From: an uncultured Lewinella sp.
GTDB taxonomy: Bacteria > Bacteroidota > Bacteroidia > Chitinophagales > Saprospiraceae
Assembly: GCA_913057725.1 (NCBI GenBank)
Contig: CAJXOS010000038.1
Coordinates: 1-47,451 of the forward strand
Direction of reading: 5' to 3'
Length of the DNA: 47,451 nucleotides
The number at the start of each line of letters is the position of its first letter. The stretch's first letter is position 1. The translations under genes and the position numbers were made by a program. The notes under the pieces were generated by a model. The model had not been told where the DNA came from. It was given only the letters and a program-made list of their open reading frames with translations, and ran no database searches. Positions 1-47,451 of the stretch are shown here, piece by piece.

Positions 1-2
1 CT

Positions 3-821
3 ATGGGCCCCTGGAAGGCAGCAGAGATGTTCTTGGACCTCCTGCAAACCCGAAATCAACTCACCGAAGTTCGCCAACTCAAAGTTCATTTATATGGATC
101 TCTAGCCCTCACCGGAGTCGGACATGGTACCGATGTAGCTGTCCTCATGGGATTCTCTTTCCTTAGTATGGTTTCTAGTTGGATTGGGAGTTTATTCCAG
201 GCTGAAAGTGGAATAGCTGCACTGAGTAGCGTTGGCACCTTCGCCAGCAATTTAGCGATAAGTGGTTATGAGTCTTTTACTTCAGGCTTGCTCAAATACG
301 TGATATTGTTGCTTTCCGAAGTGATCATTTTTCACTTTATGCAAAGGGCCTTGGAGGAGCTGACAGGGCATGAGGTGCGTACTGATTTTCAGACCTTTTT
401 AGATGCGCAAATTCGAATGATTAAGGTGGTTATCCGGACTTATATCATGGAATTGATCGCCACCTTATTTGTATCAATATTCTTCGGAATTTTCGGCTTT
501 TTAGATTGGCTGGAACCACTAGTAATGTTTGTTGTCCAGTGTTACTTCTTCGGTGTAGTCATACTTGATAATTACAACGAGCAATTTGATGTAAGTATCA
601 AGGATAGCATGGAGATGAGTAAGGACTACCGAGGAGTTTCTTTAGCGCTGGGAATGGTGCTGTACCTCTTTATGCTCGTGCCTTTAATAGGAGTAGTGGC
701 AGGCACAATTTTGGTGTCCGTAACGGCGGTTATTGTTTTGAATAAGATCGCCAAAATAGATGTGGATTCGCTCAACGCTAGTCGTCAAGCGAATCCAGAA
801 GGTACATCTAGAACTGAATAG
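3..821 (+). CDS. Serine-dehydratase-like start fused in frame to EI24-like membrane protein (5' partial)
   Basis: The first ~49 residues match the N-terminal region of iron-sulfur L-serine dehydratases: GPWKAAEMFLDLL, then VHLYGSLALTGVGHGTD. They align with residues 22-69 of the intact sdaA at 41056. The frame is open to the window edge, so the true start lies upstream. After ATG 147-149 the similarity stops. The rest is a hydrophobic protein with about five membrane segments that resembles the EI24/CysZ family, including a Pro/Ile/Gly-rich final segment near residues 220-245 and a charged tail. An independent EI24-like gene could start at 147 or 168, but the first membrane helix expected of the family seems to be missing. 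The hybrid could be a real fusion, a deletion or an assembly artefact. The 3' end overlaps the convergent DUF2911 gene by 14 bp. Confidence 0.55.
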   Translation: MGPWKAAEMFLDLLQTRNQLTEVRQLKVHLYGSLALTGVGHGTDVAVLMGFSFLSMVSSWIGSLFQAESGIAALSSVGTFASNLAISGYESFTSGLLKYVILLLSEVIIFHFMQRALEELTGHEVRTDFQTFLDAQIRMIKVVIRTYIMELIATLFVSIFFGIFGFLDWLEPLVMFVVQCYFFGVVILDNYNEQFDVSIKDSMEMSKDYRGVSLALGMVLYLFMLVPLIGVVAGTILVSVTAVIVLNKIAKIDVDSLNASRQANPEGTSRTE

Positions 822-1386
822 GAACCCGCACAACGGTGGTGTCCCAACCGATTACCAAGTGGGCGCCATCTTCAGCCTCTTCGAAAAACAGGCCTAGCGC
901 TTCAATTGTATCTTTTGATTCTGAAACTGGAACGGTAATTTCAGCAACGCTGCTGTCTTCTGGCTTAAAGGCGTAATGCCCCCAGCCATCAAGATCCAGG
1001 CTGAAGTATACGGTCCAGTCCTTTTCATTAACCATTGCATACATGGTATAACGACCTGCTTTGACAGGTTGATCACCAATCTTAACATCGCGGAAGAAAG
1101 TAACCTCTGTTGCCTCATTGGCACCAATACGCCACATTTCTCCATACTTCACCAATTCTCCGAAGACCACGCGATCTTTCTTCTGTGGGCGAGAATAGAT
1201 TGCACGAATAACAGGTTGTCCGGCTTCCCGCTCTGCATCTGTTTTCGCAAAGTTGCGGAAGGCTGCCCGAGATGGGTAATAAGCCATGTCCATTGGACTC
1301 TTGTCTATGTCTGGAAAGTCCTGCGCACTTAGAATAGGTAAGAAGCCTAAGCTTAACATCAACAGTAGGGTCAAAACATTCTTCAT
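808..1386 (-). CDS. Secreted DUF2911 family protein
   Basis: This is a periplasmic or secreted protein of unknown function from the DUF2911 family, common in Bacteroidota. The start at 1386 is chosen because it gives a clean signal peptide (MKNVLTLLLMLSLGFLPILSAQ); the longer frame back to 1467 adds an implausible hydrophobic extension close to the terminator. The mature part carries the family hallmarks: a YSRPQKK stretch, then WRIGANEATEV, then KAGRYTMYAM, followed by a beta-rich C-terminus ending in VRVPIQF. Length is usual for the family. Its stop lies inside the 3' end of the convergent gene ending at 821. No enzymatic function can be assigned from sequence. Confidence 0.88.
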   Translation of the reverse strand: MKNVLTLLLMLSLGFLPILSAQDFPDIDKSPMDMAYYPSRAAFRNFAKTDAEREAGQPVIRAIYSRPQKKDRVVFGELVKYGEMWRIGANEATEVTFFRDVKIGDQPVKAGRYTMYAMVNEKDWTVYFSLDLDGWGHYAFKPEDSSVAEITVPVSESKDTIEALGLFFEEAEDGAHLVIGWDTTVVRVPIQF

Positions 1387-1473
1387 AGTCAGTATGAGAT
1401 TTACTAGGAATGTTATTAGAACAGCAAAAAAGGCCAAGAGGTTAAGCTGGCAAGCATGTAGCACCAAATAAAA

Positions 1474-1516
1474 TGGCCGGTAACAGCTTCTAATTTGCTG
1501 CTACCGGCCAAAGTTT
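1474..1516. terminator. Bidirectional intrinsic terminator
   Basis: The arms TGGCCGGTAACAGC (1474-1487) and GCTGCTACCGGCCA (1497-1510) pair over 14 positions with one mismatch and a 9-nt loop. A T run follows on both strands: GTTTTTT on plus and TTTTATTT on minus. It most likely ends the leftward transcript of the gene at 1556-1933. Confidence 0.85.
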
Positions 1517-1555
1517 TTTAAGCTGAATGCAAGCTCAGCTCATAGATAATTGTAC

Positions 1556-1933
1556 CTATTTACTTGTATTTACATGGCTGATCAATAGCTGATCTTCGCT
1601 CTTGTAAATCACCTGCGTTTTGTTTACTCCTTTTTGCTGTACACGCATGATGTAACGGCCTTCAGGAACGGCACTAATGTCTACTTTCATAGAGTAGCCA
1701 TTGTGGTCCTTGATGTACTCACGGAAGTATACGTTTCCGTCGAGGTCGTGTAAACTCACGCTAGTGCCCACTTGCTGTAGATTCGCCATGCGCAAAACGA
1801 GCAGGTTCTCACCTGTTTCCGTAAGGCTCATCAGAAAACCGCCGTCTGTAGAAGGAATAGTGTTAGCTGCCTGTACTTGAGTTAGGCATAGGAGTAGGCT
1901 GGCAAAGGCCAGACCTTTGAATACAATTTTCAT
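1556..1933 (-). CDS. Small secreted beta-sandwich protein
   Basis: A 125-residue protein with a typical signal peptide (MKIVFKGLAFASLLLCLTQVQA) and a single predicted beta-sandwich. The pattern resembles DUF3244 or the C-terminal sorting-like modules of Bacteroidota secreted proteins: an early LLVLRMAN strand, then VSLHDLDGNVYFREY, then the turn-and-strand VPEGRYIMRVQQKG. The NVYFREY...GRYIMRV arrangement is what a type A type IX sorting domain looks like, but the usual PNP motif near its start is absent, so type IX export is not claimed. It is transcribed alone and ends at the terminator at 1474-1516. Function unknown. Confidence 0.7.
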   Translation of the reverse strand: MKIVFKGLAFASLLLCLTQVQAANTIPSTDGGFLMSLTETGENLLVLRMANLQQVGTSVSLHDLDGNVYFREYIKDHNGYSMKVDISAVPEGRYIMRVQQKGVNKTQVIYKSEDQLLISHVNTSK

Positions 1934-2330
1934 TTCGTCGGGTTTGGGACCAGGCTTGGTGCCTGATCGGATTCTTCATAAAATTGACAGACAACTCTTC
2001 CCATGAGGAAAAGGTGCATGTCGGGTGGATACAATACAAAGACAGGATGAAAAGTAGAGTAGTTGCGGATTGAATTAAAAACTACTCATACGAGTAGGAC
2101 TGGATGGAGTCTTTGCCAGCGAAAGATATCTCACCTGCATAAGGACGGTGCCTATTCAAGTAGAGTTGAAGATGCTCTGTCTGCTGATATGAACAGTCTG
2201 TGGAGAAAAAGGCTTGTGCCTTAACTTACTGAGATTAAGTAGTGTTATTACTATAGCCAACTGTTTTCAAGACTTGCTTGAAAAGAAATCGATAGAAAAC
2301 TCACTAACACAAACTTAATCCGGTCGTATC
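1934..2330. other. 397-bp divergent intergenic region with inverted repeats
   Basis: No gene is seen here. Two clean inverted repeats are present: CTACTC-ATAC-GAGTAG (2082-2097) and TTTTCAAG-ACTTG-CTTGAAAA (2264-2284). The second ends 46 bp before the GAF gene and could be a 5' UTR hairpin or an operator. A related AGTAGAGTAG sequence lies at 2053-2062. No convincing TAnnTTTG element precedes the GAF gene. Confidence 0.5.
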
Positions 2331-4697
2331 ATGGATATGTCCACAGCAGCAAAAAGCTCAAATTGGGGAGAAACGTATAACACAATAGAAGAGGTGTCAT
2401 CGCCATTTATGTTGCCTTTTACTAGCTTGTTCTCGTTTGCTCCATTGATTCGCAGTATAGAAGAAACGGCTCAGAAAACACATGGTGCTTCCATCTTCGC
2501 TAAGGAGATATTGAAGCGCCTGGAGGAAGCTCCAGAATTTCGAGAGCCTATCCGAGACATGTCGTTGTTGGAGCAGCATCAGGAATTGACAGATATGCTC
2601 TTTTCTTACATTGTTCCCCCACATATCAATGATAACTACCTCATCAAGATTGCTCGTCCATTCTCAATGGATGATGTGTATCTGAGTCCAGGGTTGAAGA
2701 CGCTATCGGAGCAAAGTGGTGTGAAGTATGCGCTGAACAAGACCGATAATATTGTCTTTTGTGCCACGCTGGTTAAGGCCGGAGGGTTGATCTTGAATAA
2801 ATTCTACGGGCAGCAAATTGAATTGGATCCGCCGATCATGGCTAGCATGCAGGAAGGTGATAGTGAGTTGCCTCGGTTCTTTAAAGCTAATATGGATATG
2901 AGCTTTGTTGACGTCAAAGTCAACGGAGAGCTACCTATGCTTACGCAGAAGGAGATCGACGGACTTTTGTCCAATATTTATGATACAGATCGGTGGTTAG
3001 CAGCTTTGCCTCCAAGTAAGTTTGAGTTCCACGGCTTCATTTCTGTGAGCATGATGGACATCACAACGGAGGAAGCCTTGTCTCAGATAAAGCATCACCT
3101 CTTACGTCGAGATGCAGTTTTGGATCAGGCGAATATCAAGGAGTTGGAGTATTTGATGCGAATCTATTTGGGTGTACCAGATTTGCAACTAGGTGTCACG
3201 GCTATTGATTATCCCTTGGATCGAACGGTGGCACACAAATACAAGATTCGTTTTGATCTGCTAAATGAGGATGTGCCAAATCTTTTGGCGCCAGAATACA
3301 AAGGAAGTATCTACGAGCGCGTCTGCCAATATCGTGAGGTGATGCTCGTGGAAGATCTGGCAAACACAAAGAAGAAGACGCAGCTGGAAGAAATGCTGCT
3401 GGAGAAAGGTGTGCGTTCATTGATCATCGCCACCTTAGTAGATACAGAAGGCAATGTAATTGGCCTGGTAGAGCTTGCATCACCTAATCCCTATGGCCTT
3501 CACAGTTTCATTGAGTTGAAATTCAAGGAGATTGTCGGCCTATTCCGGACCGCTGTTCGTCGTAGCAGGGAAGAGGTAGACAATGCCATCGAGGCAATTA
3601 TTCGTGAACAATACACTGCACTACACAAGAGTGTAGAGTGGCGATTTACCGAAGAAGCATTTCAAATACTGGAGCGACGCTCAAAAGGAGAGCCAATGGC
3701 TAAGGGCAAGGCGATTGTCTTTAAGGATGTTTACCCTTTGTATGGCCAAGCAGATATTGTAGGCTCTTCGAATAAGCGCAATGAAGCTATACGGGCAGAC
3801 CTGATCACGGAGCTCACTGCAGCTCGCAGAGTATTGGCCAAAGCGAAGACGGAGGTTGCTTTTCCGCTCATTGATCAGACCTTATTGCACCTGGAACGAG
3901 AGTTGCAACACCTGAATGATACCTTCAACTCAAATGATGAGACGAGGATTCTAGATTTGATTCAGAGTGAGATCCAGCCCCTGCTACGACAATTAGCCAG
4001 CGAGTATGCAGATCTGGCCCCGCTAGTAGCACGATATTTCAATATGCTAGATGATGGGCTTGGTATCGTTTATGATCAGCGGAAGAATTATGAGAAAAGC
4101 GTTGAAGCAATTAATGATCTGATAGGTTCCTACTTAGACCGTCAGAACGAAGAAATGCAAGAAACACTTCCTCATTATTTTGAGCGATATAAAACAGATG
4201 GGGTAGAGTATAACCAATACATCGGCCAGTCGCTTTTGCGCAAGCAAGATGTATTCAGCGATATCCACCTGCGCAATTTCCGACTTTGGCAATTAATCCA
4301 AATGTGTGAAATCACGCGTCAAGTGGAATCGCACCGCCATAGTTGGCCTGAGCCACTGACGACTGCACAATTGGTCTTCGCCTATACGACTCCTTTGTCG
4401 ATCCGATTCCGAATGGATGAAAAGCGTTTCGACGTTGATGGCGCTTATAACGTTCGCTACGAAATCCTTAAGAAGCGAATTGATAAAGCGGTTATTGATG
4501 GTACTTCGGAACGCATCACTAAGCCTGGTCACGTGACGATCGTATACCTACAGGAAAAGGACAGACAGGAATACATGCAGTATGCCGATTACCTGCTATA
4601 TCATGGATATATCACGGAACCACCTCAAGATTATGAGTTGGGTGCACTGCAAGGAGTACAGGGCCTAAGAGCACTAAGAATGCAGGTGAAATTATAG
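2331..4697 (+). CDS. Large GAF-domain protein, Bacteroidota type
   Basis: A 788-residue soluble protein without signal peptide or membrane segment. Residues ~315-415 look like a GAF fold: YREVMLVEDL, a central RSLIIATLVDTEGNVIGLVEL sheet and the helix ending FRTAVRRSREEVDN. The next segment (TALHKSVEWRFTEEAF, ~425-440) resembles the helix after GAF in phytochrome-like sensors. No kinase, cyclase or GGDEF output domain follows. Residues 480-788 are mostly helical and of unknown fold. I recognise it as a conserved GAF-containing protein of Bacteroidota without an assigned function; ligand sensing is inference. It is monocistronic, and its last 6 bp overlap the convergent gene at 4692. ATG 2331 is used; ATG 2337 is an alternative. 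Confidence 0.75.
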   Translation: MDMSTAAKSSNWGETYNTIEEVSSPFMLPFTSLFSFAPLIRSIEETAQKTHGASIFAKEILKRLEEAPEFREPIRDMSLLEQHQELTDMLFSYIVPPHINDNYLIKIARPFSMDDVYLSPGLKTLSEQSGVKYALNKTDNIVFCATLVKAGGLILNKFYGQQIELDPPIMASMQEGDSELPRFFKANMDMSFVDVKVNGELPMLTQKEIDGLLSNIYDTDRWLAALPPSKFEFHGFISVSMMDITTEEALSQIKHHLLRRDAVLDQANIKELEYLMRIYLGVPDLQLGVTAIDYPLDRTVAHKYKIRFDLLNEDVPNLLAPEYKGSIYERVCQYREVMLVEDLANTKKKTQLEEMLLEKGVRSLIIATLVDTEGNVIGLVELASPNPYGLHSFIELKFKEIVGLFRTAVRRSREEVDNAIEAIIREQYTALHKSVEWRFTEEAFQILERRSKGEPMAKGKAIVFKDVYPLYGQADIVGSSNKRNEAIRADLITELTAARRVLAKAKTEVAFPLIDQTLLHLERELQHLNDTFNSNDETRILDLIQSEIQPLLRQLASEYADLAPLVARYFNMLDDGLGIVYDQRKNYEKSVEAINDLIGSYLDRQNEEMQETLPHYFERYKTDGVEYNQYIGQSLLRKQDVFSDIHLRNFRLWQLIQMCEITRQVESHRHSWPEPLTTAQLVFAYTTPLSIRFRMDEKRFDVDGAYNVRYEILKKRIDKAVIDGTSERITKPGHVTIVYLQEKDRQEYMQYADYLLYHGYITEPPQDYELGALQGVQGLRALRMQVKL

Positions 4698-6230
4698 GCG
4701 AACCTTCAAGCCCATACCGATGCCGAAGTTGTGGATGCGATCTTGATAAGGGCCTAAGCCTTCGTTGAACAACGGCAATGCGTGACGATAGGTAGGCTGC
4801 ACGAACATGCTCCAATTTGGACTCATGTAACGTTCTAATCCTACTCCAAAGTCGCCGTATAGTGTAGAGTTGTCCCAGAAGGAGCCTCCTTCTAGCCAGC
4901 CAGCAGTGAGCGACTTAGCGCGTAAGGCTGCAGGCTTTTCTACAGCACTTGTTCCATTGTTGCCATTGCCAGTGTTCTGCTGAATACCCGCAATTTCCGC
5001 TTGGTCAGCTAGGTAGTAGTTTGCTCCCAATACAATGTTCAAACTCGCTCCTCCTTGTGCGTAGAGGCGCCACTTATCATGTAGAACAAAATTGTAGCGG
5101 AAGTTCAATGGAGCGGATACTGTGTTTAGCTCAAAATCAGTGAGGCCGATACCGCTGTAACCTTCTCGCAAGTTTCCACTGATATAGACCGTAGGAATCG
5201 CCTGATAGCGGCGAGCAGAATAAAGAGCACCAGTTTCGATTTCCCAGCGGCCATGTTCTACGCCTATCGTAATACCGCCACCATAACCAAGGGAGTAGCG
5301 ATCAAGTGGGGGAGCCACTGTACCATCACCAACGTCCTGGCTAGGAGTAATAACACGATTATAATCTGGAGAACCGACGAAACCAATACGGATATGCGTC
5401 TGACGCTCGATTGGGCGAATGAAGTCCAGTAGTTCATCTGGATCACCGTAATCTAAAAGAGGTGTTTCACCTTCCAAAGCGGTTAGTGCACCATTGCTAG
5501 CAAAGGCATCCGAAGGAGAAACCAAGCGTTCGGCCTTTTGAGCCCGGAAGGTTTTAAGCTGAACCTGTGCATCGTCTCCTGCATGGGTAACACCATCACT
5601 TGTAGCTGACGCAATAGGCATGACAGGATCTTGTTCCGTAGTGACGGAATACCAAGCCTGATTACTGATGGTCTGATGAGAAGATGAAGGCTTAGAAACA
5701 GCAACCGCGTTGGAGCCTTCTGTCATTAAATCTGCAGAGATATCTTCTTGTGAGATACCATTAGCATTATTACTGTAGTCGGCTTGGGCTGACGGATTAC
5801 TTGCGTTATTGAAGTCAGCTGTGCCGGCTGTGGTAGTGTTGTTATTATCGCTCTCCAGTGCAGCTATTGGAATACCTGCTGGCAGAGTAGGAGGCAGTTG
5901 GCGTTCGGTTGGAATAAAATGCCATGCTGTCATGAAAAGCAACAAGAGAAGAGATAGCTCCATGACTTTATAGTGAACGACGGCCTGAATACGCCGGCGC
6001 TCCAGCTCAAGCCTAGCGGCAAGTGCTGCCCACGAACTCTTTTGGTACGGAACACGCATCCGCTGCAGTCGACCGCTAATTTCAGCGTCGAAAGCATCGT
6101 CTTCTTCAACCGCATCCAAGCGTTGAGCCAGCTTGTCCCAACTGCCAGGACGAAACTCAGGCTGAATTCGACTCACTTTGCGCCGAATGATCCGATCGAT
6201 ATCCTTGTTATCTCCTCTTTGCACGTCCAT
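4692..6230 (-). CDS. Membrane-anchored sigma-partner protein with C-terminal outer-membrane beta-barrel
   Basis: A 512-residue protein in three parts. The cytoplasmic part (1-86) holds two copies of a motif around W31 and W67 (SWDKLAQRLDA and SWAALAARLEL), seen in Bacteroidota proteins encoded beside ECF sigma factors. One transmembrane helix follows at ~88-107 (LLLLLFMTAWHFI). A low-complexity Asn/Ser/Thr/Ala-rich linker spans ~110-280. The C-terminus (~285-512) has the alternating aromatic strands of an eight-stranded outer-membrane barrel (OMP_b-brl_2/PorT-like) and ends in the amphipathic strand FGIGMGLKVRL. The gene overlaps the upstream sigma factor by 23 bp, which suggests translational coupling and an anti-sigma or sensor role (inference). 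The topology would tie the inner and outer membranes together. It overlaps the convergent GAF gene by 6 bp. Confidence 0.8.
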   Translation of the reverse strand: MDVQRGDNKDIDRIIRRKVSRIQPEFRPGSWDKLAQRLDAVEEDDAFDAEISGRLQRMRVPYQKSSWAALAARLELERRRIQAVVHYKVMELSLLLLLFMTAWHFIPTERQLPPTLPAGIPIAALESDNNNTTTAGTADFNNASNPSAQADYSNNANGISQEDISADLMTEGSNAVAVSKPSSSHQTISNQAWYSVTTEQDPVMPIASATSDGVTHAGDDAQVQLKTFRAQKAERLVSPSDAFASNGALTALEGETPLLDYGDPDELLDFIRPIERQTHIRIGFVGSPDYNRVITPSQDVGDGTVAPPLDRYSLGYGGGITIGVEHGRWEIETGALYSARRYQAIPTVYISGNLREGYSGIGLTDFELNTVSAPLNFRYNFVLHDKWRLYAQGGASLNIVLGANYYLADQAEIAGIQQNTGNGNNGTSAVEKPAALRAKSLTAGWLEGGSFWDNSTLYGDFGVGLERYMSPNWSMFVQPTYRHALPLFNEGLGPYQDRIHNFGIGMGLKVRL

Positions 6231-6774
6231 GTTGTCCCTTCAATAAGTCTTGCAACTTTGCCCGAGCCTTTACCAGGTTTGATCGGGAAGTGCTTTCAGT
6301 AATATCCAGCTGTTCAGCAATTTCCTTGTGCGAGAATCCTTCTATCACATACAGGTTAAATACCGTCCGATAAGCTGGAGTCAATTTTTGAATGGCAGCT
6401 AAGATTTCTTGCTCGCTGCATTGGCTAATAGCATCTGCGTCTTGTGAACTCAGATCATAAGCCAGGTCAATGTTTTCTGTTCTTCGGCGAACTTTCCGAC
6501 GATAATAATCAATGGCCGTATTAACAGTAATTCGGCGCATCCAGGCTCCCAAAGAAGTGCCTGGCTTGTACTTATGGATGCTGCGGAAAATCTTAATGAA
6601 ACTTTCATGCAGCAAATCCATGGCCTCATCCTCATACTGCGTATAGCGCAAACAGATGGCCATCAGCGGGCTGTAGAACTCCTCATACAATACCTGCTGA
6701 GCCCACCGCTCCTTGCGGACGCAAGCACGAATTAAGTCGCGCTCATTGTAGTTGATGGACAAGGCGAATTCCAT
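6208..6774 (-). CDS. ECF-type RNA polymerase sigma factor
   Basis: A 188-residue sigma-70 family factor with only regions 2 and 4. Region 2 spans ~20-95 and includes EDEAMDLLHESFIKIF and the -10-recognition stretch GAWMRRITVNTAIDYYRRK. Region 4 spans ~125-180 and has LTPAYRTVFNLYVIEGFSHK followed by the helix-turn-helix EIAEQLDITESTSRSNLVKA. The basic tail GQHGRAKRR overlaps the start of the membrane partner gene. The pair probably forms a cell-envelope signalling unit in which the partner controls sigma availability. This is inferred from overlap and topology; target genes are not evident. Confidence 0.95.
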   Translation of the reverse strand: MEFALSINYNERDLIRACVRKERWAQQVLYEEFYSPLMAICLRYTQYEDEAMDLLHESFIKIFRSIHKYKPGTSLGAWMRRITVNTAIDYYRRKVRRRTENIDLAYDLSSQDADAISQCSEQEILAAIQKLTPAYRTVFNLYVIEGFSHKEIAEQLDITESTSRSNLVKARAKLQDLLKGQHGRAKRR

Positions 6775-6791
6775 ATCGTTCGGGTAACGAG

Positions 6792-6834
6792 TATGTAGTA
6801 CAAGACCACATACGTGTAGTTGCCGTTAAAGATA
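6792..6834 (-). promoter_or_regulatory. Likely promoter and 5' UTR hairpin of the sigma factor gene
   Basis: On the minus strand TATCTTTA (6834-6827) matches the Bacteroidota -7 element TAnnTTTG except at the last base, 52 bp before the start codon. The transcript would contain a small hairpin, TATGTGGT-(5 nt)-ACTACATA (6812-6792 read on minus), 8 bp with one wobble. Confidence 0.4.
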
Positions 6835-6872
6835 AACGAAATTTCGTCGTTATATGCTGCCCTGGTACTCGA

Positions 6873-9320
6873 TTAACGTCTGACTAAAGACGCATAATCT
6901 AGAAAATAGATCACCTTGATGGAGATGCTATTGTCCTGAGGCGACCGGAACAAACCGTCAAGATTGCGGAAATAATTAGGTGCAATCTGTTCTTGTGAAC
7001 TGAAGATACTGTTCTTCCAAACGATGAAAATGTCCGAGCCAGGAGCAAAGCGCCAACGATAAATCAAGTCGATGTTGAATGCATCAAAGTCGTTGTTGTG
7101 ATCACCGGTGTAATCAGTAACTCCCAAGTCGCCGTTAGTCTCCAATAGATGGAAACTATTGTAGTTCACTGCTGACCAGTAGTGGCGCAAACGGAAGCTC
7201 AATGTCATGTTGGCGTCGAAGGTGTAATTTGCTCGGAAAGAAGCTTCAATGGTTTTACGGTCGCGCTTACCGAAGAAAATATCCTTACGAGTCGCACCGT
7301 CTACGACAACCTCTTCATTATTCACATAGCCGCGATCATTGCTGGCGAAGCTGCGCTCGAGATTCATCTGTACGTTAAAACGGTCGTTGTATCGGAAACG
7401 AGATCCAAGGCTGAAGAAGTAATCATGCCATCCTTTTTCAAAGGCTGACCAATAACCACCATTGGCAGTCATACGAACTCTTTTTCGTCGGTCTGTTCCA
7501 ATCCAGAACCCTACATCCGCACTACCCGCTTTTTTCCAAACTCGACCAGTTTCTCGAGGTTCGAAATAGTCGAAATTATTGCCAGGTGCAACGAATGACC
7601 AAACATTGAAGTTCCAGAAGTTTTTGGTCTCAGCCCAGGTCCAGAGGTTTACTCCCCAGCGGGTAAATGCACTAGGCTCATAAAGTCGGTTGTAGACTGC
7701 GAAGAGGCCCACGCCGGCACGATTGAATTTGCCGAAGGGCTCAAACTGATTGTACTCTACGAAACCACTAACGCTTCGCTCATTATTATTGAACAAGAAA
7801 CCCAGATCATTGGGGTCATAGGTGTCGCTTTCCTCATTGTAGTTTAGGCCTGCTTGAACGTTTCCGCTTGTCTTTCGCAGCCGTAAAGAGGCAGCATGCC
7901 CCAAGTCTGTTTGCCCTGGATGGTATTGCTGACTCAAAGCGGCCCGCCCACCAATGGAGTAAGTATTTGACTTGTTGCGAAGCAAAAAATCTGTACCGGT
8001 GACATTGGCATCATAGTACTCCCCTTCCCGCCAAACAGTCGTATTAATCAGGGTAGCGTAAGAGTTATTAGGCAAGTTTTGGTCCAGAACCAGAACGTTA
8101 TAGTTAGTGAGTGGATCCGTTAATACATCCATCTCTCCTAGTTCTGCATCTCGGACCTTAGCGTAGGTTCGGCCAGAGGTGGCATTGAAGAAGCCAATGC
8201 CAAGTCCTTTGGCATTCCGACCAGAGACTTTGGTGGCATTGTAGAGTTGTGATTGGCTCGGGTTTTCTATGATTTCCTCCGAATCATACTCGTTGTAGAG
8301 GTCAAAGTAGCCAATCGGTCGACCGCCAATACGACGAGAGTAGAACAATCCTCCTTTATTGAAAAGCTCCGTTCCTTCGGTGAAGAAGGGGCGGTTCTCA
8401 TTGAATCGAACCTCAAAGGGAGAGAGGTTAAGGACTTGATTGTCGGATTGGGCTTCGCCGAAGTCAGGTATCAAGGTCATGTCTAGGGTAAAGGCATCTG
8501 ATAGACCCCATTTTACATCCATACCACCGCTGATGCTTCGACCATAGGTGTTGACCTGGTCCGCAGAAGCGTCGTGGTGTTGTTGTCCATAGACCGCAAT
8601 AAATGGAGTGGCTTGTAGTCGAGGTGGAGAGGTGATGTCCTTTATACCTTCGAGATAACCAGCCTGATTCAGAAAGCCATCTACTTGTGGGTCTACTTCA
8701 CTCCAAAAGCTCTTTTCTTGGCTTCGGGCTACTGATCGGACCAGGTTGAAATGCCAAATTTGTTCCTCGGTGTCGGGGAAGCGCAGCGCGGAGTAGGGGA
8801 TCATCATTTCGGCGACCCATCCTTCACTGTTAATGCTTACTTTGCTTTCCCAGACGGCATCCCAGCCAGAGTCTTCACCAAAGGTGGAATATTTGGTGTC
8901 GAATTGTACGTTAGACGCTGTAACGATAAATCCAAAACCATTAATTCCATCCCGGTAGGCGTCTATGATAATACCGAACCAGTCGGTATTTGCCAGGTTG
9001 TCGCGCTCAGAAAGTTCTTTTTGAATACTATCTGGGCGAACATCGTACATCATAGCGCCGATGTATATGCCTTGATCATCGTAAATAATTTTGACAGATG
9101 ATACGGACGAGGCCGCTACACCGGGCTGAGGCCGGTTTTGAATGAAGTCTTCTGCAGGCAGTGCATTTTGCCATACAGGATCATCTAACACGCCATCAAT
9201 AACGGGTGCTAATTGGGTGGAAATAGCCTGAACTGACTTCTTATTGGTGTCAATTCCGTTGTTGGCGAATACTAGATTACATAATAATAGTGCGAGTAAA
9301 AAAGACAGGGGTGATTTCAT
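6873..9320 (-). CDS. DUF5916 protein with N-terminal CBM9-like domain
   Basis: A secreted ~815-residue protein. The start at 9320 gives a proper signal peptide (MKSPLSFLLALLLCNLVFA); the open frame to 9413 adds an unlikely extension. The mature N-terminus (~20-210) resembles the carbohydrate-binding family 9-like module: LAPVIDGVLDDPVWQNA, then IYIGAMMYD and GWVAEMMIPYSALRFP. The remainder is DUF5916, beginning near the KWGLSDAFTLDMTLIPDFG segment, with FNENRPFFTEGTELF and many barrel-like amphipathic strands up to a C-terminal aromatic strand. The family is frequent in Bacteroidota and its substrate is unknown. It is monocistronic; the sigma operon lies ~98 bp downstream on the same strand. 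Confidence 0.9.
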   Translation of the reverse strand: MKSPLSFLLALLLCNLVFANNGIDTNKKSVQAISTQLAPVIDGVLDDPVWQNALPAEDFIQNRPQPGVAASSVSSVKIIYDDQGIYIGAMMYDVRPDSIQKELSERDNLANTDWFGIIIDAYRDGINGFGFIVTASNVQFDTKYSTFGEDSGWDAVWESKVSINSEGWVAEMMIPYSALRFPDTEEQIWHFNLVRSVARSQEKSFWSEVDPQVDGFLNQAGYLEGIKDITSPPRLQATPFIAVYGQQHHDASADQVNTYGRSISGGMDVKWGLSDAFTLDMTLIPDFGEAQSDNQVLNLSPFEVRFNENRPFFTEGTELFNKGGLFYSRRIGGRPIGYFDLYNEYDSEEIIENPSQSQLYNATKVSGRNAKGLGIGFFNATSGRTYAKVRDAELGEMDVLTDPLTNYNVLVLDQNLPNNSYATLINTTVWREGEYYDANVTGTDFLLRNKSNTYSIGGRAALSQQYHPGQTDLGHAASLRLRKTSGNVQAGLNYNEESDTYDPNDLGFLFNNNERSVSGFVEYNQFEPFGKFNRAGVGLFAVYNRLYEPSAFTRWGVNLWTWAETKNFWNFNVWSFVAPGNNFDYFEPRETGRVWKKAGSADVGFWIGTDRRKRVRMTANGGYWSAFEKGWHDYFFSLGSRFRYNDRFNVQMNLERSFASNDRGYVNNEEVVVDGATRKDIFFGKRDRKTIEASFRANYTFDANMTLSFRLRHYWSAVNYNSFHLLETNGDLGVTDYTGDHNNDFDAFNIDLIYRWRFAPGSDIFIVWKNSIFSSQEQIAPNYFRNLDGLFRSPQDNSISIKVIYFLDYASLVRR

Positions 9321-9657
9321 GGAGCGTTGTGATTTGTGCGATAATTCAGTCGGTAACACAAAGAAAATCAAGCTTTTCGAAAAGATTAAACCCTTGATAA
9401 TCAATGATGCCAAGCCCCAGTAGCATGATCTGGATAGTAGATCTTTTGTGGTGCCACATACTTGTAACCTAATGACGACAGTTAATTAGAATAGTTGCAA
9501 AAGCGGCTTTTAGAAGCGGGAAGTGATGGCGAGCGTTCAAAACTTCGTAATTTGCCCGTTGATAAATTGACAACTAAAGGGGATACTCACCAATTGACAA
9601 GTATCTCTGCAATCCATTGTTGTGTCCTAGGATGCTAATAGTATTTCGCCTGCATAC
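9321..9657. other. 337-bp divergent intergenic region
   Basis: No gene is seen. It contains a perfect 12-bp palindrome CTTTTCGAAAAG (9373-9384) upstream of the DUF5916 gene, and a direct repeat of AATTGACAA (9565-9573 and 9592-9600) upstream of the cyclase gene. Each repeat includes TTGACA. No clear TAnnTTTG box follows either copy at the expected distance. Confidence 0.45.
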
Positions 9658-12600
9658 GTGAAACATCTTATTCCATATTTCATTCAGCAACGCCACCTGG
9701 CTGGCGAAAAGCATGGTGTATTCACTGCTTTCACGCTGTTTGTGGATCTAAAAGGTTTCACGCCGCTTACGGAAGGCTTAATGCGAGAAGGGACATCAGG
9801 AGCAGAGGAGCTGTCTAATATTCTCAACGAGATCTTCGACCCGCTCATTCGCTTAGTCTATGCTCGTGGCGGTTATATCCCTTACTTCGCCGGTGATGCT
9901 TTCACTGCTATTTTTCCTGCTAACGACGAACGCCAAAGTGCGGAAGCACTTATTCAGACGGCGGCCATGGCGCGTGCGTTGTTCCAACGACGTGAGAACC
10001 GATTCGGTAAGTTTACCATCGGGCTCAAGTTTGGACTGAGCTATGGTGAAGTTGAATGGGGAATAGTGGGCGCTGAGCGCAGGAGCTTTTATTTTCGAGG
10101 TCAACCGATCGATAGTTGTGCGTACTGCCAAACATTGGCAGAGAACGAGCACATTGTAGTAGACGGTTCTCTACTTGCACTACTTACCGATAATAGTATT
10201 GAACTGGCACCAGTTGGTGAAGATGCTTATCGAGTGATTAGTCCTATTGAGATCAAAGGTTTTCCTCCACCGCTAGAATGTGATGAGCTAACGCGTGATG
10301 CGGCACTCGCTTTTCTACCAGAATCAGTCGTTGATTATAAGCAAGAAGGAGAGTTTCGTCCGGTGGTGACTATCTTTTTCTCTTTCACTGGAATTGACAA
10401 CCACGAAGAGCTGGAAGAATTTGCTGACATCGTCCTACAGCAAACAGATATCTTCTCAGGCTATTTCAAAGAGATTGATTTCGGGGATAAGGGGGGATTG
10501 ATGACCATCTTTTTTGGAGCCCCAGTGGCTTTTGAAAACAATGTAGATCGAGCCCTGGAATTCCTTACAAGCCTTCGCGAACAGTTGCGTCCTACTCAGG
10601 AAAAACATGATTGGCGTTTCCGTGCCGGGATGACAGTAGGTACCGCCTATACGGGTATTGTGGGCGGCTATGAACGATGCCAATATGCTTGTGTGGGTAA
10701 CCGAGTCAACTTAGCATCTCGCCTGATGACAAATGCAGAATGGGGCGAATTCTTTGTAGATGAAGAGATTCAAAAAGCGAGTAGTTTCCGCTTTTTGCAT
10801 ACCGGAAATATCAAGTACAAGGGTATTAAAGGCAACGTGCCTACCTTCAAGTTGTTGGGCCGTAACTTCAATGTCAAGCCGACCTACTCTGGGCGCTTAA
10901 TTGCTCGAGAGGAGGAATTGGTACAGCTGGTTGACTTTGCCTCACCGCTTTACGAAAACAAAAATGCCGGACTGGTTTATGTTTTTGGCGAAGCTGGAGT
11001 CGGGAAGAGCCGGATGACGTTTGAAATGCGCAAGGCACTGCAGGAGGGCGAAAAGCTCCAATGGTTCATTTGCCAGGCGGATCAAATTTTGCACAAGCCC
11101 TTTAATCCGTTTTTATACTTTTTGCATAACTACTTCGAGCAGTCGCCAGAAGAAGCCAGCTTCACTAATCGAGCAAACTTCGAAACGCGTTTCAAGCTAC
11201 TCGTAGAGCAATTATATATCCAAGGCTCAGAAAGTGCAGAGCTAACCATTCGAGAACTAGAGCGGACCAAGCCCGTACTGATGGCTTTGGTAGGCTTACA
11301 CACCGAGAGTAATAGCCTTTGGGAGCAGCTAGATGCGAAGGGGCGCTATCAGAATAGCATTTGGGCTATAATCAATCTGTTCCTTGCTGAGAGCCAGTTG
11401 AAGCCCTTGATTATTGAGCTGGAAGACAGCCACTGGTTAGATGATAGCTCAGCAGAACTTTTGCATGAGCTGGTGCGTCAAATGCCGCACTATCCAATAT
11501 TGTTACTGATTACCTCGCGATATAGCGATGAGGGAACCAAGCCTTATCCGCTGCCACCAGTAGTGGCGCAACGATTAGAGCTTCCTTATCTTGAGATTGA
11601 CCTCAATACCCTTCCGGAAGAGGGGGTCCGTTCGTTTGCCGAAACCCTACTGGGTGGACCGATTTCAGAAGCATTTCTGGCATTGTTGCTACGGACGACA
11701 AATAACAATCCGTTCTACCTGGAGCAAATCCTGGAGTTCTTCACCGAAAGTGATGTGCTGGATCAAGAGGGAGATCAATGGACTATTAAGGACGAAAATG
11801 TCAAGCTTTCCAACTCGATTAATGCCATTCTAACCGCGCGTATCGATCGACTTTCCGAACAAGTGCGGGAAACGGTAAAGGCAGCAGCAGTTATTGGAAG
11901 GGAGTTTGAGGTGCCGATCCTGAGTGAGGTGATGCGTTCGCAAGAGAACTTCGCCGACCGTCCAGGTTACGCACTCAAGCAGGAGATTGAAACAGCTGAG
12001 CAAGTGCAGATTTGGATGGCGATGAATGAGCTCCGCTACATCTTCCGTCATAGTTTACTACGCGAAGCTGTTTATAGTATGCAGCTCAATACGCGCTTGA
12101 AACAACTCCATAAGCTAATAGCAGAAGCTATTGAGAAGCTCTATGCTTGGCAGTTGGAGACGCGCTATGTTGATCTCGCTTTTCACTATGAGCAGGCTGG
12201 TGTTTTTGATAAAACCTGTGAGTATCTGCGTAAAGCAGCTGATTATGCTCGAGGTAACTATCAGAACCAGTTGGCCCTTGAATACTACGAGAAGTTACTG
12301 CATTACCTGGGAGCCCAGGCAGATAGCGCAGATGAGATTAAGACCCACCTGAAGCGGGGTAAACTGCTGCTGCTAATTGGTAATTGGCAGGAGAGTGAAG
12401 AGGCCTTTAGACGTGCCCTTCAGTTGGCCAAGAGTTCTCGTGATGTAGTAATGATTGGTGAGAGTAATAATCACTTAGGACACCTCCTGCTTCTGCGCGG
12501 TGAATATGATCAGGCGGCCCATTACTTGAAGATTGCAGCAGGTCTCTTTGAATCAGTTGACGACCGTACTGGATACGCAATGGTTAATGGGCACTTGGGT

Positions 12601-13668
12601 AATCTCCACCTCCGCTTGGGAGAATATCCCGAGGCGAAGGAGTGTTTCCAACGAAGCATAAAAGGAGGGTATGTAGCAGGTGCTACTAGTGGTAGCGCAC
12701 AAATTGTAGCTAACCTGGCCCTAACTCATATGAACCTGGGTGAGCTCGAAGAAGGTATCCGAGTTGTCAACGAACAACTGCCGCTACATCGAGATCGAAA
12801 CGATAAACAGGGAATGGCTACCCTATTGGTCAACCTTGGTATCGTACAGTATGACAAGGGGGATTATGATGGAGTTGCTAAGAGTTATGAAGAGGGCTTG
12901 CAACTGTCAGAGGAGCTAGGCAACAAACAGCTTGTATCCATCGCTTTAGGGTCTCTTGGCTTAGTTATCCAACAGCAAGGTGACTATGATCGGGCGATGA
13001 AGTTGTTCCGCCGTGATCATGAAATCACCGAAGAATTAGGCGACAAGCAAGGCATCGCAATTGCTTTGGGCTTGATTGGCGACTTAATGAAGCTTAAAGG
13101 AGATTTCTACCCCGCTATCGAGTACATGCAGAAGAACCTCATGATGTGCGAAGAATTGGGGTACCAAAAAGGCATTGCCAAGGCAGTAAATACCCTGGGA
13201 GATATCTTCTACTTCACAGGAGAATACGAACGGAGTATTCACTTCTATGATCGCGCAATCGAAGTGACGCGCAAAATCAACCAGAAGACAGTGCTATGCT
13301 CGAGCTTGATAGAAAAAGGCCTAGTCCTGATCAAAATGCGAGAGGTAGCAGACCTGTTGGTAGTAGAGCAAGAGGCAATGGCTTTAGCTAAGGAACTGGG
13401 TAATCCAGAATTGCTGTTTGAGGCACGCTGCCTAGAGATACGGGCGCTCCATATGCATGGTCGTACCAATGAGGCGCTGCTTCTTTTAGACGAGCTTTCG
13501 CAGAAAGATCTTACTACGGAACAGGAGGCGGAGGCAGCCTATATTCGCTACCGATTGTTGCCAGTGGATAAGGATGCTCAACAAAAAGCGATCCTTCTTT
13601 TTACGGAGCTTTACACAGCTACTCCGCAGTACTTATACAAGCTCCGACTTCAGAAATTAGAGGCCTGA
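9658..13668 (+). CDS. Soluble-adenylyl-cyclase-like protein: two class III cyclase domains, NTPase, TPR
   Basis: A 1336-residue cytosolic protein starting at GTG 9658 (in-frame stop at 9628, no ATG between). Cyclase domain 1 (~24-190) keeps both metal-binding aspartates, D30 in VDLKGFT and D80 in FAGDAF, but its transition-state residues are replaced (DSCAYCQ). Cyclase domain 2 (~235-400) has lost the aspartates but keeps DKGG (K278) and VGNRVNLASRL (N351, R355). Next come an AAA-type NTPase (~412-700; Walker A GEAGVGKS at 444-451; Walker-B-like LIIELEDSHW) and about ten TPR repeats (~850-1300). The order C1-C2-NTPase-TPR and the split catalytic residues match mammalian soluble adenylyl cyclase. 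ATP to cAMP conversion at the pseudodimer interface is the inferred reaction. The gene has its own region and no partner. Confidence 0.85.
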   Translation: MKHLIPYFIQQRHLAGEKHGVFTAFTLFVDLKGFTPLTEGLMREGTSGAEELSNILNEIFDPLIRLVYARGGYIPYFAGDAFTAIFPANDERQSAEALIQTAAMARALFQRRENRFGKFTIGLKFGLSYGEVEWGIVGAERRSFYFRGQPIDSCAYCQTLAENEHIVVDGSLLALLTDNSIELAPVGEDAYRVISPIEIKGFPPPLECDELTRDAALAFLPESVVDYKQEGEFRPVVTIFFSFTGIDNHEELEEFADIVLQQTDIFSGYFKEIDFGDKGGLMTIFFGAPVAFENNVDRALEFLTSLREQLRPTQEKHDWRFRAGMTVGTAYTGIVGGYERCQYACVGNRVNLASRLMTNAEWGEFFVDEEIQKASSFRFLHTGNIKYKGIKGNVPTFKLLGRNFNVKPTYSGRLIAREEELVQLVDFASPLYENKNAGLVYVFGEAGVGKSRMTFEMRKALQEGEKLQWFICQADQILHKPFNPFLYFLHNYFEQSPEEASFTNRANFETRFKLLVEQLYIQGSESAELTIRELERTKPVLMALVGLHTESNSLWEQLDAKGRYQNSIWAIINLFLAESQLKPLIIELEDSHWLDDSSAELLHELVRQMPHYPILLLITSRYSDEGTKPYPLPPVVAQRLELPYLEIDLNTLPEEGVRSFAETLLGGPISEAFLALLLRTTNNNPFYLEQILEFFTESDVLDQEGDQWTIKDENVKLSNSINAILTARIDRLSEQVRETVKAAAVIGREFEVPILSEVMRSQENFADRPGYALKQEIETAEQVQIWMAMNELRYIFRHSLLREAVYSMQLNTRLKQLHKLIAEAIEKLYAWQLETRYVDLAFHYEQAGVFDKTCEYLRKAADYARGNYQNQLALEYYEKLLHYLGAQADSADEIKTHLKRGKLLLLIGNWQESEEAFRRALQLAKSSRDVVMIGESNNHLGHLLLLRGEYDQAAHYLKIAAGLFESVDDRTGYAMVNGHLGNLHLRLGEYPEAKECFQRSIKGGYVAGATSGSAQIVANLALTHMNLGELEEGIRVVNEQLPLHRDRNDKQGMATLLVNLGIVQYDKGDYDGVAKSYEEGLQLSEELGNKQLVSIALGSLGLVIQQQGDYDRAMKLFRRDHEITEELGDKQGIAIALGLIGDLMKLKGDFYPAIEYMQKNLMMCEELGYQKGIAKAVNTLGDIFYFTGEYERSIHFYDRAIEVTRKINQKTVLCSSLIEKGLVLIKMREVADLLVVEQEAMALAKELGNPELLFEARCLEIRALHMHGRTNEALLLLDELSQKDLTTEQEAEAAYIRYRLLPVDKDAQQKAILLFTELYTATPQYLYKLRLQKLEA

Positions 13669-13677
13669 TTTTTGGAC

Positions 13678-13708
13678 TTGACTCCTATTCTTAAACTTCC
13701 TACCTTTG
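13678..13708 (+). promoter_or_regulatory. Bacteroidota-type promoter of the ileS leader
   Basis: TTG at 13678-13680 is followed by exactly 20 bp and then TACCTTTG (13701-13708), a full match to the -7 element TAnnTTTG with the preferred spacing from the -33 TTG. The predicted transcription start is about 13712-13714, on or next to the leader peptide's AUG. Confidence 0.8.
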
Positions 13709-13713
13709 CCCTC

Positions 13714-13776
13714 ATGCAAAGACAACAGCATATAATTATTAGCATCATTATTATCAGTTCGCTACGCGATCTGTAG
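13714..13776 (+). CDS. ileS leader peptide, isoleucine-rich
   Basis: A 20-codon ORF, MQRQQHIIISIIIISSLRDL, with seven Ile codons in two runs (ATA ATT ATT, then ATC ATT ATT ATC), ending at TAG 13774-13776. It lies between a strong promoter and a terminator hairpin upstream of isoleucyl-tRNA synthetase, so the codon bias matches the amino acid handled by the downstream gene. The peptide itself is probably inert; its translation would sense charged tRNA-Ile. Its last codons (CTA CGC GAT CTG) form the 5' strand of the proposed antiterminator. No Shine-Dalgarno is possible if transcription starts at ~13713, so initiation would be nearly leaderless. Confidence 0.85.
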   Translation: MQRQQHIIISIIIISSLRDL

Positions 13777-13840
13777 GTGCTTGTTATTGTTGTTCAAAAA
13801 GCTCCGGCAGATTGCGTTCTGCCGGAGCTTTTTGTTTTGT
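13764..13840 (+). terminator. ileS attenuator: terminator with overlapping antiterminator
   Basis: The terminator arms AAAAAGCTCCGGCAG (13796-13810) and CTGCCGGAGCTTTTT (13819-13833) are perfectly complementary over 15 bp with an 8-nt loop and a U-rich tail. The competing helix pairs ACGCGATCTGT (13764-13774, end of the leader ORF) with GCAGATTGCGT (13807-13817, terminator left-arm end plus loop): 11 pairs including two G-U wobbles. A ribosome reaching the stop codon would mask 13764-13774 and allow termination. One stalled at the Ile codons would leave that strand free and allow read-through into ileS. Confidence 0.85.
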
Positions 13841-14010
13841 ACTTTTGCAGGTCTTTTTGCGTAATGCTATTAAAAAATCATCTTCTTTGATGACTTTGCG
13901 GGACAGCTAAGAGTCGTATCACTAGCGATTTATATTGAGCATTGATACTACTTATGCCTGAGGTTCATCCGCAACGATTATTAAAGAATTAACTACAAGG
14001 TACAGTACTC

Positions 14011-17000
14011 ATGTACAAGTCGTATAAGCAGTTAAATCTGCCGGAAATCGATCAGGAAATCCTACGCTTTTGGGATGAGAATGATGTCTTCGCCAAGAGT
14101 GTACAGGAACGCGATCCTGCCAAGACCTATGTTTTCTACGAGGGGCCACCTTCCGCGAATGGTCTGCCGGGTATTCACCACGTTATGGCACGCGCTATTA
14201 AGGATATTTTCTGCCGCTACCACACCTTGCTAGGTGAGCGAGTAGATCGTAAAGGCGGTTGGGATACCCACGGTCTGCCGATTGAATTGAGCGTGGAAAA
14301 GGAACTTGGTATTACCAAAGATGATATTGGCAAAACCATTACCGTAGACGAGTACAACCAGAAGTGCCGTGAAACGGTAATGCGCTATAAAGACATCTGG
14401 GACGACTTGACTCGTAAGATGGGGTACTGGGTAGACTTAGAGAACCCTTATATCACTTACGAAAACAGCTACATTGAGTCGGTTTGGTTCTTACTGCAGC
14501 GCCTGCATAGTAAGGGCTTGTTGTACAAAGGCTATACCATCCAGCCTTACTCGCCAGCTGCGGGTACAGGACTGAGCTCGCATGAGCTTAATATGCCAGG
14601 TGCATATAAGGAGATTCGGGATACATCGGCAGTAGCGCAATTTAAAATTCAGGATACGGAAAATGAGTACTTCCTAGCTTGGACCACTACTCCTTGGACG
14701 TTGCCATCCAATACAGCACTCGCGGTAGGGAAGAAGATCACTTATGTGAAGGTGAGTACATTCAATCGCTATACACAAGAGCCGATTAAGGTGATCATGG
14801 CTAAGGATCGTCTAAGTGCGTATTTCTCCGAGGCCAAGCCAGACATGCAACCAGAAGACGCTAAGCCTGGTAATAAGCCATATCCATACATTAAGGTTGT
14901 AGCAGAAATGACTGGCGCAGAATTGGCCGGTATGCGCTACACGCAACTGATGCCTTACGTTAAGCCAGAGGGTGATGCTTTCCGCGTTATTCTGGGCGAC
15001 TTCGTGAGTACCGATGACGGTACCGGTATCGTGCATATTGCTCCAACTTTCGGTGCAGACGATATGCGTGTGGCACGGGAAAATGATATCCCAGCCCTAT
15101 TGATCAAGGATGAATTTGGCAATCCTGCTCCATTGGTGAATAAGCAAGGAAAGTTTGTTGATGAGGTAACTGATTTTGCTGGTCGTTATGTGAAAGATTA
15201 CGGTCAGGAAGAAGAGCGCCCGACAGACGTAGATATTGTCATCAAGCTAAAAGAGGAGAACAAGCTTTTCCACTCTGAAAAGTACCTACACTCCTATCCG
15301 CACTGTTGGCGTACCGATCGCCCAGTACTTTATTATCCACTAGACAGTTGGTTTATCCGTGCTAGTGACTATAAAGAGCGGATGTTTGAGCTGAATAAGA
15401 CCATCAACTGGAAACCAGCGAGCACTGGTGAGGGGCGTTTTGGTAAGTGGCTAGAGAACCTTCAAGATTGGAACCTTAGTCGTTCTCGTTTCTGGGGTAT
15501 CCCATTACCAATCTGGCGTACAGAAGACGGTAAGCAAGAAAAATGCATCGGTTCTATACCTGAGCTAGAGCGGGAAGTGGCCAAAGCGAATGAAGCCTTA
15601 GGCTTAAATCAAGCTGTACCTAAGGATATTCACCGTCCATATATCGATGATGTTATTTTGGTAAGCGATGACGGCCAGGAGATGAAGCGCGAGTTAGACT
15701 TGATCGACGTATGGTTCGATTCTGGCTCGATGCCTTATGCACAGTGGGGACTTGATTATGATAAACTCGCTGCAGGTGATGAGCGACCATTCAAAGCGCC
15801 TTTTGATCAGAGCTACCCTGCCAACTTTATCGCAGAAGGTGTCGATCAAACGCGTGGTTGGTTCTACACCCTGCACGCCATTGCTGTAATGGCTTACGAT
15901 ACGGTTTCATTCAAGAATGTAGTATCAAATGGTTTGGTGCTCGACAAGAATGGCCAAAAGATGTCGAAGCGCTTGGGCAATGCTGTGAATCCTTTTGAGA
16001 CGTTAAGTCAGTACGGTGCGGATGCTACGCGTTGGTACATGATGGCTAATAGCGATCCATGGGATAACCTCAAGTTTGACCTGGAGGGTGTAGAAGAAGT
16101 GCGCCGGAAACTGTTTGGTACACTATTCAACACCTATGGCTTCTTTGCACTGTATGCTAATATTGACAAATGGAGCCCAGGTACTGGTACCAGCGTGCCA
16201 GTAGCGGAGCGCCCGGAGATTGACCGTTGGGTAATCTCTAAGTTGAATAGCCTGGTGAACGAAGTGCGCAAGCAGCTGGCCGATTATGAGCCGACCAAGG
16301 CTTGCCGTGCCATCGAGCACTTCGTTGATGCTCACCTGAGTAACTGGTATGTGCGCCTATGCCGCCGTCGATTCTGGAAGGGAGAGATGAACGCTGATAA
16401 GCAGGCAGCCTACGAGACGCTATATGAATGCTTGCTGACCACGGCACAGTTGATGTCGCCAGTAGCTCCGTTCTTCAGCGATTGGTTGTTCCAAAACTTA
16501 TCTGCCAGTGCGGATGAGACGGCAAAAGCCAATGACGCTCGTTTGCAGCATGAGTCGGTACACCTGACCTTATTGGCAGAAGGCAACGAAAGCCTGATCG
16601 ATGGTGATCTGGAACAACGTATGGACTATGCTCAGCGCATCTCGAGTTTGGTGCGGAGTATTCGTAAGAAGAACAGCATCGTCGTGCGCCAGCCACTTCA
16701 GAAAATTCTGCTGCCGGTGTTGGATGAATCCTTCGAGCACCACGTAGAGGCAGTGAAAGGATTGATTCTGGCAGAAGTTAACGTAAAGGAAATTGCTTAC
16801 TTACGCGATGACGATGAAGGTTTCTTGAAGAAGCGCATCAAGCCAAACTTCAAGACACTTGGTAAGCGTCTGGGTAAGAACATGAAAGCGGCAGCACAAG
16901 CTATTGGCCAGTTTGGCCAGGAAGACATTGCGGCGCTGGAGCGTTCCGGCAGCTACACCTTGGTAGTAGGTGAGGAACAGTTTGAACTTGGTTTGGAAGA

Positions 17001-17352
17001 TTTCGAAATCACAACGGAGGATATCCCTGGTTGGAAGGTGGCTTCTGATGGCAGCCTAACAGTAGCTTTGGACTTGACGATTACGGAAGAATTGGCGGCC
17101 GAAGGTATGGCCCGTGAATTGGTGAATCGTATCCAAAACATCCGTAAGGGCAAAGATTTTGACGTAACTGACCGGATCAAGGTGACGATCAGTGAAGACG
17201 CACCGATTGGCAAAGCAGTTGATAGCTTTGGTGATTACATCAAAGGAGAAGTGTTGGCAGATGAGCTGAATGTGGCTGCTGCCAATGGTGGAGAAAGCGT
17301 TGATTTGCCGGGAGATATCAAAGCAGATATCAAGGTAGAACTCGTCGGCTAA
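14011..17352 (+). CDS. ileS: Isoleucyl-tRNA synthetase, type 2 (eukaryote-like)
   Basis: Charges tRNA-Ile with isoleucine in the cytosol. The 1113-residue class I synthetase has the catalytic entry EGPPSANGLPGIHHVMAR at ~44-61. The usual HIGH signature reads GIHH (residues 54-57), so its first and third residues are exchanged. The editing domain lies between ~200 and 400, and AWTTTPWTLPSNTALAV is its typical threonine-rich segment. KMSKR is at 650-654, followed by the helical anticodon-binding domain and a C-terminal DUF5915-type extension (~950-1113). The size and motifs place it with the eukaryote-like IleRS2 branch, which is intrinsically tolerant of mupirocin. It is preceded by the Ile leader peptide and attenuator and is probably monocistronic. 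Confidence 0.98.
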   Translation: MYKSYKQLNLPEIDQEILRFWDENDVFAKSVQERDPAKTYVFYEGPPSANGLPGIHHVMARAIKDIFCRYHTLLGERVDRKGGWDTHGLPIELSVEKELGITKDDIGKTITVDEYNQKCRETVMRYKDIWDDLTRKMGYWVDLENPYITYENSYIESVWFLLQRLHSKGLLYKGYTIQPYSPAAGTGLSSHELNMPGAYKEIRDTSAVAQFKIQDTENEYFLAWTTTPWTLPSNTALAVGKKITYVKVSTFNRYTQEPIKVIMAKDRLSAYFSEAKPDMQPEDAKPGNKPYPYIKVVAEMTGAELAGMRYTQLMPYVKPEGDAFRVILGDFVSTDDGTGIVHIAPTFGADDMRVARENDIPALLIKDEFGNPAPLVNKQGKFVDEVTDFAGRYVKDYGQEEERPTDVDIVIKLKEENKLFHSEKYLHSYPHCWRTDRPVLYYPLDSWFIRASDYKERMFELNKTINWKPASTGEGRFGKWLENLQDWNLSRSRFWGIPLPIWRTEDGKQEKCIGSIPELEREVAKANEALGLNQAVPKDIHRPYIDDVILVSDDGQEMKRELDLIDVWFDSGSMPYAQWGLDYDKLAAGDERPFKAPFDQSYPANFIAEGVDQTRGWFYTLHAIAVMAYDTVSFKNVVSNGLVLDKNGQKMSKRLGNAVNPFETLSQYGADATRWYMMANSDPWDNLKFDLEGVEEVRRKLFGTLFNTYGFFALYANIDKWSPGTGTSVPVAERPEIDRWVISKLNSLVNEVRKQLADYEPTKACRAIEHFVDAHLSNWYVRLCRRRFWKGEMNADKQAAYETLYECLLTTAQLMSPVAPFFSDWLFQNLSASADETAKANDARLQHESVHLTLLAEGNESLIDGDLEQRMDYAQRISSLVRSIRKKNSIVVRQPLQKILLPVLDESFEHHVEAVKGLILAEVNVKEIAYLRDDDEGFLKKRIKPNFKTLGKRLGKNMKAAAQAIGQFGQEDIAALERSGSYTLVVGEEQFELGLEDFEITTEDIPGWKVASDGSLTVALDLTITEELAAEGMARELVNRIQNIRKGKDFDVTDRIKVTISEDAPIGKAVDSFGDYIKGEVLADELNVAAANGGESVDLPGDIKADIKVELVG

Positions 17353-17375
17353 GACGAGCGCTAAATAGATAATCT

Positions 17376-17444
17376 AGGACGCGGATTTTGCGGAGCAATG
17401 CGGTTATTCTAAACTGCAGGTCCGTGAAAGTCCGCGTCCTTTTT
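17376..17444 (+). terminator. Putative terminator after ileS
   Basis: AGGACGCGGA (17376-17385) pairs perfectly with TCCGCGTCCT (17431-17440) and is followed by TTTT. The 45-nt interior is unusually long for an intrinsic terminator and may fold further. Confidence 0.6.
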
Positions 17445-17454
17445 CGTTTTGCTT

Positions 17455-17844
17455 TTATCGGATAACAGCGACACTACCGTGTGTCACCAATGGATCTGGA
17501 AATTCAGCAAAACGGTACTCAACGGCATAGATGTAAGTGTCCTGTGACGCAGGTTCACTTTTGATTCTGCCGTCCCATCCTTCAGTGGGGTTGGTGGTTT
17601 GAAAAATCAACTGCCCCCAGCGATCATACACAGAAAAGGTGTAATCTTCCAGCACACAATTGGTAGCGGGCAAGAAGAAATCATTGGCGCCATCATTGTT
17701 CGGAGAAAAGACATTGGGAACGTAAAGCTCGCACATGCAGTTGGCCGAAATATTTAGCGACTCAGGTGTATGTGCCGCTTGTAGTTGGGCGTTGAAGATA
17801 GAAGTAAGCAAAAGGAGTCCAAACACAAAGCTCAGTTGTTTCAT
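17455..17844 (-). CDS. Minimal secreted protein: signal peptide plus type B T9SS sorting domain
   Basis: A 129-residue protein with a signal peptide (MKQLSFVFGLLLLTSIFNAQLQA) followed almost at once by a gliding-motility-associated C-terminal (CHU_C, type B) domain. Its hallmarks are YVPNVFSPNNDGANDFF, then FSVYDRWGQLIFQTT, GWDGR, YIYAVEY and the terminal GSVAVIR. This domain normally directs large proteins through the type IX secretion system to the cell surface. Here only about 20 residues precede it, including a C-M-C pair, so there is no recognisable cargo. It is transcribed divergently from the TPR/VWA gene. Whether it is a stand-alone surface protein or a decayed remnant cannot be told from sequence. 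Confidence 0.85.
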   Translation of the reverse strand: MKQLSFVFGLLLLTSIFNAQLQAAHTPESLNISANCMCELYVPNVFSPNNDGANDFFLPATNCVLEDYTFSVYDRWGQLIFQTTNPTEGWDGRIKSEPASQDTYIYAVEYRFAEFPDPLVTHGSVAVIR

Positions 17845-18024
17845 GGGATTTTGATTTTTGCAACGGTAAAATGTAGATAGTTTATAGCGGGGTCAAAAGT
17901 CGACAAAACGACGGATTCACTGGTCTGTGTTTTAGGAAACGGTAGTCTTAAGTCGCTCTGCGGGCACGGTTGATGAAAAAGCTGTAACCTTGCGGTGGTA
18001 TTTGTGCATTTGCGAAGCAAACCA

Positions 18025-19425
18025 ATGAAAACAATCTGGATCTCGGCTGTACTAATCTGCGTGCTTTGCACGGCCTCTTATTTAGGTGGCGGCAAGGAAG
18101 CGTATAGGAATTACTTCCTAGGATCCTACTATTTTGCTGAAGGCGATTTTGGGCGTGCTGAGAACCATCTTCGGCGAGCCTATCAGCTTCACCCCAAGCA
18201 ATTCAATTTCGCGCTAGCATATGCCCTAAGTCTAGGGCAGCAAGAACGTACTGATGAAGCTTTATCTGTTTTGGGGAAAGGTAAAGCACTCCTGCGACCA
18301 CGCCATCCCGATTATGCCCATCTGGCAAGTTTGCAACACTTCGTTAGTGGAATGATCAACCTCTACGGCCAGCGCTATGGCCGAGCGATTCCTTCCTTAA
18401 GAAAGGCGATCAGTTTTCAGGAGCAATTACCCTATCCAGAAGAACGATCCATCATGCTCAATGCTCTGGGGTATGCACAGGTGATGAATCAAGGGAAAGG
18501 AAGTCGGGATCATGCTGGCTTGCCAGTACATTATCATGTTCATCGACGAGATCTCGAACGCGCTCATGCGAACTTTGCTGCTGCCTATCGGGCTGATGTG
18601 CAAAACAGCCAAGCAGCAGAAAACTATCAAATCCTGTCAGATACCCTCGGTCTGGCTAAAGAGTTCATTGTAGAAGACTCAGTCGTAGGGCGCGACGAAC
18701 GAGAGTTGAAGAGCTACGAATACGCAAGTCTACCGACGAACGTACGCCCACTTTTGGAGTTCATGGACTACGACGAGGTGGTCTTTTTGCTGGATATTTC
18801 CGGGAGCATGGTGATGGAAAAAGTAACCTGCGTAGCGGAAGATCGCTTTAATGTGATGCGCGAAACCGCGCAACTACTTTTAAACAACTTCTCAGATTCT
18901 ACAGCGGTAGGCATCGGTACTATCGGAGGCGACTGTGGTACGACCCCAAAATTATGGCATCCAGCCGGAGAACTAAGTCGGAAGGACTTAGGGTATGCCT
19001 TGCGATTTCTAGTGCCGGATGGTACGACTCCCCTACTTACAATTCTTCAAGAAACGCCAACGCTCTTCACGAACGATCCAAATACGAGTAAGGCACTCAT
19101 TTTTATCAGTGATGGAGAGAACGTCTGTCGCTTGCCAGGGGTGGATATTTGCGAGTGGGCCAGTACGCTCAATAGTCAAAAGATCACCATTAATATTATG
19201 ACCTTCCTGGGGGCAAGTTTGGACAATACCAATGCTTTTGCCGAGTATACCTGCCTCACAGAAAACACCTTTGGTCGTCTACTCTATTTGGATGGTAATA
19301 GGTGCCGGCTCGAGGAATACCGTTTTGACCTGGTCAAATCCTGCCGCTTCAGCATCCCTCCACTCGAAAGAGTGAACTGTTGGGGCTCATCCACAGAGCA
19401 ACTCTGGGCGATTTTTCCAGAATAG
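18025..19425 (+). CDS. TPR plus von Willebrand factor A domain protein
   Basis: A 466-residue exported protein. ATG 18025 is chosen over GTG 17995 because it gives a clean N-terminal hydrophobic segment (MKTIWISAVLICVLCTASYL). Residues ~25-200 contain TPR-like helices (YFAEGDFGRAENHLRRAYQL and similar). Residues ~250-420 form a von Willebrand A domain with an apparently complete metal-ion-dependent adhesion site: DISGS at 257-261, the conserved threonine in PDGTTPL, and the aspartate in ISDGEN. Several cysteines in the VWA region suggest disulphides and an extracytoplasmic location. A protein-binding role is likely but the partner is unknown. No Bat-type or MoxR neighbours are present. Confidence 0.85.
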   Translation: MKTIWISAVLICVLCTASYLGGGKEAYRNYFLGSYYFAEGDFGRAENHLRRAYQLHPKQFNFALAYALSLGQQERTDEALSVLGKGKALLRPRHPDYAHLASLQHFVSGMINLYGQRYGRAIPSLRKAISFQEQLPYPEERSIMLNALGYAQVMNQGKGSRDHAGLPVHYHVHRRDLERAHANFAAAYRADVQNSQAAENYQILSDTLGLAKEFIVEDSVVGRDERELKSYEYASLPTNVRPLLEFMDYDEVVFLLDISGSMVMEKVTCVAEDRFNVMRETAQLLLNNFSDSTAVGIGTIGGDCGTTPKLWHPAGELSRKDLGYALRFLVPDGTTPLLTILQETPTLFTNDPNTSKALIFISDGENVCRLPGVDICEWASTLNSQKITINIMTFLGASLDNTNAFAEYTCLTENTFGRLLYLDGNRCRLEEYRFDLVKSCRFSIPPLERVNCWGSSTEQLWAIFPE

Positions 19426-19473
19426 GCTAGATTTGTCCAGTCAACCTAATCTTCTTTGTAATTCCCTTATTGA

Positions 19474-20931
19474 ATGATAACGCGCTATTTCCAAATTCTG
19501 AGTTTCTCACTCATTTGTCTTTTGACGCAAAATCTGAATGCCCAGGTCCAACTAGGAGCAACTATTGAAGATCCGGATACAATCGCTCGTCTTGGTTGGG
19601 CACTTGATTTTTCGGAAAACGGACAGCGGCTGCTAGCCGGAGCACCCTATGCTAGTCCATTTTATTGGTTGGGAGGTAAAGTGCGAGTATTCGACTTTGT
19701 CGATGGTACCTGGGTACAGGTTGGGCAGGAATTGTTTGGTGATCGAGACGTTGCATTTTACGGTACCCACTTATCTATGTCTGCTGATGGGTCACGTTTT
19801 GCGGTAAGTGTTGATGGTGATAGCCACAATGAAATCTCTGGTGAAATCATTGCCTACGAGCTTCATAATGGGCAATGGGATACTTTGGGGTAGGTAATTA
19901 TGGTTGGTGACGAAGACTGGGCTGGCGCTTCTGTACAGATGTCGGCGGATGGTGAACGGCTCGCTGCTTTTGTAGAAAACGAAGAGGGCGAAGATGTTGT
20001 ACAAGCCTATCAACTGATTGATAATGTTTGGGAACCAATTGGCAACACCATAAGTGGAGACCATAACTTTCGCTTACAAGGTCGAATGGTTATGTCGGCA
20101 GACGGAGAGACCCTAGCCTTGAACGGTACGATTAACTCCACTTTTTGGCGCTTCAAGGTCTATCGATTTGTAGATGGACAATGGCAGCAACAGGGAAGTA
20201 CAATATCCTCTTCCGAGGACGATGACCTCTTTGCCTGGTCAATGTCGCTTTCTGCCGATGGCAACCGTATGGCGGTAGGGGCGCCTAAAGCGAATAACAA
20301 CGGAGCAGATTCTGGCAATGTCACTATTTGGGATTTCTCGGAAGGAGATTGGGTGCAAGTAGGGAGTACTATCTCCGGTGAAAGTATTCGGGATGAAACG
20401 GGCTTTAGTGTTTCGTTGTCGGATGATGGTCAAAGGCTTGCTGTAGGAGATCATTATTACGATGAACCAGATTTTAATTCGGGCCGTATGCGGGTGTTCG
20501 AGTGGGTTGAAAATGACTGGCAGCAAATTGGAGATGCGTCGATCGGCGAGGACCGAGCTGATTTCTATGGGCATGCCGTTGTTATATCACCAGATGGTTC
20601 TACGGTTGCCGCTGGAGCGCCGCAGGCTGGAGGAAATAATGGAACGGCTGGTCAGGTTAGAGTGTTTGGGGAACACCCTTGGGAAAACATCACCAATGTG
20701 GAGGAACCTAATAATCAGTTTAACCTATTTCCTAATCCAACCCAGGGCCTGTTGTACGTTGATGCTCCTGTAAATACTTCGTGGAGAATATTTGATGTAT
20801 ACGGCAGGGAATTAGCTTCTGGTCAGATGATGAACGGGCAGTTGGACCTTCAACAACTAAAGGCCGGAGCCTATCTTATCCATTTAGATATCGGTGAGAG
20901 CCGTACAAGCAGAATTATTATTAAGCAATAA
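19474..20931 (+). pseudogene. T9SS-secreted propeller-like repeat protein interrupted by an amber codon
   Basis: Two ORFs in the same frame form one gene split by TAG 19891-19893. The first part has a signal peptide (ending LLTQNLNAQ) and the first repeats. The second (from ATG 19900) has further repeats and a type A T9SS sorting domain (FNLFPNPTQGLLYVDA ... AYLIHLDIGESRTSRIIIKQ). Each ~50-residue repeat runs W-x-x-x-G, a variable ISG, then SxSADGxRLAVGAP, as in FG-GAP/propeller-type surface proteins. The stop falls inside a repeat exactly where the other copies have Q, N, S or D, so one substitution such as CAG to TAG explains it. Neither half could be exported and sorted alone. A sequencing error or amber suppression remains possible. 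Confidence 0.85.
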
Positions 20932-21006
20932 AAAGGCGTTTCCTGGAAACCACTCGTGTGCAATCAATGTTAGAGCTACTTTGCTGTAATACAACCCATT
21001 TTTTCG

Positions 21007-21465
21007 ATGCGCATTCGTAATTCGGTAAAGGCCATTATCATCCAGGAAGGAAAGCTGCTCTGTAATAAAAACAGAGACAAACGAGGTGTTTTTTATTGTG
21101 TGCCTGGTGGAGGACAGGAGTATCAAGAAAATTTACGTGATGCCCTGATCCGAGAATGTCTGGAGGAGATCAGTGTAGCGGTTGAAGTGGGCGAAATGCT
21201 CTTTGTTAGAGACTATATTGGTCGAAACCACAATGGGCAAGCACGCTTGCAACGAGTACACCAAGTAGAGTTTTTCTTCAACTGTCAGATAGCTGAAAAT
21301 GTTGTTCCTCAAATGGGGACGGGGCCAGATCACTACCAAATTGGTGTTGAATGGGTGCCGCTTGAAGAACTTGATCAACGGCAGTTCTATCCTAAGGATA
21401 TGATCAAGTGGTTACTTGATTTGAGTAATGATAATCGCCCGGTTTATTTAGGTGACATGGACTAA
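21007..21465 (+). CDS. Nudix hydrolase
   Basis: A 152-residue Nudix-fold protein that probably hydrolyses a nucleoside-diphosphate-linked substrate in the cytosol. The Nudix box is GGQEYQE followed by seven residues and RECLEEISV; the consensus glycine near its end is replaced by serine, while the metal-binding glutamates are kept. The N-terminal strand AIIIQEGKLLCNKNRD and C-terminal WVPLEELDQRQFYPKDM fit the family. The Q-F-Y-P segment resembles proteins annotated as ADP-ribose or dinucleotide pyrophosphatases, but substrate is not decided. It lies 47 bp upstream of rluB on the same strand; that gene appears to have its own promoter. Confidence 0.9.
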   Translation: MRIRNSVKAIIIQEGKLLCNKNRDKRGVFYCVPGGGQEYQENLRDALIRECLEEISVAVEVGEMLFVRDYIGRNHNGQARLQRVHQVEFFFNCQIAENVVPQMGTGPDHYQIGVEWVPLEELDQRQFYPKDMIKWLLDLSNDNRPVYLGDMD

Positions 21466-21489
21466 ACGACTAATGCAGGAGCGCTTTCG

Positions 21490-21497
21490 TACCTTTG
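21490..21497 (+). promoter_or_regulatory. -7 element of the pseudouridine synthase gene
   Basis: TACCTTTG matches TAnnTTTG exactly and sits 15 bp before ATG 21513, predicting a very short 5' UTR (~11 nt). It decides the start: the alternative TTG start at 21495 lies inside the promoter box. No clear -33 TTG at the ideal distance. Confidence 0.55.
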
Positions 21498-21512
21498 CGA
21501 GAAATCTGGAAA

Positions 21513-22328
21513 ATGAAAGATCGTCGTCCACCCAAACGTACGCGTATACGTCAGAGCCGAGCTCGTAATGCTGGCCCTAGCCCTGGTGTTAAGCGTGATC
21601 CCGCGGAAATCATTGGGATGCGACTTAACAAATACATAGCCCATAGCGGTGTGTGCAGTCGCCGTCAGGCTGCCGAGTACATTAAAGATGGTTTGGTTAA
21701 GGTGAATGGGCAATTGGAGCAAAATCCTGCGTACCAAATTCAGGACGGAGATTTAGTAACATTCCGAGGCAAAAAAGTAGAACCTGAAGCATCTTTTGTC
21801 TATGTACTGCTCAATAAGCCTAAAGGGGTAATTACAACGATGAACGATGAGCGGGATCGGCAAACCGTGATGGATGTCATTGGTGGAGCTGTACCGCAGC
21901 GCATATTTCCGGTAGGTCGATTGGATCGTGATACTACGGGTCTACTCCTGCTGACGAATGATGGTGGTCTAGCGAAAAAGTTGATGCACCCTAGCCATGA
22001 GGTACCCAAGGTGTATGTAGCCACACTTGATAAGCCCTTCCAAGAAGAAGACCTCAAGAAGGTAGAACAAGGTTTGACCTTAGAAGATGGGCCGGTGAGT
22101 GTGGATTGGATCAATTTCCCCGATGAAAAAACACCTCAGCGTGTGAGTCTGGAGATTCATCATGGCCGCAACCGCATTGTTCGTAGAATTTTCGAACATC
22201 TGGGTTACGAGGTAGAAAAGCTTGACCGTACGTATTTAGCTGGATTGAATAAGAAGGATTTACCCCGAGGTTATTTTCGTTATTTGAACGATAAGGAAAT
22301 AATAATGCTGAAGCATTTTGTCCGCTAA
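21513..22328 (+). CDS. rluB: Ribosomal large subunit pseudouridine synthase B family protein
   Basis: A 271-residue RsuA/RluB-type enzyme that converts a specific uridine of rRNA (23S for RluB) to pseudouridine. After a basic, arginine-rich N-terminus there is an S4 RNA-binding domain at ~32-80 (MRLNKYIAHSGVCSRRQAAE, VNGQ). The catalytic domain has LLNKPKGVITT, the active-site motif GRLDRDTTGLLLLTND (the first Asp after the Leu is the nucleophile), then KVYVATL and the closing GRNRIVRRIFEHLGYEVEKL. Length and order match the family. RluB is favoured over RsuA from the overall similarity, but the exact target uridine is inferred. Confidence 0.9.
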   Translation: MKDRRPPKRTRIRQSRARNAGPSPGVKRDPAEIIGMRLNKYIAHSGVCSRRQAAEYIKDGLVKVNGQLEQNPAYQIQDGDLVTFRGKKVEPEASFVYVLLNKPKGVITTMNDERDRQTVMDVIGGAVPQRIFPVGRLDRDTTGLLLLTNDGGLAKKLMHPSHEVPKVYVATLDKPFQEEDLKKVEQGLTLEDGPVSVDWINFPDEKTPQRVSLEIHHGRNRIVRRIFEHLGYEVEKLDRTYLAGLNKKDLPRGYFRYLNDKEIIMLKHFVR

Positions 22329-22406
22329 CGAGAATAGCGCTTCTAGTTCATTACCTGGATGTTAATTTATTTTGGTGTTGCCCTCGCCTTACGCTCTTAT
22401 TATTCT

Positions 22407-22414
22407 TACCTTTG
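22407..22414 (+). promoter_or_regulatory. -7 element upstream of prs
   Basis: TACCTTTG is a full match to TAnnTTTG. It lies ~115 bp before ATG 22529, giving a 5' UTR of about 110 nt in which no strong hairpin is seen. The -33 element is not obvious. Confidence 0.5.
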
Positions 22415-22528
22415 TGGGCGTAATCACTGACTCTCCACAACTTCAAGAATAGCACTAAATACGCGGTTGCCAAACGGTAATCACGCCATTGCTATTTGAA
22501 TGTGTTAGGAGCCAACAGATGAGGTAAA

Positions 22529-23509
22529 ATGATGTTGAAACCAACAAGAAATCAAGATCCACATTTTAACACGATGGTTGACGTAAAAATCCTGTCCACT
22601 ACCAACTCCCGCTACCTTGCCGAAAAGATCGCCGATTACTATGGTCAACCGTTGGGTGACCTTAGTGTGAAGCGTTTCAGCGATGGAGAAATGCAGCCGG
22701 TTATTAATGAATCGGTTCGCGGCGGCTTCGTTTTCTTTATCACTTCAACTTGCCAGCCCCATGAGAATTTGATGGAGCTTTTGTTGGCAATTGATGCAGC
22801 AAAGCGAGCTTCAGCTGGTTATATCACGGCGGTAATGCCTTACTTTGGTTATGCACGTCAGGACCGTAAGGACAAGCCGCGGGTTCCAATTTCGGCTAAA
22901 CTGATTGCCAATCTATTGCAGGCAGCAGGTGCTGATCGTATCATGACCATGGATTTGCACGCCGACCAGATTCAGGGTTTCTTCGATATTCCTGTGGATC
23001 ACTTGAAAAGTGAAGCTATCTATTTACCCTATCTGCAAGAGAACGTTGACCTAAGCAATGTAACTTTTGCTTCACCTGATGTTGGAGGAGTAAAACGCGC
23101 CCGCACATTTGCAAAGCATTTCAGCCGTCCGCTGGTAATTTGCGATAAGTACCGTAAGCGCGCCAACGAGATCGCTGAGATGACCGTAATTGGTGATGTT
23201 ACCGACGCCGATGTGATTTTAGTGGATGACTTGGTGGATACTGCAGGTACACTATGCCGTGCGGCAGATATCATTATGAAGAAAGGTGCAAAGAGTGTGA
23301 AAGCGCTATGTACGCACCCGGTTCTGAGTGGCAAGGCCTATGATAACCTTGAGAACTCTGTATTGGATGAGCTGCTCGTTTGTGACACCATTCCGTTGAC
23401 TCAGAATTCTGAGCGCATTAAGGTGCTTTCTACGGCTAAACTATTTGCTCGAGCTATCCGAAATACACATGAGCACCGCTCGATTTCGGCTTTGTTCGTG
23501 GAGCAATAA
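22529..23509 (+). CDS. prs: Ribose-phosphate pyrophosphokinase
   Basis: Makes PRPP from ribose 5-phosphate and ATP for purine, pyrimidine, histidine, tryptophan and NAD synthesis. The 326-residue protein has the class I PRPP synthetase landmarks: SRYLAEKIADYYG, RFSDGEMQPVINESVRG, the flexible-loop/ATP region MPYFGYARQDRKDK, the metal site MDLHADQIQGFFDIPVDHL, and the PRPP-binding loop VILVDDLVDTAGTL. GAGG sits just before ATG 22529. The alternative ATG at 22574 (MVDVKILS) fits the usual family N-terminus better, so the first 15 residues are uncertain. rplY follows, an association often seen in Bacteroidota, but with its own promoter. Confidence 0.96.
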   Translation: MMLKPTRNQDPHFNTMVDVKILSTTNSRYLAEKIADYYGQPLGDLSVKRFSDGEMQPVINESVRGGFVFFITSTCQPHENLMELLLAIDAAKRASAGYITAVMPYFGYARQDRKDKPRVPISAKLIANLLQAAGADRIMTMDLHADQIQGFFDIPVDHLKSEAIYLPYLQENVDLSNVTFASPDVGGVKRARTFAKHFSRPLVICDKYRKRANEIAEMTVIGDVTDADVILVDDLVDTAGTLCRAADIIMKKGAKSVKALCTHPVLSGKAYDNLENSVLDELLVCDTIPLTQNSERIKVLSTAKLFARAIRNTHEHRSISALFVEQ

Positions 23510-23560
23510 GAGTTTTTAGAAAAAAATCAGTCATAACTATCACAGTTTCTAGTTATTACT

Positions 23561-23568
23561 TATCTTTG
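23561..23568 (+). promoter_or_regulatory. -7 element upstream of rplY
   Basis: TATCTTTG matches TAnnTTTG and lies 46 bp before ATG 23615, between prs and rplY, implying a separate transcript for the ribosomal protein. Confidence 0.55.
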
Positions 23569-23614
23569 CGGGCCTTTTATAAGGTTCAGTAAGCAAGATA
23601 AAGAGAATATCATC

Positions 23615-24238
23615 ATGGAAGCAGTAACTGTTTCAGGAACAATAAGAACAGAAGTTGGTAAAAAAGCCACTAAAGCAGTACGTAACGCTGGCGAAATTCC
23701 TTCTATTCTGTATAGCAAGAACGGTAACGTTCATTTCTCTACTACGCATGCAGCGGTAAAGAATCTAATCTTTACTCCAGCATTCCGTATCGCAGAGATT
23801 GACTTAGACGGTAAAGCTCACCGTGCGATTGTGAAAGACATTCAGTGGCATCCAGTAACGGATGAGATTGTACACATCGATTTTCTAGAGCTTATCGACG
23901 GTCATCCAGTGAAGGTAGAAGTGCCAGTTCGTTTCGAGGGTACAGCACCGGGTATGCGTGCGGGTGGTAAACTACTTCAGTTGATGCGTCGTGTTAAGAT
24001 CAAGACAACACCAGAGAACTTGGTGAGTGAGCTTAGCGCAGATATCTCTACCTTGGAACTTGGACAGTCAGTTCGTGTTCGTGATGTTGCGCCGGTTAAT
24101 GGTGTAGAAATCATGAGTGCAGGTGCTTCACCACTAGGTATTATCGAAGTACCACGTGCATTGCGTTCGGCTGCTACTGCTGAGAAGAAAGCTGCTGCTG
24201 CTGGAGGTGAAGTTGAAGCTGAGGCTCCTGCTGAATAA
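23615..24238 (+). CDS. rplY: Ribosomal protein bL25, long CTC form
   Basis: A 5S rRNA-binding protein of the large ribosomal subunit. At 207 residues it is the two-domain CTC type rather than the short E. coli form. The N-terminal L25 domain (~5-92) includes GKKATKAVRNAGEIPSILY and VKDIQWHPVTDEIVHIDFLE. The C-terminal beta domain (~95-180) has VPVRFEGTAPGMRAGGKLLQ and LELGQSVRVRDV. A low-complexity Ala/Glu tail ends the protein. It lies 105 bp after prs and has its own promoter-like element and a downstream hairpin. Confidence 0.97.
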   Translation: MEAVTVSGTIRTEVGKKATKAVRNAGEIPSILYSKNGNVHFSTTHAAVKNLIFTPAFRIAEIDLDGKAHRAIVKDIQWHPVTDEIVHIDFLELIDGHPVKVEVPVRFEGTAPGMRAGGKLLQLMRRVKIKTTPENLVSELSADISTLELGQSVRVRDVAPVNGVEIMSAGASPLGIIEVPRALRSAATAEKKAAAAGGEVEAEAPAE

Positions 24239-24275
24239 GTATAGCGGTAGTCTATAATCTGCTTATGTATATTTG

Positions 24276-24310
24276 AAGGGTAAGCTGATCTAGGTCAGCT
24301 TACCCTTCTT
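24276..24310 (+). terminator. Terminator-like hairpin after rplY
   Basis: AAGGGTAAGCTGA (24276-24288) pairs perfectly with TCAGCTTACCCTT (24295-24307) around a 6-nt loop. The following U tract is weak (CTT), so efficiency is uncertain. Confidence 0.65.
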
Positions 24311-24334
24311 GCGTTTACCAATAAAGCCAGTGAT

Positions 24335-25111
24335 ATGGAGCGTCTTAAACTTGCATTAGTACAAGCCAACCTAGTGTGGGAGAATGCCGAGCTCAATCGC
24401 CAGAAAATGGAGCAGCTCCTGACAGGACTTTCTTCTGATGTGGATATCGTGGTATTGCCGGAGATGTTTACAACAGGTTTCAGTATGTCCCCTGGTCGCT
24501 TGGCTGAACCTATGGATGGCCTCAGTGTGACTTGGATGAGAAATCTTGCTGCCAAACTTCAAGCTGTCGTTACCGGTAGCCTAATCATAGAAGACGGAGG
24601 GCAATTCTACAATCGGTTGATTTGGATGAAGCCCGATGGACAGTTCCAGCATTATGATAAGCGACATTTATTCACCCTGGCTGGAGAAGAGAAGGTTTAC
24701 ACAGCAGGACAAGAGCAGTTATTAATCCAACACCAAGGGTGGACTATTATGCCACTCATCTGTTATGATCTGCGGTTCCCTGTCTGGAGTCGAAATCAGT
24801 TTCAATATGATCTACTCCTCTACGTTGCGAACTTCCCAGATAAAAGGGGCTTAGCCTGGCGCACCCTATTGCAAGCACGAGCAATAGAGAATCAAAGCTA
24901 TACCATTGGGTTGAACCGAGTAGGACTGGACGGTAATGGTATCTATTATGCCGGAGACTCTACGCTGGTGAGTTATGATGGCTCAATATTGGCACATTTG
25001 CCTGCGCGGGAGTGGGTGCAAGAGGTGGAAATCTATAAGGAGCCTCAAGAGCGATTTAGAAGTAAGTTGGCCTTTCTTCCAGATCAGGATCGTTTTCAAA
25101 TCCATACCTAA
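24335..25111 (+). CDS. Nitrilase-family omega-amidase
   Basis: A 258-residue carbon-nitrogen hydrolase with the Glu-Lys-Cys triad visible: E43 in LPEMFTTGFS, K109 in YDKRHLF and C143 in LICYDLRFPVW. The R-F-P-V-W-S-R stretch after the cysteine and the short, single-domain length are typical of YafV-like omega-amidases. These hydrolyse 2-oxoglutaramate or 2-oxosuccinamate and so repair by-products of glutamine and asparagine transamination. Substrate assignment follows from the subfamily look and is not proven. It is a cytosolic, probably monocistronic gene, 27 bp after the rplY hairpin. Confidence 0.9.
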   Translation: MERLKLALVQANLVWENAELNRQKMEQLLTGLSSDVDIVVLPEMFTTGFSMSPGRLAEPMDGLSVTWMRNLAAKLQAVVTGSLIIEDGGQFYNRLIWMKPDGQFQHYDKRHLFTLAGEEKVYTAGQEQLLIQHQGWTIMPLICYDLRFPVWSRNQFQYDLLLYVANFPDKRGLAWRTLLQARAIENQSYTIGLNRVGLDGNGIYYAGDSTLVSYDGSILAHLPAREWVQEVEIYKEPQERFRSKLAFLPDQDRFQIHT

Positions 25112-25197
25112 TCTTGACTTTGAGATTTCTTTAACGAGTTGGTACAGCATAAAGGAGTGTAGTCGAGCGTTTATCCTCCAAAGCAACTTTTGAGCTG

Positions 25198-25719
25198 ATG
25201 AAAATTCGTCCAACTTCTTATCTCGTTTTGCTCCTTTTGGGTCTGTTAAGCTGGCAATGCTCCAGCATTAATTCTGCCTTTTCCACTCCTCCTACGAGTA
25301 CAACGCGTACGGGTTCAAGCACCTCGCAGGTGCGTCAAAATATTGCGGACTTCGCGATTTCGCAAGAAGGTGCTCGTTATAAATATGCTGGACGAACCCC
25401 TCGCACGGGCTTTGATTGTTCTGGTTTCACCTACTATGTTTTTGATAACTTCGGAGTAAATCTCACTCCCGTTTCACGGGCACAGGAAAATGAAGGCCGC
25501 AAAATTGATGTGCAGAATGCACAAACGGGCGACTTGCTGTTCTTCCGTAGGAGTAGAAGTGGAAATGTGTTTCACGTAGCCTTAGTGGTTAAAAATGAAC
25601 CCAATAATCTTACCGTCATCCATAGTACCTCTTCGCGTGGAGTAATAATGGAAAACATCCGCAATAGTTCCTATTGGAGTAGCAAAGTGACTACTGCTCG
25701 CGATGTTCTTGGACGCTAG
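25198..25719 (+). CDS. NlpC/P60 cell-wall hydrolase, probable lipoprotein
   Basis: A 173-residue exported C40-family peptidase, likely cutting gamma-D-glutamyl-diamino-acid bonds in peptidoglycan peptides. The N-terminal hydrophobic segment ends at C21 (LLSWQC), a probable but atypical lipobox because Q precedes the cysteine. A Ser/Thr-rich linker leads to the catalytic domain, with nucleophile C74 in GFDCSGFTYYVF, H126 in VFHVALVV and third polar residue H142 in VIHSTSSRGV. Length is minimal for the family and there is no accessory wall-binding domain. It follows the amidase gene by 86 bp on the same strand. Confidence 0.92.
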   Translation: MKIRPTSYLVLLLLGLLSWQCSSINSAFSTPPTSTTRTGSSTSQVRQNIADFAISQEGARYKYAGRTPRTGFDCSGFTYYVFDNFGVNLTPVSRAQENEGRKIDVQNAQTGDLLFFRRSRSGNVFHVALVVKNEPNNLTVIHSTSSRGVIMENIRNSSYWSSKVTTARDVLGR

Positions 25720-25731
25720 GTATCGAGTGAG

Positions 25732-25953
25732 ATTCGATATTTTTCGATCGAATTCAACGCGATATATATTTTTTATTTAGCTTTATCATTGGCATCAATG
25801 ATAACAAATCGTCTATTACCAGATAAGTAATAGTCTGGTCCTCCCTATTCCGATACAGCGCTCAGAAGTAATACCGATACTCCAATTGCTGTCTGCTTAA
25901 GAATACACTTGAATTAAGTAGGCTGATGATATTCGTGTGAGTTGTGCTTTAAC
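25732..25953. repeat. Cluster of small inverted repeats in the region before the histidine kinase
   Basis: Three perfect hairpins stand in this 253-bp gap: ATTCGAT-8-ATCGAAT (25732-25753), TTATCATTG-GCAT-CAATGATAA (25783-25804) and ACCAGA-10-TCTGGT (about 25819-25840). A weaker GTTGT/ACAAC pair lies just before the kinase start. None has a following T run on the plus strand, so these are not ordinary terminators. Confidence 0.5.
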
Positions 25954-25972
25954 AACTGCAAAATGCTAATCG

Positions 25973-28900
25973 ATGCAAGGGATTTCTAACTCCCAAGGGA
26001 ATGTGCCGATAGAAGGCTTACGGCTAGTAAATGAATTGCTAGACGCTGGGGATTTTCGGAAAAAACTTCCGTCTGCCTTGCGAGCTTTTAATGCTTTTGC
26101 TGGAGCGAATAGAACTTTTTTCCTGGAGTTTGCTCCCAATCGATTGAATGAGCTAGAGTTCTATTACCATCGAGTTCTAGAAGTAGATGCCGTCCATGTT
26201 AAAGAGCATCAAATCCCTGCGGAAGTAGTAGAGCAAGCTTTTGAGATCGCGCCAATGCTGCATGCTTTGCTTAAGGTGGCAGCAGCGGGTTCAGAAGCTG
26301 AACAGCCAACTGGTTCTTTTCCTACTTATATATTTGCAAACTCTTCTGAAGATCGAACGGTCACCGTCATGAAAGAAGAGCTTTCGTGTTGCCAGGTGTT
26401 TTCTAGAATGGAGGTTGATTTCGAGGCTTTTCTCTTGGTTCCCTTAGTATATCAAGCGCGCGTATGGGGAATGATATATTGTTTCGCGAATGAGCCTTAT
26501 ACTTGGCCTTCCTACAGTTTTAGTATTGGAGAGACCTTGGCTAAACTGATGGGGCGTTTGATTGCTAGTGAATATTGGGCTGAGCAAGCGCTAGCTAATG
26601 AGGATGTGATGCAGGCTAACTCGTCCAATTTCTACCCCGCGAACAAATTTATGCCTTCGCTCTCTGATATAGCTTCGAGTATATCTGAGCAGGAGTTTAT
26701 ACAAATACTGGTGACTACCTACCCAGATTGCCTGCTGGTAATAGATATAGAACACAACCAGGTAATCTTCTCGAGTAAAGAAAAGTTTGCTGGCTATAAT
26801 CTATTGGAAGAGGCGAGCCCCATGGAGCTATTTGCTCGGATCATCCACCCGGATCAAAGAGAGGAGAGCTTCAATAACTTCTTTCATCGATATCGACAGG
26901 CAAAAGATGATGAGATCCTGGAGAGCGAGTACTGCATTCTGCACCGAGATGGGCACTGGATATGGATACAAGAAAGGATACGTGTCTTTCAGCGATTCCC
27001 AGATGGACAAATCAAGCAATATCTGTCTGTCTTGATAGATATCACGGAGCGAAAGCAAAGTTCTATCAATTTACAGGAGAGTAAAGAGCGTTATCAGAAT
27101 TTCATTGAATATAGTGCAGAGGGAATTTGCTACCTGAATTGTGGAGTACCCATTCCATTGAATTTATCGCTAGAGGAGCAATGTGAAATGTATTTTGCTA
27201 ATGCCTTTATGGAAGAGTGTAATGAAGCGTTGGCGAGAAAGTATGAAGTGGATAGAGCGGAAGATTTGTTTGGGCGCCCTATATCGGAATTGCTCGAACT
27301 GAGGACTTTCGATTATACCCCAGAAGGCTTCCTGGCTTTCGCCCAAAATGGTTATCAGGTCAGAGACTTAGAGTCCAGAACACAGAGTAGTGATGGTCAG
27401 TGGCTCTACTTCATTAACCACGCGATAGGTGTTATTGAAAATGATCACCTAATAGGCATTTGGGGCGTTCAGCGCGATGTAACTGCGATTCGTGAGGCGG
27501 AGCAAGCACTAAAGGAAACCGAGCATCGATTGAGCTCTTTTGTAGATGACGCGCATCTGGGAATTTGGGAGTGGAATTGGGAGCAGGATCGAATTACCGT
27601 AAATGAGATCTTACTTGACATTTTGGGGCTTTCCGGTCGCCAACCGAGCTTTACAAAGAATCAATTTATTGCACTCATAGCAAAAGAAGACCGCAACGTT
27701 CTGCATAATGCCATGACTTATCATCTGGAGCATAAGACAGTAAACTATCAGGTAGATATTCGCATGGGTGCCGGAGTGGAAGAAATGCGTTGGGTGCAAC
27801 TGCATGGCCGCATGGTGGAGGAAATGGAGGATGGTAGTCCTAAGAGACTGATTGGAAGCCTGATAAATATCCATGAGAACAAGGTGTCAGAATTGCTTTT
27901 AGCAAAAGGCCAAGCCTTGCTCCATGCGGTTGTACACGCGATTCCCGATACTAAGTTCAGAGTTAGTAAAGCGGGAGAGATTCGAGCAATATATACCACA
28001 GACGAAGAGCAAACTAATCCAGGCTTAATGCGCAAGGCGGTTCTTGGAAAGAAGCTTGAGGAAGTATTTCCACTGCCGGTCGCAAAAGGATTGGAGTTTA
28101 ATGCCAAGCGGGCCTTGGAAGGGGCAGCACTGCAAACCTTCGAATTCGTCGACAATACACTGGCCGAAGGGCAGCGGTTCTACGAAGCACGAATTAATGC
28201 GATCAATGCCAACGAATATATCTTGATTTTAAGGGACATATCCGCAATCAAGACTACCGAAAAAGCACTGACAGAGCAGATACACGAAGTAGATCGGAAG
28301 AACCGTCAGTTGGAAGCTTACATTAGCTCCAATCTACAGCTTGAGAACTTTGCCTATATCGCTTCGCATGACTTGCGCGAACCTGCTCGCACCATGCGCA
28401 CCTTTAGTCAGTTCCTGAAAAAGCGAGCCGGTGATCAATTGGATGAGGACAGTAACATGTACCTCGACTTTATCATTTCAGGGGCGAATAGAATGAATCA
28501 GTTGATTCAAGACTTACTAACATATTCGCGTGTTAATACCGAGCCTTTTGAGCGAGAGAATATTCATCTCACCGAACTGCTCGCTGAGGTTCAAGACAAC
28601 TTAAAGAGTAGTATTGCCGAAAAGGAGGCGGTGATAGAGCAAGTCTCTTTACCGGATCAGATACAAGGTAGTACCACTCGGTTACAACAACTTTTTCAAA
28701 ACCTGATATCCAACGCCATTAAGTTCCACCAGCCTGATGTGCCTCCTAGGGTGGTTATATCAGCCAAGGATCTCAAAACACATTGGCAGTTTACTGTGGA
28801 AGACAATGGTATTGGCATTGACCCAGAGTTTCAGGATCAGGTTTTTGTGATCTTCAAGAAGTTACACAACAACCAGACTTATCAAGGTACAGGGATTGGA

Positions 28901-29002
28901 CTAGCCTTAGTGAAACGTATTGTAGGACAACATGACGGTGAGGTTTGGTTGGATTCCGCTTTGGGTAAAGGAACTCGAATCCACTTTACGCTACGTAAAT
29001 AA
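25973..29002 (+). CDS. Multi-PAS sensor histidine kinase
   Basis: A 1009-residue cytosolic hybrid-sensor type kinase without membrane segments. The N-terminal ~200 residues look GAF-like. PAS domains follow at about 240-360 (ending LSVLIDITERK), 370-510 (ending WGVQRDVTAIREAE), 515-640 (LGIWEWNWEQDRITVNE ... GSLINIHENK) and 645-765. A coiled linker leads to a HisKA domain with phospho-acceptor H799 in YIASHDLREP, then a HATPase domain with N914 (NLISNAIKF), DNGIG at 944-948 and GTGIGLA at 972-978. No receiver domain is fused and no response regulator is encoded nearby, so its partner is elsewhere. The signal is unknown; several PAS modules suggest more than one input. Confidence 0.93.
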   Translation: MQGISNSQGNVPIEGLRLVNELLDAGDFRKKLPSALRAFNAFAGANRTFFLEFAPNRLNELEFYYHRVLEVDAVHVKEHQIPAEVVEQAFEIAPMLHALLKVAAAGSEAEQPTGSFPTYIFANSSEDRTVTVMKEELSCCQVFSRMEVDFEAFLLVPLVYQARVWGMIYCFANEPYTWPSYSFSIGETLAKLMGRLIASEYWAEQALANEDVMQANSSNFYPANKFMPSLSDIASSISEQEFIQILVTTYPDCLLVIDIEHNQVIFSSKEKFAGYNLLEEASPMELFARIIHPDQREESFNNFFHRYRQAKDDEILESEYCILHRDGHWIWIQERIRVFQRFPDGQIKQYLSVLIDITERKQSSINLQESKERYQNFIEYSAEGICYLNCGVPIPLNLSLEEQCEMYFANAFMEECNEALARKYEVDRAEDLFGRPISELLELRTFDYTPEGFLAFAQNGYQVRDLESRTQSSDGQWLYFINHAIGVIENDHLIGIWGVQRDVTAIREAEQALKETEHRLSSFVDDAHLGIWEWNWEQDRITVNEILLDILGLSGRQPSFTKNQFIALIAKEDRNVLHNAMTYHLEHKTVNYQVDIRMGAGVEEMRWVQLHGRMVEEMEDGSPKRLIGSLINIHENKVSELLLAKGQALLHAVVHAIPDTKFRVSKAGEIRAIYTTDEEQTNPGLMRKAVLGKKLEEVFPLPVAKGLEFNAKRALEGAALQTFEFVDNTLAEGQRFYEARINAINANEYILILRDISAIKTTEKALTEQIHEVDRKNRQLEAYISSNLQLENFAYIASHDLREPARTMRTFSQFLKKRAGDQLDEDSNMYLDFIISGANRMNQLIQDLLTYSRVNTEPFERENIHLTELLAEVQDNLKSSIAEKEAVIEQVSLPDQIQGSTTRLQQLFQNLISNAIKFHQPDVPPRVVISAKDLKTHWQFTVEDNGIGIDPEFQDQVFVIFKKLHNNQTYQGTGIGLALVKRIVGQHDGEVWLDSALGKGTRIHFTLRK

Positions 29003-29033
29003 TTTCTGGTAGTATTAAACGCATCAATATAGT

Positions 29034-29420
29034 ATGAAGGAGCAATTTCAGCGTCAATTTGCAGTGGTAGCCAGTGCTTACCTGGAATACCTTGAAAAAG
29101 CTGACTTAAGTGGTTTGTTAAGCTTGTTTGCTCCAGAAGCAGAGGTGCTTTCTCCTTTGTACGGTCGACAGTCGGCAACCGACTTTTATCAAAAGCTCTT
29201 CGCGGATACCAATCAGTCAGTTCTTACACCAAAAGACACGCTTGTAAATGCTGATGCAGGCACAGGCTGTATTTTCTTCACGTATTCTTGGACATTGGCT
29301 AATGGGGAGGTAGTTGGTTTTGATGTAATCGACTATGTAAAACTTGACAAAGCAGGGCAAATTACCTTTCTCCAAATCGTTTACGATACCGTCCAGTCTC
29401 GGCCTGCTTGGGAGAAATAA
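29034..29420 (+). CDS. SnoaL/NTF2-like protein
   Basis: A 128-residue cytosolic protein with the fold signature of the SnoaL-like/nuclear transport factor 2 superfamily. It has an N-terminal helix pair (VASAYLEYLEKADLSGLLSLFAPEAEVLSPLYG) written here as one helix plus turn, a FYQKLFAD helix, and long C-terminal strands FFTYSWTLANGEVVGFDVIDYV and ITFLQIVYDT. These small proteins bind hydrophobic ligands or act as isomerases or hydrolases; no catalytic pair can be assigned. It lies 31 bp after the histidine kinase and could be co-transcribed with it. Confidence 0.82.
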   Translation: MKEQFQRQFAVVASAYLEYLEKADLSGLLSLFAPEAEVLSPLYGRQSATDFYQKLFADTNQSVLTPKDTLVNADAGTGCIFFTYSWTLANGEVVGFDVIDYVKLDKAGQITFLQIVYDTVQSRPAWEK

Positions 29421-29424
29421 AAAA

Positions 29425-29460
29425 GCCGAAAGAACACTATCGTTCTTCCGGCCTTTCTTC
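29425..29460. terminator. Bidirectional terminator between SnoaL-like gene and glyS
   Basis: GCCGAAAGAAC (29425-29435) pairs with GTTCTTCCGGC (29442-29452) with one mismatch and a 6-nt loop. T-rich sequence follows on both strands (CTTTCTTCTTT on plus, TTTTTTATTT on minus). Confidence 0.8.
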
Positions 29461-29477
29461 TTTATTGTCGTTCGTTA

Positions 29478-31025
29478 CTAAGCAAATAAGGTGCTCATGT
29501 CCGTACGTTCGCGCACGATAGCAGCTACTTTGTCAATAGCCACGCGCTCCTGCTTGAGGGTGTCGCGATCACGTAGGGTAACGGTATTGTCTTCCAATGT
29601 GTCAAAGTCGATAGTGATACAGAACGGTGTACCAATTGCATCCTGACGACGGTATAGCTTACCAATTGCACCTGTATCATCATACTGGCAGTGGCAAGAT
29701 AGTTTCAACTCATCGAACAAGCCTTTAGCCTTCTCTACCAACTCTGGGTTAGTCCGCTTAAGTGGCATGATAGCAGCTTTGATCGGAGCCAACGCAGGGT
29801 GGAACTTCAGTACATCACGGCGGTTATTTTCATCATCTTGACCAGGTACTTGCTCGTTGATCAATGCATTACTCATTGTTGCCAGGAACATCCGATCACA
29901 ACCGATTGAGGTTTCCAGTACGTATGGTACGTAGCTTTCCTTAGTCGCTGGATCAAAGTACATCAACTTCTTGCTTGAAAGCTCTTGGTGGCTACTCAAG
30001 TCAAAGTCGGTACGTGAGTGAATACCCTCCAGTTCTTTGAAACCAAATGGGAACTGGAACTGGATGTCAACTGCGGCATCAGCGTAGTGAGCTAAGTTAT
30101 CATGATCGTGGAAACGTAGCTTTTCTGCTGGCGTACCTAGGGCTTTGTGCCAATTCAGACGAACTTCTTTCCAGTAGTCATACCACTTTTTCTGTGTACC
30201 CGGTTGAATGAAGAATTGCATCTCCATTTGCTCAAATTCGCGCATACGGAAAATGAACTGGCGAGCAACGATCTCATTACGGAAGGCCTTACCAATCTGA
30301 GCGATACCAAATGGTAGTTTCTGACGGGTAGTCTTCTGAACGTTCAAGAAGTTTACGAAGATACCTTGAGCCGTTTCTGGGCGTAGGTACAGCTTACCTT
30401 CTTCACCAGCAATGTTACCCAACTGGGTATGGAACATCAGGTTGAACTGACGTACATCTGTCCAGTTGCGAGAACCACCTTCTGGATCAGCAATCTGTAG
30501 ATCTTCGATGATTTGCTTGAGCTCAGCCATGTCGTTGTTGGTCATAGCTGTAGCCAAGCGCTTAGCTACCTCATCAATCTGCGCCTGATAACCCTTCACA
30601 CGCTCGTTGGTGCTGCGGAACATGGCTTCGTCGAAGTCGTCGAAACGCTTACGCGCACGCGCTACTTCTTTGTTAATCTTACCTTCAATCTTATCCATGT
30701 AATCTTCGATAAGAACATCCGCGCGGTAGCGCTTCTTGCTGTCCTTATTGTCGATCAAAGGATCATTAAAGGCATCAACGTGACCAGAAGCTTTCCATGT
30801 CTTAGGGTGCATGAAGATAGCAGCATCGATACCTACGATGTTGTCGTGCATCTGCACCATTGCCTTCCACCAATAGTCTTTGATGTTGTTCTTGAGCAAA
30901 GAACCATAGGGGCCGTAATCATATACCGCGCTTAATCCATCATAGATTTCGCTGGACTGATAGATGAAACCATATTCTTTGCAGTGCGCGACTAGCGCCT
31001 TGAACTTATCATTTTGTTGTGCCAT
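29478..31025 (-). CDS. glyS: Glycyl-tRNA synthetase, dimeric single-chain type
   Basis: Charges tRNA-Gly in the cytosol. The 515-residue class II enzyme is the alpha2 form found in eukaryotes, archaea and some bacteria, not the E. coli alpha2beta2 form. The N-terminus has SSEIYDGLSAVYDYGPYGSL and HPKTWKASGHVDAF. The class II core has LRPETAQGIFVNF, FGIAQIGKAFRNEI (motif 2) and FRMREFEQMEMQFF. VLETSIGCDRMFLA is motif 3. The anticodon-binding domain covers the last ~100 residues (HPALAPIKAAIMPL ... ITIDFDTLEDNTVTLRDRDT). Unlike ileS it shows no leader peptide or attenuator in its short 5' UTR. Confidence 0.97.
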   Translation of the reverse strand: MAQQNDKFKALVAHCKEYGFIYQSSEIYDGLSAVYDYGPYGSLLKNNIKDYWWKAMVQMHDNIVGIDAAIFMHPKTWKASGHVDAFNDPLIDNKDSKKRYRADVLIEDYMDKIEGKINKEVARARKRFDDFDEAMFRSTNERVKGYQAQIDEVAKRLATAMTNNDMAELKQIIEDLQIADPEGGSRNWTDVRQFNLMFHTQLGNIAGEEGKLYLRPETAQGIFVNFLNVQKTTRQKLPFGIAQIGKAFRNEIVARQFIFRMREFEQMEMQFFIQPGTQKKWYDYWKEVRLNWHKALGTPAEKLRFHDHDNLAHYADAAVDIQFQFPFGFKELEGIHSRTDFDLSSHQELSSKKLMYFDPATKESYVPYVLETSIGCDRMFLATMSNALINEQVPGQDDENNRRDVLKFHPALAPIKAAIMPLKRTNPELVEKAKGLFDELKLSCHCQYDDTGAIGKLYRRQDAIGTPFCITIDFDTLEDNTVTLRDRDTLKQERVAIDKVAAIVRERTDMSTLFA

Positions 31026-31065
31026 CTTCTTTTACTTTTGGCCATACGTTTCTTTACAGAAGGCG

Positions 31066-31073
31066 CAAAGATA
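31066..31073 (-). promoter_or_regulatory. -7 element of glyS
   Basis: On the minus strand TATCTTTG matches TAnnTTTG exactly, 40 bp before the glyS start. No -33 TTG stands at the ideal distance. Confidence 0.55.
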
Positions 31074-31336
31074 AGAAGATAGTTCCTTTAAGGGGCTTAG
31101 AAATGCAGAAGTAAAACGAAAGAATAGCTTCCCTTGGGTAGAAAAAGATGCAGCGGCCGCAAATTGGACAATAGCAGCTCCTGGGAAAGGGGCTATCTGA
31201 AAAGAATCTACTAACTTGGGTAGCGTATTTGTGCGGACAGTTTACCTACTTCCACCTGCTAGCACTCGACCAGATGCTAAGCTCGTATTGTACCTTGTAG
31301 GTAAATCGAAAGAAAAACGATAAACCCAACTCTATC
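31074..31336. other. Remainder of the divergent region between glyS and the polyferredoxin gene
   Basis: No gene or tRNA is seen. An imperfect hairpin ATAGCAGCTCC-TGGGAAA-GGGGCTAT lies at about 31169-31194. TACCTTGT (31291-31298), 39 bp before the polyferredoxin gene, resembles but does not match the -7 element. Confidence 0.35.
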
Positions 31337-33343
31337 ATGTCAGGTCAAAACCATGATATTAATACCACCCAGTATATTGGGATTGGTCTTTTTGTACTTG
31401 CGCTTGCGGTCTTTGTAGGCTCTCTAACTTTTAGTCATTACGAACTTAATTTAGACGCTGTCAAATCCAGCCTGAACAACGACTACCATTATGGCTTCGT
31501 TGAGCAGAATGCCGATATGATGGTAGGCCAAACCTACGGCAGCAGTTTTGCCTTCATTGATGCTTTTGGTGAGCTAATGGCAAAAGTGCAAACTGATATC
31601 AAGATGGATGTCACGGAGGTGCGCGGCTTAACCAAGAACGATGGAGAATATTGGAGCTCTCTTTTACAAGATTGGCAACTCTCGGGGCTGACCTTCCCGG
31701 TTACCAAAGCTTCAAGTACTGGGCTGCTACCTGGCAATAGCTGGTTGTTTTTCTTTTTGAGTATTGTGCTAGGGGTGATTGGTGCGCTAATGTATATCAT
31801 GCCTAAGCGACGGTTTCATCCAGGAATTAAGAATCACCACATCTTTCACAGCAGTCTACACAACCGAGGATGGTTAGGTATTGCGGCAGGTGTGTTTCTA
31901 ATTGGCTTCTACATATTGCTCTATTTCTATCCGGAGCATATGGTCAATTGGATTATTATGGTAGACCCCATCAGTATGGCTCTAAATGGAGGGCCGGCTA
32001 GTAATTGGTTCCTGTACGGTTTCCTTTACACTATTGCCATTCTGGTAATGGGCGTTCGAATGATCATCAAGTATCGCCATAATCGCTACCAGATGATTCG
32101 TACCGGTTCGGTGATGTTTTTCCAGACAACATTCGCATTCTTGCTCCCAGAGATCATGTCGGCCTTGAATCAGCCGAGCATGGATTTGAAGAACATCTGG
32201 CCATTGAACTACTCCTTCTTCTTTGACTATAACCTTAACAGTCTTACCAGCTCGGGTTCTTTCGGATTGTTCTTGCTGTTTTGGGGTATTATCCTCTTCA
32301 CGGTAGGGGTTCCGGTACTGACTTATTTCTATGGTAAGCGCTGGTATTGTTCTTGGGTTTGTGGTTGTGGTGGCCTAGCGGAAACACTAGGTGATCCTTA
32401 CCGTCAACTCAGTGATAAGTCAGAGCAGGCTTGGCATATTGAACGCTGGATTATTCATGCCGTATTGGTATTTGCTGTTGTGATGACTGTCATTGTGGTA
32501 TACAGCTATGTGCCACTTGCTACTGAGGCAGAGGGCTGGGTAAACAAGACTAACTTCATTTATTTGATTTCCGCGCTGCTCATTGTAATTCCAACGTATG
32601 TTTTTGTGCGCAATGAGCGAGTAAAGATTTTTAAGCGCTCTACCATGTGGCTCATGTGGGCTGCGGCGCTAGGAGTGATCATCTTGGCGAATTATAACCA
32701 CTTTGTGCTAGAGAATTATAAGGCAACGATCAAGATTAATCGCTATTTGCTAATTGGCATTGCTGCGGCAGTCATTGGTACTCTGGTGATCTTGCACCGT
32801 CGTCAGCAAAAGGCGGCAAATCCTCGTAAAGTTTATACCATTGCATTAGTGTTTTTCGGTGCTATCGCCGGATGGCAGTTGATGGCTTTGGGCGACGGCG
32901 GCAAGACAATCGCTACTTTCACGCACTACGATGTACGTACCATCTACGGGTTCTCGATTAGCTCCATTTTCGCAGGAGTTGTTGGTACCGGTTTTTATCC
33001 ACTTATGGGTAACCGCGTATGGTGTCGTTTTGGATGCCCACTAGCAGGCTACCTTGGATTGGTGCAGCGTATCAAGTCTCGTTTTCGTATCACTACTAAT
33101 GGCAGCCAGTGTATCTCCTGTGGAAACTGCTCTACTTATTGTGAGATGGGTATCGACGTTCGCTCTTACGCTCAACGTGGACAAGATATCGTCCGTTCTT
33201 CTTGTGTAGGTTGTGGTATTTGTTCCGCAGTTTGTCCTCGTGGTGTACTTCGATTGGAGAACGGCACTGTTGATATTGATCAGCGTGCGGATGTACAGCG
33301 TGCACTGCACATTGGAAACGGGGGAGTACAATTGCTAGGATAA
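31337..33343 (+). CDS. Membrane-bound NapH/NosR-like polyferredoxin
   Basis: A 668-residue integral membrane iron-sulfur protein with ~10 hydrophobic segments. A periplasmic-looking loop (~35-130) follows the first helix. Two NapH/NosR-type motifs stand at membrane boundaries: WYCSWVCGC (C338, C342, C344) and WCRFGCP (C563, C567). The C-terminus carries two 4Fe-4S ferredoxin clusters: CISCGNCSTYC (C592, C595, C598, C602) and CVGCGICSAVC (C623, C626, C629, C633). The family moves electrons between the quinone pool and cytosolic or periplasmic acceptors. Here there is no nitrate, nitrous oxide or Rnf gene nearby, so donor and acceptor are unknown. Similar stand-alone genes occur in other Bacteroidota (from general knowledge). 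Confidence 0.88.
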   Translation: MSGQNHDINTTQYIGIGLFVLALAVFVGSLTFSHYELNLDAVKSSLNNDYHYGFVEQNADMMVGQTYGSSFAFIDAFGELMAKVQTDIKMDVTEVRGLTKNDGEYWSSLLQDWQLSGLTFPVTKASSTGLLPGNSWLFFFLSIVLGVIGALMYIMPKRRFHPGIKNHHIFHSSLHNRGWLGIAAGVFLIGFYILLYFYPEHMVNWIIMVDPISMALNGGPASNWFLYGFLYTIAILVMGVRMIIKYRHNRYQMIRTGSVMFFQTTFAFLLPEIMSALNQPSMDLKNIWPLNYSFFFDYNLNSLTSSGSFGLFLLFWGIILFTVGVPVLTYFYGKRWYCSWVCGCGGLAETLGDPYRQLSDKSEQAWHIERWIIHAVLVFAVVMTVIVVYSYVPLATEAEGWVNKTNFIYLISALLIVIPTYVFVRNERVKIFKRSTMWLMWAAALGVIILANYNHFVLENYKATIKINRYLLIGIAAAVIGTLVILHRRQQKAANPRKVYTIALVFFGAIAGWQLMALGDGGKTIATFTHYDVRTIYGFSISSIFAGVVGTGFYPLMGNRVWCRFGCPLAGYLGLVQRIKSRFRITTNGSQCISCGNCSTYCEMGIDVRSYAQRGQDIVRSSCVGCGICSAVCPRGVLRLENGTVDIDQRADVQRALHIGNGGVQLLG

Positions 33344-33367
33344 AGCAAGGCCTCTAAGAAATAATTG

Positions 33368-33412
33368 CAGCCCGATCATTCCGATTCTATTGGAGTATCG
33401 GGCTGTTTGCTT
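33368..33412 (+). terminator. Terminator after polyferredoxin gene, overlapping the opposing gene
   Basis: CAGCCCGAT (33368-33376) pairs with ATCGGGCTG (33397-33405), and the inner ATTCCGAT/ATTGGAGT adds eight pairs with two wobbles. TTTGCTTTT follows. The hairpin covers the last codons of the convergent gene at 33376-33738. Confidence 0.75.
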
Positions 33413-33738
33413 TTCCAGATATGGATGCCAATCGAGACTGAATATAGAACAGCTATTAGCCACCAAACGAGATGAAGGCCAGTAGTGCCTTTACTTTGAT
33501 AGTCTAGTGCAACCACAACGGCACCAGCGGCATTGAACCCCATTACGAGTAGATTTACCCAAAGCGTGGTTCCATTCGAAAAACGCACCAAAGCTAAATT
33601 CCCCAAGCCGAGTAGTAGAAAAAGAATAGCCTGAACAGTTTGCCCGTCTCCATAGAAACCGAAGCTACTTAGCAGGAACAATGCTGCTCCCAGAATGAAA
33701 TTCATTTTCGGTAAACGCTCCTTTAATTTGTTCCGCAT
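33376..33738 (-). CDS. Small four-helix membrane protein
   Basis: A 120-residue hydrophobic protein with four predicted transmembrane helices (FILGAALFLLSSFGFYG, AILFLLLGLGNLALVRF, LWVNLLVMGFNAAGAVVVAL and LVWWLIAVLYSVSIGIHIW). A short polar tail ends at the stop. No family is recognised; the layout resembles unassigned small inner-membrane proteins. The start could also be Met12 (33705). It is divergent from the lipoprotein gene, with only 15 bp between the two possible start codons, so their promoters must overlap coding sequence or each other. Confidence 0.72.
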   Translation of the reverse strand: MRNKLKERLPKMNFILGAALFLLSSFGFYGDGQTVQAILFLLLGLGNLALVRFSNGTTLWVNLLVMGFNAAGAVVVALDYQSKGTTGLHLVWWLIAVLYSVSIGIHIWKSKQPDTPIESE

Positions 33739-33753
33739 CCTCCCTACCTTGTG

Positions 33754-34431
33754 ATGATTAAAAAATTACGAGCTCCGATGAGATACACGCTTAGTTTATT
33801 GCTACTCAATCTATTTTTCATTGCCTGTACGACTAGTACAAATAAGGATGATGCCACCGAAGATACAGGAAATCAAGTAACGGAGACGGTCGCTGCTCCT
33901 GACTTCAGCATTAAACCAGGTGTTGGAATCGGAGTGTTAAATGGAGAAATGGACCGGGCTTCCCTTGAAGAGGCACTTGGAAAAGATCAGGTAACAGAGC
34001 GTGATTTTTACCTGGGAGAAGGGGAATCCGCCCCAGGTTTGGCCTTGTATACTGATAGCCCGGAAGAGGTAGAAGTGCTACTCGATAATGATGGTTTTGT
34101 GATCCTCTATCGCTTGGCACAAAAAGACAGTAAGTGGGCTACGACGGGAGGAGTTAAGGTTGGTGCTACCATCCAAGAACTGCAAGCAGCCAACGGACAA
34201 GCGTTTAAATTCACGGGTTTTGATTGGGATTATGGTGGAACCGTAACCAATTGGAATGGTGGGACGTTTGATGGGAAAGACTTCTTAGTTGTACTTGGGT
34301 ACAATTACGATGGTCCACAAATGAGCGAAGAAGATATATCGGTTTTGGTAGGAGATCAAGATGTGATGTCAGACCATCCCGCAGCAGAAAAATATGAGAT
34401 TGCGGTAGTAGAGATTATGCAACGATACTAG
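33754..34431 (+). CDS. Hypothetical lipoprotein
   Basis: A ~225-residue exported protein with a lipoprotein signal ending at the cysteine of LFFIACTTS, followed by an Asp/Thr/Glu-rich linker. The rest is a globular domain of mixed alpha/beta character with a Gly-rich core (PGVGIGVLNG; VKVGATIQELQAANGQ; WDYGGTVTNWNGG). The VGATIQEL and LEEALGKD segments look like the small repeated modules of SmpA/BamE-type or DUF-type periplasmic proteins, but I do not recognise a specific family. The start may be GTG 33751, ATG 33754 or ATG 33778; all keep the signal peptide. The next gene starts 14 bp after its stop, suggesting an operon. Confidence 0.75.
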   Translation: MIKKLRAPMRYTLSLLLLNLFFIACTTSTNKDDATEDTGNQVTETVAAPDFSIKPGVGIGVLNGEMDRASLEEALGKDQVTERDFYLGEGESAPGLALYTDSPEEVEVLLDNDGFVILYRLAQKDSKWATTGGVKVGATIQELQAANGQAFKFTGFDWDYGGTVTNWNGGTFDGKDFLVVLGYNYDGPQMSEEDISVLVGDQDVMSDHPAAEKYEIAVVEIMQRY

Positions 34432-34444
34432 TTGGGAGTTGGGT

Positions 34445-35263
34445 ATGAATACAGAACAAAGACAGCGACTGGAACACGCAATAAAGAATGGCTTTCCCTT
34501 GTACTCTGCACAGTGTATGCAGTTGGGCTTGGGGATTTATCGGAGTCGATTTCGCGATTTTGCCATCTTCGCATTAATGGTACCATTCATCGGTAGCTTT
34601 CTTACCATCTTTGGTCTGGGATGGGTTGGTACTATAATACTAACGGTAATTGTTTCTCCTGTGCTGAATGCTGGTTTTTATCTAGCTGCGCATAGTACGG
34701 TAGAGCGGCAACCCTGGACCTTTAGCCGATTCTTTGAAGCGACTCCGCAGGCCATGCCATTGATCGTCAATAATGCTTTGGGCTTGATCATAAGTGCTAT
34801 CGTTATTACTCCAATGTATTTTTTGTTAGAGCGTATCGGATTTCTGGAATGGTGGACTGAAGTAGCTGCCAACCCGGCTAGTCCGCCGGAGCCACCGGGC
34901 ATGACCAGTGGACAATCCACGGCATTCTTTCTAAACCTGATCCCACTTATTTACCTCCAAGTAGGCTTTAGCTGGGCGTTTCCATTAATCCTGTTCATGG
35001 GGGCGAACCCATTCAATGCACTAGAAAACAGTCGCCGCCTCATTAATCGAGCTTGGGGTGCGCAGTTCTGGCTGCTATTTTCGTTTTTCTCAATGTTTAT
35101 GTTGGCCAGCTTGATCCTTTCGCCAATAGCAGCGGTAAGTGGTGGACTAGGCAATATTCTATCCTTTGGGCTGTTTTTGATCTTCCCTTGGGCGTATTGT
35201 AGTCTCTACGTAGGGTTCCATGGTGCTCTGTTTACTAAACAAGAGGACAAGTCAGAGGACTAA
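34445..35263 (+). CDS. Hypothetical integral membrane protein
   Basis: A 272-residue protein with about six transmembrane helices and a Pro/Gly-rich loop at ~145-158 (SPPEPPG). ATG 34445 is preferred to TTG 34439. The N-terminal amphipathic part (RQRLEHAIKNGFPLYSAQCM) and the repeated helix-pair layout (FALMVPFIGSFLTIFGLGW; LILSPIAAVSGGLGNILSFG) resemble the DUF975/YesL-like membrane proteins that are often over-annotated in Bacteroidota. Function is unknown. It is probably co-transcribed with the preceding lipoprotein, and its last 4 bp overlap the convergent permease gene. Confidence 0.78.
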   Translation: MNTEQRQRLEHAIKNGFPLYSAQCMQLGLGIYRSRFRDFAIFALMVPFIGSFLTIFGLGWVGTIILTVIVSPVLNAGFYLAAHSTVERQPWTFSRFFEATPQAMPLIVNNALGLIISAIVITPMYFLLERIGFLEWWTEVAANPASPPEPPGMTSGQSTAFFLNLIPLIYLQVGFSWAFPLILFMGANPFNALENSRRLINRAWGAQFWLLFSFFSMFMLASLILSPIAAVSGGLGNILSFGLFLIFPWAYCSLYVGFHGALFTKQEDKSED

Positions 35264-37920
35264 TTAACCCGTAGTACGTCCATCGGTGGCCGATTTGCCG
35301 CTCTTCTGGTTTGAATGCCTATTACTGTGACTACAAGGAGCAGAACAACTAGCCCTGCTCCAGCGACTACCCAGGCCTGGGGCTGGATATGATAGGCAAA
35401 ATCAGATAACCAACGTGTGGCCAAGAAAATAGATATTGGCAGCGCCAAGACTACAGCAATAAGTAGCAAGACACCAAACTCTCGTTGAAAGCGCAGTAGA
35501 ATACTACCTACCGAAGCTCCTAACACTTTGCGGATACCAATTTCTTTCTGCCGACGATAAGCTAAGTAGGCGACGACTCCTGCCAGTCCCATCAAGGCAA
35601 GAACTATAGCAACGATACCCAGGATGGCCACCAGCTTGCCAGAACGTGCCTCTGATTCGTATAACTGTCTTAGACGATCTTCCAGAAAGTTTGGTGTGAA
35701 AGGACGTTCTGTTTCAACCTGCGAGTAGGCTGTCTTTACCTTTTCCAGAGTTGTTTGCCAATCGTCAGTATTCGATCGGACCATCATTTCATAAACCCAT
35801 CCGGGCTCGCGGTAAACGCTAATAAGTAAGGATTGATTAGGGTACTTGAGGCTGAAGTATTTGTAGTCTTTAATGATGCCGTCAATCGTATGATGAACAC
35901 CGTAACCAAATTCTTCATTTTCCCATTCCGGTTCGGTTACGAGCACCTCCCCCACTAATTCTTCAGGGCTTACGCCTTTGATTTTCGCAAGTTTGTTTGC
36001 AGCTGTTTCATTGATTACAAAGATCTGCTCTTTGCCAGCCTCCAGTTGATCGCAAGCGGGGCAATCTAATTCCAGTGTTTGCACCGCATCGAGGCCTATA
36101 TACTGCTGTGTACCGTCCGATAGCGTAACCTCGGTGTCTTTCATTTTATACGTAAGCTGATTGTACATGTCAGCTCCGGGCACGCCACCTGCGCCCACGG
36201 CTTGAATTTCAGGTAGGGCTTCAAGTTGCGCTTTGAGTGCTCGGAACTTTTCAGCGCCGTCAATTTCGAAGTACAGCATATTCTCCTTGGTGAAACCAAG
36301 GTCGCGTTGCTGGATAAAATTCATCTGCTGGTAGATGAAATAGGTCATGCTTAACAAGCCAACAACCAGAAAAAACTGTAGGGTGATTAGGCTGTTTCGG
36401 AAGTTGAGATAACGTGAGGCGAAGCGAATTCCCAGGCCTTGACCAAAGAGGTGCATCGTCTTCCGGGTACTGTACACAAAGGCCGGGTACGCCCCACTAA
36501 TGAGCCCGGTGACAATCAGTAGTAATAGAAGGCCTCCTATGGTTGGCAAAGAAAAGATTAAGTCTTGTGGAATCTCAGAAGCCATTAGTTCATTGAAATG
36601 AGGCAATGAAAGACTGACGATAAGTAGGATGAAAGGGAAACAGAGTAACGCTAAGCCTACCGCTTCGAGCAATAATTGCCCTGCTACATCCTGTGGGCGC
36701 GCTCCCATAACTTTTCGCATACCGATCTCGCGTTGACGATCTGCGTACATCGCTACGGAAAGGTTGGCATAGTTGGTCCAGATAATGAGGAGAATAATAA
36801 TGGCAACAATACCGAAAGTAGAGAGGTAGCCTGTATTCGCAATCGGCTTAATCTCGTATAACATGTCTGGCGTGAAATGTATGTCTGCCAGTGCGACGGC
36901 ATCAATACCCTTGGATAACACATCTTCCGTATAGCCTGGGTAGAAAAGGTCAACATCAGCATTGAGCTGCTGAAGGAGCCCATTGATATCATTGTTTTCA
37001 TTCAGCTGGAGGTAGGTGTAGGCAGCCCAGCTTGGAATATCTTTTTGAAGGAGAATTAATTCAAAGTCGAAATGAGTGTTGGGGCGAGCATCAGCTACTA
37101 CCGCTTGAATAGTGAAGGGTTCCTCACTGATTTGAACGGTCTTACCCAAAATACGCCGTTTAGACCAAGAAGGACCAAACCAGCGTTGGGCGAGAGATTC
37201 AGAGAGAATAATATTGGAGAATGAACCTAAGGCTGAGGAAGGATCGCCCAGGAGAAATTGCTGCGGGAAGAGCTCGTGGAATTCCGGACCGGTATTGGTG
37301 AATAGGATATTCTCAAGCTCATGTTGTTGGTCATCTACGTAGGCGAAAATTTTTCCGCCTCCACCAATGGCAGATCTACTTGGAACGAAGTGGCAAGCTT
37401 TTTCTACTGCAGGGTAGTTGTCCAAGTGCTCCAAGACGGCCATTTGATTGTCTCCTTCTGAATCATAATAGCTGGGGAATCGCATACAGGTATAGACCTG
37501 GTCTCGGTACTGATTGACGAGTCGATACGTACGCTCATAGCCGGGTGTGCTTTGATCGTATGATAGCTCATAGTTTAAGAAGAAACTTATGAGTACAATC
37601 GAGCTGATGCCTACGATTAAGCCGATTGCATTAATAAAGGTGAAGCGCTTATGATGCAGGATATTGCGAAGAGCGATTTTGAAGCGATTGTCAAACATGG
37701 GCAAGAACTGTTTCACCCGAGAATATTTCTCAAAGGCGTAGGGTTTGAAAAAAGAAATAACATCAGCGATGTATAGCCGTCGGGCTTGTTGTTGACCCAA
37801 GCGTTCACAACGGTGGTAATAGGCTTCTTCAAGATCACCCTGGATTTCTTCCAGCAGCGCTTCGTCGCAGAACCAGCCTAAAAACCGACTCGCCCATGTA
37901 GGAGGTTTTGGATAACTCAT
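35260..37920 (-). CDS. FtsX-like ABC transporter permease with prefix domain
   Basis: An 886-residue MacB/FtsX-type permease. A cytoplasmic 'permease prefix' region (~1-75; FCDEALLEEIQGDLEEAYYH) precedes two copies of the FtsX unit. Each has one membrane helix, a large periplasmic domain and three helices; the signature RQREIGMRKVMGA occurs in the first unit and RRQKEIGIRKVLGAS in the second. Start ATG 37920 overlaps the PadR stop as ATGA, so the two genes are translationally coupled. No ATPase subunit is encoded nearby. Such PadR-permease pairs usually export or respond to antimicrobial or envelope-active compounds (family knowledge, not shown here). The 3' end overlaps the convergent gene by 4 bp. 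Confidence 0.93.
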   Translation of the reverse strand: MSYPKPPTWASRFLGWFCDEALLEEIQGDLEEAYYHRCERLGQQQARRLYIADVISFFKPYAFEKYSRVKQFLPMFDNRFKIALRNILHHKRFTFINAIGLIVGISSIVLISFFLNYELSYDQSTPGYERTYRLVNQYRDQVYTCMRFPSYYDSEGDNQMAVLEHLDNYPAVEKACHFVPSRSAIGGGGKIFAYVDDQQHELENILFTNTGPEFHELFPQQFLLGDPSSALGSFSNIILSESLAQRWFGPSWSKRRILGKTVQISEEPFTIQAVVADARPNTHFDFELILLQKDIPSWAAYTYLQLNENNDINGLLQQLNADVDLFYPGYTEDVLSKGIDAVALADIHFTPDMLYEIKPIANTGYLSTFGIVAIIILLIIWTNYANLSVAMYADRQREIGMRKVMGARPQDVAGQLLLEAVGLALLCFPFILLIVSLSLPHFNELMASEIPQDLIFSLPTIGGLLLLLIVTGLISGAYPAFVYSTRKTMHLFGQGLGIRFASRYLNFRNSLITLQFFLVVGLLSMTYFIYQQMNFIQQRDLGFTKENMLYFEIDGAEKFRALKAQLEALPEIQAVGAGGVPGADMYNQLTYKMKDTEVTLSDGTQQYIGLDAVQTLELDCPACDQLEAGKEQIFVINETAANKLAKIKGVSPEELVGEVLVTEPEWENEEFGYGVHHTIDGIIKDYKYFSLKYPNQSLLISVYREPGWVYEMMVRSNTDDWQTTLEKVKTAYSQVETERPFTPNFLEDRLRQLYESEARSGKLVAILGIVAIVLALMGLAGVVAYLAYRRQKEIGIRKVLGASVGSILLRFQREFGVLLLIAVVLALPISIFLATRWLSDFAYHIQPQAWVVAGAGLVVLLLVVTVIGIQTRRAANRPPMDVLRVN

Positions 37921-38231
37921 GAAAGGCGTGGAATTCGTGACCAAAGCTTTTGGCGTGAGGCTTTGATTTCTGCGAGCGCAGTTTCCCCCGTACCTGTAAC
38001 CGTGAAAATGCGTTTTCGCCTTCCACCGCGTTCACTAGTGGCTCCACCAAGTTCACTGCGGATTAACCCTTTCTTTTCCAAGCGAGCTAATACCGTATGT
38101 ACTGCGCTGATGGAGATGGTCTTTCCCATGTGTTCGCGGTAGGCTTCACTCACTGAAAAACCATAGGCGTCTTCATCCATCGCCAAAACCAGTAAAAGAA
38201 TCGTTTCCTCTAAGTTGCCAAGACTATGCAT
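37917..38231 (-). CDS. PadR-family transcriptional regulator
   Basis: A 104-residue winged-helix repressor. The N-terminus (GNLEETILLLVLAMDEDAYG) and the recognition stretch (HTVLARLEKKGLIRSELGG) are typical PadR, followed by the wing (RKRIFTVTGTGETAL). The short C-terminal helix used for dimerisation is brief, as in the PadR-s1 type. Its stop overlaps the start of the permease by ATGA. It probably represses this two-gene operon; TTGTAGA occurs twice upstream (38243-38249 and 38286-38292), but an operator cannot be assigned firmly. Confidence 0.92.
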   Translation of the reverse strand: MHSLGNLEETILLLVLAMDEDAYGFSVSEAYREHMGKTISISAVHTVLARLEKKGLIRSELGGATSERGGRRKRIFTVTGTGETALAEIKASRQKLWSRIPRLS

Positions 38232-38475
38232 TTCTTCAGTATTTGTAGAATAACTAAATGTGAAATTAGATCATTTGTTCAACTATTGTAGATTTACTTC
38301 TTGTTTTTGGACCGATTGATTGAGGCGTTTTTTTTGTTAAGTGACTGTTTTGCAGCGAATTAGGGGTGAGTGTGGGGGTACTGATTCATGAATGTGCTTA
38401 TACTTTAGATTCTCCGTTTTCATTCCGCGAAAAAATATTTTCAAGCTTGAAGCAACAAAGCTGTTTTTAAAAACG

Positions 38476-38487
38476 TTGATATATCAA
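38476..38487. promoter_or_regulatory. MarR operator, copy 1
   Basis: Perfect 12-bp palindrome TTGATATATCAA ending 12 bp before the MarR start. An identical copy stands after the gene, so this is a strong candidate for autoregulation. Confidence 0.7.
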
Positions 38488-38499
38488 TAATTGTAAAAA

Positions 38500-38940
38500 A
38501 TGAAAGATCTCGTTCTCGAAGATGTCTATGTCTACTTGCTCGAACGCACGATTCGGGAGATTAAGCGCGACTTCAATCGTCGGTTGAAGGCTAGTTATCC
38601 AGACCTAACCATTACCTCTGATCAGTGGGTAATTATCAAGCGGATAAGTGAACGAGAGGCGCTGAATCAACGAGAGGTAGCTGCAGTCACAGGAAAGGAC
38701 CCAGCTTCCATTACTCGTACCTTGGATTTGCTGGTCAAGAAAGGGTGGGTAGAAAGACAGGCTGTTGAGAATGATCGACGGGCTTATCAGGTAGTACTTA
38801 CGGAAGCAGGTGCTGAGTTAGTCCAGCAGTTGACGCCCTTGGCGAAAGAAACAAGAGAGGCAGGCCTGCTGGGTGTGTCAGATCAGGAGTTTTCAAACTT
38901 TAAGGTGACCCTGAATAAAATATTTGATAATGTGAAATGA
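38500..38940 (+). CDS. MarR-family transcriptional regulator
   Basis: A 146-residue winged-helix regulator. Dimer helices lie at both ends (LLERTIREIKRDFNRRLK; FSNFKVTLNKIFDNVK). The DNA-binding core has ALNQREVAAVTGKDPASITR for the recognition helix, then LDLLVKKGWVERQ and the wing DRRAYQVVLTEAG. It is framed by two identical palindromes, TTGATATATCAA, one overlapping its promoter region and one in the promoter region of the next gene. It therefore probably represses itself and the secreted protein downstream. The inducing ligand is unknown. Confidence 0.93.
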   Translation: MKDLVLEDVYVYLLERTIREIKRDFNRRLKASYPDLTITSDQWVIIKRISEREALNQREVAAVTGKDPASITRTLDLLVKKGWVERQAVENDRRAYQVVLTEAGAELVQQLTPLAKETREAGLLGVSDQEFSNFKVTLNKIFDNVK

Positions 38941-38959
38941 CGTTTTTTTATTCTAATAA

Positions 38960-38971
38960 TTGATATATCAA
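38960..38971. promoter_or_regulatory. MarR operator, copy 2
   Basis: Second TTGATATATCAA, here extended to the near-symmetric ATA-n-TTGATATATCAA-n-TAT. It lies 73 bp upstream of the NTF2-like gene start, placing that gene in the predicted MarR regulon. Confidence 0.7.
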
Positions 38972-39043
38972 CTATTGATGAAGCACTGAAATCCTATCAG
39001 TCTGAGAATTGAACATTAATTGTTAACCACAAATACCTTTACG

Positions 39044-39475
39044 ATGAAATCATTACTGTTGTTTTTCTTAACGATGTGCCTGGGTATCGCTCTGCCAGCC
39101 CAGGAAAGTGCAGACCTTATTGCTGTTGAAGAAGCCGTTGCACAATTCTCTAATGCAGGAGATGAGCGAGATACTACTCAGCTAGAATCGCTTTTGCACC
39201 CGGCGTTTCGAACTGTCGTCAATCGGCAATTTGGAAGTGAAGAGGTTAGTCTAATGGACAAAACGCTTTACTTACAATTGGTCAAGGACGAAAAAATTGG
39301 CGGCGATCAACGCAAAGTTCACTTCCTCGGGGTGGAAGTAGTTGGAAACAACGCTACCGTCAAGGCCCTGCTAATTGGTAGTAAACTGCACTTCACTTCC
39401 TTCTTTTCCTTGGTGAAGACAGCCGAGGGGGAATGGCAAATAATTGGCGATTTCCCGCATATTGAACAAGCTTGA
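39044..39475 (+). CDS. Secreted NTF2-like (lumazine-binding-type) protein
   Basis: A 143-residue exported protein; ATG 39044 gives a clean signal peptide (MKSLLLFFLTMCLGIALPAQ), unlike the TTG at 39020. The mature part has the layout of the SnoaL/NTF2-like 'putative lumazine-binding' family: helix VEEAVAQFSNAGDERDTTQL, LHPAFRTVVN, then strands with VEVVGNNATVKALLIG, LHFTSFFSLVK and WQIIGDFPHIE. No catalytic residues can be assigned. With a MarR operator 73 bp upstream it is the likely target of the adjacent regulator. A terminator follows at once. Confidence 0.82.
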   Translation: MKSLLLFFLTMCLGIALPAQESADLIAVEEAVAQFSNAGDERDTTQLESLLHPAFRTVVNRQFGSEEVSLMDKTLYLQLVKDEKIGGDQRKVHFLGVEVVGNNATVKALLIGSKLHFTSFFSLVKTAEGEWQIIGDFPHIEQA

Positions 39476-39943
39476 TGCTGCAGAACGGTAGTCAAATTGA
39501 AATGTATTGGCTACCGTTCTATATTTTTTGAGTCGAATTTTGAATTTTTAATATACTTTTTAAAGTATTGTAAAAGAGGTGTTTAGCTTTGTTTTTTGAC
39601 AACTATTGCTAGTGTGTTTTTACGAAAAAATCAATTAAGGGTATAATTTTTCATCAGGCCTCCCGTTTTAAATTCCGAACACACGAGAGAAAAACATCAT
39701 CTTATCCTTTCTTTATGAAGTGAGTCTTCTACCACTTTTAGCCGCAAGGCACACAACCCCACATTTTCTGCTTTTCGATACTATGTAGCTTCCTATGGAG
39801 GTATGTAGTCAGTCTTTACTCCAGTTATCAAGATTTAATTCAAAACCCTTATGGCGGATTCGTATGGATCGCCAGGGTGTAATCATTGTTGGGCCAACCT
39901 CAGCTGGGGTTTAGCCTGCTTACATTCAAACCTCTTACTTTTT
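39476..39943. other. 468-bp AT-rich intergenic region with terminator
   Basis: A terminator for the NTF2-like gene stands at 39482-39527: AGAACGGTAG pairs with CTACCGTTCT (39511-39520), followed by ATATTTTTT. Further on is an interrupted palindrome AACC-T-CAGCTG-G-GGTT (39896-39911), 32 bp before the next gene. The open frame from 39851 is not used because its first 31 codons lack any plausible domain and ATG 39944 starts with a membrane anchor. Confidence 0.55.
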
Positions 39944-40858
39944 ATGAAAACGCAAAATGGATTAATTGCCGCTATTGTCATCCTAGCCATTGCTCTTATC
40001 GGATCATTGGTTTGGGGATCGAAGAATTCCGGCAAAGTAGACCGACTACAGTCTGCAAAAATGGCTGTTGAAGCATCCTTAGACGATATGACGGAGCTGC
40101 GCGATGAGTTGGCCGGCGAAGTAGAAACTATGATGACTCAATACGATGAGTTAGCATCAGAAAATGGCCGCCTAAACGGTGAGCTAGCAGAGTCACGTGA
40201 AGCATTGAGCAAGGCTCAATCGGCAGTAAGCCGTGCAAAGCGTAACGCAGCAAATGAGTTGAACGCATTGCGTGAGCAGATCGAAGAACTGCAACAGGCT
40301 AAGTCATCGCTACAGTCCGGTATGGATATGATGATCGCCCAAAATGATTCTCTCCGGATGGAGATTGGCGTATTGGAAGGTGATCTTGCGATGTCTACCG
40401 AGTCGAACAACGCACTGATGGCAGATAATGACGCAAAGAGCGTTCAGATCGGCAATCTTACTTATCAGAGTTTTAAGGCAACCTCCTTCCAGGTGTCTCC
40501 AGAGGTAAAAGGTGGAAACGCAACCTCTAAGGCAGGCCGTACCCGCCGTATTTCTGCAAGCTTTGATTTGTCAGAAGTGCCAGCGGATTTCCAAGGTGTT
40601 CGCCCAATTTACCTGGTAATCACTGATGAGGCAGGTGTGCCAATCCCACGTACGGATTACATCCAAACGACCATCCGCCCATACAATGGCGAGCCACATG
40701 ACATCATGGCTGTAGAAGCTCGCGAAGAAGATTTGACCGAGTCTCAGCGTTTGACCTTTTCTCACGAATTAGAGAATAAGTTGGATGCTGGTGTTTATAC
40801 CCTGAGTGCCTACACAGATATTGGATTTCTAGGCGCTTCAACCTTCCGTCTGCGCTAG
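39944..40858 (+). CDS. Membrane-anchored coiled-coil protein
   Basis: A 304-residue protein with an N-terminal anchor (TQNGLIAAIVILAIALIGSLVWG), a long coiled coil at ~30-180 rich in Ala/Glu/Leu/Lys (for example ELNALREQIEELQQAKSSL), and a C-terminal ~110-residue beta-rich domain. That domain runs from FQVSPEVKGG through ARRISASFDLS-like and PIYLVITDEAGVPIP to YTLSAYTDIGFLGASTFRLR. The topology puts the coiled coil and domain in the periplasm. I do not recognise a family name. It may act as an envelope spacer or scaffold (inference). It is monocistronic with its own terminator downstream. Confidence 0.75.
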   Translation: MKTQNGLIAAIVILAIALIGSLVWGSKNSGKVDRLQSAKMAVEASLDDMTELRDELAGEVETMMTQYDELASENGRLNGELAESREALSKAQSAVSRAKRNAANELNALREQIEELQQAKSSLQSGMDMMIAQNDSLRMEIGVLEGDLAMSTESNNALMADNDAKSVQIGNLTYQSFKATSFQVSPEVKGGNATSKAGRTRRISASFDLSEVPADFQGVRPIYLVITDEAGVPIPRTDYIQTTIRPYNGEPHDIMAVEAREEDLTESQRLTFSHELENKLDAGVYTLSAYTDIGFLGASTFRLR

Positions 40859-40900
40859 ACGTAGGCCCCAAAAAACCAGAGCGATAACATTAGACATGGA

Positions 40901-40932
40901 CGGTCGGAGCAAATGTGCTCCGGCCGTTTTTT
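40901..40932 (+). terminator. Intrinsic terminator after coiled-coil gene
   Basis: CGGTCGGAGCA (40901-40911) pairs with TGCTCCGGCCG (40916-40926) over 11 positions (one wobble) around AATG, followed by TTTTTT. Confidence 0.9.
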
Positions 40933-41055
40933 GTTATTAATTCCCTATTGTATTCCGTGTGCTAAACAGTTAAATCTTTCTAGCTTTACGAGCGATATTT
41001 TGCCCTAACCACCAGTGTCCGCAAGTTTGCGGTTCACACAGCTCATGTTTGGCGT

Positions 41056-42465
41056 ATGGAACGCTTAAGCATTTTTGATATCTACAAAATTGGTGTTGGC
41101 CCTTCCAGCTCCCATACACTCGGACCTTGGAATGCCGCATTACAATTTGCCACTGCCCTCTGGGGGTTGGAACTACAGCCGGATCATGTAGAGGTACATC
41201 TTTATGGTTCACTATCGAAAACCGGCGTTGGCCACGCAACAGATCTTGCCGTACAGCTTGGCCTGGAAGGCTGTGATCCGGTTACTGTCGATACCGCGGA
41301 AATTCCAATTCGGATTGAGAGAATCCGGGCTCACGAGCAGATCGTTATCCATAACTACCCGATACCGTTTACGCCATCGAGGGATATTGTTTTCCACAAT
41401 CATGCTCGCCTAGAGCATCCCAATACCCTGACCTTTAAAGCGTTTTCAGATCACGAAGTACTGCTGGAGCAGACTTACTATTCGTTAGGCGGGGGATTCA
41501 TTGAGCGCGAAGGAGAGAATGTACAGGAGCTGCAGCAAATCCAACTCCCCTTTCCCATTGATAAAGGCGCTGACCTCCTACGACACATTGATCAACAAGA
41601 TGCTAGTGTCTCAGAAATTGTCTGGGCCAATGAGTTGCGCTTTCACGAATACAGCGAGGTCAAGGAACAGATCGATTCGATCTTCCGCACGATGCTAGAG
41701 TGCGTTTTTCGAGGCATCAATACTTCGGGGATTCTTCCTGGGGGGCTCAATGTAAAAAGGCGTGCTGCAAAGCTCAATAAAGAGCTGTTGGATGGGCAAA
41801 CATTTGATAGCCTTGAGGAATGGCTTGCACTAGTGAGCGGCACCTCTCGTGATTTCACCAATGTCAATAAATGGGTGAGTTGTTTTGCCCTTGCGGTAAA
41901 TGAAGAAAATGCGGCGCTGGGCCGGGTAGTTACTTCGCCTACCAACGGAGCGGCTGGTGTAATACCGGCAGTTATGTTATACATGTACTGCTTTTGTGAT
42001 CATAACAGTATCGATGACATAGAGCGCTTTCTGCTAACCTCAGGCGAAATTGGTTGCTTATTCAAGAAAGGAGCAACTATCTCTGCTGCAGTAGGGGGAT
42101 GTCAAGCTGAAATTGGAGTGTCTTCTGCTATGGCAGCTGGGGGCTTAACGGAAATTCTCGGTGGTTCACCTCGCCAAGTCTTAGCGGCTGCTGAAATAGC
42201 AATGGAGCACCACCTGGGGCTAACCTGTGATCCAATTGGAGGATTAGTACAGGTGCCGTGTATTGAGCGTAACGCGATGGGAGCAATGAAAGCGATTACC
42301 GCTGCGCATCTGGCATTAGCTACTGATCCCGATGATTGTTTGGTTAATTTTGATGTGGTGGTAAAAACCATGTGGGATACTGCCCAAGACATGAATCATA
42401 AATACAAGGAAACCTCCGAAGGCGGCCTGGCCTTCAACCTTCCAGTAGTATTACCGAGCTGTTAG
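41056..42465 (+). CDS. sdaA: L-serine ammonia-lyase (iron-sulfur L-serine dehydratase), single chain
   Basis: Converts L-serine to pyruvate and ammonia in the cytosol using a 4Fe-4S cluster. The 469-residue protein has the beta domain first (GPSSSHTLGPW; VHLYGSLSKTGVGHATD) and the alpha (catalytic) domain after ~residue 185. The three expected cluster cysteines are present with the family's spacing: C349 in GGCQAEIG, C391 in LTCDPIGG and C402 in VPCIERN. NGAAGVIPAV is the usual Gly-rich motif. A second, distinct serine-dehydratase fragment stands at the left edge of the window, so the genome may once have had two paralogues. The gene is monocistronic, preceded by the terminator at 40901. Confidence 0.97.
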   Translation: MERLSIFDIYKIGVGPSSSHTLGPWNAALQFATALWGLELQPDHVEVHLYGSLSKTGVGHATDLAVQLGLEGCDPVTVDTAEIPIRIERIRAHEQIVIHNYPIPFTPSRDIVFHNHARLEHPNTLTFKAFSDHEVLLEQTYYSLGGGFIEREGENVQELQQIQLPFPIDKGADLLRHIDQQDASVSEIVWANELRFHEYSEVKEQIDSIFRTMLECVFRGINTSGILPGGLNVKRRAAKLNKELLDGQTFDSLEEWLALVSGTSRDFTNVNKWVSCFALAVNEENAALGRVVTSPTNGAAGVIPAVMLYMYCFCDHNSIDDIERFLLTSGEIGCLFKKGATISAAVGGCQAEIGVSSAMAAGGLTEILGGSPRQVLAAAEIAMEHHLGLTCDPIGGLVQVPCIERNAMGAMKAITAAHLALATDPDDCLVNFDVVVKTMWDTAQDMNHKYKETSEGGLAFNLPVVLPSC

Positions 42466-42483
42466 AAGAAATACTGAGCGTTT

Positions 42484-43059
42484 TTATTCGTATTCAAAAT
42501 CTAGTAAACGGGCCATTCTTCTGAGATTGGACAGACGACTAATGTGAAGCATTAGTTGTTCCCAGTCGTCAGCAAAATCGAGTTGATAATCCTCGTGTAT
42601 TTTTTCAATAAGTTGCTCCAGTTTTTGCGCGCGCTTAATAATATAGGTGTCTAGGGTGCGCGATTTCTGATGACCGAAGGCCTGTAGCTTATGTTGTAGC
42701 AAGCCCAGGCTGCGGTTAAGCATGAGCAGATTAAGTGCGATTTCACCGTACTTGTCTCGGGTTGTTCTTACATGCCGGTTAATATCACCGCTAATTGTCC
42801 TTAGGTCCAGCAGCAGGTAACCAGGGCTGTAGAAGTACAGGGCTGATTGCTCTAGTTGTTGCTCTATCTTTACCATAAGGTCATGACGACGTTCCTCGGG
42901 GTTGCTGCCACCTTCCAGTAGCTGGTAGGTAAGGCGATCTACCAGGGCAGGGTCTTTGGGAATTAAACGAAACAACAACTTATCTTTCTCCTTATCGGAT
43001 AAATCTGCGATCGCTTCCTTTAGATCATCTGATAGGACAACGCGTCGTTTACGAGGCAT
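42484..43059 (-). CDS. Conserved hypothetical helical protein, overlapped with CrtA-like gene
   Basis: A 191-residue soluble, mostly helical protein. Start ATG 43059 is chosen over the longer frame to 43140, which lies inside the upstream gene. The N-terminus is basic (MPRKRRVVLSDDLKEAIADL), followed by the charged SDKEKDKLLFRLIPKDP and helices with repeated Leu/Arg (LLMLNRSLGLLQHKL; RAQKLEQLIEKIHEDY). No family is recognised. It overlaps the end of the CrtA-like gene by 11 bp, so the two are probably translationally coupled, but a role in carotenoid chemistry is not implied by its sequence. Confidence 0.72.
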   Translation of the reverse strand: MPRKRRVVLSDDLKEAIADLSDKEKDKLLFRLIPKDPALVDRLTYQLLEGGSNPEERRHDLMVKIEQQLEQSALYFYSPGYLLLDLRTISGDINRHVRTTRDKYGEIALNLLMLNRSLGLLQHKLQAFGHQKSRTLDTYIIKRAQKLEQLIEKIHEDYQLDFADDWEQLMLHISRLSNLRRMARLLDFEYE

Positions 43060-43786
43060 ATTCGGTAGCTTTCTTTTGGGAAAAATAGTTCTTTTTTCCG
43101 TCCCAGACTCCATCTGCTGCGTAGGGTTGAAAGCGCGCAAATAGCTCCTCTTTATACCAGCCTAGTTCACGTGTTTTTTGAATCACTTCCTTATGGTAAG
43201 GATTTTTGTAAGCATAGTCCATCATCGCTTTTGAGCTATCCCAAATACTGAAGGTTGCCTGCATGAATAAGGGCCACTCCCCTACACCAATGCTGATTTG
43301 CTGACCAGGCCGGTCTTTAGCCTTAGCACTCACCGCCGGTACAAAACGCCAGAACCCAGGTACATGTCGGAGCCGAATTGTGGCCCGAGTGATCACAGCT
43401 ACGGGAGCATTGACATCGTATTCCGTGTTGACGGTAAAGGGTTGTTGTCCACCCCATTCTCCATGCACAACGGCAGTGCGCATAAATACCGTATAACATT
43501 CGTCCGTATGAGCCTTGTTCTCTTTCCACCATTGGTCTGTGGCCATAAACTTGCGAGCCGCTGCTTCATCTTCCCAGATTCCAAGTAGCGCATAGACGCC
43601 AAAATTGGGCCAGATGCTGAACCCATTTCCAGCGCCACTACCTAGTAGTTTAGCCTGCTTCAAACCAGGAGCCGTAGATAAACTCGGCGGGTAAAACCCC
43701 ATTTGCCGAAAGGCCCACCAACGCGAACGCCAACCAGAGTAGCGGAAAAGGCTCATGGTTACTACTTCCTTCGAAGGGCTGGACAT
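43049..43786 (-). CDS. Spheroidene monooxygenase (CrtA)-like protein
   Basis: A 245-residue protein resembling CrtA, the haem-dependent enzyme that oxidises acyclic carotenoids. Seen are the N-terminal strand VVTMSLFRYSGWRSRWWAFR, GLKQAKLLGSG, the central YALLGIWEDEAAARKFMATD and the family-typical C-terminus (ATFSIWDSSKAMMDYAYK, then YHKEVIQKTRELGWYKEELF with ARFQPYAADG). The fold is the dimeric alpha/beta-barrel type. Start 43786 keeps the first strand. No phytoene synthase, desaturase or other carotenoid gene is in the window, so the substrate is unproven. It is the first gene of a two-gene unit. Confidence 0.85.
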   Translation of the reverse strand: MSSPSKEVVTMSLFRYSGWRSRWWAFRQMGFYPPSLSTAPGLKQAKLLGSGAGNGFSIWPNFGVYALLGIWEDEAAARKFMATDQWWKENKAHTDECYTVFMRTAVVHGEWGGQQPFTVNTEYDVNAPVAVITRATIRLRHVPGFWRFVPAVSAKAKDRPGQQISIGVGEWPLFMQATFSIWDSSKAMMDYAYKNPYHKEVIQKTRELGWYKEELFARFQPYAADGVWDGKKNYFSQKKATEYAS

Positions 43787-44118
43787 ATGATGTGCGTTTT
43801 TGTTGTAGTGTGCAGAACAAGCGTAAATTGAAATGGTTGCTGTATCTTTTCAGGGATTCGTCCGTTATTAGAAATAGCATCCCACCCCAGATCGCCTTAA
43901 AAAGAGGTTGAATCTTGTATGCTATTCAATCTAGCAATAGCTAATATTGATGGTAACCGGTTCAGTCTCTTGATGCAGGAATTAGAGCGAATAAAGAATA
44001 GCTTGTTCTTGCATTGGCGAATATCACGATTGCCAGAGGATATGTCTTAAGTATCCTTATCTTTGGTAACTTCATTTGAAACCCTATCGCTATTTTCCAA
44101 CAACTTCTGAAGCGGATA
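43787..44118. other. 332-bp divergent intergenic region
   Basis: No gene is seen. The only clear signal is the -7 element at 44059-44066 that serves the cyclase gene. No operator or hairpin of note. Confidence 0.5.
44059..44066 (+). promoter_or_regulatory. -7 element of the membrane adenylate cyclase gene
   Basis: TATCTTTG matches TAnnTTTG, 52 bp before ATG 44119. The -33 TTG is not at the ideal distance (the nearest, at 44030, is 26 bp away). Confidence 0.5.
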
Positions 44119-45759
44119 ATGAAACGTATTTGTTTTCTGATGCTCCTACTGTTGACTGGCTCTCTTTTATGGGGGCAGAACGACGAGATCGAGGAGATCA
44201 AGCAGGCTCTTGCAGAAGCAGAGACAGCTAGTGAGCGTATGATATTGCGCTATGAGCTAGCGGAGGCCTTTCTACGGGTTGATGCCGATGAGGCAGAAAA
44301 CTACGGCAAGCAAGCCTATAATAACGCCAATGAGCTTAACAATAATAGCATGGCGGCCCAGGCGGCCTTCATTGTAGCTAAGGCTTATGAGCGGCAACGC
44401 AATGATCGTAATACTGAAGTGTGGCTACGCACTACGCTGAACCATGCAAAGCGAGCTGGAGACTCCGATCTAATTATGACTTCGGTAGAGCAGCGTTCGC
44501 GCCTAGCGGTGAAAGATCGCAACTACCGTCGGGCCTACGAGATTAATCAGGAAGCCTTCAATTATTTTAGCCAAAACGGTACTAGTATCTCTGATTTGGA
44601 GCGTCGCTATGAACAGCAACGCCAGCAACTAGATCGTGATAAAAGATCGCTTCAGCAAGAAAAAGATCAGTTAGAATTTCAGGTGCGTAATCTGCGCTTA
44701 GAAACCGACCAGTTGAGCACGGACAAGACTCAATTGGAAGAGCGGACTTCGCAATTGAGTGAGGCGAATAAAGCCAAAGAAGAAGAGATTCAGACTAAAA
44801 CTGATGAACTGGCAACTATTGCTGAGGAGAAAGAAGCCGCAGAGCGTAAAGCTCAGCAGCGAGCTCGTGAAGTAGATCAGCTGAGTGAGGAAGTAGCCAA
44901 GGAACAGTTGATCGCACAGGAAGCAGAGAATGAGAAAATTGCTGCGGAATTAAAGGCTAAAGAACAGGAGAATTACCTGTTTGCAGCCGCCGGAACCGCC
45001 GGCATTCTTTTGCTTTTGGCGTTGTTACTATATAGCCGTTTTGCGGCTAAGCGTCGAACTGCTCGATCTTTAGAAGAGAAGAACCGTATGATTGAGGAAG
45101 AGCGCCAACGCTCAGATGAACTCCTGCTTAATATTTTGCCAGCACCAATTGCAGAAGAACTGAAGGTGAAGGGTAAGGCGCAAGCTAAGCAGTATGAAGA
45201 AACCACGGTCCTCTTTTCCGACTTCAAGAACTTCACTTCCATCGCCGAGCAATTGAGTCCGGAAGAATTGGTGGAAGAATTGGATAAGTGCTTCAAAGGC
45301 TTCGATTTTATCATTAGTCAATACGAAGACCTGGAGAAAATCAAGACTATTGGTGATGCTTACATGTGTGCCAGTGGTTTGAGCGACCGTAAGGGACTAC
45401 CGAATAATATGGTCAAGGCTGCTCTGGAGATGCAAGCATTTCTGGAGGAGCAAAAGCAAGAGCGTATTCGCTTAGGGAAGCCTTTCTTTGAGGCTCGCAT
45501 TGGTATCCACACTGGTCCTGTAGTAGCAGGCGTTGTAGGGGTTAAGAAGTTTGCCTACGACATTTGGGGTGATACGGTAAATACGGCGGCTCGAGTAGAG
45601 GCGAATTGTGAGCCTGGGAAGGTGAATATTTCAGAGACTACTTACGGCCTCATTAAATATGCCTTTCAGTGTACCCACCGTGGTAAGGTGGAGGCCAAGA
45701 ACAAGGGCTTGATTGACATGTATTATGTCGAGCGCGAAATAGTAGGTGCTGCGGTTTAG
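44119..45759 (+). CDS. Membrane-anchored class III adenylate cyclase with TPR/coiled-coil sensor region
   Basis: A 546-residue protein. A signal peptide (ending LLWGQ) is followed by a periplasmic TPR-like helical region (~25-150) and a long coiled coil (~155-285), then one transmembrane helix (~287-306). Inside the cell a signalling helix (LLLNILPAPIAEEL) leads to the cyclase domain (~360-530). Catalytic residues are intact: metal aspartates D368 (VLFSDFKNF) and D413 (TIGDAY), purine-selecting K409 and D485, and N488/R492 in GDTVNTAARVEA. Lys plus Asp at the selector positions indicates ATP rather than GTP. A homodimer making cAMP in response to an envelope signal is the likely role. A perfect terminator follows. 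Confidence 0.95.
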   Translation: MKRICFLMLLLLTGSLLWGQNDEIEEIKQALAEAETASERMILRYELAEAFLRVDADEAENYGKQAYNNANELNNNSMAAQAAFIVAKAYERQRNDRNTEVWLRTTLNHAKRAGDSDLIMTSVEQRSRLAVKDRNYRRAYEINQEAFNYFSQNGTSISDLERRYEQQRQQLDRDKRSLQQEKDQLEFQVRNLRLETDQLSTDKTQLEERTSQLSEANKAKEEEIQTKTDELATIAEEKEAAERKAQQRAREVDQLSEEVAKEQLIAQEAENEKIAAELKAKEQENYLFAAAGTAGILLLLALLLYSRFAAKRRTARSLEEKNRMIEEERQRSDELLLNILPAPIAEELKVKGKAQAKQYEETTVLFSDFKNFTSIAEQLSPEELVEELDKCFKGFDFIISQYEDLEKIKTIGDAYMCASGLSDRKGLPNNMVKAALEMQAFLEEQKQERIRLGKPFFEARIGIHTGPVVAGVVGVKKFAYDIWGDTVNTAARVEANCEPGKVNISETTYGLIKYAFQCTHRGKVEAKNKGLIDMYYVEREIVGAAV

Positions 45760-45773
45760 TAACCTCGAGCATT

Positions 45774-45813
45774 AAAAAAGCGGAAGTAAGGTTAACCTTG
45801 CTTCCGCTTTTTT
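45774..45813. terminator. Bidirectional intrinsic terminator
   Basis: A nearly unbroken 20-bp hairpin: AAAAAAGCGGAAG-T-AAGGTT (45774-45793) pairs with AACCTT-G-CTTCCGCTTTTTT (45794-45813), with one T-G wobble. T runs exit on both strands, serving the cyclase gene and the convergent crotonase gene. Confidence 0.92.
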
Positions 45814-45831
45814 ATTTCTAGTGTGTTCTTA

Positions 45832-46605
45832 TTACTTGCCCTTAAATACGGCCTCTCGGCGTTCCAAGAAGGACTTAAGCCCTTCGGCGGCGTCTTCGGT
45901 TTGCATGAGTTTACGAGCGACAGGAAGTAGGTTCTCCATTGCTTTTTCCGTTCCTTCTTCCATGGATTCTCGTACAGATTCAATGGTGGCTTGTACGGCT
46001 AAAGGAGCTTGCTTGGCAATGGTTTCTGCGATAGCATAGGCAACATCAAACGGGTCACCTGGCGTTACTTCCTGCACCAATCCAATCCGCAGCGCTTCAT
46101 CGGCGGAAAACATGTCGCCGGTGAGCAAATACCGCATAGCATTACCGTAACCACAACGTTGAACCATCCTCACGGTAGCTCCTCCAAATGGGATGAAGCC
46201 ACGTTTGATTTCGATCTGTCCGAATTTAGTATCCGAGCCAGCAATAGCAATGTCAGCGGCGAGTAGCGTTTCTATGCCGATAGTTAAGCAGTATCCCTTT
46301 ACCGCAAAAACAACCGGCTTGCTCCGCTTGCGACCCATGGTTTGTGCTGGGTCTACCATCTCCTCTGTGAAAAGCGATTCGCCATTCATCACCGCAGGGC
46401 CTACGTCGCCCAAATCAAGACCTGAAGTGAAGTGATCACCACGAGCATGGACGAGGCCGCACCACAAGTTAGGATCGTCTTCGAGTAAGGTATAGGCTTC
46501 GGCCAATTCCGTTAGCATTTGCCTATTGAAGGCGTTCATTTTCTCAGGACGATTCAGCTCAATCAGTAGAATATGGTCTCGGACCTCAGTCTTAATAAAG
46601 GACAT
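45832..46605 (-). CDS. Enoyl-CoA hydratase/isomerase family protein (crotonase)
   Basis: A 257-residue cytosolic crotonase-fold enzyme acting on an acyl-CoA. Both catalytic glutamates of the hydratases have counterparts: E112 in TIGIETLLAAD and E132 in FGQIEIKRGF, 20 residues apart as in the rat enzyme. The oxyanion-hole region HFTSGLDLGDV is present, though the second Gly-rich loop is unusual (GYCLTIGIE instead of GxxxGGG), which may change substrate preference. IPFGGATVRMVQR and the C-terminal ERREAVFKGK are typical. No other beta-oxidation genes lie nearby, so the pathway is not decided. Confidence 0.92.
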   Translation of the reverse strand: MSFIKTEVRDHILLIELNRPEKMNAFNRQMLTELAEAYTLLEDDPNLWCGLVHARGDHFTSGLDLGDVGPAVMNGESLFTEEMVDPAQTMGRKRSKPVVFAVKGYCLTIGIETLLAADIAIAGSDTKFGQIEIKRGFIPFGGATVRMVQRCGYGNAMRYLLTGDMFSADEALRIGLVQEVTPGDPFDVAYAIAETIAKQAPLAVQATIESVRESMEEGTEKAMENLLPVARKLMQTEDAAEGLKSFLERREAVFKGK

Positions 46606-46660
46606 GGCTTCACTTGTTTTAGTAAGGAGGCCTGAAGATAGGAGAATTGCAGCGATCAGG

Positions 46661-47374
46661 CTATACCCGAACTATATTCACCTGCGATAGGTGTTCCTCT
46701 AGAAGCAACTGGCCAAGGTTGAACCATTGCTGTGTTTCATCCAATACCCAGCCATCTGAAGAGACGATCATGTTGGTACTTTGTGCCAGTTCCTGATCGG
46801 GATTGTAGCATAGCTCTACTTGCCAGTTCCAGCCCTTTTCTTCGGCGACGGATAGTAGGAATGCTTTCAATCGCCCACTATTAGAAACGGGACGGTCCAG
46901 TAACCAATGTACTGGCCCCGTTTTTAGTTCTTCCAAGACTTCCCCAACGAGAATGATTGCTTCCGCAGTTTGTCGGATATGCTTATAGCTTCCGTGCACG
47001 CTGGAGATATCTCGATAGCAGCCATCCCGGCAATGAAACACATAGGCACCGGAATAGGCATTCTCAAGTAAGATCAAAAGATTGAAACCATCGATGGCAA
47101 TGGTCTTGCCCTGTAAATCGGTAGTTGAACACTGCTTGGCTTGCCGCACTTCAATTTCGTGTGCAGCTGCGCTAATCCGAAGTAATGCCTGCCGTTGGCG
47201 TTTATTCAGTTTGTAACGATTACCAACTAGCTCTAGCGCAGCATTACCACCATATCCCCTTGTGAGTAAAAACGAATGATCGTCTACCGCCATCTTGAGT
47301 ACCTCCAACCATTTGGCCGAAAATAGGCGATCATCATTAGGGTGTTTCCCACGTTGTCGAGAGGTAGGATTCAT
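46661..47374 (-). CDS. DUF434/DUF5616 protein
   Basis: A 237-residue soluble protein of the DUF434 family. Start ATG 47374 (MNPTSRQRGKHPNDDRLFSA) matches the family N-terminus; the frame to 47422 adds a non-conserved hydrophobic lead. The first part has HSFLLTRGYGGNAALELVGNRY and RQRQALLRISAA, written here as two motifs. The second part has GKTIAIDGFNLLILLENA, CRDGCYRDISSVHGSY and the hallmark LLDRPVSNSGRLKAFLL. The Asp/Gly-rich DGFN and RDG motifs suggest a nuclease- or nucleotide-binding-like site, but no activity is known to me. It is transcribed alone towards the crotonase gene. Confidence 0.88.
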   Translation of the reverse strand: MNPTSRQRGKHPNDDRLFSAKWLEVLKMAVDDHSFLLTRGYGGNAALELVGNRYKLNKRQRQALLRISAAAHEIEVRQAKQCSTTDLQGKTIAIDGFNLLILLENAYSGAYVFHCRDGCYRDISSVHGSYKHIRQTAEAIILVGEVLEELKTGPVHWLLDRPVSNSGRLKAFLLSVAEEKGWNWQVELCYNPDQELAQSTNMIVSSDGWVLDETQQWFNLGQLLLEEHLSQVNIVRV

Positions 47375-47451
47375 TATTACGATATGAAATATAGTATGCG
47401 CTAGGAAAGCTGTAGTCTCCAACTAACCAACTAACCAATGTTGGATAGCTT

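Follow-up and report, generated by a model that had tools for sequence, protein, structure and literature searches.

A predicted isoleucine leader-peptide attenuator upstream of ileS in a family of Bacteroidota

Organization of the ileS upstream region

The window, i.e. the whole stretch of 47,451 nucleotides analysed here from an uncultured Lewinella sp. (contig CAJXOS010000038.1), carries ileS at positions 14011..17352; this gene and the parts of its leader lie on the + strand. Its 1113-aa product matched PF00133 and PF08264 as well as PF19302, and scored 973.2 bits against NCBIfam TIGR00392, above the equivalog cut-off of 621.4, which assigns it to isoleucyl-tRNA synthetase. Most of the protein also aligned with the MupA and MupB models, at scores below their cut-offs. 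Directly before ileS, sequence and comparison revealed a promoter-like site (P1) and a small ORF containing a run of Ile codons, together with three helices competing for the same bases: helix 1:2 between the Ile codons and the stretch behind the stop codon, antiterminator 2:3 and terminator 3:4. The preceding gene has the same orientation, the end of its stop codon lying 45 nt upstream of the leader ATG.

P1 consists of a -33 element TTG (13678..13680) at a spacing of 20 bp from a -7 box TACCTTTG (13701..13708) of the TAnnTTTG consensus; the promoter proposed in an earlier sequence-only reading was confirmed as a promoter-like site. The transcript is predicted to start near 13713, and the predicted 5' UTR of the leader ORF is about 1 nt. 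A box of the TAnnTTTG type is placed at -12 to -5 for Flavobacterium psychrophilum in sections of PMC9723704. The leader ORF MQRQQHIIISIIIISSLRDL (13714..13776) has 20 codons, with its ATG at 13714 and its stop codon TAG at 13774-13776. As had already been recognized, seven of these are Ile codons distributed over two runs (13732..13755), ATA ATT ATT (13732-13740) and ATC ATT ATT ATC (13744-13755), separated by Ser AGC.

The terminator pairs 13795-13811 with 13818-13834, in 17 perfect pairs closed by a 6-nt loop. Its earlier description as a perfect hairpin followed by a T tract was correct, but the size given (15 bp, 13796-13833) was too small, the hairpin covering 13795-13834. Strand 3 (13795..13817) comprises the 5' arm (13795-13811) and the loop (13812-13817), and strand 4 (13818..13834) is the 3' arm, with the U tract at its end (TTTTTG, then TTTTG). 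Alternatively, 13799-13817 of strand 3 pairs with strand 2 (13764..13782), which includes the end of the leader and post-stop bases and spans the stop codon, in line with the earlier placement of the antiterminator 5' strand at the leader end. The previously noticed 11-bp core of this antiterminator (13764-13774 with 13807-13817, two pairs being G-U) is indeed present, and the helix is even longer owing to extensions at 13776-13777 with 13804-13805 and at 13779-13782 with 13799-13802.

Two features were added to the initial description. Helix 1:2, a protector helix identified from folds and a swapped-partner test, pairs strand 1 (13732..13746), within the Ile codons, with a post-stop segment (13776..13790) that overlaps strand 2 at 13776-13782; its inner hairpin is formed by 13755-13762/13766-13773. 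The other addition is a promoter-like -7 box TACTTTTG (P2, 13840..13847), located 3' of the terminator and 163 nt upstream of ileS.

Distribution of the leader element

Upstream regions of ileS were searched for an ORF with at least four Ile in eight codons whose end lies 5-60 nt upstream of a terminator. This arrangement was detected in 56 of 130 regions of the GTDB family; one locus (L113) was added and the ORF of another (L079) corrected by hand, giving 57 members. A region carrying the element (L001) comes from Lewinella cohaerens DSM 23179, a culturable relative. The ileS leader element is a family-level trait (57/130), and the conservation of an Ile-rich ORF and terminator among relatives, which the sequence-only reading had named as a check, was observed to this extent. 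The element was absent from the other 73 family regions, its presence agreed in 44 of 47 within-genus pairs, and none was found in 60 Bacteroidota ileS upstream regions taken as non-family.

The same rule applied to other amino acids in the 130 regions yielded three cases for Ser and one each for Pro, Asn, Thr, His and Gly. In three dinucleotide-shuffled sets, 0, 1 and 1 Ile cases out of 130 turned up, and shuffling only the 200 nt before real terminators gave 0-4 out of 56 in 20 rounds. A first, looser rule likewise selected 56 of 130 regions, but these formed a different set, with L048 and L097 among its false cases. Under this first rule, four loci displayed a comparable hairpin but no Ile ORF: an Ile leader was recovered by the later rule in L043, the hairpin of L102 lay at the edge of the stretch examined, L135 had just a weak Ile run (MLPIAIYPQIRIR), and L067 kept a similar hairpin with no Ile run. 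Retention of the hairpin without the Ile codons, which had been put forward as evidence against attenuation, is rare, yet it exists, as L067 illustrates.

In alignment A1, the commonest pattern of the run was IIISIII. Three aligned codons of the run encoded Ile in 158 of 171 cells (130 ATT, 14 ATC, 14 ATA), and ATG did not occur, an indirect hint that the leader may be translated.

Beyond the family, the matches of model R1, built from the ileS leaders, that were viewed corresponded to leaders of other genes or to plain terminators, with no IleS among 26 such loci (L231-L256). R1 also picks up ilvE-type leaders, e.g. MNRFLNIIISIVIISSPPS, and leaders of ilvE-, thrA- and hisG-like genes were seen. 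The idea that many synthetase genes carry leaders in this group was unsupported, no cognate run being seen for eight further synthetases in close relatives. No cognate run before a hairpin was found in nine ValS, nine LeuS and three MetS loci (up to nine genomes), nor in six loci each of ThrS, SerS, ProS, GlyS and PheS, some of these other synthetase loci having a hairpin upstream; one (L184) of the four IleS loci in that survey had an Ile leader. Synthetase names were taken from Pfam matches and N-termini, and some start codons may be misplaced. In the Lewinella genome, an Ile-run leader was found neither before ilvC nor directly before ilvD; about 190 nt upstream of ilvC lies a plain terminator. 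As a separate observation, ilvC had a match in 49 of the 57 leader genomes and in 46 of the other 73 (Fisher p = 0.005, kinship ignored).

Pairing and covariation of the helices

Among the 57 sequences, 94.0% of terminator 3:4 cells were paired, with double changes at 10 of 16 pairs, and none of 500 shuffles reached the observed values on any of five measures. The antiterminator 2:3 core was paired in 81.0% of cells, compared with 30.0-42.5% when slid by 1-3 columns, and had 51 doubly changed cells vs 17.5 in shuffled data (0/500); taken by itself, the count of doubly changed pairs was not unusual (reached by 49 of 500 shuffles). Compensatory change, previously suggested as a check for the alternative helix, was observed in both antiterminator and terminator.

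Own partners paired better than swapped ones for helix 1:2 (-7.61 vs -5.55 kcal/mol) and helix 2:3 (-17.31 vs -13.35 kcal/mol), each with 0/10000 permutations, in controls that, like the shuffles, ignored the phylogenetic tree. Both results held with one genome per genus (n = 42), and that for 1:2 held also among 32 leaders without TTAGCAT. Compared with shuffled post-stop stretches, helix 1:2 had a mean z of -1.33 (z < -1 in 33 of 57 leaders), and in 11 of 57 a reversed partner did at least as well. Helix 1:2 is weaker than any other part of the attenuator, and weak or absent in some members. L116 is almost without the 1:2 duplex, and L151 almost without the 2:3 duplex.

In folds with a ribosome assumed at the Ile codons, helix 2:3 formed, with at least eight strand-3 pairs in 56 of 57 sequences; when it was placed at the stop codon instead, 3:4 formed in 57 of 57. 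In the folded window RNA, 2:3 was more stable than 1:2 once strand 3 was made. A pseudoknot reading (order A-B-A'-B') was dropped: folds showed that A' and the leader end are common to 1:2 and 2:3, which are therefore alternatives. Such alternative helices are also a feature of the trp leader. The parts expected of a trp/pheST-type attenuator, namely a short Ile-rich ORF, a terminator, an antiterminator 2:3 and a protector helix 1:2, are all present here.

Promoter-like boxes on both sides of the leader

P1 boxes occurred in 35 of 57 genomes, compared with 4.0 +/- 1.9 in shuffled sequences, and 26 of these 35 had a TTG at 19-21 bp spacing. A TAnnTTTG box 3' of the terminator was found in 44 of 57 genomes (shuffled 4.9 +/- 2.0), starting at most 15 nt after the terminator end in 37 of the 44. 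Because a promoter-like box so often follows the terminator, ileS probably keeps a basal promoter bypassing the attenuator, which on this sequence evidence probably controls just part of ileS transcription. In 19 genomes with a spacing of 18-21, TTG fell inside terminator strand 4 in 17, vs 15 of 37 others (56 of 57 rows).

These data invite a bolder idea, which we regard as possible though somewhat doubtful: the attenuator may have been built onto an existing promoter, a single DNA piece serving as both attenuator terminator and ileS housekeeping promoter. Strand 4 would encode the P2 -33 box, and an Ile-sensing input from P1, with a nearly leaderless leader ORF in about one third of recognisable cases, would be stacked on a constant input. 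At one stem position, the choice between C (terminator pairing) and T (promoter) would leave a G-U pair in the stem.

Comparison with known systems

The pheST attenuator of Escherichia coli controls its synthetase through a leader peptide in which the cognate amino acid abounds and through alternative hairpins. By description rather than by sequence, the ileS leader shares these properties, including the predicted control of the charging synthetase, but concerns Ile instead of Phe and lies outside Gammaproteobacteria; we know of no promoter within the pheST terminator. T-boxes, which bind tRNA directly and do without a leader peptide, control ileS in Firmicutes. They share with the present system the gene and the proposed signal (uncharged tRNA-Ile) and differ in the direct binding of tRNA without a leader peptide, no T-box match being present at this ileS. 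T-box control of ileS at the translation level in Actinobacteria is described in parts of PMC1262725. Histidine leader peptides of hisS/hisZ in bacilli, for which sections of PMC2965389 predict attenuation of the aminoacyl-tRNA synthetase gene, offer a parallel from bacteria that use T-boxes as well; the comparison is by description, not sequence, and involves His and Firmicutes rather than Ile. The leader-peptide attenuators given for F. psychrophilum in portions of PMC9723704 share phylum and logic with the ileS leader, but these precede amino-acid biosynthesis operons and not a synthetase gene.

The best Rfam match over the leader was RF00506 (Thr_leader), with 29 bits over positions 1-118 of 118 (E 0.0018, 501 bases), far below the gathering score of 55 and hence outside that family. 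The Rfam scans, of the window at gathering scores and of 13600-14100 with E up to 1, thus assigned the leader to no family. Literature searches found no earlier report of such an ileS attenuator.

Proposed mechanism and rival explanations

The ileS leader is very likely a classical ribosome-mediated transcription attenuator, predicted to increase isoleucyl-tRNA synthetase during a shortage of charged tRNA-Ile; family comparison, covariation and folds with an assumed ribosome support this interpretation, already advanced in the sequence-only reading. RNA polymerase would initiate at P1, trailed by a ribosome translating the leader ORF. If Ile-tRNA suffices, this ribosome would reach the stop codon and cover strand 2, allowing 3:4 to pair and transcription to end before ileS. 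When Ile-tRNA runs short, a ribosome stalled on the Ile codons would cover strand 1, 2:3 would pair and polymerase would read through into ileS. If no ribosome is present, 1:2 would hold strand 2, making termination the default. P2, at or just after the terminator, would probably provide a basal, Ile-independent supply of the essential enzyme.

The attenuator might also be real but minor, with ileS expressed mainly from P2 and the P1 leader RNA representing a minor or relic input. With a P2-like box behind the terminator in 44 of 57 genomes, and in 37 of these within 15 nt of its end, ileS might be transcribed largely or even wholly from below the attenuator; the preference for TTG in strand 4 at 18-21 spacing points the same way, as does a similar box within 200 nt of ileS in 60 of the 73 family regions without leader. 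Against this, the three helices and the Ile codons look maintained by selection, unlike a relic, P2 in the window lacks a TTG at 19-21 bp, and such a TTG accompanies just 15 of the 44 P2 boxes; we consider a dominant P2 rather unlikely. Far less credible, and the least probable of all, is that the hairpin merely terminates the upstream gene and that the Ile-rich frame arose by chance in AT-rich DNA. The same-strand neighbour ending 45 nt before the leader ATG would fit such a view, which is strongly disfavoured by the shuffles (0-1/130), by the scarcity of runs of other amino acids (at most 3/130) and by the antiterminator covariation. In addition, the upstream neighbour varies among leader loci and, in 14 of 24, the longest ORF upstream is divergently oriented (with homologues among the loci in ten of these 14), so that the terminator is not simply that of the upstream gene.

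The T-box control of ileS known elsewhere raises the thought that an untranslated leader binds tRNA or another ligand directly. This is very improbable: T-box models had no match in the window at gathering scores, nor up to E = 1 in 13600-14100, and the conserved part is the Ile-codon run, in which third bases vary but never produce Met at the three aligned codons. An RNA of about 120 nt would arise at each termination, and leader and terminator could accordingly be imagined as a small RNA or peptide acting elsewhere, with ileS as a mere neighbour. We give this hardly any weight either, R1 matching its own genome only before ileS and the place before ileS being kept in 57 genomes while the upstream neighbour varies.

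Implications

To our knowledge, classical attenuation has been described chiefly in biosynthesis operons, the synthetase cases being pheST and, as a prediction, hisS. If ribosome-mediated attenuation is true here, a simple Ile attenuator on ileS arose in one family of Bacteroidota where Firmicutes use T-boxes, and the 57 aligned sequences are available for a new RNA family. Parts of PMC9723704 describe the translation starts of Bacteroidota as lacking Shine-Dalgarno sequences. The ileS leader makes transcription-translation coupling in Bacteroidota testable, together with the basal supply of an essential enzyme placed under a terminator, and it would offer a ready sensor of isoleucine starvation in this phylum.

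Conservation of the leader and terminator among Saprospiraceae

The ileS gene of the window (14011-17352; TIGR00392, 973 bits) encodes a synthetase 85% identical to IleS of Lewinella cohaerens (locus L001; Lewinellaceae, Saprospirales in the NCBI taxonomy). Between it and a large upstream gene encoding guanylate cyclase, AAA and TPR domains (9658-13668) lie a promoter-like site, P1 (TTG at 13678, box TACCTTTG at 13701-13708), a leader ORF (13714-13776) and a terminator (13795-13834). The coordinates of the sequence-only reading were correct to within one base at each end; the perfect terminator stem it described is present, with 17 pairs instead of 15.

An IleS match was obtained in 197 of the 199 family genomes searched. 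Comparison was based on 130 upstream regions, namely 30 loci and 100 regions taken in rough match-score order, leaving out some regions cut at contig ends and the lowest-scoring matches. A fixed rule was applied: at least four of one amino acid per eight codons, in an ORF of 8-45 codons whose stop codon lies 5-60 nt before a terminator. Ile runs were detected in 56 of the 130 regions, Ser runs in three, and Pro, Asn, Thr, His and Gly runs in one each. Shuffled region sets gave 0, 1 and 1 of 130; when the shuffle was confined to the 200 nt preceding each of the 56 terminators, the count ranged from 0 to 4. With one locus added by hand (L113) and one ORF choice corrected by hand (L079), the final set comprised 57 regions, 24 of them among the 30 closest, and the Ile-rich ORF and terminator expected before ileS in relatives are indeed conserved in the family. 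Leader peptides had medians of 20 residues and 6 Ile, with NIIISIII as the typical core.

A hairpin kept without a good Ile run, the case named beforehand as speaking against an attenuator, was encountered at two loci, against 57 of 130 regions having a good run. Hairpins resembling the ileS terminator stand at L067, where the run is absent, and at L135, where it is weak (MLPIAIYPQIRIR); both are perhaps decaying copies of the element. Strong terminators 55-92 nt before ileS with no Ile ORF were seen at four other loci (L007, L017, L009 and L034) and are probably plain terminators; those of L007, L009 and L034 stand close behind the end of an upstream gene. One genome carried two full-length IleS matches (G163:C68 and G163:C126), perhaps through contamination (5%).

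Coding and pairing constraints

Three aligned codons in the second Ile stretch, selected by us, were compared: 158 of 171 cells were Ile codons, with T, C and A as third bases, and ATG occurred in none of the 171. Such third-base variation without ATG fits translated Ile codons, as indirect evidence. The first codon of the run ended in G in 4 of 57 rows, one being ATG (L122) and three not Ile-like. The run's initial Ile codon (13732-13734 in the window) was the otherwise rare ATA in 39 of 57 leaders; by comparison, ATA accounted for 8 of the 161 Ile codons of three genes in the window and for 15% of those in 30 ileS genes.

Three helices can be drawn among four strands, the Ile codons being strand 1. 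The terminator (3:4) had 94.0% of alignment cells paired across the 57 sequences, versus 36.1-59.2% when slid, and double changes at 10 of 16 pairs, every measure being reached by 0 of 500 shuffles. The ten-pair core of the antiterminator (2:3) joins the leader end (consensus CAATCTG) to the terminator 5' arm (CAGATTG), with 81.0% paired versus 30.0-42.5% when slid. Compensatory change in this alternative helix, which the sequence-only reading had proposed to look for, was borne out by 51 doubly changed cells versus 17.5 in shuffles (0 of 500), the count of doubly changed pairs alone being matched by 49 of 500. Own partners outperformed swapped ones (-17.31 versus -13.35 kcal/mol; 0 of 10000), and composition-preserving reversed partners in 57 of 57.

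The protector helix (1:2) typically pairs Ile-codon ATTAGCAT with post-stop ATGCTAAT. At L046, where AAC is the middle codon, the partner can be GTTAAT, and at L169 AGTAGC stands opposite GCTACT. Own partners were again better than swapped ones (-7.61 versus -5.55 kcal/mol; 0 of 10000) and than reversed ones in 46 of 57, with strength uneven across members (z < -1 in 33 of 57). For both 2:3 and 1:2, the own-versus-swapped result also held at one genome per genus (n = 42).

The complete window leader RNA is predicted to fold as 1:2 plus 3:4. Under assumed ribosome footprints, RNA free from 13751 with strand 4 not yet made would fold as 2:3 (-24.0 kcal/mol), and RNA free from 13788 as 3:4 (-31.2 kcal/mol). 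With no ribosome and strand 4 not yet made, the predicted minimum is 2:3 and not 1:2, so termination without translation would depend on the order of folding.

Distribution and genomic context

Within-genus pairs agreed on presence in 44 of 47 cases (genera transcribed by hand). The element was found in none of 60 regions outside the family (40 belonged to other families in the order, and 20 were named loci judged external from their titles and lower identity; a few were near-duplicates); 12 had any terminator. An RNA model built from the ileS leaders matched only the ileS leader site in the genome that holds the window. Under strict filters, which may have lost weak matches, its IleS loci among 30 fetched matches from 198 genomes of the order all lay within the family, and none of 26 fetched loci (L231-L256) from 395 genomes of the phylum encoded IleS. 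The viewed phylum loci with a leader ORF or codon run precede ilvE-, thrA- and hisG-like genes, named by their N-termini. No cognate run was found before the other synthetase genes tested. The upstream neighbour of ileS varies among leader loci; the longest upstream ORF, which may be spurious, was divergent in 14 of 24, homology among loci backing 10.

Two phylum loci, L232 (G610:C29) and L234 (G427:C121), carry a tandem pair of Ile/Val-type leader and terminator units before an ilvE-like (branched-chain aminotransferase) gene, and L231, L233 and L241 carry single units. Further Bacteroidota leader-peptide attenuators are likely at L245 (Thr/Ile run, aspartokinase-like gene), L246 and L247 (His codon run, hisG-like), and L217 and L330 (Ile/Val-rich ORFs, ilvD-like).

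Predicted promoters and significance

In 35 of 57 genomes (shuffled, 4.0 +/- 1.9) the leader ATG was preceded, within 90 nt, by a TAnnTTTG box, with TTG at 19-21 bp in 26 of the 35. The box-to-ATG gap was bimodal, 4-8 nt in 13 genomes and at least 16 nt in 22. In the parts of PMC9723704 considered here, the box of Flavobacterium psychrophilum is reported at -12 to -5, and leaderless mRNAs are a small minority (5.5%). At that position, the short gaps would leave 0-4 nt of 5' UTR; for the window leader the figure would be about 1 nt.

In 44 of 57 genomes (shuffled, 4.9 +/- 2.0) a second, P2-like box lay downstream of the terminator, beginning at most 15 nt past the terminator's end in 37 of the 44, with TTG at 19-21 bp in 15 of the 44. 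Where the box was spaced 18-21 bp from the strand-4 site, this site was TTG in 17 of 19 genomes, versus 15 of 37 others (p = 0.0005, uncorrected for kinship; 56 of 57 rows, L151 excluded for a gap). A similar box was present in 60 of 73 leader-less regions. P2 may have come first as the promoter of ileS, with the attenuated P1 added later.

A 2004 survey by Vitreschak and others reportedly took in some Bacteroidetes biosynthesis operons. The open-licence literature yielded no paper on leader-peptide attenuators of ileS or tRNA synthetases in Bacteroidetes/Bacteroidota, nor was one of ileS found in the sections considered of PMC9723704, PMC4833913, PMC7366714, PMC1262725 and PMC2965389; an earlier report may exist elsewhere, since the search spanned open-licence papers only. 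The kind of attenuator is known, and its place on ileS is, within that literature, without an earlier report. The element is real and conserved and most likely a working attenuator, whose noteworthy feature is a possible promoter placed in its terminator.
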